From contig JAJBVG010000017.1 in NCBI GenBank assembly GCA_020859945.1, forward strand, positions 1 to 57,976: a stretch of 57,976 nucleotides of DNA. Reading direction: 5' to 3'. Shown one piece after another: positions 1 to 57,976 of the stretch (the stretch's first letter is position 1; every line of letters begins with the position of its first letter). The position numbers and the translations under genes are program-made. The notes beneath the pieces were generated by a model. The model searched no databases. It worked only from the letters and a program-made list of their open reading frames with translations, and was not told where the DNA came from. Origin of the DNA: Clostridiales bacterium (lineage in GTDB: Bacteria; Bacillota; Clostridia; Oscillospirales; Oscillospiraceae).

Positions 1-487
1 ACTTGTTCCTGGTCTCCACGGACTTCATGGGGCCTATGAAGGGGACGGGGATCTCGTTGCCGTTTTCGTCGGTCGTGGTCAAGCAGCTCTTGAGAACATG
101 GGCGGCCCACTCAGCGGACATGTGGTCCTGATGGTAGTGGGTGGCCAGAACAGCGTCCACCTGCTTGAAGGCGAAGGGATCGATGACGAAGGGAACGTTG
201 CGCAGGTTGGGCTGCATGGCGCGGCCGCCGCACATGTTGGCCATCTGGTGGCCTACCTTCATCTTGCCGTCGCCGTGGGTGCGCTTGCCGTTGCCACACC
301 ACAGGTCGATGCTGATGTTGGCGCCGCCGGGGGTCTTGAACCAGATACCGGTGCAGCCCAGCCACCACATGGCCACGTTACCCGGCTGGACGACTTCATT
401 CTCGATGTCCTCCACCAGCCAGGTCCCCCACTCGGGGAAGGTGCTCATGATCCATTTTTCGCGGGACATTTCAGATACTTTGCTCAT
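1..487 (-). CDS. ulaG: L-ascorbate-6-phosphate lactonase UlaG, truncated by the window edge
   Basis: This is the N-terminal 162 residues of a metallo-beta-lactamase-fold hydrolase; the C-terminus lies outside the window. The N-terminus ([20 protein letters not shown]) and the segment [16 protein letters not shown] closely follow E. coli UlaG. The metal-binding HxHxDH motif is present as THYHQDH. UlaG opens L-ascorbate-6-phosphate to 3-keto-L-gulonate-6-phosphate in the cytoplasm. The start is set by an AAGGAGGAGC ribosome site just upstream (complement of 491-500). It is divergent from ulaE across a 567-bp regulatory region. The family call is firm; the exact substrate in this organism is inferred from the ulaE neighbour. 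Confidence 0.92.
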
Positions 488-549
488 AATGCTCCTCCTT
501 TTGATGCGAACAGATGATGAATATATGTTTTTTTGCTTCCGTGATTCAA

Positions 550-578
550 ACTATAACGTAAAATCGCTCAGATTGCAA
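550..578 (-). promoter_or_regulatory. Sigma-A promoter for ulaG
   Basis: Read on the minus strand, TTGCAA (578-573) and TATAGT (555-550) are separated by 17 bases. Transcription would start near 543 and give a leader of about 55 bases before ulaG. Confidence 0.65.
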
Positions 579-744
579 GTGTTTTATGGTGCATTTTTTA
601 GGTTCGCTTGCGTTTAAATGGCCGTTTTTCGCCAAAATTCAGGAATTTGACGAAAACATTTTTGCAAATTAAAGAACGGATTTGACCATAAAATGTCCGT
701 TTTCAAACTTTTATATGTTTTATTTTGTGTTTGGAATGTTCTCT

Positions 745-763
745 TTTCGGCAAAACGCCGAAA
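745..763. promoter_or_regulatory. Palindromic operator candidate between ulaG and ulaE
   Basis: TTTCGGC and GCCGAAA flank a 5-base centre. It lies upstream of both divergent promoters in otherwise AT-rich DNA. No coding or T-run context makes it a terminator, so a regulator site is the likeliest reading, but no binding protein is identified. Confidence 0.35.
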
Positions 764-815
764 TTTTATGATACCGTTTTCAAGAAATAAATCAGAAAAA
801 ATTTCAAAAAAGCCC

Positions 816-844
816 TTGAAATCTCAAATATGACCGTATATAAT
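816..844 (+). promoter_or_regulatory. Sigma-A promoter of the ulaE-rpe operon
   Basis: TTGAAA (816-821) and a perfect TATAAT (839-844) are 17 bases apart. The start near 851 leaves a leader of roughly 200 bases before ulaE. Confidence 0.75.
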
Positions 845-870
845 GCAAACAGTCACTAACAAAGTGTTTT

Positions 871-936
871 TTCGTTTTATGTTCATTTTAATGATTGTTT
901 ATTCGTTCGTTTTTATGTTCGTTTTTCGTTAAAATG
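871..936 (+). promoter_or_regulatory. Array of TTCRTTTTWATG-like direct repeats, putative repressor sites
   Basis: Copies begin at 871, 882, 906, 918 and 925 (for example TTCGTTTTATG, TTCATTTTAATG, TTCGTTTTTATG). The first four starts are spaced by 11, 24 and 12 bases, so they face the same side of the helix. They lie just downstream of the operon start point, where a DeoR-family repressor such as UlaR could block transcription; that assignment is inference. The rest of 488-1054 is AT-rich DNA with no gene. Confidence 0.45.
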
Positions 937-1054
937 CACAAAACCGGCTGGCTTCGCCGGAATCCCCGCTTTTTCCGCAACTTTATCGGCAATCTTGTCA
1001 CTTTTACCGGCCAAAACATCAGGACAAAACCACGAGAAGAAAGGATGACCGCTT

Positions 1055-1897
1055 ATGAAACCATACGCCATCGGACTGTACGAAAAGGCCATGCCCAAAA
1101 CCATGGACTGGCGCGCCAAGCTGGAGTGCGCCAAGGAGTGCGGCTACGATTTCGTCGAAATCAGCATCGATGAGACTGACGACAAGCTCTCCCGGCTGGA
1201 GTGGACCGCCCAAGAACGGCTGGATCTGGTCAAGACCATGTACGAGGTGGGCATCCCCATCCGCAGCATGTGTCTCTCCGGCCACCGGAAGTACCCCTTC
1301 GGCTCCTCTGACCCCGCTGTCCGGGCCAGGAGCATGGACATCATGGAAAAGGCCATTCAGCTGGCCGACGACCTGGGCATCCGCATCATCCAGCTGGCCG
1401 GTTACGACGTCTACTATGAGGAAGGCACCGCCGAGAGCGAGCGGCTGTTCCGGGAGAACCTGGCCAAAGCCACCCTGATGGCCTCCGCCAAGGGCATCCT
1501 GATGGGCTTCGAGACCATGGAGACTCCGTTCATGAACACCACTGAGAAGGCCATGAAGTACGTCAACCTCATCGACAACCCCTATCTGGGCGTGTACCCC
1601 GACTCCGGCAACCTGACCAACGCCGCCAAGACCTACGGCACCGACGTGCTGGACGACCTGGAGACCGGACGTGACCATATCGTAGCCCTTCATCTGAAGG
1701 AAACCGTCCCCGGAAAGTTCCGGGAGATCCCCTTCCTGACCGGTCACGTGGACTTTGAGGCGGTCATCGCCAAAGCCTGGAGCATGGGCATCCGCCGCTA
1801 TGTCACCGAGATGTGGGACGTGGGCAGCCCTGCCTGGAAGGACGACATCAAGTTCGCCTGCTCCAGCATGAGCGCCATTCTTGACAAACAGCCCTGA
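1055..1897 (+). CDS. ulaE: L-ribulose-5-phosphate (L-xylulose-5-phosphate) 3-epimerase
   Basis: The 280-residue protein matches the UlaE/SgbU family of TIM-barrel 3-epimerases in length and sequence: MKPYAIGLYEKAMPKTMDW at the N-terminus, the metal-ligand segment GFETMETPF, then PDSGNL and LHLKETVPGKFREIPF. It converts L-xylulose-5-phosphate to L-ribulose-5-phosphate, using a divalent metal. The ATG follows GAGAAGAAAGGA at a fair distance. It is the first gene of the operon and feeds the 4-epimerase two genes downstream. Whether the entry compound is ascorbate or another pentulose or uronic acid cannot be told, because ulaD and a transporter are not in the window. Confidence 0.93.
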   Translation: MKPYAIGLYEKAMPKTMDWRAKLECAKECGYDFVEISIDETDDKLSRLEWTAQERLDLVKTMYEVGIPIRSMCLSGHRKYPFGSSDPAVRARSMDIMEKAIQLADDLGIRIIQLAGYDVYYEEGTAESERLFRENLAKATLMASAKGILMGFETMETPFMNTTEKAMKYVNLIDNPYLGVYPDSGNLTNAAKTYGTDVLDDLETGRDHIVALHLKETVPGKFREIPFLTGHVDFEAVIAKAWSMGIRRYVTEMWDVGSPAWKDDIKFACSSMSAILDKQP

Positions 1898-1907
1898 CGG
1901 TTATAGA

Positions 1908-2069
1908 TTAGCTATTAGCTGTTAGCTCTCAGCTATTAGCTTGGCAGTTCTTATCTATCCGCTCTGCGTTTCCTGGCTTACCATTCTCCATGAACCGCTT
2001 AGGTTCTTAGCACTTTGTTTCTTGTTTGCAGCACCTGACTAACAGCTAACGGCTAAAAGCTAACAGCTT
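1908..2069. repeat. Inverted heptamer-periodic repeat (TTAGCTN family)
   Basis: The left arm (1908-1942) is five heptamers TTAGCTA, TTAGCTG, TTAGCTC, TCAGCTA and TTAGCTT. The right arm (about 2035-2069) is the complementary form, CTAACAG/CTAACGG. They enclose about 92 bases and can form a long imperfect hairpin between ulaE and the next gene. Related copies occur at 37108-37206 and 39949-40003. Confidence 0.7.
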
Positions 2070-2089
2070 CACTTTACAGGAGGTACATT

Positions 2090-3154
2090 ATGAAGGTCGA
2101 AAAGAAAGTCATCGCCAACCTGACCAAATGCTACGCCACCACCCGCCTGAACTACCACGGCAAGTCCTGCTTCCTGGTGGCCGCCGAAAAGCAGGACCCC
2201 TGCTACCTCTTCGCTGAGGACGGCACCAAGCTGGAGACCGTCTGGGAGGGTCCTGGCGGCGTCATGACCATGCTCCAGGTCCCCGGCTCCGACGGGCAGT
2301 TCCTGGCCACCCGCAAGTTCTACGGCCCCAACGACGGCGCGGACGCCAGCATCGTCATCGCCACCCCCAAGGCGGAGAACGACTGGGAGATCCGCACCCT
2401 GCTGCACATCCCCTTTGTCCATCGGTTCGGTATCCTGAACCGGGCCGGGGTCAACTACCTCATCGCCTGCTGCCTGAAATCCGGCCACGAGTACAAGAAC
2501 GACTTCCGGTTCCCCGGCGAGGTCTACGGCGCAGTTCTGCCCAAGGATCTCTCCGCCTTTAACGACGACAATCAGCTGGAAATGACCCTGCTCCAGGACG
2601 AAATGCTGAAAAACCACGGCTTCTCCGTATTCCAGCACGGCGGCCACGACGCGGCGCTGGTGGGCTGCGAGGAAGGCTCCTTCATTTTCGATCCTCCCAT
2701 GGTCCCCGGCGGCGACTGGGTCATCACCAAGGTGCTGGACATCCCCACCAGCGACTCCGTGATGGTGGACTTCGACGGCGACGGCAAGCCGGAGCTGGGC
2801 GTCATCAGCGGTTTCCACGGCAACAGCCTGACCATCTACCACCTGAACGAGCATGACCACTACATCCCCCAGTGGAAGTATCCCGCGCCCGAGACCGACA
2901 CCGAAATGCTCCACGCGACCTGGGCCGACACCATCCTTGGCAAGCCCACCTGGATCGTCGGCTGGCGCAAGGGCACTAAGGACACCATCGCCATCACCTG
3001 GGACGCTGAGGCCGGCACCTACAAGACCGAGTTCATTGACCGCAACACCGGCTGCGCCAACGCCATGCACTTCGTCAACGCCGCCGGGCAGGACGTCATC
3101 GTCGGCACCAACCGGGAGATCAACGAGGTGGCCCTGTACACCGTCACGGAGTAA
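2090..3154 (+). CDS. Uncharacterised FG-GAP/VCBS-like beta-propeller protein of the pentulose operon
   Basis: I do not recognise a named family for this 354-residue protein. It has no signal peptide or membrane segment, so it should be cytoplasmic. Repeated strand-rich blocks and a calcium-loop-like motif, VDFDGDGKPELGV near residues 223-235, resemble FG-GAP or VCBS blades. Histidines recur in loops (QHGGHDAALVG, NEHDHY). A strong AGGAGG site precedes the ATG. It sits between the 3- and 4-epimerases in one operon, so a role in the same sugar pathway (lactonase, mutarotase or sensor) is plausible but not shown. Confidence 0.75.
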   Translation: MKVEKKVIANLTKCYATTRLNYHGKSCFLVAAEKQDPCYLFAEDGTKLETVWEGPGGVMTMLQVPGSDGQFLATRKFYGPNDGADASIVIATPKAENDWEIRTLLHIPFVHRFGILNRAGVNYLIACCLKSGHEYKNDFRFPGEVYGAVLPKDLSAFNDDNQLEMTLLQDEMLKNHGFSVFQHGGHDAALVGCEEGSFIFDPPMVPGGDWVITKVLDIPTSDSVMVDFDGDGKPELGVISGFHGNSLTIYHLNEHDHYIPQWKYPAPETDTEMLHATWADTILGKPTWIVGWRKGTKDTIAITWDAEAGTYKTEFIDRNTGCANAMHFVNAAGQDVIVGTNREINEVALYTVTE

Positions 3155-3370
3155 ACGGGACAATTCCCCTGTGCCGCACAAATTTGTGCCTTAAATTTGT
3201 ACGGTTCTCCACGAATTTGTATCGGATTGATATTGTGACAACCTCCGAAATTGCGGACATCTCAAAAGTGCCTGTTGATTTTAGGACGATCCTTTGTTAA
3301 ACTAGATTCATAAGCCCAGGGAGCGTTGGGGCGCTCCCTCCACCGAACGACAGACAGGAGGAAGCTATTT

Positions 3371-4072
3371 ATGCTGGAAGAACTGAAAATTCAAGTTTAC
3401 GAGGCAAACATGGAGCTGCCGAAACGCAACCTGGTCACCTACACCTGGGGCAACGTCAGCGGTATCGACCGGGAAAAGGGCCTGTTCGTCATCAAGCCCT
3501 CCGGTGTGGAGTATGATGAGCTGAAGCCCGAGGACCTGGTGGTCATGGACCTCCAGGGCAACAAGGTGGAGGGCGAGATGAACCCCTCCTCCGACACCAA
3601 GACCCACCTGATCCTCTACAACGCATTCCCGGAGATCGGCGGCATCGTCCACACCCACAGCCCCCACGCAGTCGCCTGGGCACAGGCCGGACGGGACATC
3701 CCCGCCTATGGCACCACCCACGCCGACTACTTCTATGGCCCCATCCCCTGCGCCCGGAACCTGACGCCGGAGGAGATCGAAGAGGATTACGAGACCAACA
3801 CCGGCAACGTCATTGTGGAGACCTTCCGCGCCCGCAACATCAACCCCGCCTATGTCCCGGCGGTCATCTGCCGCAACCACGGCCCCTTCACCTGGGGCAA
3901 GGACGCTGCCCAGGCCGTTTACCACTCTGTGGTGCTGGAGGAAGTGGCCAAGATGAGCATGTTCACTGAGATGATCAACCCCAAGGTGGGTCCCGCCCCT
4001 CAGTGCATCCAGGACAAGCACTTTATGCGTAAGCATGGCCCCAACGCCTACTACGGCCAGGCTAAGAAATAA
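3371..4072 (+). CDS. araD: L-ribulose-5-phosphate 4-epimerase
   Basis: A class II aldolase/epimerase of 233 residues that converts L-ribulose-5-phosphate to D-xylulose-5-phosphate. Zinc ligands H94, H96 (VHTHSPH) and H170 (CRNHGPF) are in place, as are the phosphate-binding WGNVSG and [10 protein letters not shown] blocks and the SSDTKTH segment. The reading frame opens earlier at 3326, but ACAGGAGGA at 3355-3363 sits at the right distance from the ATG at 3371. The gene could equally be called ulaF or sgbE; only the context separates these names. It follows a 216-base gap after the propeller gene and is 15 bases from transketolase. Confidence 0.93.
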
Positions 4073-4087
4073 GGAGGTTCACCCAAC

Positions 4088-4939
4088 ATGACTTCTGCTG
4101 AAAAGAAAGCCCTGAAGCTGAATGCTGTCAGTGTGCGGGAAGGCATCCTCACCAGCACCCACGGCGCCAAGGCCGGTCACCCCGGCGGCAGCCTCTCCGC
4201 CGCCGACATGTTCACCTATCTGTACTTCAAGGAAATGCGCATCGACCCCAAGGACCCCAAGAACCCTGACCGGGACCGCTTCGTCCTCTCCAAGGGCCAC
4301 ACCGCCCCCGGTCTGTACAGCGCGCTGGCGCTGCGGGGCTATTTCCCCGTGGAGGACCTGCCCACCCTGCGGCACATCGACTCCTACCTCCAGGGCCACC
4401 CCAACATGAACACTGTCCCCGGCGTGGATATGTCCACCGGCTCTCTGGGCCAGGGCCTCTCCGCCGCCGCTGGCATGGCTAAGGGCGCCAAATTCCTGGG
4501 CAAGGACGTCAACGTCTACTCCCTGCTGGGCGACGGCGAGCTGGCCGAGGGCCAGATCTGGGAGGCCACCATGTTCGCCGCCCACTATAAGCTGGACAAC
4601 CTGTGCATCATCGTGGACCTGAACGGTTTGCAGATCGACGGCCGCACCTGCGACGTCATGAACACCGCCCCCGTGGACGAGAAGTTCGCCTCCTTCGGCT
4701 GCGACGTGGTCCAAATCAACGGCCACTGCTTCGACGACATCGAGCGCGCTTTTGACAAGTTCCACGCCAACAAGGGTTCCGGCAAGCCCACCGCGATCCT
4801 GATGAAAACCACCAAGGGCAAGGGCGTCTCCTATATGGAGGACAAGGCCGGCTGGCACGGCAAGGCCCCCAACGACGCAGAGTACGCACAGGGCATGGCC
4901 GAACTGGAAGCCGCCCGCAAGGAAATCGAGGAGGCGTAA
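4088..4939 (+). CDS. Transketolase, N-terminal (thiamine-diphosphate-binding) subunit
   Basis: The 283-residue protein covers the pyrophosphate half of transketolase: GHPGGSLSAADM, SKGHTAPGLYSAL, STGSLGQGLS and the ThDP/Mg motif GDGELAEGQIWEA through DLNGLQIDG. It pairs with the next gene to form the complete enzyme, the usual split form in Clostridia and archaea. Together they interconvert xylulose-5-phosphate and ribose-5-phosphate with sedoheptulose-7-phosphate and triose, which uses the epimerase product. AAGGAGG precedes the ATG. The downstream partner begins three bases after the stop, so translation is probably coupled. Confidence 0.95.
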   Translation: MTSAEKKALKLNAVSVREGILTSTHGAKAGHPGGSLSAADMFTYLYFKEMRIDPKDPKNPDRDRFVLSKGHTAPGLYSALALRGYFPVEDLPTLRHIDSYLQGHPNMNTVPGVDMSTGSLGQGLSAAAGMAKGAKFLGKDVNVYSLLGDGELAEGQIWEATMFAAHYKLDNLCIIVDLNGLQIDGRTCDVMNTAPVDEKFASFGCDVVQINGHCFDDIERAFDKFHANKGSGKPTAILMKTTKGKGVSYMEDKAGWHGKAPNDAEYAQGMAELEAARKEIEEA

Positions 4940-4942
4940 ATC

Positions 4943-5884
4943 ATGGCTGATATCAAGAAAGTCGCTACCCGTGACAGCTACGGCAACGCCCTGAAAGAGC
5001 TGGGCGCCACCGCCGAGAACCTGGTCGTGCTGGACGCAGACCTGGCCGGCGCTACGAAAACCGGTATTTTCCAGAAAGCATACCCTGACCGCCATTTTGA
5101 CTGCGGCATCGCCGAGGCCAACATGATCAACGTGGCCGCGGGCCTGTCCACCATGGGCCTGGTCCCCTTCGCCTCCACCTTCGCCATGTTCGCCGCAGGC
5201 CGCGCCTATGAGCAGGTCCGCAACACCATCGGCTATCCCCACCTGAACGTGAAGATCGGCGCAACCCACGGCGGCATCTCCGTGGGCGAGGACGGCGCTT
5301 CCCACCAGTGCTGTGAGGACTTCGCCCTCATGCGCACCATCCCCGGCATGACCGTTATGTGCCCCTCCGACGACGTGGAGGCCCGCGCCATGGTCAAGGC
5401 CGCTTATGAGATGACCGGCCCCGTCTACATGCGCTTTGGCCGCGCCGCCACCCCCGTGTTCCACGAGGAAGGCTTCAACTTCCAGATCGGCAAGGCCGAG
5501 GTCCTCCAGGACGGCGCCGACGTAGCCATCATCGCCACCGGCATCATGGTCCCCGAAGCCATCGAAGCGGGCAAGGCTCTGGCTGCGGAGGGCATCTCCG
5601 CCCGGGTCATCAACATGGCTACCATCAAGCCCCTGGACGAAGCCTGTGTGCTGGCCGCTGCCAAGGAATGTGGCAAAATCGTCACCGTCGAGGAGCACAG
5701 CATCATCGGCGGTTTGGGCGAGGCCGTGTGCAGCCTGCTCTCCGAGCAGTGCCCCACCCCCGTCAAGCGCATCGGCGTCAACGACGAGTTCGGTCACTCC
5801 GGCCCCGCCGCCGCCCTGCTGAAGGCGTTCGGCCTCTGCGCGGACAACATCGTGGCCCAAGCCAAGGCCATGCTGGGCAAGTAA
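4943..5884 (+). CDS. Transketolase, C-terminal (pyrimidine-binding) subunit
   Basis: The 313-residue partner carries the pyrimidine-binding and C-terminal domains: DADLAGATKT, the catalytic-glutamate segment CGIAEANMINVAAGLS, GATHGGISVGEDGASHQ, then the C-terminal IIATGIMVPEAIEA and VTVEEHSIIGGLGEAV. It begins three bases after the N-terminal subunit gene, with GAGGCG upstream. Both proteins are full length for their families, so this is a natural split, not a frameshift. Confidence 0.95.
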   Translation: MADIKKVATRDSYGNALKELGATAENLVVLDADLAGATKTGIFQKAYPDRHFDCGIAEANMINVAAGLSTMGLVPFASTFAMFAAGRAYEQVRNTIGYPHLNVKIGATHGGISVGEDGASHQCCEDFALMRTIPGMTVMCPSDDVEARAMVKAAYEMTGPVYMRFGRAATPVFHEEGFNFQIGKAEVLQDGADVAIIATGIMVPEAIEAGKALAAEGISARVINMATIKPLDEACVLAAAKECGKIVTVEEHSIIGGLGEAVCSLLSEQCPTPVKRIGVNDEFGHSGPAAALLKAFGLCADNIVAQAKAMLGK

Positions 5885-5903
5885 GGTTCCTTAGACCCTT
5901 TTC

Positions 5904-5940
5904 ATCCCCCTCCGCCGTCTCTGGGGAGGGGGATATTTTT
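5904..5940 (+). terminator. Intrinsic terminator or attenuator between transketolase and rpe
   Basis: ATCCCCCTCC (5904-5913) pairs with GGAGGGGGAT (5925-5934) and is followed by a T-run. It lies inside a same-strand gene series, so it probably lowers rpe expression and does not end the operon outright. Confidence 0.65.
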
Positions 5941-5971
5941 CAAATTGAGAAAAAAGAGGAGGCGGCTCCCC

Positions 5972-6625
5972 ATGACAAAAGTTAGCCCTTCCGTCCTGTC
6001 GGCGGATTTCGCCCGGCTGGGCGCGGACTGCAAAGAGGTGCTGGACGCAGGCGCGGATATGATCCACTTCGACGTGATGGACGGCCATTTCGTGGACAAT
6101 CTCAGCTTCGGTCTGCCGGTGCTGGAGGGTTTGCGGAAGGCCCTGCCTGACGCCTATTTTGACGTGCATCTGATGATCACCAACCCCCTGACCTACGTGA
6201 AGGATTTCGTGGACGCAGGCGCCAACTGCATCACCTTCCACATTGAGGCCAGCGACAACACCCGCGCCACCATTGCGGCGATTCGGGCTTTCAGCTGTGG
6301 GGCGGGCCTGGCCATCAACCCCAACACTCCCGCCGAGGCGGTGTTCCCCTACCTGGACGACCTCTCCCTGGTGCTGGTGATGGGCGTGACCCCCGGCCAC
6401 GGCGGACAGCCCTTCCAGACCAGCGCCCTGGACAAGCTGCGCAAGCTTCGGGCGGAGTGCCAGCGCCGGGGCCTGGACCCCATCCTCTCCGTGGACGGCG
6501 GCGTCAAGGCCGCCACCACCGGCCCCCAGTGCGTGGAGGCCGGGGCCACCATGCTGGTTGCGGGCAGCGCGGTTTTCTGCGCGGAGGACAAGGCGGCGGC
6601 AGTGCAGGCGTTTAAGGCGCTGTAA
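5972..6625 (+). CDS. rpe: Ribulose-phosphate 3-epimerase
   Basis: A 217-residue TIM-barrel enzyme that interconverts ribulose-5-phosphate and xylulose-5-phosphate. Family blocks are VSPSVLSADFARLG, the metal-ligand HFDVMDGHFVDNLSFG, DVHLMI, MGVTPGHGGQPF and SVDGGVKAAT. The frame opens at 5945, but AGAGGAGG at 5955-5962 fixes the ATG at 5972. It completes the route from L-pentulose phosphates into the non-oxidative pentose phosphate pathway. A second, housekeeping rpe may exist elsewhere. Confidence 0.93.
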   Translation: MTKVSPSVLSADFARLGADCKEVLDAGADMIHFDVMDGHFVDNLSFGLPVLEGLRKALPDAYFDVHLMITNPLTYVKDFVDAGANCITFHIEASDNTRATIAAIRAFSCGAGLAINPNTPAEAVFPYLDDLSLVLVMGVTPGHGGQPFQTSALDKLRKLRAECQRRGLDPILSVDGGVKAATTGPQCVEAGATMLVAGSAVFCAEDKAAAVQAFKAL

Positions 6626-6654
6626 ATGTTCTGAAATATACATAAAAAACGACC

Positions 6655-6689
6655 CCCTCTGCGGTTTTCAGGCCGCAGAGGGAGTTTTT
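6655..6689. terminator. Bidirectional terminator between rpe and kdgK
   Basis: CCCTCTGCGG (6655-6664) and CCGCAGAGGG (6673-6682) form a perfect 10-bp stem. T-runs flank both sides (plus strand 6685-6689, minus strand over 6645-6650), fitting the convergent genes. Confidence 0.85.
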
Positions 6690-6803
6690 CGTCAAAAGGT
6701 GCAGACAAAACGGGGCCTTGGCAGCACCGCTGCCCCGCTCTGTCTGCTGGAAAGGAAGGTCAGACCTTACGGACTGGCTTGGTGAATGGGCAAACGCCCT
6801 TTC

Positions 6804-7826
6804 TTATCTCTGGACGCGGCCAGAGCCGTCGCCGCCGGAGAGCTTCTCCACCTCGGAGACGGTGACGCGGTTGTAGTCGCCCTCGACAGAGTGCTTCAGC
6901 GCGGAAGCCGCCACAGCGAACTCCACGGCGTCCTGGGTGGACTTGCCGTTCATCAGAGCGTAAATCAGGCCGCCGCCAAAGCTGTCGCCGCCGCCCACGC
7001 GGTCGGTGATGCGCAGGTGATACTCCTTGGAGAAGCAGTAATCGGTGCCGTCATAGAGCATGGCAGCCCAGTCGTTGTCGCTGGCGGAGATGGAGGTACG
7101 CAGGGTGATGGCGACCTTCTCGAAGCCAAACTTGTCGGCCAGCTGCTTGGCAACGGACTTATAGCCCTCTTTGTTCAGCTTGCCGCCGTAGATATCGGTG
7201 TTCTCGGCCTCGATGCCGAACACATCCTTGGCATCCTCCTCGTTGGAGATGCAGACGTCCACATACTGGCACAGGTCGGTCATGGCGGCACGGGCCTCAG
7301 CGCGGGTCCACAGCTTGCCGCGATAGTTCAGGTCGCAGGAAATCTTGACGCCGTGGGCCTTGGCAGCCTTGCAAGCGTCCCGGCAGATCTCCACCACGTT
7401 GGGGCCGAGGGCCGGGGTGATGCCGGTGAAGTGGAACCACTCGGCGCCGTCAAAGATCTTGTCCCAGTCGAAGTCGGAGGGATCGGCCTCTTGGATGGCA
7501 GAGTGAGCGCGGTCATAGATGCACACGGAGCCGCGCTGGGAAGCGCCCTTCTCCAGATAGTAGATGCCGACACGGTCGCCGCCCCGGACGATGTCGCTGG
7601 TATCCACGCCGAAATAGCGCAGGGAGTTGACAGCGGCCTGGCCGATGGCGTGGGTGGGCAGCTTGGTGACGAAAGAAACGTCCATGCCATAGTTGGCCAG
7701 GGAGACGGCGACGTTGGCCTCGCCGCCGCCGAAGGTGGCCTGCATCTGGTCGTTCTGGAAGAAGCGGTAATACCCGTTGGGGGCGAGGCGCAGCATGATC
7801 TCGCCAAAGGTTACAATTTTCGCCAT
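6804..7826 (-). CDS. kdgK: 2-keto-3-deoxygluconate kinase (PfkB family)
   Basis: A 340-residue ribokinase-like kinase. It starts MAKIVTFGEIMLRL, has TFGGGEANVA near residue 31 and the PfkB signature DRVGGGDSFGGGLIYA with catalytic base D281. It phosphorylates 2-keto-3-deoxygluconate to KDPG. Adjacent KDPG aldolase and mannonate dehydratase on the same strand support that substrate over fructose or ribose. AGGAGACTGAATAC upstream supplies the ribosome site. A MITE separates it from the upstream gene, so part of its mRNA supply may now come from a separate promoter. Confidence 0.9.
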   Translation of the reverse strand: MAKIVTFGEIMLRLAPNGYYRFFQNDQMQATFGGGEANVAVSLANYGMDVSFVTKLPTHAIGQAAVNSLRYFGVDTSDIVRGGDRVGIYYLEKGASQRGSVCIYDRAHSAIQEADPSDFDWDKIFDGAEWFHFTGITPALGPNVVEICRDACKAAKAHGVKISCDLNYRGKLWTRAEARAAMTDLCQYVDVCISNEEDAKDVFGIEAENTDIYGGKLNKEGYKSVAKQLADKFGFEKVAITLRTSISASDNDWAAMLYDGTDYCFSKEYHLRITDRVGGGDSFGGGLIYALMNGKSTQDAVEFAVAASALKHSVEGDYNRVTVSEVEKLSGGDGSGRVQR

Positions 7827-7874
7827 GTATTCAGTCTCCTAACTTTCTGTATCGCTGTAATATCACTTTTTTAT

Positions 7875-8034
7875 GGAACCCCTGATTAAATAACTCCCGG
7901 CGTCTGGACGGCATATTTCGTGCAACTCTTCGTTCCGAAATCTTGAAATCCACAAAGGATTCCTGCGATTTCGCGCCTCGATTTGCGCAAAATCTGCTCG
8001 CCCAGCCATCCAAGGCCATTTAATCAGCGTTTCC
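7875..8034. mobile_element. 160-bp MITE with 17-bp imperfect inverted ends and a TTTAT target duplication
   Basis: The left end GGAACCCCTGATTAAAT (7875-7891) matches the inverted right end (8034-8018, GGAAACGCTGATTAAAT) at 15 of 17 positions. TTTAT flanks both ends (7870-7874 and 8035-8039). The right copy overlaps the stop codon of the VOC gene, so the element landed exactly at that gene's end. It codes for no transposase; a 62-codon frame inside it has no family features. It would be mobilised, if at all, by an enzyme elsewhere. Confidence 0.8.
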
Positions 8035-8035
8035 T

Positions 8036-8380
8036 TTATTTTCCCACCAGATGGACGGCAAAGCCCAAAATCTCGTCGGTGAGATAAATCGCGTTCAGTA
8101 CGCCGTCCTTGCGGTACTTGGCCGTGGAGGGGTCGAAGGTGAAGCCACGGGCCTCCAGTTCGGCTTTGGCGGCGGGAACGTCCGAGGTGCCGATGGCGAT
8201 ATGACCGTGGGTGCCCTTATACGGCTCCTTCATGGTCTCGATGACTCCACCGGCGAAGAAGGAACTGTTGCCCTCCTTGACGGTCAGGCCAAAGAGCAGC
8301 TCAAACATCTCGGCGGCTTTTTTGGCCTCTTCCCGGTTGGCGGCGTTCAGGCCCACATGGGCCAGCGTGTAATCAGCCAT
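8036..8380 (-). CDS. VOC (glyoxalase/bleomycin-resistance fold) protein linked to KDPG aldolase
   Basis: A 114-residue, single-domain vicinal-oxygen-chelate protein: LAHVGLNAANREEAKKAAEMF, then GHIAIGTSDVPAAKAELEARGF and a closing EILGFAVHLVG. Two beta-alpha-beta-beta-beta modules are visible. Potential metal ligands are His8, His72 and a late glutamate. Its start overlaps the end of the KDPG aldolase gene by 8 bases, so the two are translationally coupled, which suggests a helper or accessory enzyme for the keto-deoxy acid. Its exact reaction is unknown. Confidence 0.85.
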   Translation of the reverse strand: MADYTLAHVGLNAANREEAKKAAEMFELLFGLTVKEGNSSFFAGGVIETMKEPYKGTHGHIAIGTSDVPAAKAELEARGFTFDPSTAKYRKDGVLNAIYLTDEILGFAVHLVGK

Positions 8381-9017
8381 TGCGGACTTCCTTCACGATG
8401 TCGCGGGACTGGACGCACAGCGCAGTGATCTCATCCCACTTCTGGTTCTCGATCAGGTCGGCAGTGACCATGTAGGAGCCGCCGCAGGCCGCGATGACCG
8501 GGCTCTTCAGGTACTCAGCCAGGTTCTTCAGGGAGATGCCGCCGGTGGGCATGACCTTGAACATGGGGAAGGGCGCGCTCATGGACTTGATCTTCGCCAG
8601 GCCGCCGGACTGCTCGGCGGGGAAGAATTTAATCAGCTCCAGGCCGAATTTCAGCGCCGCGTGGTAGTCGGTGGGGGTGGTGCAGCCGGGATAGATGGGA
8701 ATGTTCTTGGACTGGGCATAGGCCACCAGCTCGGCGTCGAAGCCGGGGGTGACGATGAACTGACCGCCAGCGGCGATGGTGGCGTCGATTTGGTCGGTGT
8801 TGGTGACGGTGCCAGCGCCCACGATCATGTCAGGGCAGGCTTCCTTCATCAGGGCGATGGCCTTGTCCGCACCGGCGGCGCGGAAGGTGACCTCGGCCAC
8901 CGGCACATCACCGGCGCAGAGGGCTTTGGCCAGAGGAGCGGCGTCCCGCTCGGGGTTGGTGAGCTTAATGACGGGAACAACGCCAATGTTGGAGATGGCT
9001 TCATTCAATGCGTTCAT
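8373..9017 (-). CDS. kdgA: KDPG/KHG aldolase
   Basis: A 214-residue class I aldolase that splits 2-keto-3-deoxy-6-phosphogluconate into pyruvate and glyceraldehyde-3-phosphate. Catalytic E42 (AEVTFR) and Schiff-base K130 (ELIKFFPAEQ) are present, with GAGTV, TPGF and PTGGIS phosphate-site blocks. The frame extends to 9065, but AAGGAGCC upstream of 9017 marks the likely start. It is the fourth gene of the uxuA operon. A synonym is eda. Confidence 0.94.
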   Translation of the reverse strand: MNALNEAISNIGVVPVIKLTNPERDAAPLAKALCAGDVPVAEVTFRAAGADKAIALMKEACPDMIVGAGTVTNTDQIDATIAAGGQFIVTPGFDAELVAYAQSKNIPIYPGCTTPTDYHAALKFGLELIKFFPAEQSGGLAKIKSMSAPFPMFKVMPTGGISLKNLAEYLKSPVIAACGGSYMVTADLIENQKWDEITALCVQSRDIVKEVRNG

Positions 9018-9095
9018 AAAGATAGGCTCCTTTGTTGTAAAAATCACGCAGACGGCACCGCACAACTTGGCAAATGCAAATCGTGCGGTGTCTCT

Positions 9096-10394
9096 TTAAA
9101 GCACCTGCTCGGCCTGGGCTGCGGCGGAGATGTCCTCCACCACAGGGGCCTCCGGGTAGTCGGTCAAAACGGGCATGGGCAGGCTCTGCATATACTGGTG
9201 CATGGCCTCGGCCACCTTCTTGCCGTTGGCAACCGCCTCCACCACCGTCCGGGCGCCGTTCACCGCGTCGCCCGCCGCGAACACACCGGGGCGGCTGGTG
9301 TGGCCGTCCGGGTCCGCCGTCAGCAGGCCGCGCTGGGTGTCGATGCCCTTGGTGCTGGCGATCAGGTTGCTCTCGGCCCCCTGGCTCACTGCGATGATGA
9401 CGAAGTCGCAGGGGTACAGCTTCTCGGTGCCGGGGACGGATTCGATTTTGCCGTCCTCGGTGACGCTGCTGTCCGACAAAATCACGCCGCCGTCCTGAAT
9501 TTCCAGAGTGCATTTGTTCATCAGGAAATCCACACCCTCCAGCTTGGCGTAGCTGGATTCGTACTGGCTGGCGGTCAGCTCATCGGTCCGGTTGACGCAG
9601 GTGACATACCGTGCGCCCTTGCGCACGGCGGTGCGGGCGCAGTCCATGGCGGAGTTGCCCGTGCCGATGATCATCACCCGCTCCCCCAGGCGGAAGGCGT
9701 CGGGGTTGGCCAGGTAGTTGATGGCGTAGCTGACGTTGCCCAGGCTCTCGCCCCGGATGTGGAGCTTGTTGGGCTTCCACAGGCCGGAGCCGACGAAAAT
9801 GCTCTGGTAGCCATCCCGGAACAGGTCGTCGATGGTCAGGGCGCTGCCGATGTAGGTGTTGGGCCGGAACTGGATGCCTTTCAGCTCCAGGTGGCGATAG
9901 GCGATGTCGTCCAGCACGTCGTCGGGCAGACGGAAATCCGGGATGCCATAGCGGAGCACACCGCCGATTTTATCCTTGCTGTCGAAAATGGTCATCTGGT
10001 AGCCGTAGCGGGCCAGGATGATGGCGATGGTCAGCCCGGCAGGACCCGCCCCAATGACCGCCGCGCGGCGGCCGTTGGAGGGGACGGGACCCTTGACCAT
10101 TTTGTTGGCATAGGTGGTGGAAATATAGTTCTCGATGATGGAAAAGTGGACCGGCGCGCCTTTGATGCCCCGGACACAATGGCCTTCGCATTGTCCCTCG
10201 TGGTTGCACACCAAGCTGCAAACGGTGGTCAGCGGATTGTTCTCAAACAGCATCCATCCCGCCTCGTCCAGTTTGCCGTCTTTGAGCAGGCGGATCACTT
10301 CGGGAATATTGGTATGGATGGGACATCCAGCCTGGCAGCGTGGGTTTTTACAGCCCAGGCACCGGTTGGCCTCTTCCATTACATGCAAGGCCAT
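9096..10394 (-). CDS. GltD-like NAD(P)-dependent flavoprotein oxidoreductase with Fe-S N-terminus
   Basis: The 432-residue protein resembles the glutamate synthase small subunit and related NfnL and PreT proteins. The N-terminus holds cysteine sets CLGCKNPRCQAGCP and CSLVCNHEGQCEGHC for two [4Fe-4S] clusters. FAD binding is at VIGAGPAGL (about residue 112), NAD(P) binding at IIGTGNSAMDCARTA (about 243), and the FAD-closing motif GVFAAGDAVNGARTVVEA comes near the end. No gltB partner is present. It lies 6 bases downstream of the SDR gene inside a uronate operon, so it may supply or dispose of NAD(P)H there; this is inference. Confidence 0.85.
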   Translation of the reverse strand: MALHVMEEANRCLGCKNPRCQAGCPIHTNIPEVIRLLKDGKLDEAGWMLFENNPLTTVCSLVCNHEGQCEGHCVRGIKGAPVHFSIIENYISTTYANKMVKGPVPSNGRRAAVIGAGPAGLTIAIILARYGYQMTIFDSKDKIGGVLRYGIPDFRLPDDVLDDIAYRHLELKGIQFRPNTYIGSALTIDDLFRDGYQSIFVGSGLWKPNKLHIRGESLGNVSYAINYLANPDAFRLGERVMIIGTGNSAMDCARTAVRKGARYVTCVNRTDELTASQYESSYAKLEGVDFLMNKCTLEIQDGGVILSDSSVTEDGKIESVPGTEKLYPCDFVIIAVSQGAESNLIASTKGIDTQRGLLTADPDGHTSRPGVFAAGDAVNGARTVVEAVANGKKVAEAMHQYMQSLPMPVLTDYPEAPVVEDISAAAQAEQVL

Positions 10395-10400
10395 TTAAAA

Positions 10401-11246
10401 TCACACTCCAGAGTAAGCAGAGAAGCCCGCGTCGATGGGCAGGATGACGCCGGTGATGGCGCTGGCCGCCTTGTCGTCGCACAGGAAGAACACGCCGCCC
10501 AGCAGCTCTTCGCTTTCCACGAAGCGGCCGGTGGGAGTGCCGGCCAGGATCTTGCCGGAACGGGCGGTGGGGGTGCCGTCCTCATTGAACAGCAGAGCGC
10601 GGTTCTGGTTGGAGACCAGGAAACCGGGGGCGATGGCGTTGCAGCGGATGCCGGTGCCGGCGAAGTGGGTGGCCAGCCACTGGGTAAAGTTGGAGACAGC
10701 GGCCTTCGCGCCGGAGTAGGCGGGGATCTTGGTCAGCGGGGTGTAAGCGTTCATGGAGGAGATGTTCAGGATGCAGCCGGACTTGCGCTCCACCATGTCC
10801 TTGGCGAAAGCCTGGGTGGGCAGCAGGGTGCCCTGGAAGTTCAGCTTGAACACGAAGTCCACGCCGCCCTGATCCAGGTCGAAGAAGGTCTTCTGGCCCT
10901 CTTTGGCCTCATGCTGATACTCGTTGTCGGTCTGCGCACGGGCGTTGTTGCCGCCAGCGCCGTTGACCAGGATGTCGCAGGGACCCAGGTCGGCCAGGAC
11001 CTGCTGATGAACGCTCTCCAGGACCTCGGCGTCCAGCACGTTGGCCTTGTAGCCCTCGCAGATGAAGCCCTCGGCCTTGCACTCGTCGGCCACCTTCTTG
11101 ACCGCGTCCTCGTTCAGGTCCAGAGCGGCGACCTTCGCGCCAGCCTGGGCAAAAGCGCGGGCCATGGTGCCGCACAGAACGCCACCGGCGCCGGTGACAA
11201 CGACTACTTTACCGGAGAAATCGACATTATAAGGCAGATCAATCAT
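10401..11246 (-). CDS. SDR-family D-mannonate/fructuronate oxidoreductase (UxuB-like role)
   Basis: A 281-residue short-chain dehydrogenase with the cofactor loop VVTGAGGVLCGTMA near residue 17, DLNEDAV after strand two (favours NAD), NGAGGNN, and catalytic Ser and YSGAK in NISSMNAY...AYSGAKAAV. It is next to uxuA and probably reduces fructuronate to mannonate, replacing the unrelated E. coli UxuB. This substrate call rests on context and on similarity to SDRs commonly paired with UxuA. The start follows AAAGGAGCTAAACTGTT. Confidence 0.8.
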   Translation of the reverse strand: MIDLPYNVDFSGKVVVVTGAGGVLCGTMARAFAQAGAKVAALDLNEDAVKKVADECKAEGFICEGYKANVLDAEVLESVHQQVLADLGPCDILVNGAGGNNARAQTDNEYQHEAKEGQKTFFDLDQGGVDFVFKLNFQGTLLPTQAFAKDMVERKSGCILNISSMNAYTPLTKIPAYSGAKAAVSNFTQWLATHFAGTGIRCNAIAPGFLVSNQNRALLFNEDGTPTARSGKILAGTPTGRFVESEELLGGVFFLCDDKAASAITGVILPIDAGFSAYSGV

Positions 11247-11332
11247 AACAGTTTAGCTCCTTTTCTAATTATGGTAGATATTTTTCACCGGAGCGGCTGG
11301 CAGCCGCCCCGTTTCGTGACAAAACAGATGTA

Positions 11333-12382
11333 TTACTCCTCGATGGTGCCGCCATTGGCCTCGATCAGGCCGTTGAGGTAGGCGCTGCCCAGAGCGCGGT
11401 CATACAGGCCATAGCCGGGCTTACCGGTCTCGCCCCAGATCATGCGGCCATGGTCAGGACGGAAATAGCCGTCGAACCCGGTCTCCACCAGGGCCTTGAC
11501 GATGGCGTTCATATCCAGGCTGCCCTTCTGGGACAGGTGGCCGGACTCCTCGAAGGAGGTGTCGGGCAGGATCTTCACGTTGCGCAGGTGCATGAACCCA
11601 ATGCGGCCCATGGCGGAATACTTGCGCACCATGGCGGGGATGTCGTTCTTGGGGGAGCAGCCCAGGGAGCCGGTGCAGAGGCACAGGGAGTTGGCGGGGC
11701 TGTCCACCAGGGCCAGGAACCGGTCCAGGTTCTCCTCGCAGGTGATGATGCGGGGCAGGCCGAAGATGGGATAGGGGGGATCGTCGGGATGAATCGCCAT
11801 GACCACGCCGCACTCCTCCGCCACGGGGATGACCCGCTTGAGGAAGTACTCCAGGTTGGCCCACAGGCCCTCTTCGCCGATCTCGCCGTAGGCAGTGATC
11901 AGGTCGCGGACTTCCTCCTGGGTGTAGCTGGAGTCCCAGCCGGGCAGGTGGATGTCGTCCTTCAGGGGGTCCAGGCCCCGCATCTGATCCCAATACATGA
12001 CCAGACTGGTGGAGCCGTCGGGGGCTTCCTTGTCCAGCTGGGTACGGGTCCAGTCAAAGACGGGCATGAAGTTGTAGGTCACGCACTTGATGCCGTATTT
12101 GGCGCAGCGGCGGATGGACTCGCAGTAGTTCTCGATCATGCGGTCCCGCTCCGGGCGGCCCAGTTTGATCTCCTCGGGGACCGGGATGGACTCCACCACG
12201 TCGAATACCAGGCCCTTGGCGGCGCACTCGTCCACCATTTTCTTGATGCTTTCCTCCGGCCAGACCTCACCGGGTTTGACATCATAGACTGCGGACACGA
12301 TGGAGCGCATGCCGGGGATCTGGCGGATGTCGTCCAGAGTGACCGGGTCGCTGTCACCGTACCAACGGAAAGAGCTTTTCAT
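11333..12382 (-). CDS. uxuA: D-mannonate dehydratase
   Basis: A 349-residue UxuA of normal clostridial length. Typical segments are [20 protein letters not shown] at the N-terminus, [18 protein letters not shown] with metal ligands, CTGSLG, MHLRNVK and [13 protein letters not shown] near the end. It dehydrates D-mannonate to 2-keto-3-deoxygluconate. The frame opens at 12400 but GGTGAGGAGGA supports 12382. It leads the operon uxuA-SDR-gltD-like-kdgA-VOC-kdgK. Confidence 0.95.
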
Positions 12383-12441
12383 AGTCTGATTCCTCCTCAC
12401 CTTAGTTTTAGAATTAGAATTGCATAAGTTGCTTCAAGTTA

Positions 12442-12470
12442 AGAATAGTACAGATTCCCTCATTTGTCAA
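12442..12470 (-). promoter_or_regulatory. Sigma-A promoter of the uxuA operon
   Basis: On the minus strand a perfect TTGACA (12470-12465) is followed after 17 bases by TATTCT (12447-12442). The leader is about 50 bases. Confidence 0.75.
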
Positions 12471-12574
12471 GTTTCATCAAGAAACAGAGGAAGATTTTCA
12501 CCAAACATGTGAAAATTTTACACGGTGGTTTTGTGCCTTTCGGCAAAATTCCTTCCCCTGCTCCGGCTGTGTCA

Positions 12575-12628
12575 CAAAAAACGGCCAGGGACCTCCGGCA
12601 CAGTTGGTTTGCGCTGGGGGTCCCTGGC
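12575..12628 (-). terminator. Terminator of the ClC gene
   Basis: GCCAGGGACC (12584-12593) pairs with GGTCCCTGGC (12619-12628); on the minus strand it is followed by CGTTTTTT. Confidence 0.8.
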
Positions 12629-12679
12629 GGGTTGCAGGTATTTGCTGTTTTATTTTATGTAAGCAAGCCGACTACCCGG

Positions 12680-14041
12680 TTAGGGGTCCTTCTTCCCCGT
12701 TCCGTCGTCGTCCAAATCGTGTTCCCGGCTGAAATACTCCTGGTCGCCCAGTTTGTTGATGTAAACGGCCTTGGTCTTGGAGTAGAGGATTTTCTGCTGG
12801 TGGTAGAGGCCGGTGTAGCCGGAGAGCATATAGCTCACCGCCACCGCCAGGGCCAGGGGAGCAACGCCCACCCCGGCGAACAGTTCATAGCCCAGCAGGA
12901 TGGAGGTCATGGGGGAGTTGGTCACGCCGCAGAACACGGCGACCATCCCCACCGCCGCGCCAAAGCTGGCCGAGAGGCCCAACAGCGGCGCGACCACGCA
13001 GCCGAAGGTGGCCCCCACAAAGAAGGAGGGGACGATCTCGCCGCCCTTGAACCCAGCCCCCAGGGTGGCGGCGGTGAAAACAATTTTCAGCAAAAAGGCC
13101 CAGGTGTCGGCGCTGCCGCCCAGGGCGGCGGAGATGACATCCATGCCCGCGCCGTTATAGTCCCGGCCAAAAAGCAGCGTCAGCAAAATGACCAAAAATC
13201 CGCCCGCCAGCGCCTTTTGCCAGGTCTTGTGAAAAAAGTGGCGGTAGGCCTTGCTGAAGCCCCGCATGACCCGGCAGAAGATGTTGGCCAGCATTCCGCA
13301 CAGCGCCCCCAGCACGATGATTTGCACCATTGCCAACACCGTCAGGTCGGGCGCGTTAAAGACCACAAAGCTGGTGGCCTCCCCGCCGCAGAATCCGGCC
13401 ACGATGCTGGCCAACAGCGCGGAGAGGAAGCAGGGGACGATGGCGGCGTAGTACATGACCCCCACGCTCTCCACCTCCATGGCAAAGACCGCCGCCGCCA
13501 GCGGCGTGCCGAACAGGGCGGAGAAGCCCGCGGCCATGCCCGCCATGGTGGTGATGCGCCGATCCCTGTCGTCCAGGTGGAGCAGCCGCCCCAGCCAGGC
13601 GGAAATGCCGCCGCCGATTTGCAGGGCGGTCCCCTCCCGTCCGGCGGAGCCGCCGCACAGGTGGGTCAGCACCGTGGAGACAAAAATCAGCGGCACCATG
13701 CTGATACGCAGCTTTCGGGCGTCCCGCACCGAGGCCAGCACGAACTCCGTCCCCGCGTCGTCGTCCATTTTAAAGAGGTGGTACAACCCCGCGATGGCCA
13801 GGCCCGCCACCGGCAGCAGGTAGAGCAGCCAGGGATACGCGGTCCGGGCGGCGGTGGCCCACTCCACCGCATGGTGGAAGGCCGCGCCAACCACGCCCAC
13901 AACGACACCCACAACGATGGAAAAGCCGCTCCACTTGAAAAAGGCCACCCACTCCCGCTCGGCGTAGACCTGGAACCTGGCCCACAGCTCCAGTATTTCA
14001 ATGAGGACCTCCGTCAGCGCGTCCTTGATTTTCTCCCACAT
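12680..14041 (-). CDS. ClC-family anion/proton antiporter, fluoride-type features
   Basis: A 453-residue integral membrane protein with about ten helices and a charged C-terminal tail. The gating glutamate motif is GSAGREGTALQIG (E136), and GAGFKGGEIVPSFFVGA is the second ClC signature. The usual GSGIP chloride-coordinating motif is absent. At the site of the internal proton glutamate of ClC-ec1 there is AMEVESVG, a valine (V190) after E189. CLC-F fluoride exporters are known to lack the same features. No fluoride riboswitch is visible upstream. Fluoride export is an inference; ClC membership is firm. Confidence 0.9.
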   Translation of the reverse strand: MWEKIKDALTEVLIEILELWARFQVYAEREWVAFFKWSGFSIVVGVVVGVVGAAFHHAVEWATAARTAYPWLLYLLPVAGLAIAGLYHLFKMDDDAGTEFVLASVRDARKLRISMVPLIFVSTVLTHLCGGSAGREGTALQIGGGISAWLGRLLHLDDRDRRITTMAGMAAGFSALFGTPLAAAVFAMEVESVGVMYYAAIVPCFLSALLASIVAGFCGGEATSFVVFNAPDLTVLAMVQIIVLGALCGMLANIFCRVMRGFSKAYRHFFHKTWQKALAGGFLVILLTLLFGRDYNGAGMDVISAALGGSADTWAFLLKIVFTAATLGAGFKGGEIVPSFFVGATFGCVVAPLLGLSASFGAAVGMVAVFCGVTNSPMTSILLGYELFAGVGVAPLALAVAVSYMLSGYTGLYHQQKILYSKTKAVYINKLGDQEYFSREHDLDDDGTGKKDP

Positions 14042-14228
14042 GGTTATGCTCCCTCTCTTTTTCTTTTAGGAGATTTTCTGACGAGAGTATAACACGTTGA
14101 AAGGCAAAGCGCCAGAGCGAAGGAAAAGATTCAGCGAAACCATTTGAATCGGGTTATCTGTTGGCATTTACAGTGTGCAATCTGCTAAGGCGTTGGAATC
14201 GTCCGGCCCATTTGCAGCCGCAAACCCG

Positions 14229-16709
14229 TCACGCGCCCTTTCCCTCCGGGGCCGCGTCAGAGTGCAGGACGGACAAGGCAAGCGCTTCCACCTCCGCCGA
14301 CACATGAAGCACATCTCCCCGGCCCAGCTCACCGGACAGCAGCAGCTCCGCCGCCGGGTCCTCCAAATGGGCGCGGAGATACCGCCGCAGGGGGCGCACC
14401 CCCAGGGTGGGGTCGTGGCCCTCCTGAGCAATTAAGGCCACCGCCGCGTCGTCGGCCTCCAGCCGAACACCCTGGGCGGCCAGCCGCTGGCCGGACTGCC
14501 GGAGCATCAGCCGGGCGATCTCCTGCACCTCCGCCCCGGTCAGCTTCTGGAAGCAGATGATCTCATCAATGCGGTTCAAAAACTCCGGGCGAAACAGCTT
14601 TTTCAGCGCCCCACGGACGGCGCTCTGGCGGCTCTCCTCTCCCCTGCTGCCGAAGCCCAATGGGTGTTCCTGAGCGGAGAGAGCGTCCGCGCCCGCGTTG
14701 GTGGTCATGACGATGACCGCGTTGCGGAAGTCCGCCTTTTGCCCCTGGCTGTCGGTGAGGGCGCCGTCCTCCAGAATTTGCAGCAGCAGGTTCCACACCT
14801 CCGGGTGGGCTTTTTCCAGCTCATCGAACAAAATCACCCGGTAGGGCCGCTTGCGGACGGCCTCGGTCAGCCGTCCCCCCTCCTCGTAGCCCACGTAGCC
14901 GGGCGGGGACCCAATGAGCCGGGAGGCGGACTGGGCCTCCATATACTCCGACATATCCAGCCGCAGCAGGGCCTCGTCTGTGCCAAAGAGGGCCTCAGCC
15001 AGGGCGCGGCACAGCTCAGTCTTGCCCACGCCGGAGGGACCGGCAAACAGGAAGGAACCAACAGGCCGGGTTTCCTCCTTTAAACCGGAGCGGCTGCGGC
15101 GGATGCACCGGGCCACGGCCTCCACCGCCTGCTGCTGGCCTACCACCCGGCGGTGAAGGGTGTCCTCCAGGGCCAACAGTTTGCGGCTCTCGTCCTCGGT
15201 GATGGAGGCCACGGGGATACCCGTCCAATCGGCCAGCACTGCGGCCACGTCCTCCCGGCGGACCGTCACCGCCTGCCGCTGGGACGAGCGATACCACGCG
15301 CGCCGGGCCTCCTCCATCTGGCGGCGGTAGCTCTGCTCCGCGTCCCGGAACAAGGCCGCTTTCTCGTAATCCTGCCCCCGAATGGCCTTCTCCAGCGCGG
15401 CCACTGCCTCCTGCCGCTTGTCCTCCAGGGTGCGGAGGGCCTCCGGCGGCACCTCGGCGGCGATTTTGGCCCGCGCCGCCGCCTCGTCCATCAGGTCCAC
15501 CGCCTTGTCGGGCAGGTAGCGGTCGGGCAGATAGCGAACGCTCAGCTCCACCGCCGCCTCGATCGCGTCGGCGTCGATGGTGAGCCGGTGGTGGGCCTCG
15601 TAGCGGCTGCGCAGATTCTGCAAAATTTCTACCGCCTGCTCCCGGCTGGGCGGTTCCACCGTCACCGGCTGAAACCGGCGCTCCAAGGCGGCGTCCTTGC
15701 GGATATAGCGGCGGTACTCCTCCTGGGTGGTGGCCCCAAGCACCTGAATCTCCCCACGGGACAGGGCGGGTTTTAAGATGTTGGCCGCGTCGATGGACCC
15801 CTCCGCGCTGCCCGCCCCCACGATGGTGTGCAGTTCGTCCAGAAAGAGGATGACGTTGCCCACCCGCTGGACCTCCCGGATGAGCCGCTTGACCCGTTCC
15901 TCGAACTCGCCCCGGTACTTGGTGCCCGCCACCGTAGCGGAGAGGTCCATGGACAGCAGCCGTTTGCCCCGCAGGGCCTCCGGCACGTCCCCGGAGGCCA
16001 GCCGCTGGGCCAGCCCCTCGGCCACCGCCGTCTTGCCCACGCCCGGCTCCCCCAGCAGGACGGGGTTGTTCTTGGTCCTGCGGCAGAGGATTTGGATGAC
16101 CCGGTTCAGCTCCGGTTCCCGGCCCGTCACAGGGTCCAGCCGTTTGGTCTCCGCCAGCCGGGTCATGTCCCGTGCGAACTGGTCCAGCAGCTTGGACTCC
16201 CGCGCCGGTTCCCCCTCCCGGCCCTTCCGTTCCCAGAACACCGCGCCGCCGCTTTCCCCCATAGCGGTGAAAAGGGTGCTGTACAGCGTCCGCAGCTCTA
16301 CTCCGCCGCTGCTGAGGATGCGGGCGGCGGTTCCCTCCCCCTCCCGGAGGATGCCCACCAGCAGGTGTTCCGTTCCCACGCCGCTGCTCTTCATCCGGCG
16401 GCTCTCAGCGGTGGCCAACTCGACGATTTTCCGGCACCGGGGGGTCAGCCCCTGCATGGGCGCACAGCCCACGGCCCCCACGCCCACCAGCTTCGCCACT
16501 GTCTCCCGCAGGCCCTCCGGCTCCAGCCCGGAGGACCGGAGCAGCTGGGCGGCCCTGCCCTCTGTCTCCCCCGCCAGGCCCAGCAGCAGATGCTCGCTGC
16601 CTACATAGTTGTGGCCCAGTCCTCTGGCCTCATCTCTGGCCCGCCGCAGGGCGTTTTGGGCGCACCTGGTCAGGCCTGCCCCGGTTCCCGATTCGCAGTT
16701 CATCGTCAT
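14229..16709 (-). CDS. clpC: ATP-dependent Clp unfoldase ClpC
   Basis: An 826-residue AAA+ unfoldase. Two Clp_N repeats span about residues 10-150. Walker A1 is [15 protein letters not shown] with Walker B1 ILFLDELHT; a UVR-type coiled coil ([18 protein letters not shown]) lies at about 420-445; Walker A2 is [15 protein letters not shown] with B2 [24 protein letters not shown] near residue 680 fits the ClpP-docking loop. It feeds substrates to ClpP in stress proteolysis. ctsR, mcsA and mcsB, its common partners, are not here. The C-terminal tail is short. Confidence 0.94.
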
Positions 16710-16881
16710 CCGCTCCTTGTCATTCCAGTCGCGGCGGCGTGGGGCGCGTTCCGCCCTTTGCCCGCCGCTGCCTGTTATTCTGTTCCTCTTTTTCCAGTTC
16801 TAAACATTCCTTCTGGCAAAGTCGTCGATTTTTCCGCCTTTCCGTCCCCGAAATTTATTCGTTCTTTTTCAAAATTTGCTC

Positions 16882-16910
16882 TTGCTTTTTTCGGCGAGCC
16901 GTGCTATTAT
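16882..16910 (+). promoter_or_regulatory. Promoter of tRNA-Pro
   Basis: TTGCTT (16882-16887) and TATTAT (16905-16910) with a 17-base spacer lie 28 bases upstream of the tRNA. Confidence 0.65.
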
Positions 16911-16938
16911 ATACAAGTCATCAGGAGATGACAAACAT

Positions 16939-17015
16939 CCGGGTGTGGCGAAGTTTGGTATCGCGCTTGAATGGGGTTCAAGAGGCCTTGAGTTCGAATC
17001 TCAACACTCGGACCA
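16939..17015 (+). tRNA. tRNA-Pro (anticodon GGG)
   Basis: The 77-base cloverleaf includes an encoded CCA. Acceptor CCGGGTG pairs with CACTCGG (one G-T pair), D-stem GCGA/TCGC, anticodon stem CTTGA/TCAAG with loop ATGGGGT giving anticodon GGG, and T-stem TTGAG/CTCAA with loop TTCGAAT. It reads CCC and CCU proline codons. Confidence 0.96.
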
Positions 17016-17020
17016 GGAGA

Positions 17021-17057
17021 AAAGCCTGTAACGGTTTCGTTACGGGCTTTCTTTTTT
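17021..17057 (+). terminator. Terminator of tRNA-Pro
   Basis: AAAGCCTGTAACG (17021-17033) pairs with CGTTACGGGCTTT (17038-17050) with one T-G pair and is followed by CTTTTTT. The remaining gap to 17388 is AT-rich and holds only the next promoter. Confidence 0.88.
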
Positions 17058-17304
17058 GCGTTTTAGGACTGTTTGCGCAAAAATCGAAGCGTGAGCTGCC
17101 ATTCCGTCTCCTCTCTTCCCCTATTTTCTACCCCGCTCCGGCAAATCTTCCCGCCGTCTGCCCACCACCGAGGCGCCTCCGCTCAACGCCCCACAAAAAA
17201 TGAAAAAAAGTGCTTTTTAGATGTTAATTTTGCATTATTTCGTTCATATTTGTTCCTTTTTTCCGCTATATTCTGGTGATTTCGTCATTATTTCGCAATT
17301 CCCC

Positions 17305-17333
17305 TTGCATCAGCGGCGCAAATATGATATAGT
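17305..17333 (+). promoter_or_regulatory. Promoter of the Na/Pi cotransporter gene
   Basis: TTGCAT (17305-17310), a 17-base spacer and TATAGT (17328-17333) precede the gene by 55 bases. Confidence 0.65.
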
Positions 17334-17388
17334 AAAGTTCGGTTAAACCGTTTGAAAAATTTATGTATGCTATTGGAAGGTAAGGACT

Positions 17389-19035
17389 ATGACCGTTTTA
17401 GATGCTTTTTCCCTGCTGGGCGGAGTGGGGCTGTTCCTTTACGGCATGACGCTGATGTCAGCCGGCCTGCGCAACGCCGCCGGCGACAGACTGAGATTGA
17501 TTTTGGAAAAGGCCACCAGCAACCGTGTGATGGCGGTGCTGGTGGGTATTCTTGTCACGCTGATGATTCAAAGCTCCTCCGCCACCGACGTGATGGTCAT
17601 CGGCTTCGTCAACTCCGGGCTGATGACGCTGTCCCAGGCCATCGGCGTCATCATGGGCGCCAACATCGGCACCACCATCACTGCCCAGCTGACCGCCTTC
17701 AACCTGAGCGCCTACGCCCCGCTGATCCTCTTTGTGGGCGCGGTCATGTACCTGTTCTTCTCCAAAACTTTTGTCCGGGACGTGGGTTCCATCATCCTGG
17801 GCTTCGGTATGCTGTTCGTGGGCATCTCCATCATGAAGAGCGCCATTGCCCCTCTGTCGGAATCCCAGGCGTTCATTGACCTGATGTCCAACCTGCACAA
17901 CCCCTTCCTGGCGATTTTGTTCGGCGTGGCGTTTACCGCCCTGCTGCAAAGCTCCTCCTCCTCCACGGTCATCTTCCAGGCGTTCGCCGTGCAGGGGATT
18001 TTGGACTACCAGACGGCTGTCTATCTGGTCATCGGCGCGGCGGTGGGGTCCGTCACTCCCAACCTGCTGGCCTCCCTGACCGCCAACCGCAACGGCAAGC
18101 GCACCGCCATTTTGAACTTGGTCTTTAACCTGATCCGCGCCGTGCTGCTGACCACGCTCATCACCGTGTTCCCCCAGATTTTGACCGCCATCCAGTCCCT
18201 GTCCCCCGACAACGTGGGGCGGCAGATCGCCAACACCCACACCATTTTCGCCATCATCGCCGTGGTAGTGGAGTTCTGGTTCGCCCCCATGATCGTCAAG
18301 CTGGCCCAGACCATCATCCCCGTGCTGCCGGAGGAGACCCGCAAGGCCAGAGAGCAGCAGCTCATCTACATCAACCACTTTACCAGCATCCCGGCGGCGG
18401 TGGCCCTGTCCAACGCCAAGCTGGAGATCGTCCGCATGGGTCACTTCGCCCTGCAAAACCTGACCACCGCCATCGAATGCTTCTTCGCGGACGACTACGA
18501 CCGGCTCCAGGAGGTCATCGACGGGGAGGACACCGTGGACTACCTAGACCACAACATCACCATGGCGCTGGTGGAGCTGCGCTCCTACCGCCTGTCTGAC
18601 CGGGACCGCACCCGGCTGACCAAGCTGCTGCTGGACGTGGCCGACATCGAGCGCATCAGCGACTACGCGGTGAACCTGACCGAATACGCGGAAAAGCTCC
18701 GGGACCGGAAGGGCACCATCTCTCAAGCGGGGCTGGACGACTTGCAGGAGATCGCACACGCCACCCTGGACAGCGTTCAGTGCAGCCTGGAGGTTTTCGC
18801 CATGGACAGCTACGAGAACCTGGATATGGTGGACAAGCTGGAGCAGAAGGTGGATCACCTCCAGGACTCCTGCACCGCCCGCCATGTGGAGCGGCTGATG
18901 AACCGCCAGTGCGAAGCCTTCGGCGGCGTCATCTTCTCTGACTTCATCACCGACCTGGAGCGTTGCGCCGACCACGCCTACAACGTGGCCTACTCCCTCA
19001 GCGGACGGGAGGATGACGACGACGCAGAGGTATAA
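17389..19035 (+). CDS. Na/Pi cotransporter family protein with PhoU-like C-terminal domain
   Basis: A 548-residue membrane protein. The duplicated NptA core shows QSSSATDVMVIGFV (about residue 61) with GANIGTTITAQLTA, and QSSSSSTVIFQAF (about 187). The second GANIGTT copy has become GAAVGSVTPN. A cytoplasmic PhoU-like helical domain follows from about residue 340 to the end. The family takes up phosphate with sodium or regulates phosphate efflux. AGGTAAGGACT precedes the ATG weakly. No pho genes are nearby. Confidence 0.9.
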   Translation: MTVLDAFSLLGGVGLFLYGMTLMSAGLRNAAGDRLRLILEKATSNRVMAVLVGILVTLMIQSSSATDVMVIGFVNSGLMTLSQAIGVIMGANIGTTITAQLTAFNLSAYAPLILFVGAVMYLFFSKTFVRDVGSIILGFGMLFVGISIMKSAIAPLSESQAFIDLMSNLHNPFLAILFGVAFTALLQSSSSSTVIFQAFAVQGILDYQTAVYLVIGAAVGSVTPNLLASLTANRNGKRTAILNLVFNLIRAVLLTTLITVFPQILTAIQSLSPDNVGRQIANTHTIFAIIAVVVEFWFAPMIVKLAQTIIPVLPEETRKAREQQLIYINHFTSIPAAVALSNAKLEIVRMGHFALQNLTTAIECFFADDYDRLQEVIDGEDTVDYLDHNITMALVELRSYRLSDRDRTRLTKLLLDVADIERISDYAVNLTEYAEKLRDRKGTISQAGLDDLQEIAHATLDSVQCSLEVFAMDSYENLDMVDKLEQKVDHLQDSCTARHVERLMNRQCEAFGGVIFSDFITDLERCADHAYNVAYSLSGREDDDDAEV

Positions 19036-19054
19036 ATTTCCCGAAAACAAAAAC

Positions 19055-19371
19055 CGCCCGGACACAGGCACACAGCCAGCGTCCGGGCGCTGAGCCTGTC
19101 GAAAAACGACAGGCTCTCGACCAAAATCACGGATTTTGGTCGAAAATGCGGCCCCTGCAGCGCACGCGCAAGCGCGCACGTTTGGGGCCTCCCTGTGTGC
19201 TTTTGCCGGTACACGCCCGGCTAAAAGCACAGATTTCATTTTATTTTGCCGCAAAGCGGCAAAACTCCTGCGGAGGGCTTCTATAATTTTTCGTTACGCT
19301 TATTTCTGCCGGAAATGACTTTTTTGACAACTTGTACGCCCGGACACAGGCACACAGCCAGCGTCCGGGCG
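19055..19371. repeat. Hairpin array bounded by an identical 35-bp direct repeat
   Basis: The same 35-bp hairpin (stem CGCCCGGAC/GTCCGGGCG) occurs at 19055-19089 and 19337-19371. Between them are perfect stems at 19092-19101/19107-19116, 19118-19128/19132-19142, 19197-19204/19223-19230 and 19244-19252/19256-19264, plus a GC-rich one near 19151-19189. The block lies between the convergent Na/Pi and phosphorylase genes. The outer hairpins may terminate transcription from either side. No credible gene is inside the 368-base gap. Confidence 0.75.
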
Positions 19372-19403
19372 TTCTTATTGGTTCATTTTATCGGCGTAGA
19401 ACA

Positions 19404-20198
19404 TCATTTCGCCAGGTTGACGATGATGCTGCCCAGCGTTTCCTCTACGGTGCGGTTGAGGGCGGCCTCAGCCTCCGGGGTGGGGCGGCTCAGCCGGTCC
19501 TCGCCCAGCTTGCCGGACACCACCAGCAGCGCCGTGCCGGTGCGCTCCATCAGGGACATGCAGCGGGTGAAGGCGGTGGCCTCCATGTCCACTACATCCG
19601 CGCCAATGGCCTCCACCTCCGGCTGGTGGAGCAGCGCCCCCAAAATGCTGTCGGTGGAGAACACCGTCCGGGTGTTCAGCTTGGCCTCGGCTTTGATGGC
19701 GGCCTTGCTCAGCCACAGGATGCCCTTGGGGGGCGTGCGCCGCTCCTTGCCAAAGGTGTCGTCCCCGCCCAGCTCCTCCTGGAGGTAGCGGGTGGCGCCG
19801 GTGCCGGAGATGGCTTTGTTGGGCACCACCAGGTCCCCGGCGGTCAGGTCGTCCTTCATAGTGCTGCACAGGCCCAGGAACAGGATTTTGTCGCATTTGG
19901 TGCAGGCCAGGCCCAGACAGGCATCCATAACGTTGCCGGCGCAGGGGCCGATGTGCAGCCAAAGGATCTGCTTCTCGCCATAGCGGAGCAGGTAGGTGGC
20001 AAGGGTGTTGGTCTCCCGCTGGAACACCGTCTCCACCGGCTGGGACGCCAACACGTCCTCCGGCTTCCACATGGGGCTGAGGACCGCCATGTCATACTGC
20101 CCATCCTTGGGCAGGCCAAACAGGTTCATCAATGCGTCGCCGCTGCCGGAGACCCGGCTCATGGCGGCGTTCAGTTTATCATTAAATTTCATATCCAT
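19404..20198 (-). CDS. Nucleoside phosphorylase / nucleosidase family protein
   Basis: A 264-residue PNP/UDP-family protein. GDLVVPNKAISGTGATRYL and the substrate-site VDMEATAFTRC are typical, with LHIGPCAGNVMDAC earlier in the phosphate/ribose region. It should cleave the glycosidic bond of a nucleoside, with phosphate or water; the base specificity cannot be read. The frame continues upstream into cysK, but AAAAGGAGGAAC next to 20198 fixes the start. cysK is on the same strand upstream and could suggest methylthioadenosine or S-adenosylhomocysteine salvage, which is only a guess. Confidence 0.82.
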   Translation of the reverse strand: MDMKFNDKLNAAMSRVSGSGDALMNLFGLPKDGQYDMAVLSPMWKPEDVLASQPVETVFQRETNTLATYLLRYGEKQILWLHIGPCAGNVMDACLGLACTKCDKILFLGLCSTMKDDLTAGDLVVPNKAISGTGATRYLQEELGGDDTFGKERRTPPKGILWLSKAAIKAEAKLNTRTVFSTDSILGALLHQPEVEAIGADVVDMEATAFTRCMSLMERTGTALLVVSGKLGEDRLSRPTPEAEAALNRTVEETLGSIIVNLAK

Positions 20199-20230
20199 AA
20201 CAAAGTTCCTCCTTTTGGGGGTAAAGGGGT

Positions 20231-20269
20231 AAAAAAAGCCTGTCAGAGAGCGTTTCCCCCCTGACAGGC
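20231..20269 (-). terminator. Terminator of cysK
   Basis: GCCTGTCAG (20238-20246) pairs with CTGACAGGC (20261-20269); a seven-T run follows on the minus strand. Confidence 0.85.
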
Positions 20270-20295
20270 ACGATGGACTGAAAGCGCTTTGTTCG

Positions 20296-21228
20296 TCACT
20301 CCCCCGCAAACAGCGGCGTGGAGAAGTACCGTTCGGCGGTATCGGGCAGGATGGTAACGACCGTCTTGCCCTTGCCCAGCTTCTTCGCCAGCTGGATGGC
20401 CGCGGCCACGTTGGTGCCGCTGGAGATACCGCACATGAGGCCCTCTTTCCGGCACAGATCCCGCGCCGTGTCCAGGGCTTCCTGGTCCGTGACGATGTAA
20501 ATATCCTCATAGATGGACTGGTTCAGGATGTCAGGAATGACACCGTCGCCAATGCCCATCTGCAAGTGGGTGCCGACGGTGCCGCCGGCCAAAATCGCCG
20601 CGTTTTCCGGCTCCACTGCCCAGATGGTCATATGAGGATTGATTGCTTTCAGTGTTTCACCAATGCCGGTCAGTGTGCCGCCGGTGCCGACACCGGAGCA
20701 GAAACCGTCGATGGTACCGCCCACCTGCTCCAGGATCTCCAGAGCAGTCTGGTGGCGGTGGATCATGGGGTTGGCGGGGTTGGCAAACTGCTGGGGGACG
20801 TAGACCTTGGGGTCCTCCTCCGCCATGCGCAGGGCAGTTTGCAGACACTCCTCGATGCAGGCGCCGATGTCTCCCGCGTCGTGGATGAGGATGACCTCTG
20901 CGCCATAGTGGTGCATCAGCTTGCGCCGCTCCTCGGAGACGGAGTCGGGCATGATGACCCGCACCTGATAGCCCTTCACCGCGCCCACCAGCGCCAGGCC
21001 GATGCCCTGGTTGCCGCTGGTCGGCTCCACGATGATGCTGTCCTCGTGCAGCAGACCGTCCCGCTCCGCCTGCTCCACCATGTTCAGCGCCACGCGGGTC
21101 TTGATGCTGCCGCCCACGTTGAGGCCCTCGAACTTGACCAGCACCTGGGCTGCGTCCTCGGGAACCATGCGGTTCAGCCGGACGATGGGGGTGTGTCCGG
21201 TGGCTTCCAAAATGTTTTTGCAAATCAT
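20296..21228 (-). CDS. cysK: Cysteine synthase family PLP enzyme
   Basis: A 310-residue fold-type II PLP enzyme. The PLP lysine lies in NVGGSIKTRVALNM (about K43). The phosphate-binding glycine loop is GVGTGGTLTGIG. The substrate loop reads TSGNQGIGLA where most O-acetylserine sulfhydrylases have TSGNTGIGLA. It should make cysteine from O-acetylserine and sulfide, though the loop change leaves room for a different donor. The start follows GTAGAGAGGTACTG. It has its own promoter and terminator. Confidence 0.87.
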   Translation of the reverse strand: MICKNILEATGHTPIVRLNRMVPEDAAQVLVKFEGLNVGGSIKTRVALNMVEQAERDGLLHEDSIIVEPTSGNQGIGLALVGAVKGYQVRVIMPDSVSEERRKLMHHYGAEVILIHDAGDIGACIEECLQTALRMAEEDPKVYVPQQFANPANPMIHRHQTALEILEQVGGTIDGFCSGVGTGGTLTGIGETLKAINPHMTIWAVEPENAAILAGGTVGTHLQMGIGDGVIPDILNQSIYEDIYIVTDQEALDTARDLCRKEGLMCGISSGTNVAAAIQLAKKLGKGKTVVTILPDTAERYFSTPLFAGE

Positions 21229-21409
21229 TGTTATCAGTACCTCTCTACAGGAAATCCGCTGTTGTGCGTCCGCGTGGGGTCTTTTTCTTCCGGGAGTCCT
21301 CCCCCGTACTGCCCCAATCCGCGTCCAGAAAAGCGCCCATCCGCCCAACAGGTTTGTTTACAAAAAGTTTGCTTTTTCATAAATTTCCCTGCGTTTGAGG
21401 TTATTGCGG

Positions 21410-21438
21410 ATTATAGCAGTCCTTTTCTCCCTTGTCAA
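21410..21438 (-). promoter_or_regulatory. Consensus sigma-A promoter of cysK
   Basis: Minus-strand TTGACA (21438-21433), a 17-base spacer and TATAAT (21415-21410), both perfect. The leader of about 175 bases is long, but I found no known riboswitch in it. Confidence 0.85.
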
Positions 21439-21503
21439 TGGGGTGTCATTCGTCAAAATTGACAAATCCTCTGTCCGGCGGGCCTTTGTCCGCCCGCTTT
21501 TTC

Positions 21504-22691
21504 TCAGGTATTCTCTGATTCTTCCAGCATCAGGCAGCCGTCCTCGTCAAAGGCCAGCTTCTGGATGTCGAACCGCTGGTTTTTCTCGATTTCGTCCATC
21601 TTGATGGCGTCGGAGATGGAGGCGCAGAAGGTGTAGGACACGCCATGCTTTTTGGCCCGTCCCGTCCGACCAATCCGGTGAATGTAATACTCCTGCTCGT
21701 CCGGCACGTCGTAGTTGAACACCACGTCCACGTCGTCGATGTCCAGGCCCCGGGCGGCCACGTCAGTCGCCACCAGCACTCGTATCTTCCCGTCCCGGAA
21801 CTTCTGAAGGGTCTTTTCCCGGGAGCGCTGCTGGATGGAGCCGTGGATGGCCTCACAGGACACGTCCTGCATTTTCAGCATGGCCGCCAGCCGGTCGGTC
21901 ATGTTCTTGGTGTTGCAGAAGGCGATGGCCCGCTCGTACTCGCCGCCCTCCAGCAGGGCCACCATGGTCCCCAGCTTCTCCTCCCGGCTGTTCAGGGCGA
22001 TGCGGTACTGCTGGATGTCGGGCCGGTCCTCCGCCACGGGGCGGACGGTGATCTCCGCCGGGTCCCGCTGGTACACCCAGGAGATGTCCATGACCTCCCG
22101 GCTGATGGTGGCGGAAAACAGCCCCAGGTTTTTGCGGTTGGGCATCATGTCCAGGATTTTGGTCACGTCGTCAATGAAACCCATGTCCAGCATCCGGTCC
22201 GCCTCGTCCAAAATCACCGTCTCCACCCGGTCCAGCCGAATGGCCTTGCGCTTTTTGCAGTCCATCAGGCGGCCAGGGGTGGCTACCACGATTTGAGGCT
22301 TTTTCTTCATCTGGGTGATCTGCTTGTCGATGGGCTGCCCGCCATAGAGACAGACCACCCGCAGCCCCGCCTTGGCCTCGCACAGGCTGGTCAGCTCATC
22401 CCGGATTTGCAGCGCCAGCTCCCGGGTAGGGGCCAAAATCAGGCTGGAGACGTATTTTGTGGACGGGTCGGTGTGCTCCACGATGGGGATGCCGAAGGCG
22501 AAGGTCTTGCCCGTACCGGTGGGGGCTTTGGCCACCACGTCCCGCCCCTCCATCAAAAAGGGGATGCAGCCCCCCTGCACCGGGGTCGCCAGTTCGTAGC
22601 CTTTTCTCTGCAACACAGCCAACATCTCCGGGGAGAGGTTCAGGCTGTCATATCGTATTTGTTCGTTGGTTTCTATGCCATTGATTTCCAT
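21504..22691 (-). CDS. DEAD-box ATP-dependent RNA helicase
   Basis: A 395-residue RNA helicase core. Q-motif region ELATPVQGGCIPF, motif I APTGTGKT, Ia PTRELALQ, TPGRLMD, motif II DEAD, motif III SAT, motif V ARGLDIDDVD and motif VI HRIGRTGR are all present. It lacks the long C-terminal RNA-binding domain of DbpA or CshA, so it is a minimal type. The start at 22691 is preferred to the in-frame ATG at 22712, which lies in the GGAAAGGACGAG ribosome site. It probably acts in RNA or ribosome remodelling. Confidence 0.93.
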   Translation of the reverse strand: MEINGIETNEQIRYDSLNLSPEMLAVLQRKGYELATPVQGGCIPFLMEGRDVVAKAPTGTGKTFAFGIPIVEHTDPSTKYVSSLILAPTRELALQIRDELTSLCEAKAGLRVVCLYGGQPIDKQITQMKKKPQIVVATPGRLMDCKKRKAIRLDRVETVILDEADRMLDMGFIDDVTKILDMMPNRKNLGLFSATISREVMDISWVYQRDPAEITVRPVAEDRPDIQQYRIALNSREEKLGTMVALLEGGEYERAIAFCNTKNMTDRLAAMLKMQDVSCEAIHGSIQQRSREKTLQKFRDGKIRVLVATDVAARGLDIDDVDVVFNYDVPDEQEYYIHRIGRTGRAKKHGVSYTFCASISDAIKMDEIEKNQRFDIQKLAFDEDGCLMLEESENT

Positions 22692-22724
22692 TCTATCTCT
22701 CGTCCTTTCCAAACGTACCTATGC

Positions 22725-22753
22725 AGTTTAGCACAGAACCGCCAGATATGCAA
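22725..22753 (-). promoter_or_regulatory. Promoter of the DEAD-box helicase gene
   Basis: Minus-strand TTGCAT (22753-22748), 17 bases, TAAACT (22730-22725). Confidence 0.6.
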
Positions 22754-22816
22754 TGGAGTATCGTCGTAAATTCAAACTATTTCAAGCGCTTTTCTACAAG
22801 CTGCCAGATTTCCCCC

Positions 22817-22845
22817 TTGAAACACCGGGGAACGTATGATATAAT
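22817..22845 (+). promoter_or_regulatory. Promoter of the DtxR-family regulator
   Basis: TTGAAA (22817-22822), 17 bases, perfect TATAAT (22840-22845), 45 bases before the start codon. Confidence 0.75.
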
Positions 22846-22890
22846 AACGAAAATTAGTACCGATTACCCCGCCCAATTTGGAGGAAAAAT

Positions 22891-23283
22891 ATGCAGATCC
22901 ACGAGTCCGCCGAAAACTACCTGGAAACCATCCTGATGGTTCAAAAGGAGAAGGGCTATGTCCGTTCCATCGACGTGGCCCACCACCTGAATTTTTCCAA
23001 GCCCAGCGTCAGCCGGGCCATGACCCTGCTGAAAACCAACGGCTACATCATCATGGACCCGGACGGCCATTTGCACCTGACCGAGACCGGGCAGGAAATC
23101 GCCGAGCGCATTTACGAGCGACACTGTCTCCTGTCCCAGTGGCTGACCGAGCTGGGGGTGGACCCGCAGATCGCCGCCGAGGACGCCTGCCGCATTGAGC
23201 ACGACATCAGCGAGGTCACCTTTGAAAAAATAAAAGAACATATCCGAGACTGCCACCATTGCCATCTCGAAAAAGCCGAATAA
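22891..23283 (+). CDS. DtxR/MntR-family metal-dependent transcriptional regulator
   Basis: A 130-residue regulator with an N-terminal winged helix (SIDVAHHLNFSKPSVSRAM) and the metal-binding dimerisation domain, but no SH3-like FeoA domain. By alignment with MntR and DtxR the ligands are E12, H78, C100, E103 and H104 (DACRIEHD), with N9 at the Asp8/Met10 place. The cysteine is the DtxR (iron) arrangement, where MntR has glutamate. The tail DCHHCHLEKAE adds cysteines and histidines. GGAGG precedes the ATG. No metal transporter is adjacent, so its regulon is unknown. Confidence 0.9.
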   Translation: MQIHESAENYLETILMVQKEKGYVRSIDVAHHLNFSKPSVSRAMTLLKTNGYIIMDPDGHLHLTETGQEIAERIYERHCLLSQWLTELGVDPQIAAEDACRIEHDISEVTFEKIKEHIRDCHHCHLEKAE

Positions 23284-23296
23284 CGCCGCCTTCCCT

Positions 23297-23327
23297 CCCC
23301 CGAACCGCTCCCAGGTTCGGGGGTTTG
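23297..23327 (+). terminator. Terminator of the DtxR-family gene
   Basis: CCCCCGAACC (23297-23306) and GGTTCGGGGG (23314-23323) form a 10-bp stem followed by TTTGT; the T-run is short. Confidence 0.7.
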
Positions 23328-23333
23328 TCTGTC

Positions 23334-24956
23334 CTACCCCCTCCGCGCCCGGTACTCCCGGGGGGTGCAGCCCTGGGTTTTGTGGAAGAGGGCGCTGAAA
23401 TAGTGCGTATCCCGGTAGCCCACCGCCAGGGCAATTTCGCCGGTGCGTTGGCTGCTGTCCCGTAGCAGCTCCTTGGCCCGGTCCATGCGCTTTTGCGTCA
23501 GGTAGTCCACAAAGGTGCAGCCCATCTCCTTGCGGAACAGCGCGCTGAAATAGTTGGCGCTGACCTGGCTGTTGGCGGCCACCTCCCCCAGAGAGAGGCC
23601 GCTGCGGGTATAGTGCTGGTCGATGTACCGCAGGCCCTGCCGGATGACCGCGTGGTACTGGGCAAGGCTGCTGCTCTTCCGCAGCGCCACCGCCCGGGTG
23701 AGCAGCCGGGTGAGATAGCGCTCCACCGCCTCCTCCCCGAACAGCTTCTCCACTGGGGGCAGGCTGTCCAGCGCGCCGGTCAGCTCCTCCGGGTCGCAGC
23801 CCAGCTCCCGAACAAAGGTCACAGCGGTAAACCGCACGTTCAACATCACATACTGGCTGAGCAGCGCAGAGGTCAGCGTCTCCCTGCCCACCTCGTCCAG
23901 ATACCGGGCGACGAAGGCGGAGACTTCCTCCTCTCCGCCGGTTTTCAAAAAACTCCGCAACACCTCCGGCGCGGGCGCGCTGCTGTCTAACTGTTTAATC
24001 TGCCGCTCGGTGTCGGCGTGGCACAGCGGCGTCAGGCTGTCCCGGGTCAGGACGTGCTGTCCCGGACACAGGTGTCGGTAGGAGAGGATGTCGCTGGCCT
24101 CGTCAAAGAACCGGCGCAGAGCGCTGAGCCGCTGCACCGGACTTCCGGCGGCCAGATACCACTCCACGCTGTCGTCTGCGTCCGCAAGGCAGCGGCGCAG
24201 CCCGGTGACACACAGCTCTGTCTCCGCCTCGGCGTGGATCTCCTCGGCTTTGACCAGCACGGCAGTGACTGTCAGGCTCCAGCGGAACAGCAGGAACTGG
24301 GGACAGCGCCGCAAAAAGGCCACGATTTCCTTCTGCGCCTCGGCCAGTTTGCGCGCCTGTTCCTTCTGGTCTGTGGTCGCGGCGCGCCTGGCGGCATAGC
24401 AGAGGACGATGTTGTATCCCTGGGCATCCAGGTCCAGGCCCAACGCCTGGGCTTCGTTGTAGATTGCCTCCACCGTGGAGCCTCCGCTCACCAGCTTCTC
24501 AAAGAACCGGCAGCGGGAAAACCGCTCGTACTCCTGCTCCTCCAGCCGGAACCGCTCCGTGCTGCTCCGCCGCTCTTTCGCAGTCAGCAGCTGATCCCGA
24601 ACATAGTTCAGAGCCTCTGCCACCGCCTCTCTGGTCAGGGGCTTGCAGAGATACCGCTCCACCCCGATGTCGATGGCGCGGCGGGCGTATGCAAAGTCGG
24701 CGGCGGCGCTGAACAGGACGATTTTGGTCTCCGGGAACTCCTGGCGGACCCGCTGGCTCAGGGCCAGCCCGTCCATAAAGGGCATTTCGATGTCTGTGAA
24801 CAGCAGGTCCGGCGGCTGACGGCGGAGCAGGGGCAGGGCGGCCTCCCCGTCGGGGGCCTCGCCGACGCAGGTGAAGCCGTACTCCTCCCAGGGAATGGTT
24901 TCGCGCAGAGTCTCCCGTTCCGCCTCGTCGTTCTCCACCAGAAACACCTTGAACAC
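23334..24956 (-). CDS. Response regulator with AraC-type DNA-binding domain (YesN-like)
   Basis: A 540-residue regulator. The receiver domain (1-120) has DLLFTDIEMPFMDGL with the phosphoacceptor aspartate near 55, and CKPL with the conserved lysine. A long helical middle region follows. The C-terminal 100 residues are a double helix-turn-helix AraC domain (LSLGEVAANSQVSANYFSALF; IALAVGYRDTHYFSALFHK). The start is GTG, after GAGGTGAAACGGC. Its sensor kinase is not in the window. It lies just downstream of the Ytf-type transporter genes on the same strand, so it may control them. Confidence 0.9.
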   Translation of the reverse strand: MFKVFLVENDEAERETLRETIPWEEYGFTCVGEAPDGEAALPLLRRQPPDLLFTDIEMPFMDGLALSQRVRQEFPETKIVLFSAAADFAYARRAIDIGVERYLCKPLTREAVAEALNYVRDQLLTAKERRSSTERFRLEEQEYERFSRCRFFEKLVSGGSTVEAIYNEAQALGLDLDAQGYNIVLCYAARRAATTDQKEQARKLAEAQKEIVAFLRRCPQFLLFRWSLTVTAVLVKAEEIHAEAETELCVTGLRRCLADADDSVEWYLAAGSPVQRLSALRRFFDEASDILSYRHLCPGQHVLTRDSLTPLCHADTERQIKQLDSSAPAPEVLRSFLKTGGEEEVSAFVARYLDEVGRETLTSALLSQYVMLNVRFTAVTFVRELGCDPEELTGALDSLPPVEKLFGEEAVERYLTRLLTRAVALRKSSSLAQYHAVIRQGLRYIDQHYTRSGLSLGEVAANSQVSANYFSALFRKEMGCTFVDYLTQKRMDRAKELLRDSSQRTGEIALAVGYRDTHYFSALFHKTQGCTPREYRARRG

Positions 24957-25002
24957 GCCGTTTCACCTCACAGTCTGCCGATTATTATATCACATCCGCC
25001 GA

Positions 25003-25050
25003 CAGAAAAAAAGCGGAGAGAGAATGGGTTTTCCATTCTTTCTCCGCTTT
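25003..25050 (-). terminator. Terminator of the ytf-type transporter operon
   Basis: An 18-base stem (25010-25027 with 25033-25050, one G-T pair) is followed on the minus strand by seven T's. A TATAAT on the minus strand at 24989-24984 beyond it may serve the response regulator gene. Confidence 0.88.
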
Positions 25051-25070
25051 GTTGGGTTAGGGGAACTTGT

Positions 25071-26111
25071 TTACTTCTTGCGGTCCTTCAGCAGGGCAAA
25101 GACGCTTTGCAGCACGATGAAGAAGCACAGCAGCGCGGCAGTGGCGATGTTGGCCCAGGAGGACAACAGCTTGCCGTTGGTCTTGACCAGGCTGGAAATG
25201 GTGCCGTTGATGAGCACGCCGAAGAAGGAGCCGATGACGTTGCCCACGCCGCCGGTCAGCAGGGTGCCGCCGATGACGGAGGAGGCGATGGCGTCCATCT
25301 CCAAGCCGGTGGCCTGGGAGACCGAACCGGCCATGGTGTTCAGGCAGTAGCAGATGCCGCCGATGGAGCACAGGAAGGAGGACAGGACGTAGGCTTCCAT
25401 CTTGGTCTTTTTCACGTCCAAGCCCATCATGGCGGCGGACTGTTCGCTGCCGCCCACGGCGTAGAGGCTGCGGCCAAACTTGGTGTAGCGCAGCACCAGG
25501 AAGATGATGACTAGGACGGCCAGAGCGATGACCACGCCCACCCGGATGTAGGGGACCTGGAGGATGCCCTTCTTGTTGTAGTAGCCGCCGAAGGGGAGGG
25601 TGATTTTCGCGTTGGCCCAAGTGTAGAACAGGCTGTCGGAGGGGACGGAGACCTGGTCGGTGGAAATCACTGCCGTCATGCCTCGACAGAAGAACATGCC
25701 TGCCATGGAGACGATGAAGGGCTGAATCTCCAGATAGCCCACGCAGAAGCCCTGGAACATGCCGAACACCACGCCGATGACCAGCACCAGGATGCACAGC
25801 AGGATGGGATTCATGCCCCACTCAGACATGCCCACGGCCAGCAGCATACAGTCCATGGCGATGAGCGCGCCCACCGAGATGTCGATGCCGCCGGTGAGCA
25901 TAACGCAGGTCATGCCGCAGGCCACGCACAGCAGGCCCGCGTTGGTGATGAGGATGTTCAGGAAGTTTTGCAGGTGGGTGAAGCCCTTCCCGGCATAGAT
26001 GACGCAGCCAACGGCGTACATCACGATGAACAGGGCGATGGTAATGAGCAGCAGCAGGGTGTTGCCGTTGAGCTGTCTGCGTTCCTTCACCGCGTTTTCC
26101 GGCTTTTTCAT
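25071..26111 (-). CDS. yjfF: Sugar ABC transporter permease, YjfF-like
   Basis: A 346-residue RbsC-family permease with about nine membrane helices. GGIDISVGALIAMDCM and VIGSFFGVLINGTISSL are the conserved BPD_transp_2 segments. It starts with a 4-base ATGA overlap with the preceding permease gene and ends at a strong terminator. The two-permease layout with a YtfQ-like binding protein matches the galactofuranose transporter of E. coli. Confidence 0.85.
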   Translation of the reverse strand: MKKPENAVKERRQLNGNTLLLLITIALFIVMYAVGCVIYAGKGFTHLQNFLNILITNAGLLCVACGMTCVMLTGGIDISVGALIAMDCMLLAVGMSEWGMNPILLCILVLVIGVVFGMFQGFCVGYLEIQPFIVSMAGMFFCRGMTAVISTDQVSVPSDSLFYTWANAKITLPFGGYYNKKGILQVPYIRVGVVIALAVLVIIFLVLRYTKFGRSLYAVGGSEQSAAMMGLDVKKTKMEAYVLSSFLCSIGGICYCLNTMAGSVSQATGLEMDAIASSVIGGTLLTGGVGNVIGSFFGVLINGTISSLVKTNGKLLSSWANIATAALLCFFIVLQSVFALLKDRKK

Positions 26112-27199
26112 ACGCTGGCCGCCTCCTTTCCACTGGCCTGCTGGCGCTTCGCCCGCTGCTTGGCCAAAAATTCCTTGAAGGGGGGCGCCTGGATGACCAC
26201 GATGATAATGACGATGATGCCCTTAAACACAGGAGCCTGGGCGCTGGAAACGCCCATGTTGTACATGGTGGTGGTGATGGCCTGGATGGTGTAGGCGCCG
26301 ATGATGGAGCCTGCCAGGTTGAACTTGCCGCCGCCCAGACTGTTGCCGCCCAGGGCCACGGCCAGGATGGCGTCCATCTCGTAGTTCAGGCCGATGTTGT
26401 TGGCGTCGGCGGAGGTGATACGGGAGGAGGCCACCAGACCGGCGATGCCGGCGCACAGACCGCAGATGATGTAGCACAGCAGGATCAGCCGCTGGGAGTT
26501 CAGGCCAGCGATGCGGGACGCCTTCCGGTTGATGCCCACGGACTGGACATAGAGGCCGAAGGCGGTCTTTTTCAGTACGATGGTCATGACCGCCACGCAC
26601 ACCGCCGCGATGATGATGGGGGTGGGGATGGGGCCGATATAGCCGCCGAAGATGTCATAGCCGATGGAGAGACCGCTGGTGGGGACGCGGATGTAGACGA
26701 TCAGGTTGTTGCAGAACAGCAACCCGATGGCCCTGGCCGCGGAATACAAAATCAGCGTGGCCACCATTGGCTGGACGTTCAGATAAGCCACCAGAGTTCC
26801 GTTGAACGCGCCGCACAGCGCGCCCATCAGCAGGCAGCCCAGCACGCCGACGATGAGGGGCATGGCGAAGGACGTGGTGGAGGAGACGCCGTAGCCCGCC
26901 AGCAGCATACAGCAGAAGCAGGCGCACAGGCTCATGACGGAGCCGACGGAAATATCAGTACCGGCGGAGGCGGAAACCACCAGCGTCATGCCGATGGCGA
27001 GAATAGCCACCTCACTGCCGCGGTTCAGCACGTCGATGATACGGCCATAGAGCAGGCCGTTCTTGATGGAGATGGTGAAGAAGCTCCAGGCCGCCTTGCC
27101 CATGGCGATGTCGGCGACGACGTTGATGCACATGACCAAAATCATGCAGAAAATCGGCAGGAACAGCTTCATCTGGGTAATTTTTCTTATTCTGCTCAT
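26108..27199 (-). CDS. ytfT: Sugar ABC transporter permease, YtfT-like
   Basis: A 363-residue RbsC-family permease. It carries ASAGTDISVGSVMSLCACF and the cytoplasmic-loop region SVGINRKASRIAGLNSQR, plus LGGNSLGGGKFNLAGSIIG near the C-terminus. ATGA overlaps on both sides couple it to the ATPase gene upstream and the second permease downstream, consistent with a 1:1 heterodimer of permeases. Confidence 0.85.
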   Translation of the reverse strand: MSRIRKITQMKLFLPIFCMILVMCINVVADIAMGKAAWSFFTISIKNGLLYGRIIDVLNRGSEVAILAIGMTLVVSASAGTDISVGSVMSLCACFCCMLLAGYGVSSTTSFAMPLIVGVLGCLLMGALCGAFNGTLVAYLNVQPMVATLILYSAARAIGLLFCNNLIVYIRVPTSGLSIGYDIFGGYIGPIPTPIIIAAVCVAVMTIVLKKTAFGLYVQSVGINRKASRIAGLNSQRLILLCYIICGLCAGIAGLVASSRITSADANNIGLNYEMDAILAVALGGNSLGGGKFNLAGSIIGAYTIQAITTTMYNMGVSSAQAPVFKGIIVIIIVVIQAPPFKEFLAKQRAKRQQASGKEAASV

Positions 27200-28716
27200 T
27201 CCGAATCACCTCCGCCAGCGATGGCAGCCATGACCCGCTCCTGGGTCAGCTCTCCGTCCAGCTCGCCGATCTTCGCGCCGTCCCGCAGCACCGCCAGGCG
27301 GTTGCAGGTGCGGAGCATTTCCTCAATTTCGGAGGAGATGAAAATCAGGCTTTTGCCCTCCTGGGCCAGCTGAATGACCAGCTTCTGAATTTCGGTCTTG
27401 GTGCCCACGTCGATGCCGCGGGTCGGCTCGTCCAGAATCAGGAAGTCCGGGTCGGTGGCCAGCCACCGGGCCAGGATGACCTTCTGCTGGTTGCCGCCGG
27501 AAAGCTGCTTGATGAGGGTCTCCTTGGATGCGGTCTTGATTTGCAGGGTCTCGATGTACTCGTCCGCCAGCTTCTCCTGCTCGGCGCGGGAGAGCAGGTG
27601 GCCCATGCCCCGCTTGGCCTGGAGCGCCAGGATGATGTTCTCCCGGACGGACAGGTCTGCGATGATACCCTCGGCCTTCCGGTCGTCGGGCAGCAGGCCC
27701 ATGCCCAGGTTCATGGCGTCGATGGGGGCGTTGATCTTGACCTCCTCGCCCTTGACCTTCAAGGTGCCGGTCTGGGCCTTGTCCGCGCCGTAGATGGCCC
27801 GGGCCAGCTCGCTTCGGCCGGAGCCAAGCAGCCCGGTCAGGCCGACCACTTCGCCCTTGCGGATTTCCAAATCAAAGGGCTTGATGGTCCCCTTGTGGCT
27901 CAGGCCCTTGGCGTCAATCATCATTTCCGCGTTGGAAAGGTCGTTGCCGCCCTCGGGCTTGATGTCGGCCAGGTCGTCGAAGTCCTTGCCCATCATAGCG
28001 GCCACCAGCTTGACGCGAGGCAGCTCAGTGATGGGGTACTCGCCCACCAGCTGGCCGTTGCGCAGCACGGTGATGCGGTCACAGACGGCATAGACCTGCT
28101 CCAGGAAGTGGGTGACAAAGACGATGCTGACGCCCTCGTCCCGGAGACGGCGCATCAGGCCGAACAGCTTCTCCACCTCGTTGTCGTCCAAGGAGGAGGT
28201 AGGCTCGTCCAGAATCAGCACCTTGCAGTCCATATCCACAGCGCGGGCGATGGCGATCATCTGTTGCAGCGCCAGGGAGTAGTTCTCCAGGTTCTGGGTC
28301 ACGTCGATGTCGAAGTCCAGGTCGGCCATGATGCGCTTGGCCCCCTCCACCATGGCCTTGCGGTCGATGGTGTGGAATTTGGTCATCGGCTCCCGGCCAA
28401 TGTAGAGGTTTTCCGCCACGCTCAGGTTGGGGCAGAGGTTGACCTCCTGGTACACGGTGGAGATACCCTTTTTCTGGGCGTCCAGAGTGGAACGGTTGCG
28501 GATGGGTCCGTCGATGCCGTCCAGTCGGATCTCACCGGCCTCAAAGTTGTTGATGCCGGTCAGACATTTGATGAGGGTAGACTTGCCCGCGCCGTTTTCC
28601 CCCATCAGCGCGTGGATTTCGCCCTTGTAGAGCGTCAGGTCCACGTCCTGCAATGCCTTGACACCTGGGAAGGTCATACAGATCCCCCGCATGGTCAAGA
28701 CGACGTTGTCTTTCAT
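27196..28716 (-). CDS. ytfR: Sugar ABC transporter ATP-binding protein, YtfR-like (two ATPase domains)
   Basis: A 506-residue tandem ATPase. The first domain has GENGAGKSTLIKCL and VLILDEPTSSLDDNEV. The second has a degenerate Walker A, GLLGSGRSELARAIYG, with LSGGNQQKVILARWL and DEPTRGIDVGTKTEI. This asymmetry is normal for RbsA-type proteins. The frame extends to 28818, but AAAGGAGACAAGCAG marks 28716. It powers import by the two permeases. Confidence 0.92.
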   Translation of the reverse strand: MKDNVVLTMRGICMTFPGVKALQDVDLTLYKGEIHALMGENGAGKSTLIKCLTGINNFEAGEIRLDGIDGPIRNRSTLDAQKKGISTVYQEVNLCPNLSVAENLYIGREPMTKFHTIDRKAMVEGAKRIMADLDFDIDVTQNLENYSLALQQMIAIARAVDMDCKVLILDEPTSSLDDNEVEKLFGLMRRLRDEGVSIVFVTHFLEQVYAVCDRITVLRNGQLVGEYPITELPRVKLVAAMMGKDFDDLADIKPEGGNDLSNAEMMIDAKGLSHKGTIKPFDLEIRKGEVVGLTGLLGSGRSELARAIYGADKAQTGTLKVKGEEVKINAPIDAMNLGMGLLPDDRKAEGIIADLSVRENIILALQAKRGMGHLLSRAEQEKLADEYIETLQIKTASKETLIKQLSGGNQQKVILARWLATDPDFLILDEPTRGIDVGTKTEIQKLVIQLAQEGKSLIFISSEIEEMLRTCNRLAVLRDGAKIGELDGELTQERVMAAIAGGGDSE

Positions 28717-28818
28717 CTGCTTGTCTCCTTTCCTTTTGGTTTTGCTCCTTATGTTCCTGCTGTCACCGCAGGACGAACCGGTCCCCGAAGGGGCTGAACC
28801 GTCCTGGAGAGACAGCAC

Positions 28819-28864
28819 AGGGGAGGAGAACCCAAAGAACCGTACTCAGGATTGCTCCTCCCCT
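28819..28864 (-). terminator. Intercistronic hairpin between ytfQ and ytfR
   Basis: AGGGGAGGAG (28819-28828) and CTCCTCCCCT (28855-28864) form a perfect 10-bp stem. No T-run follows on the minus strand, so it is more likely an mRNA-stabilising or partial-stop structure that keeps the binding protein in excess. Confidence 0.55.
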
Positions 28865-28928
28865 TTTTGTCAGTTTAGCTGATTAAATTGGACCAGGGGA
28901 AAGCGGTGAGGCTTCCCTTGTGCGGCAA

Positions 28929-30044
28929 TTAATACTGAGCCTCGACGACCTCGTCGGTGACGACGGTGACGGTCTGCTCTTCGCCGTCCACGGTGAAGGA
29001 GGAGACGGTGTCGTCATAGGTGAACCAATGCTCTTCCATGTAGACCTCGGTCTCGGGGGTCTCACCAGCCTCCAGCTGCTCGATAACTTCGGCTACGAAG
29101 GGAGCGGCCAGGGGGTTGCACTCGAAGTCGGCGTTGATCAGGCCCTGCTGGACATATTCCAGACCGGCGGTGCAGGCGTCGAAGGAGATGAGGATGACGT
29201 CGCCGTCCACGCCATAGCTGACGCCGGCGTTGGTCATGGCGGTCATAGCGCCAAAGGCTTCGTTATCGTTCTGGCAGATGACCACGTTGAACTGGCCCTC
29301 ATAGCTCTTGCAGTAGGACTCCATGACCTCCTGGCCGCCGTCCTGAGTGAAGTCGCCGTCCTGGGAGTCCAGGATGGTCCAGCCATAGGTGTCAGCGATC
29401 TGCTGGAAGCCTTCGGTACGGCCGAGGGTGGCGGAAGCGCCGGTGGTGCCTTCGATGACCAGGATGCCGGAGATCTCAATGCCCTTGGCCTCGGCGTAGG
29501 CGTTCAGCCACTCGCCAGCGGCCAGGCCCTCGGTGGTGAAGTTGGAGCCGACCCAAGCGGCGTACTTGTCGGAGTCGTCGATGGTACGGTCAATGACGAT
29601 AACGGGGATGCCCGCGTCCTCGCACTCCGTCAGGACGGTGTCCCAGCCGGTGGAGACGATGGGGTCGATGATGATGTAGTCAACTTCCTGCTGGATGAAG
29701 CCACGGACGGCCTCCAGCTGGGTGGCGGAGTCGTTGTCGCAGTCCACGAAGACCAGCTCATAGCCGTTCTCTTCGGTGAACACGTCCTGGCAGGACTGGG
29801 TGGAGGCGGTACGCCAGTCGGACTCATGGCCCACCTGCGCGAAGCCAACGGTGATCAGAGAGCCGTCAGAGGTGGTGCCTTCGGTGTCCTCCGCGATGGA
29901 AGCCTCGGCGTCCTCGACGGAGTCAGCGGTGGAGACATCGCCAGTGGTGTCCTCAGTGGTGGTGTCGCTGGAGCTGCTGCCGCCGCAGGCGACCAGAGAC
30001 AGCGCCATGCACAGAGCCAGCACGAGAGCGAAAAATTTTTTCAT
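28929..30044 (-). CDS. ytfQ: Sugar-binding lipoprotein, YtfQ-like
   Basis: A 371-residue substrate-binding protein. The signal peptide ends in a lipobox (SLVAC, then GGSSSS) and is followed by an acidic Ser/Thr linker to about residue 55. The periplasmic-binding fold starts ITVGFAQVGHESDWRTAST, and GTTGASATLGRTEGF and SQDGDFTQDGGQEVMES match YtfQ closely. YtfQ binds galactofuranose, the probable ligand. The second ATG (30044) is used because GAAAGGATGT is too close to the one at 30050. Confidence 0.9.
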   Translation of the reverse strand: MKKFFALVLALCMALSLVACGGSSSSDTTTEDTTGDVSTADSVEDAEASIAEDTEGTTSDGSLITVGFAQVGHESDWRTASTQSCQDVFTEENGYELVFVDCDNDSATQLEAVRGFIQQEVDYIIIDPIVSTGWDTVLTECEDAGIPVIVIDRTIDDSDKYAAWVGSNFTTEGLAAGEWLNAYAEAKGIEISGILVIEGTTGASATLGRTEGFQQIADTYGWTILDSQDGDFTQDGGQEVMESYCKSYEGQFNVVICQNDNEAFGAMTAMTNAGVSYGVDGDVILISFDACTAGLEYVQQGLINADFECNPLAAPFVAEVIEQLEAGETPETEVYMEEHWFTYDDTVSSFTVDGEEQTVTVVTDEVVEAQY

Positions 30045-30110
30045 GTTCATACATCCTTTCTGTAAGTGGCTTGCCCCCCACAAAAAGCGCAGGGCTTTAC
30101 TTCCTTAAAT

Positions 30111-30139
30111 ACTTTATCAAATTTGAACAAAAAAATCAA
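30111..30139 (-). promoter_or_regulatory. Promoter of the ytf-type operon
   Basis: Minus-strand TTGATT (30139-30134), 17 bases, TAAAGT (30116-30111). The rest of the 634-base gap up to spoIIGA is AT-rich to about 30400, then mixed, and shows no convincing gene. Confidence 0.55.
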
Positions 30140-30598
30140 CACTTGTCAGCAAACTTTTTATATTTTTATCTGTTGTCACAAGACAAATCTTTGATTAATC
30201 CCCAAAACAAAAACAATTCCCGCTAAAATCTTGCGTTATTTTCCGATTATGTTTGTTATTTTATGAATCTACGTCCGTTTTCCCCTTTTTGCAACAGAAA
30301 AAGGGCATGATTTTTGCCCGTTCTTTTGCTTGTCAAATATAAAAAGTGCTTTCTAAAACAGCCTTAAAGTTTGTTATTTTATGATTTTGTTTTTATTTTT
30401 CACTTCCCGCAGTGAGCTTCACAAAACAGCCTGCTCTCTTCTCCCTGCGGCTCTTCCCTGGGTCTGGAAATCCACCATGGCAGACGGCAGGCGCTATCCT
30501 GATCAACAGCCAGAATCTAACAGCCAACCGCGCGGCGAAGCGCCTTGTTTGTCCGGTGATTTTGGCGGGGCGGCTGAAAACGAGGCCGATGTCCACTC

Positions 30599-30651
30599 TT
30601 TTTCGGGCAAGCAGGTTGTGACGGCTTTTCCAAGGTTGGGCGGCGTATACT
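30599..30651 (+). promoter_or_regulatory. Possible Spo0A-dependent promoter region of spoIIGA
   Basis: TATACT at 30646-30651 is a good -10 hexamer with no proper -35 at 17 bases. The complement of 30599-30611, CTTGCCCGAAAAA, resembles a 0A box (TTTGTCGAAAAA) and lies about 50 bases upstream of the expected start. B. subtilis spoIIG also has an activator-dependent promoter with a poor -35 position. Confidence 0.35.
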
Positions 30652-30678
30652 GTTGTCCACGGGAAAGGAGATGAGCCA

Positions 30679-31521
30679 TTGGTCGTCTATCTGGACAGTC
30701 TGTTTCTGCTGAACCTGGGGTTGGATGAGCTGCTGCTCTTCACGGCGGCAAAGCTGGGGGGTGTGCGCCGCCGCCACGGGCGGATTTTTCTGGCCGCGGT
30801 GCTGGGCGCGCTCTACGCCGCTATCCTATTCTGCCAGGGGCAGTCCTATGCCGCTCACCCGCTGGTGCGGGCGGCTGTTGCGGTGGGGATGGTGTTCCTG
30901 GCGGTGGGTCGGCGCGAGCAGCCCTGGCGGGTGCTGGCGCTGTTCCTCCTCTTATCCTGCTCTCTGGCGGGCGGGGTGCTGCTGCTGGAACGGCTGGGCG
31001 TGGGGCAGATGAGCACCGGGCAGGGGGTGCCCGCCACGGTGTCCGACGGAAAGCTGCTGCTGCTTTGCGCGGCAGGGGAATACCTACTGGTCAGCCTGGG
31101 CGGACAGCTCCCCGGTCGCCAAAGCAAGCGGACAGTTCCCGTCCTGCTGACCTGCGAGGGACGGCGGGTGTTCCTCCGGGCGCTGGTGGACACGGGGAAT
31201 CTGCTCCGGGACCCGCTGACGGGCAATCCAGTGCTGATTGCGGAACGGCAGGCGGCAGCCCGGCTGTTTCCCCGGCACTGCGCGCCGACGGAGCAGGAGT
31301 TGTGTCACCCCGCCGCCTGTCTGGAGCAGCTCTCCCGGCAGTGGACCCCCTCCCGGCTGCGGTTGGTCCCCTACCGGGCGGTGGGGACAGAGCGAGGGCT
31401 GCTGCTGGCAGTCCGGGTGGACGAGGTGGAGGTGGACGGAGTTTCCCACGGCAGTCGGCTGGTGGCGGTGACGCCGGGGCGACTGGGGGACAGCTACCAC
31501 GGATTGATCGGAACAGAATAA
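30679..31521 (+). CDS. spoIIGA: Sporulation sigma-E processing peptidase SpoIIGA
   Basis: A 280-residue membrane aspartic peptidase that cleaves pro-sigma-E in the mother cell. About five N-terminal membrane helices (residues 1-140) precede a cytoplasmic domain with catalytic D171 in [17 protein letters not shown]. The start is TTG, eight bases after AGGAG (30666-30670); the nearby ATG at 30671 is in another frame. Its substrate gene follows 26 bases downstream, the conserved spoIIG arrangement. Confidence 0.93.
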
Positions 31522-31547
31522 TTCGGAACGGAATGAGGAGGCATTGC

Positions 31548-32270
31548 ATGGCAAAACAACGGTGGAACAGCGACATTTATCGGCACACAATGGCATTTTT
31601 GACCCGGCTGCGCCGCCCTCGGGTGGTGGGGTACATCGGCGGCAGTGAGGTCCTTCCCCCGCCCCTGAACCGGGAACGGGAGCGGGAACTGCTGCTGGCG
31701 GTCCGGGACGGAGACGAGGGGGCCAGGGCGGTCCTCATTGAGCACAACCTCCGGCTGGTGGTCTATCTGGCCCGGCGGTTCGACAACACTGGCATCAACC
31801 TGGAGGACCTGATCTCCATCGGGGCCATCGGTCTCATCAAGGCCATCAACACCTTTAATGTGGACAAGAACATCAAGCTGGCCACCTACGCCTCCCGGTG
31901 CATTGAGAACGAAATCCTCATGTTTCTGCGCAAGACCAGCAACCAGCGGGGGGAGGTGTCCTTTGACGAGCCGCTGAACACCGACTGGGACGGCAGCGAG
32001 CTGCTGCTCTCCGACGTGCTGGGCACCGACGAGGACATCGTGGAGCGGCCCATCCAGGAGGACGCCAGCCGCCAGATGCTGGCTCAGGCCCTCCAGTGCC
32101 TGACCGACCGGGAGCGGAAGATCATCACCATGCGCTTTGGCCTGGGGGGACGGCGGGAGAGTACCCAAAAGGAGGTGGCCGACGTGATGGGCATTTCCCA
32201 GTCCTACATCTCCCGGCTGGAAAAGCGCATCATCGTGCGGCTGCGGCGGGAGATGGACCGAATCGGGTGA
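31548..32270 (+). CDS. sigE: Pro-sigma-E, mother-cell sporulation sigma factor
   Basis: A 240-residue sigma-70 factor with a pro-sequence. [19 protein letters not shown] holds the conserved processing site, probably after Y29. Region 2 is [14 protein letters not shown] through [20 protein letters not shown], and region 4 has [31 protein letters not shown]. The frame is open far upstream across spoIIGA, but GAATGAGGAGG places the start at 31548. sigG, often next, is absent here. Confidence 0.95.
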
Positions 32271-32272
32271 CA

Positions 32273-32305
32273 ATTTGCAATTAGCAATGTACAATGTGCA
32301 ATTTT
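32273..32305. repeat. Short heptamer-periodic repeat (TGCAATT family)
   Basis: Four successive heptamers TGCAATT, AGCAATG, TACAATG and TGCAATT follow the sigE stop codon. The period is the same as in the TTAGCTN repeats but the sequence differs. Confidence 0.55.
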
Positions 32306-32353
32306 CGGGTTTTGACCTGAGCGATTCGCCGCAACTACTAAAATAACAAAAAC

Positions 32354-32394
32354 AATCCCCGCCGGTTCGTTTTTTCCACAAACCGGCGGGGATT
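32354..32394. terminator. Bidirectional terminator between sigE and iscR-like gene
   Basis: AATCCCCGCCGGTT (32354-32367) and AACCGGCGGGGATT (32381-32394) form a perfect 14-bp stem. The minus strand has a clear T-run; the plus strand has a weaker one. Confidence 0.85.
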
Positions 32395-32420
32395 TGCTAT
32401 TTTGGGCAGCGTTTGCCCAT

Positions 32421-32852
32421 TCAGATAACGTAATCGTCCCAGTCGTTTTCCCGGTACATCAGGTCGGCCAGGGTGATGCCCCCCAGGTAGTCCCGGATGA
32501 CCTTGTCCAGCCCCTGCCACAGGTTCAGGGTGCGGCACTCGCGCATGTGGGGACACTCGTTTGCCCCTTCCTCCAGGCAGGAAACCGGGGCCAGAGAGTC
32601 CTCCGTCAACTCCAAAATGCTGTACACCGTGTACTCCTCCGGCGGACGGGTCAGGCGGTAGCCGCCGCCCTTGCCCCGCAATCCGCTAAGGAACTTCTTT
32701 TTGACCAGTAATTTAATGATACTCTCCAGGTACTTTTCCGAGATACCCTGGCGCTCCGCCACGGTTTTCAGCGGGATATAGCCGTCGGTCTGATGCTCCG
32801 CCAAGTCGATCATGACCCGCAGGGAATACCGCCCCTTTGTGGAAACCAGCAT
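32421..32852 (-). CDS. Rrf2/IscR-family transcriptional regulator
   Basis: A 143-residue regulator. The winged helix is MLVSTKGRYSLRVMIDLAEH through GISEKYLESIIKLLVKKKFL, followed by RGKGGGYRLTRPPEEYTV. Three cysteines in SCLEEGANECPHMREC are spaced as in IscR and could hold a [2Fe-2S] cluster. The frame opens at 32987, but the family N-terminus starts at 32852, after GGAGAAG. No isc or suf genes are beside it. A CymR-like cysteine-metabolism role is an alternative, though CymR lacks the cysteines. Confidence 0.88.
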   Translation of the reverse strand: MLVSTKGRYSLRVMIDLAEHQTDGYIPLKTVAERQGISEKYLESIIKLLVKKKFLSGLRGKGGGYRLTRPPEEYTVYSILELTEDSLAPVSCLEEGANECPHMRECRTLNLWQGLDKVIRDYLGGITLADLMYRENDWDDYVI

Positions 32853-32889
32853 AGTGATCTTCTCCGTTTCGCGTGTGTTCTTATTTCCT

Positions 32890-32918
32890 ATTATACAGTA
32901 GGTTTGTTGGGAAATCAA
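32890..32918 (-). promoter_or_regulatory. Promoter of the iscR-like gene
   Basis: Minus-strand TTGATT (32918-32913), 17 bases, perfect TATAAT (32895-32890). Confidence 0.75.
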
Positions 32919-32934
32919 CCGGAAATTTTTCGGA

Positions 32935-32977
32935 TAAAAAGGCTCCCCTCCGGCGCGCTGCGACGCCGAAGGGGGTT
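32935..32977 (-). terminator. Terminator of the first LtaS-like gene
   Basis: CCCCCTTCGGCGTC on the minus strand pairs with CGCGCCGGAGGGG and is followed by AGCCTTTTT. Confidence 0.75.
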
Positions 32978-32983
32978 CGTCTG

Positions 32984-34969
32984 TCATTCTTCCCCGCTGG
33001 TGGTGAGCAGGAAAAAGCTGTTGTCGATGTCCTCATCCCGCTGGAAGAGGTTGTAATAGCTCAGCATTTCGTACTGGGCCAGCAGTTCCTGGGTCTCCTC
33101 CGGCAGGTCCTCGGCGTCCTCCACCACAGTTCCGTCGGCGGTGATGTATCCCACCCGGCCAATGACGGGGATCTCCTCATAGAGGTTGGCGAGGAAGTCC
33201 ATATAGCCGGTGGTGGGGTAGTTGGACACCTGGGCCAGCAGCGCTCCCAGGTAGTTGGTGGAGATCATCACGTCCTGGGCTTCGTCGATGTCGTAGTTGG
33301 CCCAGATAAAGAAGGGGACCACATACTGCTGCTCCACCTCCGCGATGGTGCGGTCGTCCAACTCTTTGCCGTAGAGCTTCTCATAGAACCAGTCAGAGAG
33401 CTGGCCCTGGTGGTCTCCAAAAAAGACAATGAGCGTCGGCTCGTCCACGTTGCTGTAGTATTCAATCAACTCCTCCAGCGCCCGGTCGGTCTCCCGCATC
33501 AGGGCCAGATACTGCTCGGCATAGTCGCTGACCCCGGTCAGGCTGCCGGAGAGCAGCACGTCCCGGCTCAGGTTGTACCAGGTCTGTTTGTAGCCGCCGT
33601 GGTTCTGCATGGTCACGTTGAAGATGAACTGTTTGTCCCCCTCCTCCGCGCTGGTGATGGATTCCAGCACCTCAAAGTCGCAGGAATCGGAGATGTACCC
33701 CCGGACATAGCTGGGATTTGTCACGTCGGTGTTGTAAAGCTGGGTGTCCACCCCGAATTTGTTGTACACGTCCACCCGGTTCCAGCCGGAGGACTCGTAG
33801 GGGTGGAAGGTAGTGGTCTCGAACCCCAGGGCGTTGGCCCAGGAGATCAATGAAGGCATTTCGTCCTTCACATAGAGCTGATAGGCCACCGTCCCCAGGG
33901 GCAAAAAGGCAATGCTGTTGCCCGTCAGGAACTCATACTCCACGCTGGCGGTGCCGCCGCCGGTGACGGCGGAGTACATCCAGCCCTTGATGGTGTTCTC
34001 GGTCAGGCTGTGGTAAAAGGGGACGGCGTCGCTGTCGGTGGTCAACAGGTCGAAGATGGACAGGTCGGTGAAGGATTCATCCATGATGCAGAGGATGTTC
34101 AGCGGCTGGGTGCCGCTCTCGTCATTGGTGACGGTCAGCGTCTCCGTGACAGAAGCGCCCTCCTCGTCCACGGTGTCCGGCTCGTAATCGGTCTCCGTAT
34201 AGGGGTCGTCCAGCAGGGTCATGGCGCTGTCCTGGTCGGAGAGGGATTCTGTCAGCGCCTCCACCGCCTCCAGGGAGTAGTCGTCCGGCTTCTCCACCCG
34301 GCTGTAGCGCAGGGCGATGGAGAAGTTCAGCACCCAGCCGTTGGACTGGGTTTTCCATTGCTGGGTCTTGATGCCCGCCGAGGGCAGCCAGGAGGAGAAG
34401 AAGAAAGCGTAGACATACGCCGCCGCCGCCGCGCCGATGAGCACGTTCACCCATTTAATGTGGAAATAGCGGCGCTTCTCCTGCTTCGGCACCAGCAGCG
34501 CCACCAGCAGCAGGTACAGCACCAGTACGCCGATGGCCCCCCAGATGTACACGTCCGGGGACAAATCATAGCTCCCCACCACGTTGGCGGCGGTGCGCCA
34601 GCCCACAATGTCGTTGGGGAACAGCACCCGGCCCTTGAACTCCAGCACGTAATGGTTCACCAGCCCCGCCGCGAACAGCAGCCCGGTGGCAGCCCGGGCC
34701 GTCCGCCGCAGCCGCCCGGTGGCCAGCCACAGCACGATCCAAATCACCAGGTACAGGGCCAGGTTCATGTTCCACTCTTTCAGGCTCAGGTTGACGAAGG
34801 GATTCTTCTCGTTGAGAATCTCCACGATAAGGAGGTCCACAAAAGGCCCCAGGCAGAACACCACACGGCCCAGCACTGGCCGCCACAGGCGGCGCACCTG
34901 CGCCCGGAACGCCTTCCAGCGGCCCTTCTGGGCCTCCGCCCGTTTGGGACGTTCCACTTTTGTTTTCAT
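32984..34969 (-). CDS. LTA synthase-family sulfatase-fold membrane enzyme (copy A)
   Basis: A 661-residue protein with about five N-terminal membrane helices (to about residue 225), a linker, and an extracellular alkaline-phosphatase/sulfatase domain. Key parts are CIMDESFTDLS (metal), GGGTASVEYEFLTGN with the probable Thr nucleophile, MQNHGGYKQ and FFGDHQGQLSDW. Family members transfer phosphoglycerol to lipoteichoic acid or sugars. Its acceptor is unknown. The start follows AAAGGAGCGCGT. It lies 91 bases downstream of a clear paralogue on the same strand. Confidence 0.87.
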   Translation of the reverse strand: MKTKVERPKRAEAQKGRWKAFRAQVRRLWRPVLGRVVFCLGPFVDLLIVEILNEKNPFVNLSLKEWNMNLALYLVIWIVLWLATGRLRRTARAATGLLFAAGLVNHYVLEFKGRVLFPNDIVGWRTAANVVGSYDLSPDVYIWGAIGVLVLYLLLVALLVPKQEKRRYFHIKWVNVLIGAAAAAYVYAFFFSSWLPSAGIKTQQWKTQSNGWVLNFSIALRYSRVEKPDDYSLEAVEALTESLSDQDSAMTLLDDPYTETDYEPDTVDEEGASVTETLTVTNDESGTQPLNILCIMDESFTDLSIFDLLTTDSDAVPFYHSLTENTIKGWMYSAVTGGGTASVEYEFLTGNSIAFLPLGTVAYQLYVKDEMPSLISWANALGFETTTFHPYESSGWNRVDVYNKFGVDTQLYNTDVTNPSYVRGYISDSCDFEVLESITSAEEGDKQFIFNVTMQNHGGYKQTWYNLSRDVLLSGSLTGVSDYAEQYLALMRETDRALEELIEYYSNVDEPTLIVFFGDHQGQLSDWFYEKLYGKELDDRTIAEVEQQYVVPFFIWANYDIDEAQDVMISTNYLGALLAQVSNYPTTGYMDFLANLYEEIPVIGRVGYITADGTVVEDAEDLPEETQELLAQYEMLSYYNLFQRDEDIDNSFFLLTTSGEE

Positions 34970-35060
34970 ACGCGCTCCTTTCCAGAGAGGACGGGCATTT
35001 TCTCGCCAAAAGGCAGCACCGCACGATTCAGCAGGGCGGAATGTGCGGTGAAACCTGAAT

Positions 35061-37082
35061 TTATCTGAAAAATGTCTCGTCGATGCTGTCAATGCGCTGC
35101 TTTTTATAGTTAAACAGGTTGTAATAGCTCAGCGTCTCATACTGGGACAGCAGCTCCTGCTGCTCCTCGGTCAGGTCGGTCTCCTCGTCGGTCAGCAGGC
35201 CGTCGCTGTTGATGTAACCGATGGTCTGCACCACGGGCAGCTCCGCGTACACATCGGTCAGGAAGTCCATATATTCTGTGGTGGGGTAATTGGACACCAG
35301 CGCCGCCAGCACCCCCAGGTAATTGGTGGAGAGCATCACGTCCTGGGCCTCCTGGCTGTCGTAGTTGGTCCAGATGAAGAAGGGGGCCACATACATCAGC
35401 TCCAGCTCCTCCAGCGTCCGGTCGTCCAGGTCCTTGCCGTAGAGCTTGTACTCGTAGAACCAGCTGGACAGCTTGCCCTGGTGGTCGCCAAAGAGGACGA
35501 TCATGGTGGGTTCGTCCACCTGGCTGTAGTATTCGATGAGGCTCTGGAGCTGGTTGTCGGTCTCCCGCATCAGGTTCAGATACTGCTCGGTGTAGTCGCT
35601 GGAGCCGTACATGGAGCCGGTGAGGGTGACTGCCCGGGTCAGGTTGCTCCAGCCCTGGCGGTAGCCGCCGTGGTTCTGCATGGTCACGTTGAAGATAAAG
35701 GTGGATTCCCCGTCGGCGGCCTCGGTGAGGGACTCGATCATCTCAAAGTCCGACTGATCGGAGATGTAGCCCCGGACATACTTGGGGTTCAAAAAGTCCG
35801 TGTTCCAGAGCTGGGTATCCACGCCGAAATAGTTGTAGACCTGCACCCGGTTCCAGCCGGAGGAGTAGTAGGGGTGGATGGTGATGGTGGAGAAGCCCAG
35901 CGCCTCGGCCCAGGACACCAGAGAGGGCATATTGTCCCGGACGTACAGCTGATAGGCGGTGGTCTCGTCGGGCAGGAAGGAGACGCTATTGCCCGTCAAA
36001 AACTCATACTCCACGTTTGCGGTGCCCGCCCCGGTGACGGGAGAGTACATCCAGCCCTTGATGGTGTTCTCCGTCAGGCTGTGGTAGAAGGGAATGGAGT
36101 CCTCGCTGATTTCCAGGGTGTCGAAGATGGCCAGGTCTCCAAAGGATTCATCCATAATACAGATGATGTTCACCGGCTGGGTACCGTCCTCATCGGTGGT
36201 GACGGTGATCAGCTCATCGGGGACGAGGTCCTCGTCCTGGGTGGACGCGTCATACTGGCTGGCAATGTAGGAGGCGGAGTAGAGGGTCATGCCGTCAGAT
36301 TCCTCGTCCTCCGTCAGGTCTGTTACCAACTCAGTCAGGGTCTCCTCGGAGTAGTCGTCGGGCTGCTGCACCCGGCTGTACCGGAGAGCCAGGGAAAAGT
36401 TCAGCACAAAGCCGTTGGACTGGGTTTTCCATTGCTGGGCCTCGATGCCCACGGTAGGCAGCCAGGGGGTGAAGAAAAAGGCGATGACGTAAGCGGCTGC
36501 GGCAGTGACCATCCCCAGCGTCACGGATTTTCGGGTAAAATACTCCCGTTTGAGCTGCGGGGTCATGACGAACCGGATCAGCGCCATCCACAGCACCAGA
36601 ATGGCCAGCGCGCCCCAGATATAAATGTCCGGCGACAGGTCATACTCCCCCGCCACGTTTGCCGCCGTCTGCCAGCTGGTGATGTCCTGGGGGAAGAGGA
36701 TGCGCCCCCGGTAGAGCAGTACGAAGTGGTTCACCATGCCGATGACGAACATCACCACCATGTACACCGTGGCCGCACGCCGCCTGCGCCCGAAAATCAG
36801 CCACAGGATGAACAGGAACATGACATACCAAATCATGTTCATCAACAGCTCGATGAAATTCAGGTTGACGAAGGGGTTCTTCTCGTTCATGATCTCCACC
36901 ATGAACAGGGCGGCAACAGGGGACAGACAGAAAATCAGCCTGGACCGCCACAGCCGCTGTTCCCGGTAGAGTTTGCTCCCGCAGCGGCGCAAAAGGTGCA
37001 GCACTTTGGCAACTGGCCCGGGCAGGCTGCTGTATTGCCCCGGAGTCCGGTGTTGTCTCTCTTTTTTGTTCCGAACAGCCAT
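35061..37082 (-). CDS. LTA synthase-family sulfatase-fold membrane enzyme (copy B)
   Basis: A 673-residue paralogue of the downstream gene with the same layout: charged N-terminus, five helices, then CIMDESFGDLAIFD, GAGTANVEYEFLTGN, MQNHGGYRQ and LFGDHQGKLSSW. Segments such as SGWNRVQVYNYFGVDTQLW are nearly the same in both copies, so they come from a tandem duplication. Both have full catalytic motifs. The C-terminus ends in YYNLFNYKKQRIDSIDETFF, close to its partner's end. Its start ATG lies next to a weak GGAGGTTGCC. Confidence 0.87.
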   Translation of the reverse strand: MAVRNKKERQHRTPGQYSSLPGPVAKVLHLLRRCGSKLYREQRLWRSRLIFCLSPVAALFMVEIMNEKNPFVNLNFIELLMNMIWYVMFLFILWLIFGRRRRAATVYMVVMFVIGMVNHFVLLYRGRILFPQDITSWQTAANVAGEYDLSPDIYIWGALAILVLWMALIRFVMTPQLKREYFTRKSVTLGMVTAAAAYVIAFFFTPWLPTVGIEAQQWKTQSNGFVLNFSLALRYSRVQQPDDYSEETLTELVTDLTEDEESDGMTLYSASYIASQYDASTQDEDLVPDELITVTTDEDGTQPVNIICIMDESFGDLAIFDTLEISEDSIPFYHSLTENTIKGWMYSPVTGAGTANVEYEFLTGNSVSFLPDETTAYQLYVRDNMPSLVSWAEALGFSTITIHPYYSSGWNRVQVYNYFGVDTQLWNTDFLNPKYVRGYISDQSDFEMIESLTEAADGESTFIFNVTMQNHGGYRQGWSNLTRAVTLTGSMYGSSDYTEQYLNLMRETDNQLQSLIEYYSQVDEPTMIVLFGDHQGKLSSWFYEYKLYGKDLDDRTLEELELMYVAPFFIWTNYDSQEAQDVMLSTNYLGVLAALVSNYPTTEYMDFLTDVYAELPVVQTIGYINSDGLLTDEETDLTEEQQELLSQYETLSYYNLFNYKKQRIDSIDETFFR

Positions 37083-37107
37083 TTGGCAACCTCCGTATGT
37101 GTTTTGT

Positions 37108-37206
37108 AGCTTTTAGCTCTTAGTTTTTAGCTGTTAGCTTTGCAGTGCTTTACGATTCACGCTGTTCGTTTTAGACTGGCAGTACCCGACTAACAGCTAA
37201 TAGCTC
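37108..37206. repeat. Inverted heptamer-periodic repeat (TTAGCTN family), second copy
   Basis: The left arm is TTAGCTC, TTAGTTT, TTAGCTG, TTAGCTT; the right arm has CTAACAG, CTAATAG. The right arm is preceded by GGCAGTACCCGA, matching the CAGCACCTGA context of the copy near 2035. It fills the gap between the LtaS-like and RlmA-like genes. Confidence 0.65.
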
Positions 37207-37225
37207 ATCTCAGCTTATCACGCCC

Positions 37226-38050
37226 TTACTGCCGCCGCAGCACGTGGATATCAAAGGAAATCTCCGTTTCCAGCGTCTCCAGCCGTTCCAGCCGCTCCGC
37301 CCCGGCCCGGGGCGTTTTCCAATAGTAAGGCGTCATCTGAAACAGGTCGTGGATGGTCTGCTGGTCGGGGAGCGTGATGCGCGAGCGCACCTGGCGAATT
37401 TCCTCATAGACAAAGCCGGGGTACTCGGTGCGCTCCTCCCGGTTTTCGTAAGGATGGTCATAGAGGACGGTTTTCATCTCCCACAGGTGGCGGGGGCCGG
37501 GGACCACATAGAGGAACACACCGCCCGGCCTCAACACCCGGCGGAACTCGTCCAGCCCCAGAGGGGAGAAGCAGTTCAGCAGCAGGTCAACACTTTCGTC
37601 CGCCACCAGCAGCCGGTAGGCGGAGGCCACGGCGAACTCCACGTTCTTCTCCCGTTTGGCGGCCCACCGCAGGGAGAACTTGGACAGGTCAATGCCTGCC
37701 ATGCGGGGCGCTTTCCCCGCCGCAGTCATGGCCTGGTAGATACCGGCGGTGTAGTACCCCTCGCCGCAGCCGGAGTCCAGCACGGCTGGGGCGGAGCCGG
37801 TGTAAGCCACGGACAACTCTTCCAGGCAGCTGCGCAGAGGCCGGTAATACTCCCCAGAGAGGAACCGGTTCCGGGCGGCGGACATGGCCTTATCGTCGCC
37901 GGGGACCTTGGCGTGCATCTGGTTGGCCGGCAGCAGGTGGACATACCCGGCGGCGGCGATGTCGAAGCTGTGGCGGGCGGGGCAGACGTAGCGGCCCGTT
38001 TCCCGCTCCAGCGGCTGGGCACACACCGGACACCGCAGCAGACTTTCCAT
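37226..38050 (-). CDS. RlmA-family 23S rRNA guanine-N1 methyltransferase
   Basis: A 274-residue SAM-dependent methyltransferase with an N-terminal zinc finger: CPVCAQPLERETGRYVCPARHSFD. VLDSGCGEGYY is the SAM motif I and LLLNCFSPL the catalytic-region motif. RlmA proteins methylate G745 or G748 of 23S rRNA; in Gram-positives the G748 enzyme affects macrolide binding. GAAGGAGGAATGTGCG fixes the start at 38050. It could be either RlmA-I or RlmA-II type. Confidence 0.88.
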   Translation of the reverse strand: MESLLRCPVCAQPLERETGRYVCPARHSFDIAAAGYVHLLPANQMHAKVPGDDKAMSAARNRFLSGEYYRPLRSCLEELSVAYTGSAPAVLDSGCGEGYYTAGIYQAMTAAGKAPRMAGIDLSKFSLRWAAKREKNVEFAVASAYRLLVADESVDLLLNCFSPLGLDEFRRVLRPGGVFLYVVPGPRHLWEMKTVLYDHPYENREERTEYPGFVYEEIRQVRSRITLPDQQTIHDLFQMTPYYWKTPRAGAERLERLETLETEISFDIHVLRRQ

Positions 38051-38095
38051 CGCACATTCCTCCTTCAACTGCCGGACGCATATCGCAACAGGCTA

Positions 38096-38124
38096 ATGAT
38101 AGCACATTCTTCCCCTGACTGCAA
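38096..38124 (-). promoter_or_regulatory. Promoter of the RlmA-like gene
   Basis: Minus-strand TTGCAG (38124-38119), 17 bases, TATCAT (38101-38096). Confidence 0.6.
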
Positions 38125-38244
38125 ATCGTTTTTTTACCTGTTCTTATGCGTTTTCAGAAACAATTTATCCCTTCGCATACCCAAATGATACAAACCCGTA
38201 AGGAGTTCACCATCTAATCCTGTCATGACAGCTGAAAAGAACGC

Positions 38245-38273
38245 TTGCAATTTGCGTCTCCCACTATTATAAT
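38245..38273 (+). promoter_or_regulatory. Promoter of pncB
   Basis: TTGCAA (38245-38250), 17 bases, perfect TATAAT (38268-38273). The 314-base gap between the divergent genes holds only these two promoters. Confidence 0.75.
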
Positions 38274-38364
38274 AGGCTACAAGCTGAAAAGAAACTGAAA
38301 AATCCTTTCCTTCCCTAAGAATCCATACCAACCACAAACACCACCCCCAGAGGAGTGCATCAAC

Positions 38365-39810
38365 ATGAAAAATCAGACAAATTACACCATGCTGTGCGAT
38401 TTTTACGAACTGAGCATGGCCAACGGCTACTTCCGTTCTCCTGTGAAGGACACCATTTCCTATTTTGACGTGTTCTTCCGCGACGTGCCGGACAAGGGCG
38501 GCTTCGCTATCGCTGCCGGACTGGACCAGGTCATCGACTACGTGAAAAACCTGAAATTCACTGACGAGGACATCGACTATCTCCGGGGCAAGGGCTGCTT
38601 CGACGAGGACTTTCTGACCTACCTGAAAAACTTCCGCTTCACCGGCGACATCTGGGCCGTCCCCGAAGGGACCCCCATCTTCCCCCGGGAGCCCATCATG
38701 ACCGTCCGCGCCCCCGCGATGCAGGCTCAGTTCATCGAGACCTTCGTGCTGCTGACCCTGAACCACCAGAGCCTCATCGCCACCAAAGCCAACCGCATCG
38801 TCCGTGCGGCGGAGGGTCGCCCCGTGGCGGAGTTCGGCTCCCGCCGCGCTCAGGGGCCGGAGGGCGCCATCCTGGGCGCCCGGGCCGCCTACATCGCCGG
38901 CTGCTCCGGCACCGCCTGCGTCCAGGCTGACCGGGACTATGAAGTCCCCGCCACCGGCACCATGGCCCACAGCTGGGTGCAGATGTTCCCCGACGAGTAC
39001 ACCGCCTTCAAAACCTACTGCGAGATGTACCCCCACAACGCTACCCTGCTGGTGGACACCTACAACGTCCTCAAATCCGGCGTCCCCAACGCCATCCGCG
39101 CCTTCAAAGAGGTGCTGCTGCCCCAGGGCATTACCAAGTGCGGCATCCGTCTGGACTCCGGCGACCTGACCTATCTTTCCAAGAAGGCCCGGAAAATGCT
39201 GGACGACGCGGGGCTGACTGAGTGTACCATCTGTGCCTCCAACTCCCTGGACGAGTACATCATCCGGGACCTGCTGCACCAGGGGGCCAAGCTGGACGTG
39301 TTCGGCGTGGGCGAGCGGATGATCACCTCCAAGAGCGACCCCGTCTTTGGCGGCGTGTACAAGCTCTGCGCCGTGGAGGACGCTTACGGCAACGTCATTC
39401 CCAAGATCAAGGTCTCCGAGAACCCGGAGAAGCTGACCAACCCCCACTTCAAGAAGGTCTACCGCCTGTACGACAACGTCACCGGCAAAGCCTTTGCCGA
39501 CGTGCTGTGTGTCTATGACGAGGTCATCGACCAGAACAAGGACCTGGAGCTGTTCGACCCCGCCCACCCCTGGAAGCGGAAGGTCTGCACCAACTTCACT
39601 GCCCGGGTGCTGCTGGAGCCGATTTTCAAGGACGGCAAACAGGTCTATCAGTCCCCCTCCATCCACGAGATGAAGCGCTACTGCGCCCAGCAGGTGGACC
39701 TGCTGTGGGACGAGGTCAAGCGGTTCGAGAATCCGCATAAATACTATGTGAACCTGTCCCCCAAGCTGTACACCATCAAGAACGAGCTGCTGGAGAAAGT
39801 CCCCCACTAA
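38365..39810 (+). CDS. pncB: Nicotinate phosphoribosyltransferase
   Basis: A 481-residue enzyme of NAD salvage that makes nicotinate mononucleotide from nicotinate and PRPP. Family landmarks are TMLCDFYELSMANGYF, EFGSRRAQGPEGA, and the catalytic-histidine segment GTMAHSWVQMF (H202), then IRLDSGDL and FGVGERMITS. AGAGGAGTGCATCAAC precedes the ATG. It stands alone between its own promoter and terminator. Confidence 0.95.
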   Translation: MKNQTNYTMLCDFYELSMANGYFRSPVKDTISYFDVFFRDVPDKGGFAIAAGLDQVIDYVKNLKFTDEDIDYLRGKGCFDEDFLTYLKNFRFTGDIWAVPEGTPIFPREPIMTVRAPAMQAQFIETFVLLTLNHQSLIATKANRIVRAAEGRPVAEFGSRRAQGPEGAILGARAAYIAGCSGTACVQADRDYEVPATGTMAHSWVQMFPDEYTAFKTYCEMYPHNATLLVDTYNVLKSGVPNAIRAFKEVLLPQGITKCGIRLDSGDLTYLSKKARKMLDDAGLTECTICASNSLDEYIIRDLLHQGAKLDVFGVGERMITSKSDPVFGGVYKLCAVEDAYGNVIPKIKVSENPEKLTNPHFKKVYRLYDNVTGKAFADVLCVYDEVIDQNKDLELFDPAHPWKRKVCTNFTARVLLEPIFKDGKQVYQSPSIHEMKRYCAQQVDLLWDEVKRFENPHKYYVNLSPKLYTIKNELLEKVPH

Positions 39811-39832
39811 AAACGCATAGAAACGCAAAACG

Positions 39833-39866
39833 CCCCCGCCGGAGACCCGGCGGGGGTACTGTTTTG
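39833..39866 (+). terminator. Terminator of pncB
   Basis: CCCCCGCCGG (39833-39842) pairs with CCGGCGGGGG (39847-39856), followed by TACTGTTTTG. Confidence 0.85.
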
Positions 39867-39948
39867 TAATCAACAAGCGGTTCGCCATTGGCTTTTCGTT
39901 TGGCGACGCCGCCTTTTTAAGCACTGCGCTTTTGGTTTGCACCACCTG

Positions 39949-40003
39949 ACTAACAGCTAACGACTAACAGCTAACGACTAACAGCTAACGACTAACAGCT
40001 AAC
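39949..40003. repeat. Tandem 14-bp repeat of the heptamer family
   Basis: ACTAACAGCTAACG is repeated at 39949, 39963, 39977 and 39991 (the last copy loses one base). It is preceded by CACCACCTG, the same context as the other copies. The array runs to within a few bases of the glk stop codon. Confidence 0.85.
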
Positions 40004-40008
40004 AGCTA

Positions 40009-40956
40009 TTATCTATCAATGACCATTTTCGCGCCGCCGTAGATGCCCGCGTCATTGCCCAGCTGGGCAATGACCACGTCGGTCTTTTCGGATACGTGGA
40101 AGGCGTAGCGGTGGTAATATTGCAGCACGGAGTTGGTGATGATTTTCCCGGCCCGGCTCATGCCACCGCCGATGACGTAGATCTCCGGGTCCAAGGTGCA
40201 GGAGACGTAGCTCATGGCCCGGCCCAGGTAGTTGCCACAGCGGTCCACGATGTCCATGGCCATTTCCTCGCCGTTCCGGGCCAGGTCGCAGATGTCCTTG
40301 GAAGTGAAGTTGTCCATCTCCCGCAGGGCGGAATACTTGTCGCTGGCGGCCAGCATGACCTTTGCCATGCGGACAATACCGTTGGCGGAGGCGTACTGCT
40401 CCAGGCAGCCGCACTTGCCGCAGCCGCAGGGCACCGACTCGTAGGGGTTGACGGTCATATGGCCCACCTCACCGGCGCCGCCGTTGGCTCCGGCTACGAT
40501 TTTCTCGTTCAGCACCACGCCGCCGCCAACGCCGGTGCCAAGGGTGAACATGACGGCGCTCTTGTGGTCCTTCGCGCCCCCCTGCCACAGCTCGCCCAGA
40601 GCCGCTACGTTGGCGTCGTTGGCCGCCGCCACGTTGGGAATTTGCGGCAGCAACTCGTTCATGCGCTCCTTGATGTTGAACTGACCCCAGCCCAGGTTGA
40701 CGCAGCGGTAAACGGTGTTGTCCGCGTCTACGGGGCCGGGAACACCGATGCCGATGCCCTCCACGTCCTCGGTGGAGATGTCCTCCTCAATGAGCTTGCT
40801 GACAATCGCCTTGGCCACGTCCGGCAGGATGTTGCCGCCGTCCCGCTCGGTGCGGGTGGGAATCTCCCACTTGTCCAGCAGCTTCCCCTTGGTGGTGAAC
40901 AGGCCCATTTTGACCGTGGTTCCCCCGATGTCCACTCCAAATGCGTAAGGTTTCAT
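40009..40956 (-). CDS. glk: ROK-family glucokinase
   Basis: A 315-residue ROK sugar kinase. The ATP phosphate loop is VDIGGTTVKMGLF, NDANVAALGE carries the catalytic aspartate, and TLGTGVGGGVVL follows. The ROK zinc site is GHMTVNP with CGCGKCGCLEQYAS. It phosphorylates glucose, or possibly another aldohexose such as mannose. The frame opens at 41043, but AAAGGAGAGGATCAC sets the start at 40956. Confidence 0.9.
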   Translation of the reverse strand: MKPYAFGVDIGGTTVKMGLFTTKGKLLDKWEIPTRTERDGGNILPDVAKAIVSKLIEEDISTEDVEGIGIGVPGPVDADNTVYRCVNLGWGQFNIKERMNELLPQIPNVAAANDANVAALGELWQGGAKDHKSAVMFTLGTGVGGGVVLNEKIVAGANGGAGEVGHMTVNPYESVPCGCGKCGCLEQYASANGIVRMAKVMLAASDKYSALREMDNFTSKDICDLARNGEEMAMDIVDRCGNYLGRAMSYVSCTLDPEIYVIGGGMSRAGKIITNSVLQYYHRYAFHVSEKTDVVIAQLGNDAGIYGGAKMVIDR

Positions 40957-41072
40957 GTGATCCTCTCCTTTGTGCGTTGCTGACCCAGCGCGGGCGCGGG
41001 CCAAGAGACGGTTGATGCCAGCTTCCCCGATTTTCCCTTTCACAGCGCAGACAGCGCCGTATTTCTATTTTT

Positions 41073-41100
41073 ATTCTATCGGAATTTTCGCTGTTGTCAA
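41073..41100 (-). promoter_or_regulatory. Promoter of glk
   Basis: Minus-strand TTGACA (41100-41095), 16 bases, TAGAAT (41078-41073); leader about 110 bases. Confidence 0.7.
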
Positions 41101-41144
41101 GCCACGCCTGATGGAAATCACTTGAAAATCATGCAAAACGTCTC

Positions 41145-41780
41145 TCACCGTCTGCCGTGGAGCAGCGGAGACAGGGGTTTATAGATGAAGTAGCACAGCA
41201 GCGCGTCCAGCAGCCCCTTGATAAAGGTGAAGGGCAGGTTGAAGATGACCAGGCACTTGAGCAGGCTGTCAGCGCTGGGCAGGATGGCCTGGTACATCCC
41301 GATGATAGCGTCCATGGGCAGCCCGTAGCAGACCACGTAGGCGGGGTAGACCACGAAGAAGTTCATGGGGACGCTGATAATGGCCATGACCAGCGCGCCC
41401 GCCACGGAGCCGACGATGGCGCCGGTCCGGGTCTTTCTGTACTGGTAGATGACGCCGGCGGTGAAGGCGAACACCGCGCCCATGGTGAAGTTGAAAATTT
41501 CACCGGCCCCGGCGGAGGAGGTGCCCTTGATGAGCAGATGCAGCAGGTTCTTCATCAGCTCGATGACCACGCCGTACACCGGCCCCAGAGCAAAGGTGCC
41601 CAGCAAGGCGGGCAGGTCGGAGACGTCCATCTTCACAAAGCTCGGGATGAGCATGGGGATGGGAAACTCGATGAACATCAGCACGAAGGCCACGGCGGAG
41701 AGCATGGCGGCCACGGTGATGTCCCGGGTGGTGCTGCGCTGGTGGGCGGCGGTGACGTGGGCGGTTGTTGCGGTTTTCAT
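41145..41780 (-). CDS. ribU: Riboflavin ECF transporter substrate-binding subunit RibU
   Basis: A 211-residue membrane protein with six predicted helices. SVAFVLMFIEFPIPMLIPSF and MDVSDLPALLGTFALGP are typical of RibU, as is LLIKGTSSAGAGEIFNF. It binds riboflavin and docks with a shared ECF ATPase/transmembrane module encoded elsewhere. The FMN riboswitch directly upstream confirms the substrate. GGGAGTGACCGT precedes the ATG. Confidence 0.94.
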   Translation of the reverse strand: MKTATTAHVTAAHQRSTTRDITVAAMLSAVAFVLMFIEFPIPMLIPSFVKMDVSDLPALLGTFALGPVYGVVIELMKNLLHLLIKGTSSAGAGEIFNFTMGAVFAFTAGVIYQYRKTRTGAIVGSVAGALVMAIISVPMNFFVVYPAYVVCYGLPMDAIIGMYQAILPSADSLLKCLVIFNLPFTFIKGLLDALLCYFIYKPLSPLLHGRR

Positions 41781-41802
41781 ATACGGTCACTCCCTGACTA
41801 AA

Positions 41803-41834
41803 AATGAACGCCTGAAAGATTGTCTTTCAGGCGT
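41803..41834 (-). terminator. Terminator of the FMN riboswitch expression platform
   Basis: ACGCCTGAAAGA and TCTTTCAGGCGT form a perfect 12-bp stem (41808-41819 with 41823-41834), followed on the minus strand by TCATTTTT. A second stem, ACAGGGCC/GGCCCTGT, separates it from the aptamer. Confidence 0.85.
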
Positions 41835-41875
41835 CGCCAGGGACAGGGCCACAGGCCCTGTACGATGGAATAACG

Positions 41876-41982
41876 ATCTTCTTTCATCCAGACTTTCACT
41901 GTCGGTACCGGAGTTCCACCGGTTCATGCGTTACGCGCGCGGACTTTACCGCCGATCGGGAATTTCACCCTGCCCTGAAGAC
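41876..41982 (-). promoter_or_regulatory. FMN riboswitch (RFN element)
   Basis: On the minus strand the conserved blocks occur in order: AGGGCAGGGTGAAATTCCCG, CGGCGGTAAAGTCCGCG, CCGGTGGAACTCCGGTACCG, ACAGTGAAAGTCTGGATG and AAAGAAGA. The ends (TCTTC and GAAGA) form P1. With the terminator downstream it should stop ribU transcription when FMN is plentiful. Confidence 0.95.
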
Positions 41983-42004
41983 ATATGATTCAGTTGTTAC
42001 GTTT

Positions 42005-42032
42005 ATTATACCACCCCATGGATAGATTGCAA
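42005..42032 (-). promoter_or_regulatory. Promoter of the riboswitch-ribU transcript
   Basis: Minus-strand TTGCAA (42032-42027), 16 bases, perfect TATAAT (42010-42005), just upstream of the aptamer. Confidence 0.75.
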
Positions 42033-42062
42033 GAGGGTAAACCGCAGAATTGAAAAGTTTTC

Positions 42063-42091
42063 TTGACAGCGGGAAAGACAGTCCGTATAAT
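42063..42091 (+). promoter_or_regulatory. Consensus promoter of the YpsA-like gene
   Basis: Perfect TTGACA (42063-42068) and TATAAT (42086-42091) with a 17-base spacer. Confidence 0.88.
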
Positions 42092-42138
42092 GGGAAGCAG
42101 AACTAGAACTTATGTTTGAAATGCGAGGCGAGACCGGG

Positions 42139-42678
42139 ATGGAACCTATGATGGAACCTATGAAAACCTGCTGCTTTACCGGCCACCGGCCCAACCACCT
42201 GCCCTGGAGGGAGGACGAGTCCGACCCCCTATGCGTTGTCTGCAAAGAGCATTTGGCTCTTGAAATCGAACGGGCATATCTGGCGGGCTTCCGCCGTTTT
42301 CTGTGTGGCATGGCCATGGGCGGGGATCTGCTGTTTGCGGAGACAGTGCTGTCCTTCGGGGGACTGCATCCCGACCTGCGGCTGGACGCGGTGATCCCCT
42401 GCCTGGACCAGACCATTGACTGGCCTCCCGAGCAGGTCCGGCGCTACTGGAACATTCTGGACCAGATTCCCACTTACCAGCAAATTCTCATACAGGCCCA
42501 GCGTGCCAACGGCTGTATGCACCGCCGGGACCGGTACATGGTGAACCAGTCCCAGCGCATCATCGCCCTCTACGACGGCAAAAGCAGGGGCGGCACCCAG
42601 TACACCCTGCACTATGCGCAGAAAAAGGAATTGGAAACCGTCATTTTAGACCCCTATACATTGAAGTTGAGTCGATAG
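42139..42678 (+). CDS. YpsA/DUF1273-like SLOG-superfamily protein
   Basis: A protein of about 179 residues. CCFTGHRPNHLPW at the N-terminus and FLCGMAMGGDLLFAE match the nucleotide-binding SLOG fold of YpsA, which influences division and stress in Firmicutes but has no settled reaction. I chose the ATG at 42139, nine bases after GAGGCG; an in-frame ATG at 42112 has no ribosome site. A 12-base duplication (ATGGAACCTATG twice, 42139-42162) repeats the start region, so the exact start is uncertain. Confidence 0.8.
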   Translation: MEPMMEPMKTCCFTGHRPNHLPWREDESDPLCVVCKEHLALEIERAYLAGFRRFLCGMAMGGDLLFAETVLSFGGLHPDLRLDAVIPCLDQTIDWPPEQVRRYWNILDQIPTYQQILIQAQRANGCMHRRDRYMVNQSQRIIALYDGKSRGGTQYTLHYAQKKELETVILDPYTLKLSR

Positions 42679-42685
42679 CAGAAAC

Positions 42686-42709
42686 GGGCCGCGGCAACTG
42701 CCGCGGCCC
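42686..42709. terminator. GC-rich hairpin between convergent ypsA-like gene and proA
   Basis: GGGCCGCGGC (42686-42695) pairs with GCCGCGGCCC (42700-42709). T-runs on both sides are weak, so it probably works as a shared, imperfect terminator. Confidence 0.55.
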
Positions 42710-42739
42710 TGAAATTTGCTATGCAGACAGGTGCTGTGT

Positions 42740-43987
42740 TCAGCGGATCTGTCCATTCCCCTGAATGATATATTTATAGGTGCAAAGCTCGCCCAGGCCC
42801 AAAGGTCCTCTGGCGTGGAGCTTCTGGGTGGAAATACCCATCTCGCAGCCCAAACCGAACTCGCCCCCGTCGGTGAAGCGGGTGGAGGCGTTGACATAGA
42901 CGGCGGCGCTGTCCACCCCGGAGGTGAACCGGGCGGCAGCCTGGTCGTCGGCGGTGATGATGGCGTCGCTGTGGCCGGTGGAGTGGGCGGAGATGTGGGC
43001 GATAGCCTCCTCCACGCTGTCCACCACCTTCACGGCCAGAATATAGTCCAAGAACTCCGTGTCAAAGTCGTTCTCCCCCGCCGGTACGCCGGGGATGATG
43101 GCCTGCGCCCGCTCATCCAGACGCAACTCCACCGGGTTCTCCGACCGGTCGTCCACCAGCCGCTTTTTCAGCATCGGCAGGAACCGCTCCGCCACGGCGG
43201 AATGGACCACGCAGACCTCCTCAGCGTTGCAGACGGAGGGGCGGCTGGTCTTGGCGTTTTCGATGATGTTCAGCGCCATGTCCAGGTCGGCGGCGGCGTC
43301 CACATAGACGTGGCAGATGCCGGTGCCGGTCTGAATGCAGGGGACCTTGGCGTTGGCGACGCAGGCGGAGATGAGGCCCTTGCCCCCTCTGGGGATCAGC
43401 AGGTCCACCAGCCCCACGGCGGTCATCAGCTCGTTGGACGAGGCGCGGGAGGTGTCCTCCACCAGGGAGACTGCGGTCTCCGGCAGACCCACGGCCCGCA
43501 AACCGGCGCGCATGGCGTCCACAATGGCTGCGGCGCTGCGGTGGGCCTCCTTGCCGCCCCGGAGGACGCAGACGTTGCCGCTTTTCAGCGCCAGGGCCGC
43601 GGCGTCGCTGGTGACGTTGGGGCGGCTTTCATAAATAATGGCGATGACGCCCATGGGCACCGCCGTCCGGCGGATAACCAGGCCGTTGGGCCGCTTCACT
43701 TCGGTCAGCACCTGGCCCACCGGGTCGGGCAGCTGGACCACGTCCCGGATACCCTTTGCCATGTCCCGGATGCGCCCGGAGGACAGCGCCAGCCGGTCCA
43801 GCATTACCGTGCTGATGGTCCCTTTCGCGGCGTCCAGGTCCAGCTGGTTGGCGGCCAGAATGTCGCCCTCTGCGGCCTCCAGCGCGTCGGCCATGGCGCT
43901 GAGGGCACGGTTTTTCGTCTCGGTGTCCGCCGCGTTGACGGCGGGTTTGGCGGCCTGGGCGGCCTGTAACAGTTCTAAAGTAGTCAT
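42740..43987 (-). CDS. proA: Gamma-glutamyl phosphate reductase
   Basis: A 415-residue ALDH-superfamily enzyme of proline synthesis that reduces glutamyl-5-phosphate to the semialdehyde with NADPH. Landmarks are [37 protein letters not shown], and the catalytic cysteine in [11 protein letters not shown]. It ends with the [19 protein letters not shown] segment. AAAAGGAGCTGCGCA precedes the ATG at 43987; the frame extends to 44068 only through promoter DNA. proB is not adjacent. Confidence 0.95.
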
Positions 43988-44039
43988 TGCGCAGCTCCTT
44001 TTGGGTGGTTTCCCTGGGTTCGGTTTCAGCTCTGTTTCA

Positions 44040-44068
44040 GTTATATATGATTTACTCTTTTTTGTCAA
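44040..44068 (-). promoter_or_regulatory. Promoter of proA
   Basis: Minus-strand perfect TTGACA (44068-44063), 17 bases, TATAAC (44045-44040). Confidence 0.75.
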
Positions 44069-44161
44069 GTCACCGCCTCCGGTTGCTTCGCATTACATAA
44101 GCATTTTCCACAAAAAAAGAACCGTTTTCTTGTACAAAACGGAGAACGCGCCTGGGTTGGG

Positions 44162-44190
44162 TTGACTTTTCCCGTGTTTTATGGTAATAC
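44162..44190 (+). promoter_or_regulatory. Distal promoter candidate upstream of the hydrogenase operon
   Basis: TTGACT (44162-44167), 17 bases, TAATAC (44185-44190). It would give a 220-base leader. Confidence 0.45.
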
Positions 44191-44303
44191 ATCTGTATGT
44201 CAGACAATGTACAATACGGTCCTCGCGCTGTCTCCACTCTTCTGTGACGCGAAACTGGTTTAGCCAATCTGTAACAATTTCCAACCGTTTTTTCAGATGA
44301 AGG

Positions 44304-44331
44304 TTGACATTTTCGCTATTTTTTTTATAAT
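44304..44331 (+). promoter_or_regulatory. Main promoter of the hydrogenase operon
   Basis: Perfect TTGACA (44304-44309) and TATAAT (44326-44331) with a 16-base spacer, 83 bases before mbhL. The 427-base gap from proA holds only promoters; a minus-strand frame at 44093-44353 overlaps them and is not accepted as a gene. Confidence 0.85.
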
Positions 44332-44414
44332 AAGACAAAGTGATATTTTTCACAAACTGTCTCGTAACGCCAAAATAATATCGCCCTGCGGGGCGTAAAA
44401 AGAGGGATCTGCTT

Positions 44415-45497
44415 ATGAGCTATACCATTCCCATTGGACCTTACCATCCCGCTCTGGAGGAGCCGATCCACGTCCGCCTGACCGTGGACGGCGAACAGAT
44501 CACCGATGCCAAAACCTTTGTGGGCTACAACCACCGGGGCATCGAAAAGCTGGCCCAGGAGCGGAACTTCATCCAGACCATCGTGCTGGTGGAGCGGGTA
44601 TGCGGCATTTGTTCCCACTCCCACGCCATGACCTACGCCACCTGCGTGGAGAACATCGCTGGAATGGAGGTCCCCAAGCGGGGCCAGTACATCCGGGTCA
44701 TCATCAGTGAGTTGGAGCGCATCCACTCCCATCTGCTGTGGCTGGGCATCGCCTGCCATATCGTAGGCCACGACAGCATGTTCATGCAGTGCTGGAACGA
44801 CCGGGAGCGGACCATGGACACGCTGGAGGCCATCACCGGCAACCGGGTCAACTACGCCATGAACACCATTGGCGGCGCCCGGCGGGACATCGACGACGAG
44901 AAGCGCAAGCTCATCCTCGCCGCCATGGACGACCTGGAGGAGAAGATGGGCCCCATCACCCACTACCTGACCACCGACAAGACCCTCGCCATGCGCACCA
45001 AGGGGGTAGGCATACTGACCACCGAGGACGCCATCCGCATCGGGGCCGCAGGCCCCCACGCCCGGGCCTCCGGGGTGGACGCAGACCTGCGCCGGGATTC
45101 CCCCTATTCCTCCTACGAGGACTTCGACTTCGCCGTGCCGGTGCAGACCTCCTGCGATGTGTACGCCCGGGTGGTCATCCGCGTACTGGAGATTTACGAG
45201 AGCATTAAAATCATCCGCCAGGCGGTGGACAACCTGCCGGAAGGCCCCATCAACTTGGGCAACAAAATGCCCAAGGTCCCTGCCGGTGAGTTCGTGGCCC
45301 GGTATGAGGCCCCCCGCGGCCCCCTGGTCTACCAGGTCGTCACCGACGGCGGTCAGACCAACGCCCGGCTGAGCCTCCACGTCCCCACCTTTAAAAATGC
45401 CCCCACCGTGGCCACCATGCTGCGGGGCAACACCGTGGCGGACGCGGGCCTGATCGTGGCCTCCATCGACCCCTGCTTCTCCTGTCTGGATCGATAA
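44415..45497 (+). CDS. mbhL: Energy-converting [NiFe] hydrogenase, catalytic large subunit
   Basis: A 360-residue group 4 large subunit related to NuoD. All four nickel ligands are present: C63 and C66 (RVCGICSHSHA) and C354 and C357 (DPCFSCLDR). This separates it from complex I and from Mbx/Mbs reductases, which have lost cysteines. The protein ends right at DPCFSCLDR, with no cleavable C-terminal peptide, so it should need no maturation protease. It reduces protons to H2 in the cytoplasm, bound to the membrane. It is the first gene of the operon, away from its small subunit (51677). The start follows AAAAAGAGGGATCTGCTT. Confidence 0.95.
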   Translation: MSYTIPIGPYHPALEEPIHVRLTVDGEQITDAKTFVGYNHRGIEKLAQERNFIQTIVLVERVCGICSHSHAMTYATCVENIAGMEVPKRGQYIRVIISELERIHSHLLWLGIACHIVGHDSMFMQCWNDRERTMDTLEAITGNRVNYAMNTIGGARRDIDDEKRKLILAAMDDLEEKMGPITHYLTTDKTLAMRTKGVGILTTEDAIRIGAAGPHARASGVDADLRRDSPYSSYEDFDFAVPVQTSCDVYARVVIRVLEIYESIKIIRQAVDNLPEGPINLGNKMPKVPAGEFVARYEAPRGPLVYQVVTDGGQTNARLSLHVPTFKNAPTVATMLRGNTVADAGLIVASIDPCFSCLDR

Positions 45498-45498
45498 G

Positions 45499-45840
45499 AT
45501 GCACGAGTTGGCCATCACCCAGAGCATCCTGAAAATCGCGGAGCAGGCGGCCCAGGAAAACGGCGTTCGCCGGGTGCTGGAAATTCGCCTGAAAATCGGC
45601 GACTACTCCGGCGTCGTCCCCCAGTGCGTTCAGGACTACTTCGACATCATCAGCAAAGGCACCGTGGCCGAGGGCGCGGCGCTGAAGCTGGAGCGGCTGC
45701 CCATCCTCATGCGCTGTCAGCGCTGCGGCTGGGAGGGCCAGGTGGACAAGCTCCACATCTGCTGCCCCCAGTGCGGCGGCACCGACCTCAAGCTGCTCCA
45801 GGGCCGGGAGTTCTACGTGGACAGCCTGGAAGTGGAATAA
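45499..45840 (+). CDS. hypA: Hydrogenase nickel incorporation protein HypA
   Basis: A 113-residue nickel chaperone. It begins MHELAITQ, where His2 binds nickel, and has a zinc site of C73-x2-C76 and C89-x2-C92 (MRCQRCGWEG, ICCPQCGG). It delivers nickel to the large subunit encoded one base upstream. Its usual GTPase partner HypB is not in the window. Confidence 0.95.
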   Translation: MHELAITQSILKIAEQAAQENGVRRVLEIRLKIGDYSGVVPQCVQDYFDIISKGTVAEGAALKLERLPILMRCQRCGWEGQVDKLHICCPQCGGTDLKLLQGREFYVDSLEVE

Positions 45841-45904
45841 AAAGAACCGAAATTTTGCTGAAATCATTTTTAATTAAAAACGAACATCAGCCGTCAAGCA
45901 CTAT

Positions 45905-45964
45905 CCCCCCTTGCCTCCCCTGAAAGGGGAGGGGGACCATGCGCAAGCATGGTGGAGGGGTTTT
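45905..45964. repeat. REP-like double-hairpin element
   Basis: CCTCCCCT/AGGGGAGG (45914-45921, 45925-45932) and ACCATGC/GCATGGT (45936-45942, 45947-45953) form adjacent hairpins, with outer CCCC and GGGG runs and a T-run after 45960. It sits in the 250-base gap between hypA and mbhA and could act as a partial terminator. Nothing else is seen in that gap. Confidence 0.6.
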
Positions 45965-46090
45965 CCGGGCGGCGCTATTCTCAGGATCACCCCAAATTGA
46001 ACCATATCAAGCGGAAACCCGTTATTTCAGAGAACTTTTGAGCCAAACAAAGGCGCGGCACGCGCCCAGTGCGGAAAGGAAGGGAAAAAC

Positions 46091-46627
46091 GTGCAGAAAC
46101 CATCAAAATTCGCCTGCTGGCTGTCCACCTTCATCTTATGTATGCTGTTCTGGCTGCTGCTGACCCTGTCGCTGGACCCCATGGAGCTGATTTTGGGCGC
46201 AGTGGTCAGCGGCGTCGTGGCGGCCTTCGCGGGGCATTTCTTCATTCACTACCGGGCTTTCTACCTCTATAACCCGGTGCGGCTGGTGGTGCTCGTGTTT
46301 TACTGCTGCATCATCTTCCTGTGGGAGATGATCAAGGCCAACGTATCCATGGCCCGCATCGTCCTCAGCCCCAACCTGAAAAACTACCAGGCGGGCATCA
46401 TTCGCATCCCCGGCTCGCCCAACATCAAGAGCGAGTACGGCATGGCGATGGTCAGCGACTGCATCACCCTGACCCCTGGCACCATCACCATGGACGTGGC
46501 CGAGGATGAGGAGGAAAACACCTATTATTACGTCCACTGGATCGACGTGACCGAGACCGACCGGGAAAAGGCCGGCGAGGTCATCAAGGGCCGGATGGAA
46601 CGGTGGATCGGGAGGATTTGGCAATGA
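46091..46627 (+). CDS. mbhA: Mrp-type antiporter subunit E / MbhA
   Basis: A 178-residue MnhE/MrpE-family protein with three N-terminal membrane helices and a soluble C-terminal domain (SPNIKSEYGMAMVSDCITLTPGT). The start is GTG, after AAAGGAAGGG. It opens the Mrp module that moves sodium or protons. Its end overlaps the next gene by 4 bases (ATGA). Confidence 0.92.
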   Translation: MQKPSKFACWLSTFILCMLFWLLLTLSLDPMELILGAVVSGVVAAFAGHFFIHYRAFYLYNPVRLVVLVFYCCIIFLWEMIKANVSMARIVLSPNLKNYQAGIIRIPGSPNIKSEYGMAMVSDCITLTPGTITMDVAEDEEENTYYYVHWIDVTETDREKAGEVIKGRMERWIGRIWQ

Positions 46628-46878
46628 TTGAATTTCTCATCGCATCGCTGCTCTTTGTGGTGCTGGCCCTGAGCCTGCTCTACCGGGTGTTCAAAGGCCC
46701 CACCGCCGCCGACCGCCTCTGCGCGGCAGACAGCCTGGACCTGGTCTGCGCCACCGCCCTGGTCCTCTACGCCCTCTATTCGGGCCGGAGCATCTACATG
46801 GACATCGCGCTGGTGGTGGCGCTGCTGGGCTTCGTCAGCACCGTGTTCGTGGCCCGTTACCTGGAAAGGAGGCTGTAA
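46624..46878 (+). CDS. mbhB: Mrp-type antiporter subunit F / MbhB
   Basis: An 84-residue, three-helix MnhF/MrpF-family protein. The family segment YRVFKGPTAADRLCAADSLDLV lies between helices one and two. ATGA overlap with mbhA and TAATG overlap with mbhC indicate coupled translation. The frame is open from 46603, but 46624 gives the normal family start. Confidence 0.92.
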   Translation: MIEFLIASLLFVVLALSLLYRVFKGPTAADRLCAADSLDLVCATALVLYALYSGRSIYMDIALVVALLGFVSTVFVARYLERRL

Positions 46879-47219
46879 TGGTTCGTATCGTCATTGATAT
46901 CTTCCTGGCCGTGGGCGTGATCTTCACCTTTATTGGGGTGCTGGGCGTCCAGCGGATGCCCGACGTGTTCGGGCGGCTCCAGGCAAGCACCTGCATCGCC
47001 ACCCTGGGCAACATCGGCGTGGCTCTGGCGGGCATCGTCTATACTGTGTCCAACCACGGCGAGATCATGGCCTACATTCGGCTGGGCATCATCCTGCTGC
47101 TGATCCTGTGTACCAACCCCATCTCCAACCACGCCCTTTGCAAAGCGGCCTACCGCACCGGCGTCAAGCCCGCCAAGGACCTGGTGATCGACGACTATAA
47201 GGAGGATGATCCGGCATGA
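46878..47219 (+). CDS. mbhC: Mrp-type antiporter subunit G / MbhC
   Basis: A 113-residue MnhG/MrpG protein with three helices. LGVQRMPDVFGRLQASTCIATLG and TNPISNHALCKAAYRTGV are the conserved family segments. The C-terminus is acidic (DDYKEDD). It shares a base with mbhB and overlaps mbhD by 4 bases. Confidence 0.92.
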   Translation: MVRIVIDIFLAVGVIFTFIGVLGVQRMPDVFGRLQASTCIATLGNIGVALAGIVYTVSNHGEIMAYIRLGIILLLILCTNPISNHALCKAAYRTGVKPAKDLVIDDYKEDDPA

Positions 47220-47491
47220 ACTTTGAGGGCGTTCTGGTATTCATCCTGAATACACTGGCCATCGTGGGCGCGGTGGCCGCAGCCTGCGTGACGGTTCACG
47301 CCAAGCGGCTCATCGACTCCTGTATCGCCCTGGCTGCCACCGGCTCCTTCGTGGCGCTGGAGTTCCTGTTGCTCCAGGCCCCTGACGTGGCCATCGCGGA
47401 GGCCAGCGTGGGCGCGGTGCTGTCCACCATCCTGTACATCATCGCCATCCGCAAGGTGCGCGCTGCTGAGGAGGAGGAAGAGAACTCATGA
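47216..47491 (+). CDS. mbhD: MbhD / DUF4040 subunit (MrpA C-terminal-like)
   Basis: A 91-residue protein with three membrane helices corresponding to the first part of the MrpA C-terminal region. FLLLQAPDVAIAEASVGAVLSTILYIIAIRK is the conserved stretch, seen here as shorter blocks, with the APDVAIAEA core intact. It is a membrane part of the ion-pumping module. Confidence 0.9.
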   Translation: MNFEGVLVFILNTLAIVGAVAAACVTVHAKRLIDSCIALAATGSFVALEFLLLQAPDVAIAEASVGAVLSTILYIIAIRKVRAAEEEEENS

Positions 47492-47868
47492 AGCTGAAAA
47501 AGATCCTGCTGCCCGTGGCGCTCATCGTCCTGATGGTCTGCGGCGTGTACACCGCCATTCTGATGGCGTCCAGCGAACCCACCTACAACGGCGAGGACGT
47601 GGACCTGGTGGCGCTCTATGAGGACCCCAGCTCCTACGACAACAGCGACGCCGACGGCGCCGCCGCCATCATCATCAACGAGAACCTGGAAAAGACCGCC
47701 GCTGAAAACGTGGTGTTCAGCGTGGTCTACAACTTCCGTGGCTACGACACCATGGGCGAGAGCTTCATCCTCATCGCCGCCATCGCCGGTTCGCTGGTGA
47801 TCCTGCGCAAGGCGGTGCGGTACGACGAGGACGGCAACCCCATCGAGGACGAGGAGGATGAACTATGA
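47488..47868 (+). CDS. mbhE: MbhE-like subunit with large extracytoplasmic loop
   Basis: A 126-residue protein with one helix near residues 5-27 and one near 91-108. Between them is a polar loop of about 60 residues. VVYNFRGYDTMGESFILIAAIAG is the family hallmark of MbhE and the end of MrpA; FRGYDTMGE is seen at 83-91. The C-terminal tail is acidic (DEDGNPIEDEEDEL). ATGA overlaps join it to both neighbours. Confidence 0.87.
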   Translation: MKLKKILLPVALIVLMVCGVYTAILMASSEPTYNGEDVDLVALYEDPSSYDNSDADGAAAIIINENLEKTAAENVVFSVVYNFRGYDTMGESFILIAAIAGSLVILRKAVRYDEDGNPIEDEEDEL

Positions 47869-48353
47869 AGCGTACTTATCGCAGAAAAAACGTCATCGTC
47901 CGGTGCGGCGCGGACCTGTTCCTGCCCCTGGGCTGTGTGTTCGGCTGCTACGTCATCTTCCACGGCAACACCAGTCCCGGCGGCGGCTTCCAGGGCGGCG
48001 TGCTGGTGGCCAGCGCCATCCTGATGGTGTTCCTGGGCCACGGCGGACCCGGTGTAAAGGACTCCTTTCGGGCCAGTTTGCTCCACAGCAGCGAGACTAT
48101 CGCGGAAATTATGTATGTGCTCATCGCCCTGCTGGGCGTCTTTACCGGGCTGAACTTCTGTATGAACTTCGTCTTTGCGGGGCATCAGTTGGAGACCAGC
48201 ATCCTGATGAACGACGTAGTGGGCTACCACGTTATGGCAGGTATCATCTGTCTGCTCATCGTCATGCTCAACACCCTGGACGAGGACGACGTGCGCAAGG
48301 ACGAAAATCGTCAGCTTCGCAGCGAGAGCGAGGAGGAGGTCGAGGAAGAATGA
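47865..48353 (+). CDS. mbhF: Mrp-type antiporter subunit B / MbhF
   Basis: A 162-residue MnhB-family protein with four helices. HGNTSPGGGFQGGVLVASAIL is the signature. The C-terminal tail is strongly acidic (SESEEEVEEE). It belongs to the Mrp sodium/proton module. The gene overlaps both neighbours by 4 bases. Confidence 0.93.
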   Translation: MKRTYRRKNVIVRCGADLFLPLGCVFGCYVIFHGNTSPGGGFQGGVLVASAILMVFLGHGGPGVKDSFRASLLHSSETIAEIMYVLIALLGVFTGLNFCMNFVFAGHQLETSILMNDVVGYHVMAGIICLLIVMLNTLDEDDVRKDENRQLRSESEEEVEEE

Positions 48354-48700
48354 TGGTCACAAATTACATCGGCTGTTTTGTCCTCATTGTGTTGGGGCTT
48401 TACTGCATGGTGGTCAAGCATAACCTCATTAAAATCATGATGGGCATGGGCTTGGTGGACTACGGCGTGAACCTGCTGCTGGTCACGGTGGGCTTCCATT
48501 ACGGCGGCACCGCCCCCATCTTCAACATCGCGGAGCTGACCCGCGCCAGCTTCTTCGTGGACCCCATCCCCCAGGCGCTGACGCTGACTAGCGTGGTCAT
48601 CGGCGCCTGTACCACCGCCATGAGTTTGGCCCTGGGCATCAAGCTGAAAGAGCAGTACGGTACCCTGGACACCCGTAAGATCAGGAGGTTGAACGGCTGA
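48350..48700 (+). CDS. mbhG: Mrp-type antiporter subunit C / MbhG (NuoK-like)
   Basis: A 116-residue three-helix NuoK/MrpC-like protein. VVKHNLIKIMMGMGLVDYGVN and DPIPQALTLTSVVIGACTTAM are conserved in the family. Of two adjacent ATG codons, the first (48350) overlaps the mbhF stop. It connects the membrane ion channel parts. Confidence 0.92.
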   Translation: MMVTNYIGCFVLIVLGLYCMVVKHNLIKIMMGMGLVDYGVNLLLVTVGFHYGGTAPIFNIAELTRASFFVDPIPQALTLTSVVIGACTTAMSLALGIKLKEQYGTLDTRKIRRLNG

Positions 48701-50640
48701 TGAGTGCCTTTATGAACAACTTCCCCGTTCTGGCGGTCATGACCCTGTTCGTGGGAGGTTTCCTGAACTCTCTGGTGGGCCGCCGCCATGCGGTCCTGCA
48801 AAAAATCGTCGTGCTGGTGGCTGTCACCGGCGCACTGGCCATGATGCTGGCGCTGATCAAACCGGTGCTGGTGGACGGCGAGATCATCACCTACTGGCTG
48901 GGCAACTGGGAGCCTGTGGAGGGCTGGGCCATCGGCATCGCCCTGGAAGTGGACGCCCTGAGCCTGTTCTTCGGCCTCATCGTCGTGGTTGCGGTGTTCG
49001 TGTCGGGGGTCTACTCCTTCACCTACATGAGCCGGGACGACAGCTTGGTGAATTACTACACCCTGTTTATGATGCTGGGCGGCTCGGTGCTGGGCCTGGT
49101 GCTCTCCGGCGACCTGTTCAACATCTTCGTCATGGTGGAGATCATGACCTTCACCGCCGTGGCGCTGACCGCCTTCCGCAGCCACTATGAGGGCGCGCTG
49201 GAGGGCGCGATGAAGTACCTGGTGGTGGGCTCTCTGGGTTCCACCTTCCTGCTGGTGGGCATCGCCATTCTGTACTCCCAGCTCCACACTCTGAACCTGG
49301 CGCAAATCGCCGCCCTGCTGCCGGAGCAGAGCGACAACCCGCTGGCGGGCGTGGCTTTCGCCTTCCTGTTCATCGGCTTCGCCTCCAAAGCGTTCCTGTT
49401 CCCCTTCCAGCCCCTGGCGGCTGACGCCCACGCTGTCGCTCCGGCCTCCATCTCCCTGATGATCTCCGGCGTGCTGACCAAGTGCGGCGTCTACGGCATC
49501 ATCCGGCTGTGCTACATCCTCTACCAGAACATGGACCTGGCTGTGGTGCAGTACCTGGTCACGGGCTTCGGCGCGGTGACGATGTTCATCTGCGTCACCA
49601 TGGCCTTCCAGCAGCACAACTTCAAGCGCCTGCTGGCCTTCCACTCCATCTCTCAGGTGGGGTACGTCATCACCGCTATTGGCCTTGGCTCCGCCTTGGG
49701 CGTCAGCGCTGGCCTGTACCACGCCATGAACCACACCATCTTTAAGGGCCTCCTGTTCCTGACCGCCGGCGCGGTGCAGCACCAGACCGGCAGTCTGGAC
49801 TTGGACGGACTGGGCGGCCTGGCCAAGAAAATGCCCCGCACCACGGCTCTGTTCCTCATCGGCGCGGCCTCCATCAGCGGCCTGCCCCCCTTCAACGGCT
49901 TCGCCTCCAAGTGGATGATCTATCAGGCCACCTTCCAGAAGGGCGTGGAAACGAACAACTTCTTCTTTATCATCGTCTGTGTGCTGGCGCTGCTGACCAG
50001 CGTCCTGACCCTGGCCTCCTTTATTAAGGTGACGCAGAGCGTGTTCTTCGGCCAACTGCCGGAGAAGTACAAGGACGTGAAGGAAGTCCCGCTGCTCATG
50101 CGCATCCCCATGTGGATTTTGGCGGTGCTGTGCATTATCACCGGCCTGTTCCCCACCCAGGTGCAGAACTGGGTGCTGCTCCCCGCCACCAACGCCGTTT
50201 TCAACGCCGCCAGTTACATCGACGCGGCCATGGGCGAGGGCTACGCCGCTCTCCACAACATCGTCTCCAGCGGCGTGACCTCTCTGGGCGTGTCCACCTG
50301 TTGGAGCCCCCTGTCCTGGCTGGCACTGCTGTTCTGTGTCACCTGCGCCGTGACCATTGTGGCCCTGCTGGGCGGCCCGGACAGCAAAGAGGATTCCCAC
50401 GTCTCCGCTGCGGACGAGAACGCGGAGGAGCTGGACCCCAAGTACGAGCCGTTCTTCTCCGGTGAGGAGAGCGTCTACTCTCAGGTGGGCGGCAGCGACC
50501 TGTTCTGGGGCTTCAAGCACAGCTGGCGGAAGTATTTCACCTTCTGGACCAACTGGCACAGCGGCGTCGTCAACGACTACACCCTCTACGGCGTGGTGGT
50601 GACCGCCTTCGTGCTGCTGGCCTGCATCATCGTGCTGTAA
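48700..50640 (+). CDS. mbhH: Mrp-type antiporter subunit D / MbhH (NuoL/M/N-like)
   Basis: A 646-residue proton- or sodium-pumping subunit with about fourteen helices. SGDLFNIFVMVEIMTFTAVAL carries the conserved glutamate of the pump, FPFQPLAADAHAVAPASIS and FHSISQVGYVITAIG follow. Usual MrpD proteins are about 490-500 residues. Here an extra 110 or so residues hold an acidic soluble stretch (about 560-610) and one last helix (627-645). Confidence 0.93.
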   Translation: MSAFMNNFPVLAVMTLFVGGFLNSLVGRRHAVLQKIVVLVAVTGALAMMLALIKPVLVDGEIITYWLGNWEPVEGWAIGIALEVDALSLFFGLIVVVAVFVSGVYSFTYMSRDDSLVNYYTLFMMLGGSVLGLVLSGDLFNIFVMVEIMTFTAVALTAFRSHYEGALEGAMKYLVVGSLGSTFLLVGIAILYSQLHTLNLAQIAALLPEQSDNPLAGVAFAFLFIGFASKAFLFPFQPLAADAHAVAPASISLMISGVLTKCGVYGIIRLCYILYQNMDLAVVQYLVTGFGAVTMFICVTMAFQQHNFKRLLAFHSISQVGYVITAIGLGSALGVSAGLYHAMNHTIFKGLLFLTAGAVQHQTGSLDLDGLGGLAKKMPRTTALFLIGAASISGLPPFNGFASKWMIYQATFQKGVETNNFFFIIVCVLALLTSVLTLASFIKVTQSVFFGQLPEKYKDVKEVPLLMRIPMWILAVLCIITGLFPTQVQNWVLLPATNAVFNAASYIDAAMGEGYAALHNIVSSGVTSLGVSTCWSPLSWLALLFCVTCAVTIVALLGGPDSKEDSHVSAADENAEELDPKYEPFFSGEESVYSQVGGSDLFWGFKHSWRKYFTFWTNWHSGVVNDYTLYGVVVTAFVLLACIIVL

Positions 50641-50653
50641 AGGAGGCGGAATT

Positions 50654-51622
50654 ATGACTGATTTGCTTTTTAATCTGATTTATGTGCTGCTGTTCCCCGG
50701 CCTGCTGTTCTGCGTGGTCATGGGGGTACTGCTGGCGGGTCTGGACCGCATTTGGGTGGCCCGGATGCAGCGCCGCGTGGGGCCGCCTCTGCTCCAGGGC
50801 TGGTATGACTTCCTGAAGTGCTGCGGCAAGGAGACCATCATCCCCCGCCACGGCAAAAAGGCCATCTACTACGGCGCGCCCCTGCTGGGCTTTGTGGCAC
50901 TCATTACCATTTCCCTGTTCCTGCCTGTGGTGAACGGTCATGCCGCTTTCTCCGGCACGGCGGACTTAGTCGTGATTCTGTACCTGCTGACCCTGGTCAG
51001 CGTGTGCATGATCGTCGGTGCCTCGGCCACCGGCTCCCCCTTCGCCGGGGTGGGCCTGAGCCGGGAGATGGTGGCTATGATTTCCTATGAGCTGCCCTTC
51101 GTGCTGGTCATCCTGGCGGTCAGCAAGGCTGTCCTCCCCGCCGGAGGCGGCGCGTCCTACACCTTCTCCCTCCAGGCCATCGCGGACTATCAGGCCACCA
51201 ACGGCCCCCTCATCACCCACTGGGCACTGATCCCCGCCGCCATCGCCATGCTCTTCGTCATCCCCTGCGAGGTGGGGATGCACCCCTTCGACGTGTCCGA
51301 GGCGGAGACCGAAATCTGCGAGGGCACCCTGGCGGAGTACAGCGGTCCTCCCCTGGCTCTATACCGGCTGACCCATATGGTGAAAATGTTCATCATGACC
51401 GCCCTGTTCTGCGTCCTGTTCCTGGGCGGCATCAGCACCGGCTTTGTGGTGCTGGACACGCTGATTTTGATCGTGTTCTGTCTGGTGCTGACCTTCCTGA
51501 CCATGAGCTTGCCCCACGCCGTCTGCGCCCGGTTCAAGACCGAGCAGGTGTTCCAGTTCTACTGGACCGTGGTGGCTGGACTGGCGGCAGTCAGCCTGAT
51601 TCTGGTCTGGCTGGGATTCTAA
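50654..51622 (+). CDS. mbhM: Hydrogenase membrane anchor MbhM (NuoH-like)
   Basis: A 322-residue, eight-helix NuoH-family protein that links the catalytic arm to the membrane. ARMQRRVGPPLLQGWYDFLK and HPFDVSEAETEICEGTLAEY are conserved; the acidic residues in the latter belong to the ion path. GGAGGCGGAATT precedes the ATG. It also matches EchB and HycD. Confidence 0.94.
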   Translation: MTDLLFNLIYVLLFPGLLFCVVMGVLLAGLDRIWVARMQRRVGPPLLQGWYDFLKCCGKETIIPRHGKKAIYYGAPLLGFVALITISLFLPVVNGHAAFSGTADLVVILYLLTLVSVCMIVGASATGSPFAGVGLSREMVAMISYELPFVLVILAVSKAVLPAGGGASYTFSLQAIADYQATNGPLITHWALIPAAIAMLFVIPCEVGMHPFDVSEAETEICEGTLAEYSGPPLALYRLTHMVKMFIMTALFCVLFLGGISTGFVVLDTLILIVFCLVLTFLTMSLPHAVCARFKTEQVFQFYWTVVAGLAAVSLILVWLGF

Positions 51623-51676
51623 GGAAATCGGCCCGCCGCCCGCCTGTGTCGCTGGGCGGCAGAAGGGAGAAGCTTC

Positions 51677-52123
51677 ATGTTTGATAAACTGATTGACAAC
51701 AGCATGGCGAAAAGCCCCTGGATTTTCCACATCAACGCCGGTTCCTGCAACGGCTGCGACATCGAGCTGGTCAGCGTGCTGACCCCCCGGTACGACGCGG
51801 AGCGGCTGGGCTTCCGGCTGACCGGCACCCCCCGTCAGGCGGACATCGTGGTGGTCAGTGGCCCCATCACCCTCCAGACCCGTGACCGGCTGGTGCGGAC
51901 GCTGGCCCAGGTGCCGGAACCTCGGGTAGTGGTGAGCCTCGGCTCCTGTCCCCGCTCGGGCAACGTGTTCAAGGGCAGCTACGCCATCGACGGGCCGCTG
52001 GACAAGTACACCCACGTGGACGTATCCGTTGGCGGCTGCACCCCCAAGCCGGAGGCAATCGTGGCTGCTCTGGCTCAGGCCGCGGAAATCCTGCGGGAAA
52101 AGAGGAAGGAGATGCACAAGTAA
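51677..52123 (+). CDS. mbhJ: Hydrogenase small subunit MbhJ (NuoB-like)
   Basis: A 148-residue protein with the proximal [4Fe-4S] cluster: C24 and C27 (GSCNGCDIEL), C91 (LGSCPRSGN) and C121 (GGCTPKPEA). It passes electrons from the ferredoxin subunit to the large subunit. The next gene starts at its stop codon. No Tat signal is present, as expected for group 4 enzymes. Confidence 0.95.
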   Translation: MFDKLIDNSMAKSPWIFHINAGSCNGCDIELVSVLTPRYDAERLGFRLTGTPRQADIVVVSGPITLQTRDRLVRTLAQVPEPRVVVSLGSCPRSGNVFKGSYAIDGPLDKYTHVDVSVGGCTPKPEAIVAALAQAAEILREKRKEMHK

Positions 52124-52701
52124 TGCTTCCCTATCTCACCAAAGCCCTGACCAACCTGGTCAAAAAGCCCGTCACCGAAAAATTCCCCGCCGGGGACCCG
52201 CCCAAGGCGGCGGAGGGCTACCGGGGCCGTATCCAGTACGACCCGGAAAAGTGTATCAACTGCGGCATGTGTATGCGGGTCTGCGCCCCCCAGTGTATGC
52301 ACCGGGACATTGAAAAGCTGGAAAACGGCGACCAGAAGATCACCTTCACCTTTGACCTGACCAGTTGCACCTTCTGCTCTATGTGCGCGGACTTCTGCGC
52401 CCGCCACGCCATCACGCTGTCGGACGACTATATGATCGTGGGCACTCAGCCGGAGGACTTTCTGGTGACCGGCACCTTCGTCAAGAAAGCGCCGCCTCCC
52501 AAGCCCAAGTTCACCCCAGAGCAGATTGCCGCAATGAAAGCCAAGGCCGAGGCGGCAAAAGCGGCCAAAGCCGCCGCAGGAGGCGCAGGAGGCGCTGCAC
52601 CCAAGCCCAAGCTGACGCCGGAAGAGATCGCCGAGCGGAAGGCCAAGGCGGAGGCCGCAAAAGCGGCCAAAGCTGCCGCCGTCCAGCAGGGGGAAGCCTG
52701 A
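52123..52701 (+). CDS. mbhN: Hydrogenase ferredoxin-like subunit MbhN (NuoI-like) with repeat tail
   Basis: A 192-residue protein. Two [4Fe-4S] motifs, CINCGMCMRVC and CTFCSMCADFC, span about residues 44-90 and accept electrons from ferredoxin. From about residue 126 the chain is a Lys/Ala-rich tail built from two near copies of a 30-residue unit (KPKFTPEQIAAMKAKAEAAK and KPKLTPEEIAERKAKAEAAK). Usual MbhN or EchF proteins lack it. Confidence 0.94.
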   Translation: MLPYLTKALTNLVKKPVTEKFPAGDPPKAAEGYRGRIQYDPEKCINCGMCMRVCAPQCMHRDIEKLENGDQKITFTFDLTSCTFCSMCADFCARHAITLSDDYMIVGTQPEDFLVTGTFVKKAPPPKPKFTPEQIAAMKAKAEAAKAAKAAAGGAGGAAPKPKLTPEEIAERKAKAEAAKAAKAAAVQQGEA

Positions 52702-52702
52702 T

Positions 52703-52921
52703 ATGTGCCTTGCGATTCCCATGCGCCTGACGGAAATCGACGGCAACGACGCCGTGGCCGAAGTGGACGGCGTCAAGCGGAAGATTCGCGTGGATTTCAT
52801 CAAGGAGCCGAAGGTGGGCGACTACGTCATCGCCCACGCGGGATTTGCCATTGAGCGGCTTCAGGAACAACAGGCGCTGGACAACCTGGAGGCCATTCGG
52901 GAGGTCGCTGATGCTCTCTGA
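52703..52921 (+). CDS. hypC: Hydrogenase maturation chaperone HypC
   Basis: A 72-residue protein starting MCLAIPMRL, whose Cys2 is needed to hand the Fe(CN)2CO unit from HypD to the large subunit. GDYVIAHAGFAIERL is the family's second block. It starts one base after mbhN and overlaps hypD by 11 bases. Confidence 0.95.
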   Translation: MCLAIPMRLTEIDGNDAVAEVDGVKRKIRVDFIKEPKVGDYVIAHAGFAIERLQEQQALDNLEAIREVADAL

Positions 52922-54011
52922 GGCCGCCTTTGCCCGGCTGCCGGAGGGGAAAAAGCTGCTCCGGGGTATTCAAGAAATGGAACTGCCCGGCCCCGTCTGC
53001 CTGATGGAGGTCTGCGGCACCCACACCATGGCCATTGCCAAGGCAGGGCTGCGGCAGCTGCTGCCGGAGGGCGTGGAGCTGCGCTCCGGGCCGGGCTGCC
53101 CGGTGTGCGTCACCCCGGCGGGGGTGATGGACGGAGTGCTGGCTCTCAGCGAGACGCCGGGGCTGATTTTGACCACCTACGGCGACCTGATGCGGGTCCC
53201 CGGTTCCACGCCGGGAGACGACCTCCAGCGCCGCCGGGCCATGGGCGCGGATGTGCGCTGGGTCTACTCCCCCATGGACGCGCTGGAGCTGGCCCAGGCG
53301 GAGCCGGACAAACAGGTGGTGTTCCTGGGCGTGGGGTTCGAGACTACCGCGCCGGGCACCGCTCTGGCGGTGCTGGAGGCCCAGCGGCGGGGAATCACGA
53401 ACTTCTCCCTGCTGTGCCTGCTGAAACGGACGGAACCGGCCCTCCGCGCCCTGATTTCTCGCCCGGACTTTCGGGTGAATGGCTTCCTCTGCCCCGGCCA
53501 TGTGGCCGCCATCACAGGGGCGGAGGCGTTTCGGTTTTTGCCGGAGGAATACGGCCTCCCGGCGGTGGTCTCCGGCTTCGAGACTGGCGACCTGCTGGCG
53601 GCGGTTTACGCGCTGCTGACCCAGATTCGGGACGGCGCGCCCCGGCTGGAAAACGAATACACCCGCGTGGTGTCCCCCCAGGGCAACCCGGCGGCGCTGG
53701 CCTTGATGGAACAGGTGCTGGAGCCGGTGGACAGTGTCTGGCGGGGGCTGGGGGAGATTCCCGAAAGCGGCCTGGGGCTGCGGAAGGAATTTCGGGTCTT
53801 CGACGCAGCAAAGCGGTTTTCCTTCTCCCCCGGTCAGCGGGTGGAGAACGCCGGCTGCCGCTGTGGGGCCATTATCTGCGGCCAGCTGAACCCCCAGGAC
53901 TGCCCGCTGTTCGGCACAGCCTGTCAGCCGGAGCATCCCGTGGGGCCGTGTATGGTCTCCTCCGAGGGGGCCTGCGCCGCAGCGTATAAGTATCAGGGGG
54001 TAGAACTGTGA
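52911..54011 (+). CDS. hypD: Hydrogenase maturation protein HypD
   Basis: A 366-residue iron-sulfur protein that assembles the Fe(CN)2CO group. Conserved motifs are EVCGTHTMAIAKAG, SGPGCPVCVTP, GVGFETTAPGTA, NGFLCPGHVA and the C-terminal cysteines in ENAGCRCGAIICG and VSSEGACAAAY. The frame is open from 52845, but the family start is at 52911 within the hypC end. Confidence 0.94.
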   Translation: MLSEAAFARLPEGKKLLRGIQEMELPGPVCLMEVCGTHTMAIAKAGLRQLLPEGVELRSGPGCPVCVTPAGVMDGVLALSETPGLILTTYGDLMRVPGSTPGDDLQRRRAMGADVRWVYSPMDALELAQAEPDKQVVFLGVGFETTAPGTALAVLEAQRRGITNFSLLCLLKRTEPALRALISRPDFRVNGFLCPGHVAAITGAEAFRFLPEEYGLPAVVSGFETGDLLAAVYALLTQIRDGAPRLENEYTRVVSPQGNPAALALMEQVLEPVDSVWRGLGEIPESGLGLRKEFRVFDAAKRFSFSPGQRVENAGCRCGAIICGQLNPQDCPLFGTACQPEHPVGPCMVSSEGACAAAYKYQGVEL

Positions 54012-55009
54012 ACGAGGAAATCATCACCCTGGACCACGGCGGCGGCGGTCAACGCACCGCCCAGCTCATTGAAGAACTGTTGCTGCCTGCCTATGGCAAC
54101 CCGGCGCTGAACGCCCTGGGAGACGGGGCGGTGCTGGACCTGGAAGGCCCGCTGGCCTTTTCCACCGACAGCTTTGTGGTCAGTCCGCTGTTTTTCCCCG
54201 GCGGGGACATCGGCAAGCTGGCAGTCTGCGGCACCGTGAACGACCTTGCCATGTGCGGCAGCGTCCCCAAATATCTCAGCCTCTCCATGGTGCTGGAGGA
54301 GGGTCTGCCGCTGGCCGACCTGCGAAAAATCGTCACCTCCGTGGCGGAGACCGCCAAACGCGCCGGGGTGCAAATCGTCACCGGCGACACCAAGGTGGTG
54401 GAGCATGGCAAGGGCGACGGCATTTATCTGAACACCGCCGGCATCGGCGTCCTGCGCTGGCCGGGGCTGACCCCTGACGCCATCCGTCCGGGAGACGCGG
54501 TAATTCTGTCCGGCACGATGGGCGACCACGGCGTCACCGTCATGCTGGCCCGCAGCGGATTGATGGAGGGCAGTACCCTCCGCTCCGACTGTCAGCCCCT
54601 GCATCGGCTGGCGCAAGCGGCGCTGGACTGCGGCGGTGTGCGGGTACTGCGGGACCCCACCAGAGGCGGCGTAGCCACCACGTTGAACGAGTTCACCGAG
54701 AACCGCCCCTTCTCCATCTGTCTGGAGGAGGACGCGCTGCCCGTCAGCCTGTCCGTACAGGCGGCCTGTGACCTGCTGGGGTTGGACCCCCTGTATTGTG
54801 CCAACGAGGGCAAACTGCTGGCCGTGGTCGCGCCGGAAAAGGCCGAGGCGGTGCTTTCCGCGCTGAAAAGCACTCCCGGCGGCGAGAACGCAGCGGTCAT
54901 CGGCCATGTCTCGGAGCGGCATCCCGGCCGGGTGCTGCTGCGCACCGGACTGGGCGGCAGTCGTATCCTGACCCGGCTCAGCGGGACGCAGCTCCCTCGT
55001 ATTTGTTAA
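54008..55009 (+). CDS. hypE: Hydrogenase maturation protein HypE
   Basis: A 333-residue dehydratase of the PurM fold that turns a carbamoyl thioester into cyanide for the active site. It starts with a GTG overlapping the hypD stop. ITLDHGGGGQRTAQLIEEL, GDTKVVEHGKGDGIYLNTAG and DPTRGGVATTLNEF are conserved, and the protein ends in PRIC, whose last cysteine carries the cyanide. HypF, which charges that cysteine, is not in the window. Confidence 0.95.
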   Translation: MNEEIITLDHGGGGQRTAQLIEELLLPAYGNPALNALGDGAVLDLEGPLAFSTDSFVVSPLFFPGGDIGKLAVCGTVNDLAMCGSVPKYLSLSMVLEEGLPLADLRKIVTSVAETAKRAGVQIVTGDTKVVEHGKGDGIYLNTAGIGVLRWPGLTPDAIRPGDAVILSGTMGDHGVTVMLARSGLMEGSTLRSDCQPLHRLAQAALDCGGVRVLRDPTRGGVATTLNEFTENRPFSICLEEDALPVSLSVQAACDLLGLDPLYCANEGKLLAVVAPEKAEAVLSALKSTPGGENAAVIGHVSERHPGRVLLRTGLGGSRILTRLSGTQLPRIC

Positions 55010-55045
55010 TGAAATCGACTTAAAACACCGAAAGGCGGCGTCGTT

Positions 55046-55429
55046 ATGCAGACTAACAAGAAAATTTCCATCACAAAGGACGAAATCGTCCCCACCGCCC
55101 AAGCCATGCGGGAGGCGGGTCACGTGCTGGTGATGATCCACGGCCACCGGGACAAGGACGGCCAGCCGGTCATCAGCTACCACTACGACAACGGCCCGGA
55201 GACCGTCGGCTATGAGGTGGTGGGAGAGGAAGAGGTCCCCTCCATCGCGCCCATCTATGACGCCGCCGCCGAGTGGCCGGAGCGGGAGCTGAACGAGCTG
55301 CTGGGCTTCACCTTTACCGGGCTGGACACCAGCGAGCGGCTGTTCCTGCCAGACAACATGCTGGACGGCAAGGGGCAGATCATCGTCACCCCCATCAACG
55401 TGCTGAAAGAGAAAAACGGCCTGCTGTGA
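55046..55429 (+). CDS. mbhK: Hydrogenase subunit MbhK (NuoC-like)
   Basis: A 127-residue NuoC-family protein. PIYDAAAEWPERELNELLGF and DTSERLFLPDNM match the closing region of the 30-kDa complex I subunit and EchD. In known Mbh operons this gene lies between the small and large subunit genes; here it is last, after hypE. The ribosome site AAAGGCGG is moderate. The terminator 9 bases after the stop ends the operon. Confidence 0.88.
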   Translation: MQTNKKISITKDEIVPTAQAMREAGHVLVMIHGHRDKDGQPVISYHYDNGPETVGYEVVGEEEVPSIAPIYDAAAEWPERELNELLGFTFTGLDTSERLFLPDNMLDGKGQIIVTPINVLKEKNGLL

Positions 55430-55437
55430 GGTAGGCG

Positions 55438-55475
55438 CAAAAAGGGCGGGTCCCGCGAAAGGACCCGCCCTTTTT
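55438..55475. terminator. Bidirectional terminator of the hydrogenase operon and anti-sigma gene
   Basis: AAAGGGCGGGTCC (55441-55453) pairs with GGACCCGCCCTTT (55461-55473); T-runs lie on both sides. Confidence 0.92.
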
Positions 55476-55499
55476 ATGGTTCGATTGAGAAAATCTCGG

Positions 55500-56324
55500 T
55501 CACGAAATCGTCACCCTGCCGTTTTCAAAGCTGTTGGCGTCGCTGCTAAAGTGCTCAATGGAGAAGCAGTACACCCCGTCCTCCTGGATGGAGAAGGTGT
55601 AGCTGTGCTGTTGGGCGGAAACCGTCTCCGCTCCGGTGAACACGCCATCCTGGAACACGCCGAAAGCCAGACTGCACGTGTCGTTGGCCTCCAGCGTCAC
55701 CGTCACCGTGTCCCCGGCAGACAGGGTATAGCCCTCCTCCCCTTCCGGGTAGAGCAGCACCATACTGCCATTGTCCATGGCGAAAGCCGGGAACTGGCCG
55801 TTTTCGTCTGTCGCCAGCTCGTTCAGGCTGTGTGGAAGCGTCCCGCTGGGGATGGTGCTCATGTCCACCAGCGTGGTGCTGTCGATGACCGCCTGCTCCT
55901 GTTCCTCCAACCGGGCACGCTCGTAGGCGATGGCCTCCTCTTTGGTCAGTGTCATGACCTCGTTGCCGTCCTCGTCATAGTAGTGGGTGGTCCCGTCCGC
56001 GTCCTCGCTCATTCCGGCCACGGCCGCCCCCGCTTGCTCCAGCAGGGCGGATTTTTCCCAATCGCTCATGCCATCCGTCAGGGCAAAGCCCGTCCACTGG
56101 GCCACGGCCACCCCTGCCGCCGTCAGGCACAGAAGCCCGGCCAGCACCGCCGCCACAAGGCCAATTTTGGTCACGCGGCGGGTCATGCGCCCACGCCTGG
56201 GCGCGTTTTTGATTTTTTTCATTGTCATCCCCTCAATCGTGTCGGCGGAGACCTGCTCCCGCTCCTGCATTTCCACGGGAACCGCCTCCACGTGATCCAT
56301 CAGGTCAGAAATTCGCATCTTCAA
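55500..56324 (-). CDS. Membrane anti-sigma-factor-like protein
   Basis: A protein of about 274 residues. An N-terminal cytoplasmic part (about 50 residues) precedes a single membrane helix (GLVAAVLAGLLCLTAAGVAV). An outer region follows with an acidic helix and a C-terminal beta domain (YTLSAGDTVTVTLEAND...YTFSIQEDG). The gene overlaps the sigma gene by 20 bases. AGGAGG lies eight bases before a TTG at 56324, which I take as the start; the ATG at 56318 is 14 bases away. It should hold the sigma factor at the membrane and sense an external signal. Unrecognised as a named family. Confidence 0.78.
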   Translation of the reverse strand: MKMRISDLMDHVEAVPVEMQEREQVSADTIEGMTMKKIKNAPRRGRMTRRVTKIGLVAAVLAGLLCLTAAGVAVAQWTGFALTDGMSDWEKSALLEQAGAAVAGMSEDADGTTHYYDEDGNEVMTLTKEEAIAYERARLEEQEQAVIDSTTLVDMSTIPSGTLPHSLNELATDENGQFPAFAMDNGSMVLLYPEGEEGYTLSAGDTVTVTLEANDTCSLAFGVFQDGVFTGAETVSAQQHSYTFSIQEDGVYCFSIEHFSSDANSFENGRVTIS

Positions 56325-56862
56325 CGGTATAGCCTCCTTTTGTCAGTTGTTCTTTCAGTTTCTTACGGCCCCGGCGGAGCTTGGTCTTGACGGTGGAGAC
56401 GTTCAGCCCCAGTTCTTCCGCGATGACCGCCACCGGCTGATAGTAGTAATAGTATCGGAAGAAGATCTCTCGTTCAGGGGATTGCATGGCGGAAATCGTC
56501 CGGCGCAGACAGGCGGCCAGCTCCTTTGTCTCCAGCTTTCGCTCCGGCCCGTCCACTGTGATTTGCAGTACGTCCTCCTCCAGCGGCAGGTCAATACCCC
56601 GCTTTCGGGCAAATTCTCTGGCTTTGTTCCGGGCCACGCCGCCCAAATACGCCTTCACCTTGTCCGGCACGACCTGCCTGGCGTTGACCCAGAGGATGTA
56701 AAACACGTCCGCGGTCACTTCCTCCAGGTCGGCGCGGGAGATGGATGCTCCGCCGATATTAGCGACGATGGTGCTGACATAGCCGGTGTACCGCTGAATG
56801 AACCATGCCAGCGCCGTCTCATCGCCCCTCCGCAGTCGTTTCAGCGCTTCGCGCTCCTCCAT
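56305..56862 (-). CDS. ECF-type RNA polymerase sigma factor
   Basis: A 185-residue sigma-70 factor with only regions 2 and 4. Region 2 is RRGDETALAWFIQRYTGYV through EEVTADVFYILWVNA, and region 4 is YYYYYQPVAVIAEELGLNVSTVKTKLRRGRKKL. It probably drives a surface-stress or secretion regulon, together with the downstream membrane protein. GGGGGTGACGCA precedes the ATG. About 40 bases upstream is the palindrome GAACGGGCCGTTC, a possible control site. Confidence 0.92.
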   Translation of the reverse strand: MEEREALKRLRRGDETALAWFIQRYTGYVSTIVANIGGASISRADLEEVTADVFYILWVNARQVVPDKVKAYLGGVARNKAREFARKRGIDLPLEEDVLQITVDGPERKLETKELAACLRRTISAMQSPEREIFFRYYYYYQPVAVIAEELGLNVSTVKTKLRRGRKKLKEQLTKGGYTVEDANF

Positions 56863-56961
56863 TGCGTCACCCCCATTGTTTTGTGCTTCCGAACGGCCCG
56901 TTCACTTATCAGATGACAAAAACGCGCCCTTTGGTTTCACCGGCGAAAAAATTTTTGACAC

Positions 56962-57000
56962 AAAAAGCGGCGGATTCCCGCGAAGGAATCCGCCGCTTTG
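56962..57000 (-). terminator. Terminator of the PpiC-like gene
   Basis: AAAGCGGCGGATTCC (56964-56978) pairs with GGAATCCGCCGCTTT (56985-56999), with a T-run on the minus strand. Confidence 0.9.
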
Positions 57001-57021
57001 TTATTCGTTTGGGAGAGGTTC

Positions 57022-57975
57022 TCACCCGACCTGATTGTAGAACCAGGTGGTTGTGACTTCGTAATTCTCCTCCACTTCCTCGTACCAGTCGTCGAAGGCG
57101 TCGGACTGGAGGCTGGACTGAGCGACGGTCTGCCAATAATACAGGTCGTCGAAGCCCACGAAGTAGAGCAGCTGATAGCCGATGTTGGTCTCGTCCTTGA
57201 GGATGGTGTAGTCGCCGCTGGCCCGGCTCTCGTCCAGTACCCACGCCTCCAGAGTGGCGTCCAGAACGCCCTTGTACACGGTGGAGTTCAGGCCGCCGTC
57301 CTCGTTGGTGCTGGTGTCGGCGCTGTTGTCCGCCACCAGGTCGATGAAGTCGTCCTCGGTGCCGCCGTTGTCCAGCCAGGTCTGCTGAAGCTCCTCAGCG
57401 GTGGCCAGCGCGTCGTCGTAGAGGTAGGTGGTCTCCTCGGATTCCTCGTCCTCCTCGTCCTCGTCGGCTTCGATGAGGATGTTGCGGACGTTGGCGGCGT
57501 AGTAGTCGTCGCGGTAGCGGTCAGAGAAGTAGACCACGTAGTAGCCCTCGATGGTAGTGACCGTCTGGGTGGTGACAGTTTCCGCGCTGCTGTCGCCCGC
57601 GGCGCTGGCATCCGCAGGGTCAGTGCTGGCGTCCGCCGCTGCGCTGGTGTCGGCGGGGTCAGTGCTGCTGTCAGCGGAGTCGGCGTCGTCGGTCTCCACC
57701 TCTACCTCGGTCTCGGTGGTGTCCTCAATGACGGTGCTGTCGCCCGCCGCCCGGCTCTCGTCCACCAGCCAGTCGCCAAAGGTGTAGCTGGAGAAGCTGC
57801 TGGGGGAGGTGTCGGAGTAATCTGTGGCGCCGCTTTCGGTGACAACAGACGCAATAGCGTCCTCGTCGCCGCTCTCCAGAGCCTGTTGCAGCTCCTCGGC
57901 CAGAGCCTTGGCAGCGGCTGCGGCCTCCTCGATCTCCTCATCGGTGGCGTCGATCTCGTTGCCGTCGTCTTCGTA
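57022..57975 (-). CDS. PpiC/PrsA-like foldase protein, N-terminus beyond the window
   Basis: The last 317 residues of a protein whose frame runs open to the window edge. Two parvulin-like units are visible. The second has VRNILIEADEDEEDE, ALATAEELQQTWLDNGGTED and YQLLYFVGFDDLYYW. The same end pattern appears earlier as DESRAAGDSTVIED...YYVVYFSDRYRDDYY, so the unit is duplicated. A low-complexity linker rich in Asp, Ser, Thr and Ala lies between. Related proteins are membrane-anchored peptidyl-prolyl isomerases that fold secreted proteins. The usual active-site histidine of RHILI is Asn here (RNILI). Confidence 0.75.
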   Translation of the reverse strand, partial: YEDDGNEIDATDEEIEEAAAAAKALAEELQQALESGDEDAIASVVTESGATDYSDTSPSSFSSYTFGDWLVDESRAAGDSTVIEDTTETEVEVETDDADSADSSTDPADTSAAADASTDPADASAAGDSSAETVTTQTVTTIEGYYVVYFSDRYRDDYYAANVRNILIEADEDEEDEESEETTYLYDDALATAEELQQTWLDNGGTEDDFIDLVADNSADTSTNEDGGLNSTVYKGVLDATLEAWVLDESRASGDYTILKDETNIGYQLLYFVGFDDLYYWQTVAQSSLQSDAFDDWYEEVEENYEVTTTWFYNQVG

Positions 57976-57976
57976 C

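Follow-up and report, generated by a model that had tools for sequence, protein, structure and literature searches.

What kind of enzyme do the seventeen genes at positions 44415-55429 (+) encode, and is it an archaeal membrane-bound hydrogenase (Mbh) whose genes have been rearranged? The genes come from the list of open reading frames (ORFs) for a 57,976-nucleotide stretch of Oscillospiraceae DNA, called the window below, and they are found at the coordinates and in the order given by an original prediction that was made from the sequence alone. We consider it probable (about 0.7) that they encode an Mbh-like, Mrp-linked group 4 [NiFe]-hydrogenase that carries out ferredoxin-driven H2 evolution with ion export and operates beside Rnf.

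Neighbouring genes are spaced by -17 to +54 bp, except that hypA and mbhA are separated by 250 bp. A sigma-70-type promoter match (TTGACA-16-TATAAT; 44304..44331, +) that agrees with the consensus at 12 of 12 positions is located 5' of mbhL, where promoter-like sites in 44000-56400 number 4 against 2.7 expected. Downstream of the last gene there is an intrinsic-terminator-like hairpin followed by T's (55439..55475, +; -28.4 kcal/mol, z -5.47), and none of 200 shuffled sequences is equally stable. This hairpin is itself absent from the list of a consensus terminator scan, which has plus-strand matches within the operon too and 18 sites in total against 10.1 expected. Flanked by one promoter match and one hairpin, the co-directional genes have the appearance of a single operon, as originally proposed, rather than of unrelated transcription units, and they are probably co-transcribed.

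The large subunit gene mbhL (44415..45497, +) encodes 360 amino acids that include the Ni-binding cysteines in CGIC and DPCFSC, which are invariant in all 22 aligned L sequences, the window counted. The protein ends at R360 and has no C-terminal extension, a feature that the original prediction overlooked. Among solved structures, the Pyrococcus furiosus Mbh (6cfw) is the best sequence match for L (308 bits), M (137 bits) and J (158 bits). The expectation that the operon encodes a full Mrp-linked [NiFe]-hydrogenase of group 4 with all four Ni cysteines is therefore borne out, and a grouping of L with the Mbx/Mbs enzymes, which according to the original prediction lack these cysteines, is rejected (308 bits to 6cfw_L versus 177 bits to Mbs 6u8y_L). 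Complex I is also rejected, as the operon has no NADH module; a single match to L (E 1e-5) is found in the enzyme's own genome. An AlphaFold model of L (pLDDT 68.5) has formate hydrogenlyase (7z0s_E) as its best Foldseek match and 6cfw_L as its fifth, which indicates the fold only.

The other genes of the catalytic arm were identified by Pfam, as were hypC, hypD and hypE. They are mbhM (NuoH-like anchor, NADHdh; 50654..51622, +), mbhJ (small subunit with the proximal 4Fe-4S cluster, Oxidored_q6; 51677..52123, +), mbhN (Fer4, with two 4Fe-4S motifs and an Ala/Lys-rich tail; 52123..52701, +) and the NuoC-like mbhK (PF00329, 43.8 bits; 55046..55429, +). The best PDB match of the mbhK product is formate hydrogenlyase (E 0.0028), and 6cfw_K follows at E 0.15; these matches weakly support its assignment.

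The names of L, hypA and A-H were taken from NCBIfam, wherein only hypA and mbhC pass the curated cut-offs and the others are matches to related families that fall below them. The membrane arm (all +) begins with mbhA (MrpE-like, start codon uncertain; 46091..46627), mbhB (MrpF-like; 46624..46878), mbhC (MrpG-like; 46878..47219; TIGR01300, 86.3 bits versus a cut-off of 63.1) and mbhD (DUF4040; 47216..47491). These are followed by mbhE (47488..47868; Pfam 25.3 bits, slightly under the cut-off of 27), mbhF (MrpB-like; 47865..48353) and mbhG (MrpC-like; 48350..48700). B, D and G are matched best in the PDB by the related Mbs (6u8y). The MrpD-like antiporter gene mbhH (48700..50640, +; 646 aa) is best matched by 6cfw (290 bits), and it is fused to MbhI, which had also escaped the original prediction. 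The MbhI-like tail (50425..50628, +) has 6cfw_I as its sole PDB match (E 1.3e-5), and a C-terminal extension of more than 60 aa is present in 74 of 75 clostridial H sequences, the window counted. The AlphaFold model of H/I (pLDDT 81.9) matches antiporter folds, with Mrp 7qru_D ranked best and 6cfw_H ranked 42 with the highest identity (35%) among the matches listed. The assignment of I rests on sequence, since 6cfw_I is absent among the Foldseek matches listed for this model and the linker at 561-601 is of low confidence. An Mrp-like A-H module plus linker I, a four-cysteine L, J, M and N and a weakly matching K are thus all present, and on this basis the clostridial enzyme is Mbh-like in its predicted architecture.

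Which ion would be pumped? Residues E147, K230 and K404 of H, aligned to P. furiosus MbhH and presumably with roles in proton transfer, are kept in 23 of 23 aligned sequences. Among the Na+-path residues named in the available portion of PMC7419157, the MbhB Asp (equivalent to MrpF D35), the MbhD Glu (equivalent to MbhD E69) and MbhG D37 are retained in the window proteins. Of the three Na+-site positions named for MbhG, two differ from P. furiosus (in its numbering, N34 is replaced by Gly and H41 by Asn), and we therefore leave the pumped ion as Na+ or H+.

Four of the six Hyp factors are encoded in the operon: hypA, a Ni chaperone (45499..45840, +; TIGR00100, 101.9 bits versus a cut-off of 88.1), hypC (52703..52921, +; PF01455, 86.5 bits), hypD (52911..54011, +; PF01924, 473.8 bits; likely ATG start within a longest ORF from 52845) and hypE (54008..55009, +; Pfam AIRS domains). 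The original statement that the operon carries most of its own assembly factors is correct for these four, but it overlooked that hypB and hypF lie elsewhere in the genome, on contigs C39 and C90, where both exceed their cut-offs. The gap between hypA and mbhA (45841..46090) corresponds to the hypB position in many relatives and contains pieces of a dispersed repeat, and a tblastn search of the window with operonic hypB gave no remnant of this gene. Both genes are also missing from the operons of three related loci (L032, L033 and L117). Because L has no C-terminal extension, its maturation would presumably require no protease.

The gene order is unlike the Pyrococcus A-N order, as was first claimed. 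However, the maturation genes are not woven into a rearranged Pyrococcus arrangement. Clostridial loci commonly have the order (hypF)-hypCDE-K-L-hypA-(hypB)-A...H/I-M-J-N, and the order in the window is this circle cut at another point, without hypB and hypF. K is directly 5' of L in 54 of 80 related loci, 3' of N in four (L032, L033, L049 and L050) and out of view in 22. Similarly, hypE is directly 5' of K in 33 of the 52 loci scored by script, which leave out L063 and L108 because overlapping start choices mask them. Two of the four loci with K 3' of N are not simple rotations: in L049 N and K are not separated by any hyp genes, and L050 has N-hypC-K with hypD-hypE some 8 kb upstream of L. 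Neither this operon order nor the H-I fusion is described in the literature searched, which mostly lies outside subscription journals.

From gene content, motifs, gene order and trees we infer the electron donor, direction, ion and coupling as follows. Reduced ferredoxin would donate electrons to MbhN, whose two 4Fe-4S clusters would pass them on to MbhJ and from there to the NiFe site of MbhL for the reduction of protons to H2. MbhM would hold this redox arm beside the antiporter-like MbhH/I, so that the redox step could drive ion movement and MbhA-G could export Na+ (or H+); such coupling of H2 evolution to ion export is likely. HypA, C, D and E from the operon, with the unlinked HypB and HypF, would finish the cofactor. 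No catalytic gene for CO dehydrogenase (CODH) is found in the genome at E 0.001, and the electrons are therefore likely to come from ferredoxin and not from CO. The genome also encodes an [FeFe]-hydrogenase, so the Mrp-linked enzyme need not be the main source of H2. The K subunit of its V-type ATPase contains LPGTQ, which we take to be a Na+-type motif. Since the F-type c subunit lacks the Gln that forms part of a Na+ site, H+ and Na+ circuits may coexist.

The original suggestion that the enzyme complements or replaces Rnf can be narrowed. Because rnfC and rnfD are found in the same genome, the enzyme would complement Rnf here, and replacement does not apply. Across the family, rnfC is present in 24 of 30 genomes with Mbh versus 329 of 370 others, six Ech-order genomes included among the latter, which is not a significant contrast (Fisher p 0.14). 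In the related genus g66, Rnf is absent from all three sampled Mbh-positive genomes and present in all five Mbh-negative ones among the matches listed (p 0.018, uncorrected for kinship).

Where does the enzyme come from? Trees were built for L alone (53 rows), for L+J+M (52 rows with one Coo row, M missing for L157), for L+J+M again (40 rows, with five Coo and two formate hydrogenlyase loci added and all complex I, four clostridial, three 3-antiporter and six Ech rows left out) and for H (49 rows). In the 40-row tree, the clostridial clade (100/100) is the sister of the Coo clade (98/99), and this pairing is also obtained with 52 rows (99/99). In the L-alone tree, the single Coo row joins formate hydrogenlyase (93/84), away from the clostridial clade. 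P. furiosus, one long branch and the only 4d sequence, lies outside the clostridial clade in the L-alone and both L+J+M trees. The AU tests, whose groups were picked after the trees were seen, reject H with the Coo antiporter halves (p 0.003 for each, 0.021 for both together) and do not reject H with P. furiosus MbhH (p 0.41). The label 'Mbh type' is therefore apt for the architecture but not demonstrably for descent. The catalytic arm appears nearest to Coo-order hydrogenases, and the membrane arm looks Mbh/Mrp-like.

One possibility is that the enzyme is a chimera formed by module exchange, wherein a catalytic arm of the Coo lineage was joined to an Mbh/Mrp membrane arm that carries an I linker of its own, rather than inherited by simple descent from archaeal Mbh, and that it has replaced Rnf as a ferredoxin-driven ion pump in some gut genera. 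We hold this proposal only tentatively. Perhaps the operon is instead a plain bacterial member of archaeal Mbh (HydDB 4d), acquired by descent or transfer from kin of the Thermococcales enzyme and then shuffled. The A-N set is complete, L, H, M, J and I all find their top PDB match in 6cfw, H is consistent with kinship to MbhH and L alone stays apart from Coo. Moreover, a clade of P. furiosus and clostridial L+J+M is borderline disfavoured but not rejected at 0.05 (AU p 0.055). Against this stand the Coo sister grouping with P. furiosus outside, the redox order M-J-N...K-L-hypA that matches Coo loci and not the Pyrococcus J-K-L-M-N stated in the original prediction, and an L subunit without an extension, the state given for groups 4c, 4e and certain 4g in the accessible text of PMC7294309. 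This origin is thus also doubtful.

Two other readings concern function. The enzyme might work mainly in reverse, or reversibly, by using H2 and the ion gradient to reduce ferredoxin, since Ech-type ferredoxin enzymes are physiologically reversible in the HydDB table (PMC5037454, as excerpted) and the genome has both Rnf and an [FeFe]-hydrogenase. However, the lack of a CODH match gives no sign that low-potential ferredoxin is needed for acetogenesis, and we regard this direction as improbable. Alternatively, the odd order and the loss of hypB and hypF, shared with three relatives, could mark an operon that is being dismantled and a complex that no longer functions. This is highly unlikely, given that the subunit ORFs, promoter match and hairpin are intact, the ligands are conserved and unlinked HypB and HypF are available. 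An Mbh-like enzyme that evolves H2 and exports ions is the reading we prefer.

Hydrogen surveys of the human gut and rumen (PMC12578642 and PMC6776011, in the text available) describe mainly [FeFe] enzymes and name Ech (4e). A complete Mrp-linked enzyme is found here in gut Oscillospiraceae, and it has relatives in Lachnospiraceae and Clostridium. Named isolates such as Pseudoflavonifractor sp. An44 are among the carriers, so that experiments could address which ion is pumped, what donates the electrons and how the enzyme relates to Rnf; the opposed occurrence of Mbh and Rnf in g66 may serve as a natural experiment. Because K is separated from L in it, the rotated operon offers a case for studying gene order against the assembly of complex I-like machines. 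If the chimera is real, the Mbh design arose here through module exchange.

The P. furiosus Mbh (6cfw, HydDB 4d) resembles the window in having A-N including MbhI, a NiFe site and an Mrp module. It differs in that the window has MbhI fused to MbhH, hyp genes in the operon, another gene order and a large subunit without the C-terminal extension carried by P. furiosus MbhL, and its L+J+M are not grouped with P. furiosus in the 40-row tree. The Coo-order loci (L151, L170 and L172-L175), which we take to be group 4c, form the L+J+M sister clade and have the redox order M-J-N-K-L(-hypA), which is that of the clostridial operon read as a circle. The L of L151 also has 360 aa and no extension. In contrast, Coo loci have one double antiporter of 1274-1299 aa, and CODH adjoins the two that were scanned (L172 and L174), whereas the window has Mrp A-H with a single H/I and its genome has no CODH match. 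The Ech-order enzymes of the same genus (L111-L113, 4e by gene order) share group 4 membership, a downstream hypF-hypCDE and an L without extension. However, they have six subunits, no Mrp A-G and an L identity of 39-40%; the window has Mrp A-G, unlike the Ech subunit set, and its L lies outside the Ech clade in the L-alone and 40-row trees.

Group 4g Mbh, as described in the accessible parts of PMC8542988 for Cloacimonadota and Omnitrophota, is also an Mrp-linked membrane hydrogenase of fermenters, and 4g of rumen Clostridium is called functionally unresolved in the corresponding part of PMC6776011. Going by these descriptions, the window enzyme may belong to the little-studied 4g enzymes that are linked to Mrp; its L lacks the extension as in certain 4g, a state shared with 4c and 4e. 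Similarly, the Mrp-Mbh of Saganbacteria RX6A is likened to the window by its description, in that it combines Mrp subunits with a group 4 hydrogenase and lacks any further oxidoreductase module, and the excerpted text of PMC6349859 places it closest to Pelobacter propionicus and Clostridia.

There are seventeen co-directional genes between positions 44415 and 55429 on the forward strand, and they are read in exactly the order originally predicted, mbhL-hypA-mbhA-B-C-D-E-F-G-H/I-M-J-N-hypC-hypD-hypE-mbhK. Intergenic spacing is -17 to +54 bp throughout, with the sole exception of the 250 bp between hypA and mbhA. This gap (45841-46090), which is the place of hypB in relatives, contains fragments of a dispersed repeat of intergenic DNA, which recurs on a different contig of this genome (L131). 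A perfect TTGACA-16-TATAAT promoter match ends 83 bp upstream of the mbhL start, and a hairpin followed by T residues lies just downstream of mbhK (-28.4 kcal/mol, z -5.5); a consensus terminator scan leaves this hairpin unlisted and lists weaker plus-strand matches within the operon. The upstream neighbour, on the minus strand, is a proA-like gene of the aldehyde dehydrogenase family. Downstream and convergent to the operon are a gene for an ECF-type sigma factor and, overlapping it, a hypothetical gene (55500-56862, minus strand), whose product has no match in a Pfam search and is a possible anti-sigma factor. The genome is 2.67 Mb in 97 contigs and 99.5% complete. Among 80 related loci, the nearest by MbhL are in MAGs titled Clostridiales bacterium (96-99% identity), and the closest named genus is Pseudoflavonifractor (86%).

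The original prediction listed MbhA to MbhH, all of which are found, and overlooked MbhI. Residues 576-643 of the 646-residue MbhH match only one solved chain, chain I of the Pyrococcus furiosus Mbh structure (6cfw_I, E 1.3e-5). A tail of more than 60 residues is present on MbhH in 74 of 75 clostridial sequences, the window included. A profile of this tail matches 8 clostridial Mbh loci (L117-L124) and gives zero matches in the Coo, Ech, three-antiporter, formate hydrogenlyase and complex I loci searched (L111-L116, L141-L178). MbhI thus exists here as a C-terminal fusion to MbhH.

The four predicted nickel cysteines of MbhL are present, as the CGIC and DPCFSC motifs are unchanged in all 22 aligned sequences, where Arg360 is always the last residue. 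None of the 16 other clostridial rows of a 53-row MbhL alignment has residues past the last motif, and three of them (L047, L052 and L066) terminate in Cys, Val or Asp rather than Arg. MbhJ carries the cluster motifs CNGC, GSC and GGC, and Glu147, Lys230 and Lys404 of MbhH are retained in 23 of 23 sequences. Excerpts of one report propose a sodium path for Mrp and MBH through MbhB/MrpF D35, MbhD E69 and MbhG N34, D37 and H41 (PMC7419157). The window retains equivalents of D35, E69 and D37; N34 is replaced by Gly and H41 by Asn.

MbhN of the window has two CxxCxxCxxxC motifs, and its tail (52489-52698) is low-complexity, rich in Ala and Lys, and contains an imperfect tandem repeat. In 76 loci of this type (L031-L124, some genomes counted twice), 39 have two such motifs, 9 four, 14 six, 5 eight, 4 ten and 5 an odd number, some of the odd counts coming from cut ORFs. 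The count is mostly even across L055-L123 (e.g. L080, L057 and L122), and the multi-motif forms indicate a polyferredoxin on the hydrogenase in several rumen Lachnospiraceae.

The gene order, viewed as a circle, matches the one common among clostridial relatives; the clade of the window is opened before mbhL rather than before hypF/hypC. mbhK lies immediately upstream of mbhL in 54 of 80 related loci, downstream of mbhN in 4 and outside the view in 22. By a script count of 52 mbhK-mbhL loci, versus 54 in total, hypE immediately precedes mbhK in 33. In larger stretches, the hyp genes and mbhK follow mbhN in this genome and in L117-L121, and mbhK precedes mbhL in L122 and L123. The rotated order costs one step on the L+J+M tree, with L047 and L052 scored from the absence of an upstream mbhK, no downstream copy being seen. 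Because mbhK-mbhL adjacency is also held by Ech- and Coo-order loci, and by three-antiporter loci where mbhK is found, it is likely the older state. The block may have moved by tandem duplication with loss of the ends, or by transposition. In many relatives, such as G240 (L118) of the same genus, hypB sits between hypA and mbhA, and hypF adjoins hypC. Neither gene is part of the operon in this genome or in L032, L033 and L117. Of the assembly factors, most of which the operon was expected to carry, hypA, hypC, hypD and hypE are encoded in it; the genome has hypB and hypF as unlinked, divergent copies (contig C39, 62% identical to the L118 gene, and contig C90, 39%, respectively).

The catalytic and membrane arms appear to differ in kinship. 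In a 40-row L+J+M tree, the clostridial sequences form a clade (100/100) whose sister is the Coo-order clade (98/99), and P. furiosus falls outside, weakly beside formate hydrogenlyase. In a 52-row L+J+M tree, the single Coo row included joins the clostridial clade (99/99); in an MbhL-only tree, that row and formate hydrogenlyase group together (93/84), as do P. furiosus and the three-antiporter group (81/91). With AU-test groupings picked after the trees were seen, joining P. furiosus to the clostridial L+J+M is 19 log units worse (p 0.055); for MbhH, grouping the clostridial rows with one Coo half or the other is rejected (p 0.003 and 0.003), as is grouping them with both (p 0.021), and grouping them with P. 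furiosus MbhH is not rejected (p 0.41). The two arms thus point to separate relatives, which is a lead rather than proof because P. furiosus is represented by a single long branch. The gene order of the Coo loci is double antiporter-M-J-N-K-L; hypA follows in 5 of 6 and is unseen in L175. Both loci scanned have a CODH catalytic gene nearby (TIGR01702, 779 bits).

A search of the genome of the window for a CODH catalytic gene found none. The genome encodes one [FeFe]-hydrogenase, Rnf, the c subunit of an F-type ATPase and the K subunit of a V-type ATPase, the latter with a motif of the Na+-binding type. The likely role of the enzyme is to discharge electrons from ferredoxin as H2 while exporting ions, alongside Rnf; of the proposal that it complements or replaces Rnf, the former fits this genome and the latter does not. 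An mbhL-like gene (E 1e-60) occurs in 36 of 400 family genomes. In 30 it is of Mbh type (66-100% identity); the other six, at 39-43%, are all in Ech order. Ten sampled genomes of the same genus comprise 6 with Mbh, 3 with the Ech-order enzyme and 1 with neither. In the three Ech-order loci (L111-L113), a six-gene enzyme with hypF-hypCDE is carried instead of the Mrp-linked one, and its N subunit, as read in L111, has 387 residues and several cluster motifs. Rnf is absent from 6 of the 30 Mbh genomes (G398, G066, G145, G202, G255 and G094), as judged by no rnfC match at E 1e-60 and absence of rnfD. In a related genus (g66), both genes are missing from 3 of 3 genomes with Mbh and present in all 5 seen without it; across the family, Mbh and Rnf show no significant contrast (p 0.14).

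L141-L149 encode a distinct group 4 enzyme that has three antiporters as well as D- and G-like subunits. Its L subunit has DPC..C and 28-47 extra residues after the last motif in 9 of 9 rows, and an N-terminal CxxC is pattern-matched in 4 of 9. This is possibly a complex I-like hydrogenase.

In the excerpts consulted, group 4d is ferredoxin-coupled and Mrp-linked and 4g putatively ferredoxin-coupled (PMC5037454), and hydrogenases without a C-terminal extension include 4c, 4e and certain uncharacterised 4g members (PMC7294309). Mrp-linked Mbh of two candidate phyla has been placed in 4g (PMC8542988), and one study describes the 4g enzymes of Clostridium, whose RNA/DNA ratios in the rumen are high, as functionally unresolved (PMC6776011). 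The Mrp-linked enzyme of Saganbacteria is closest to Pelobacter propionicus and Clostridia (PMC6349859). Excerpts of the literature searched gave no description of the H-I fusion, the rotated operon or the mixed descent. From the cited 4d and 4g reports, this kind of enzyme is thus already known in outline.
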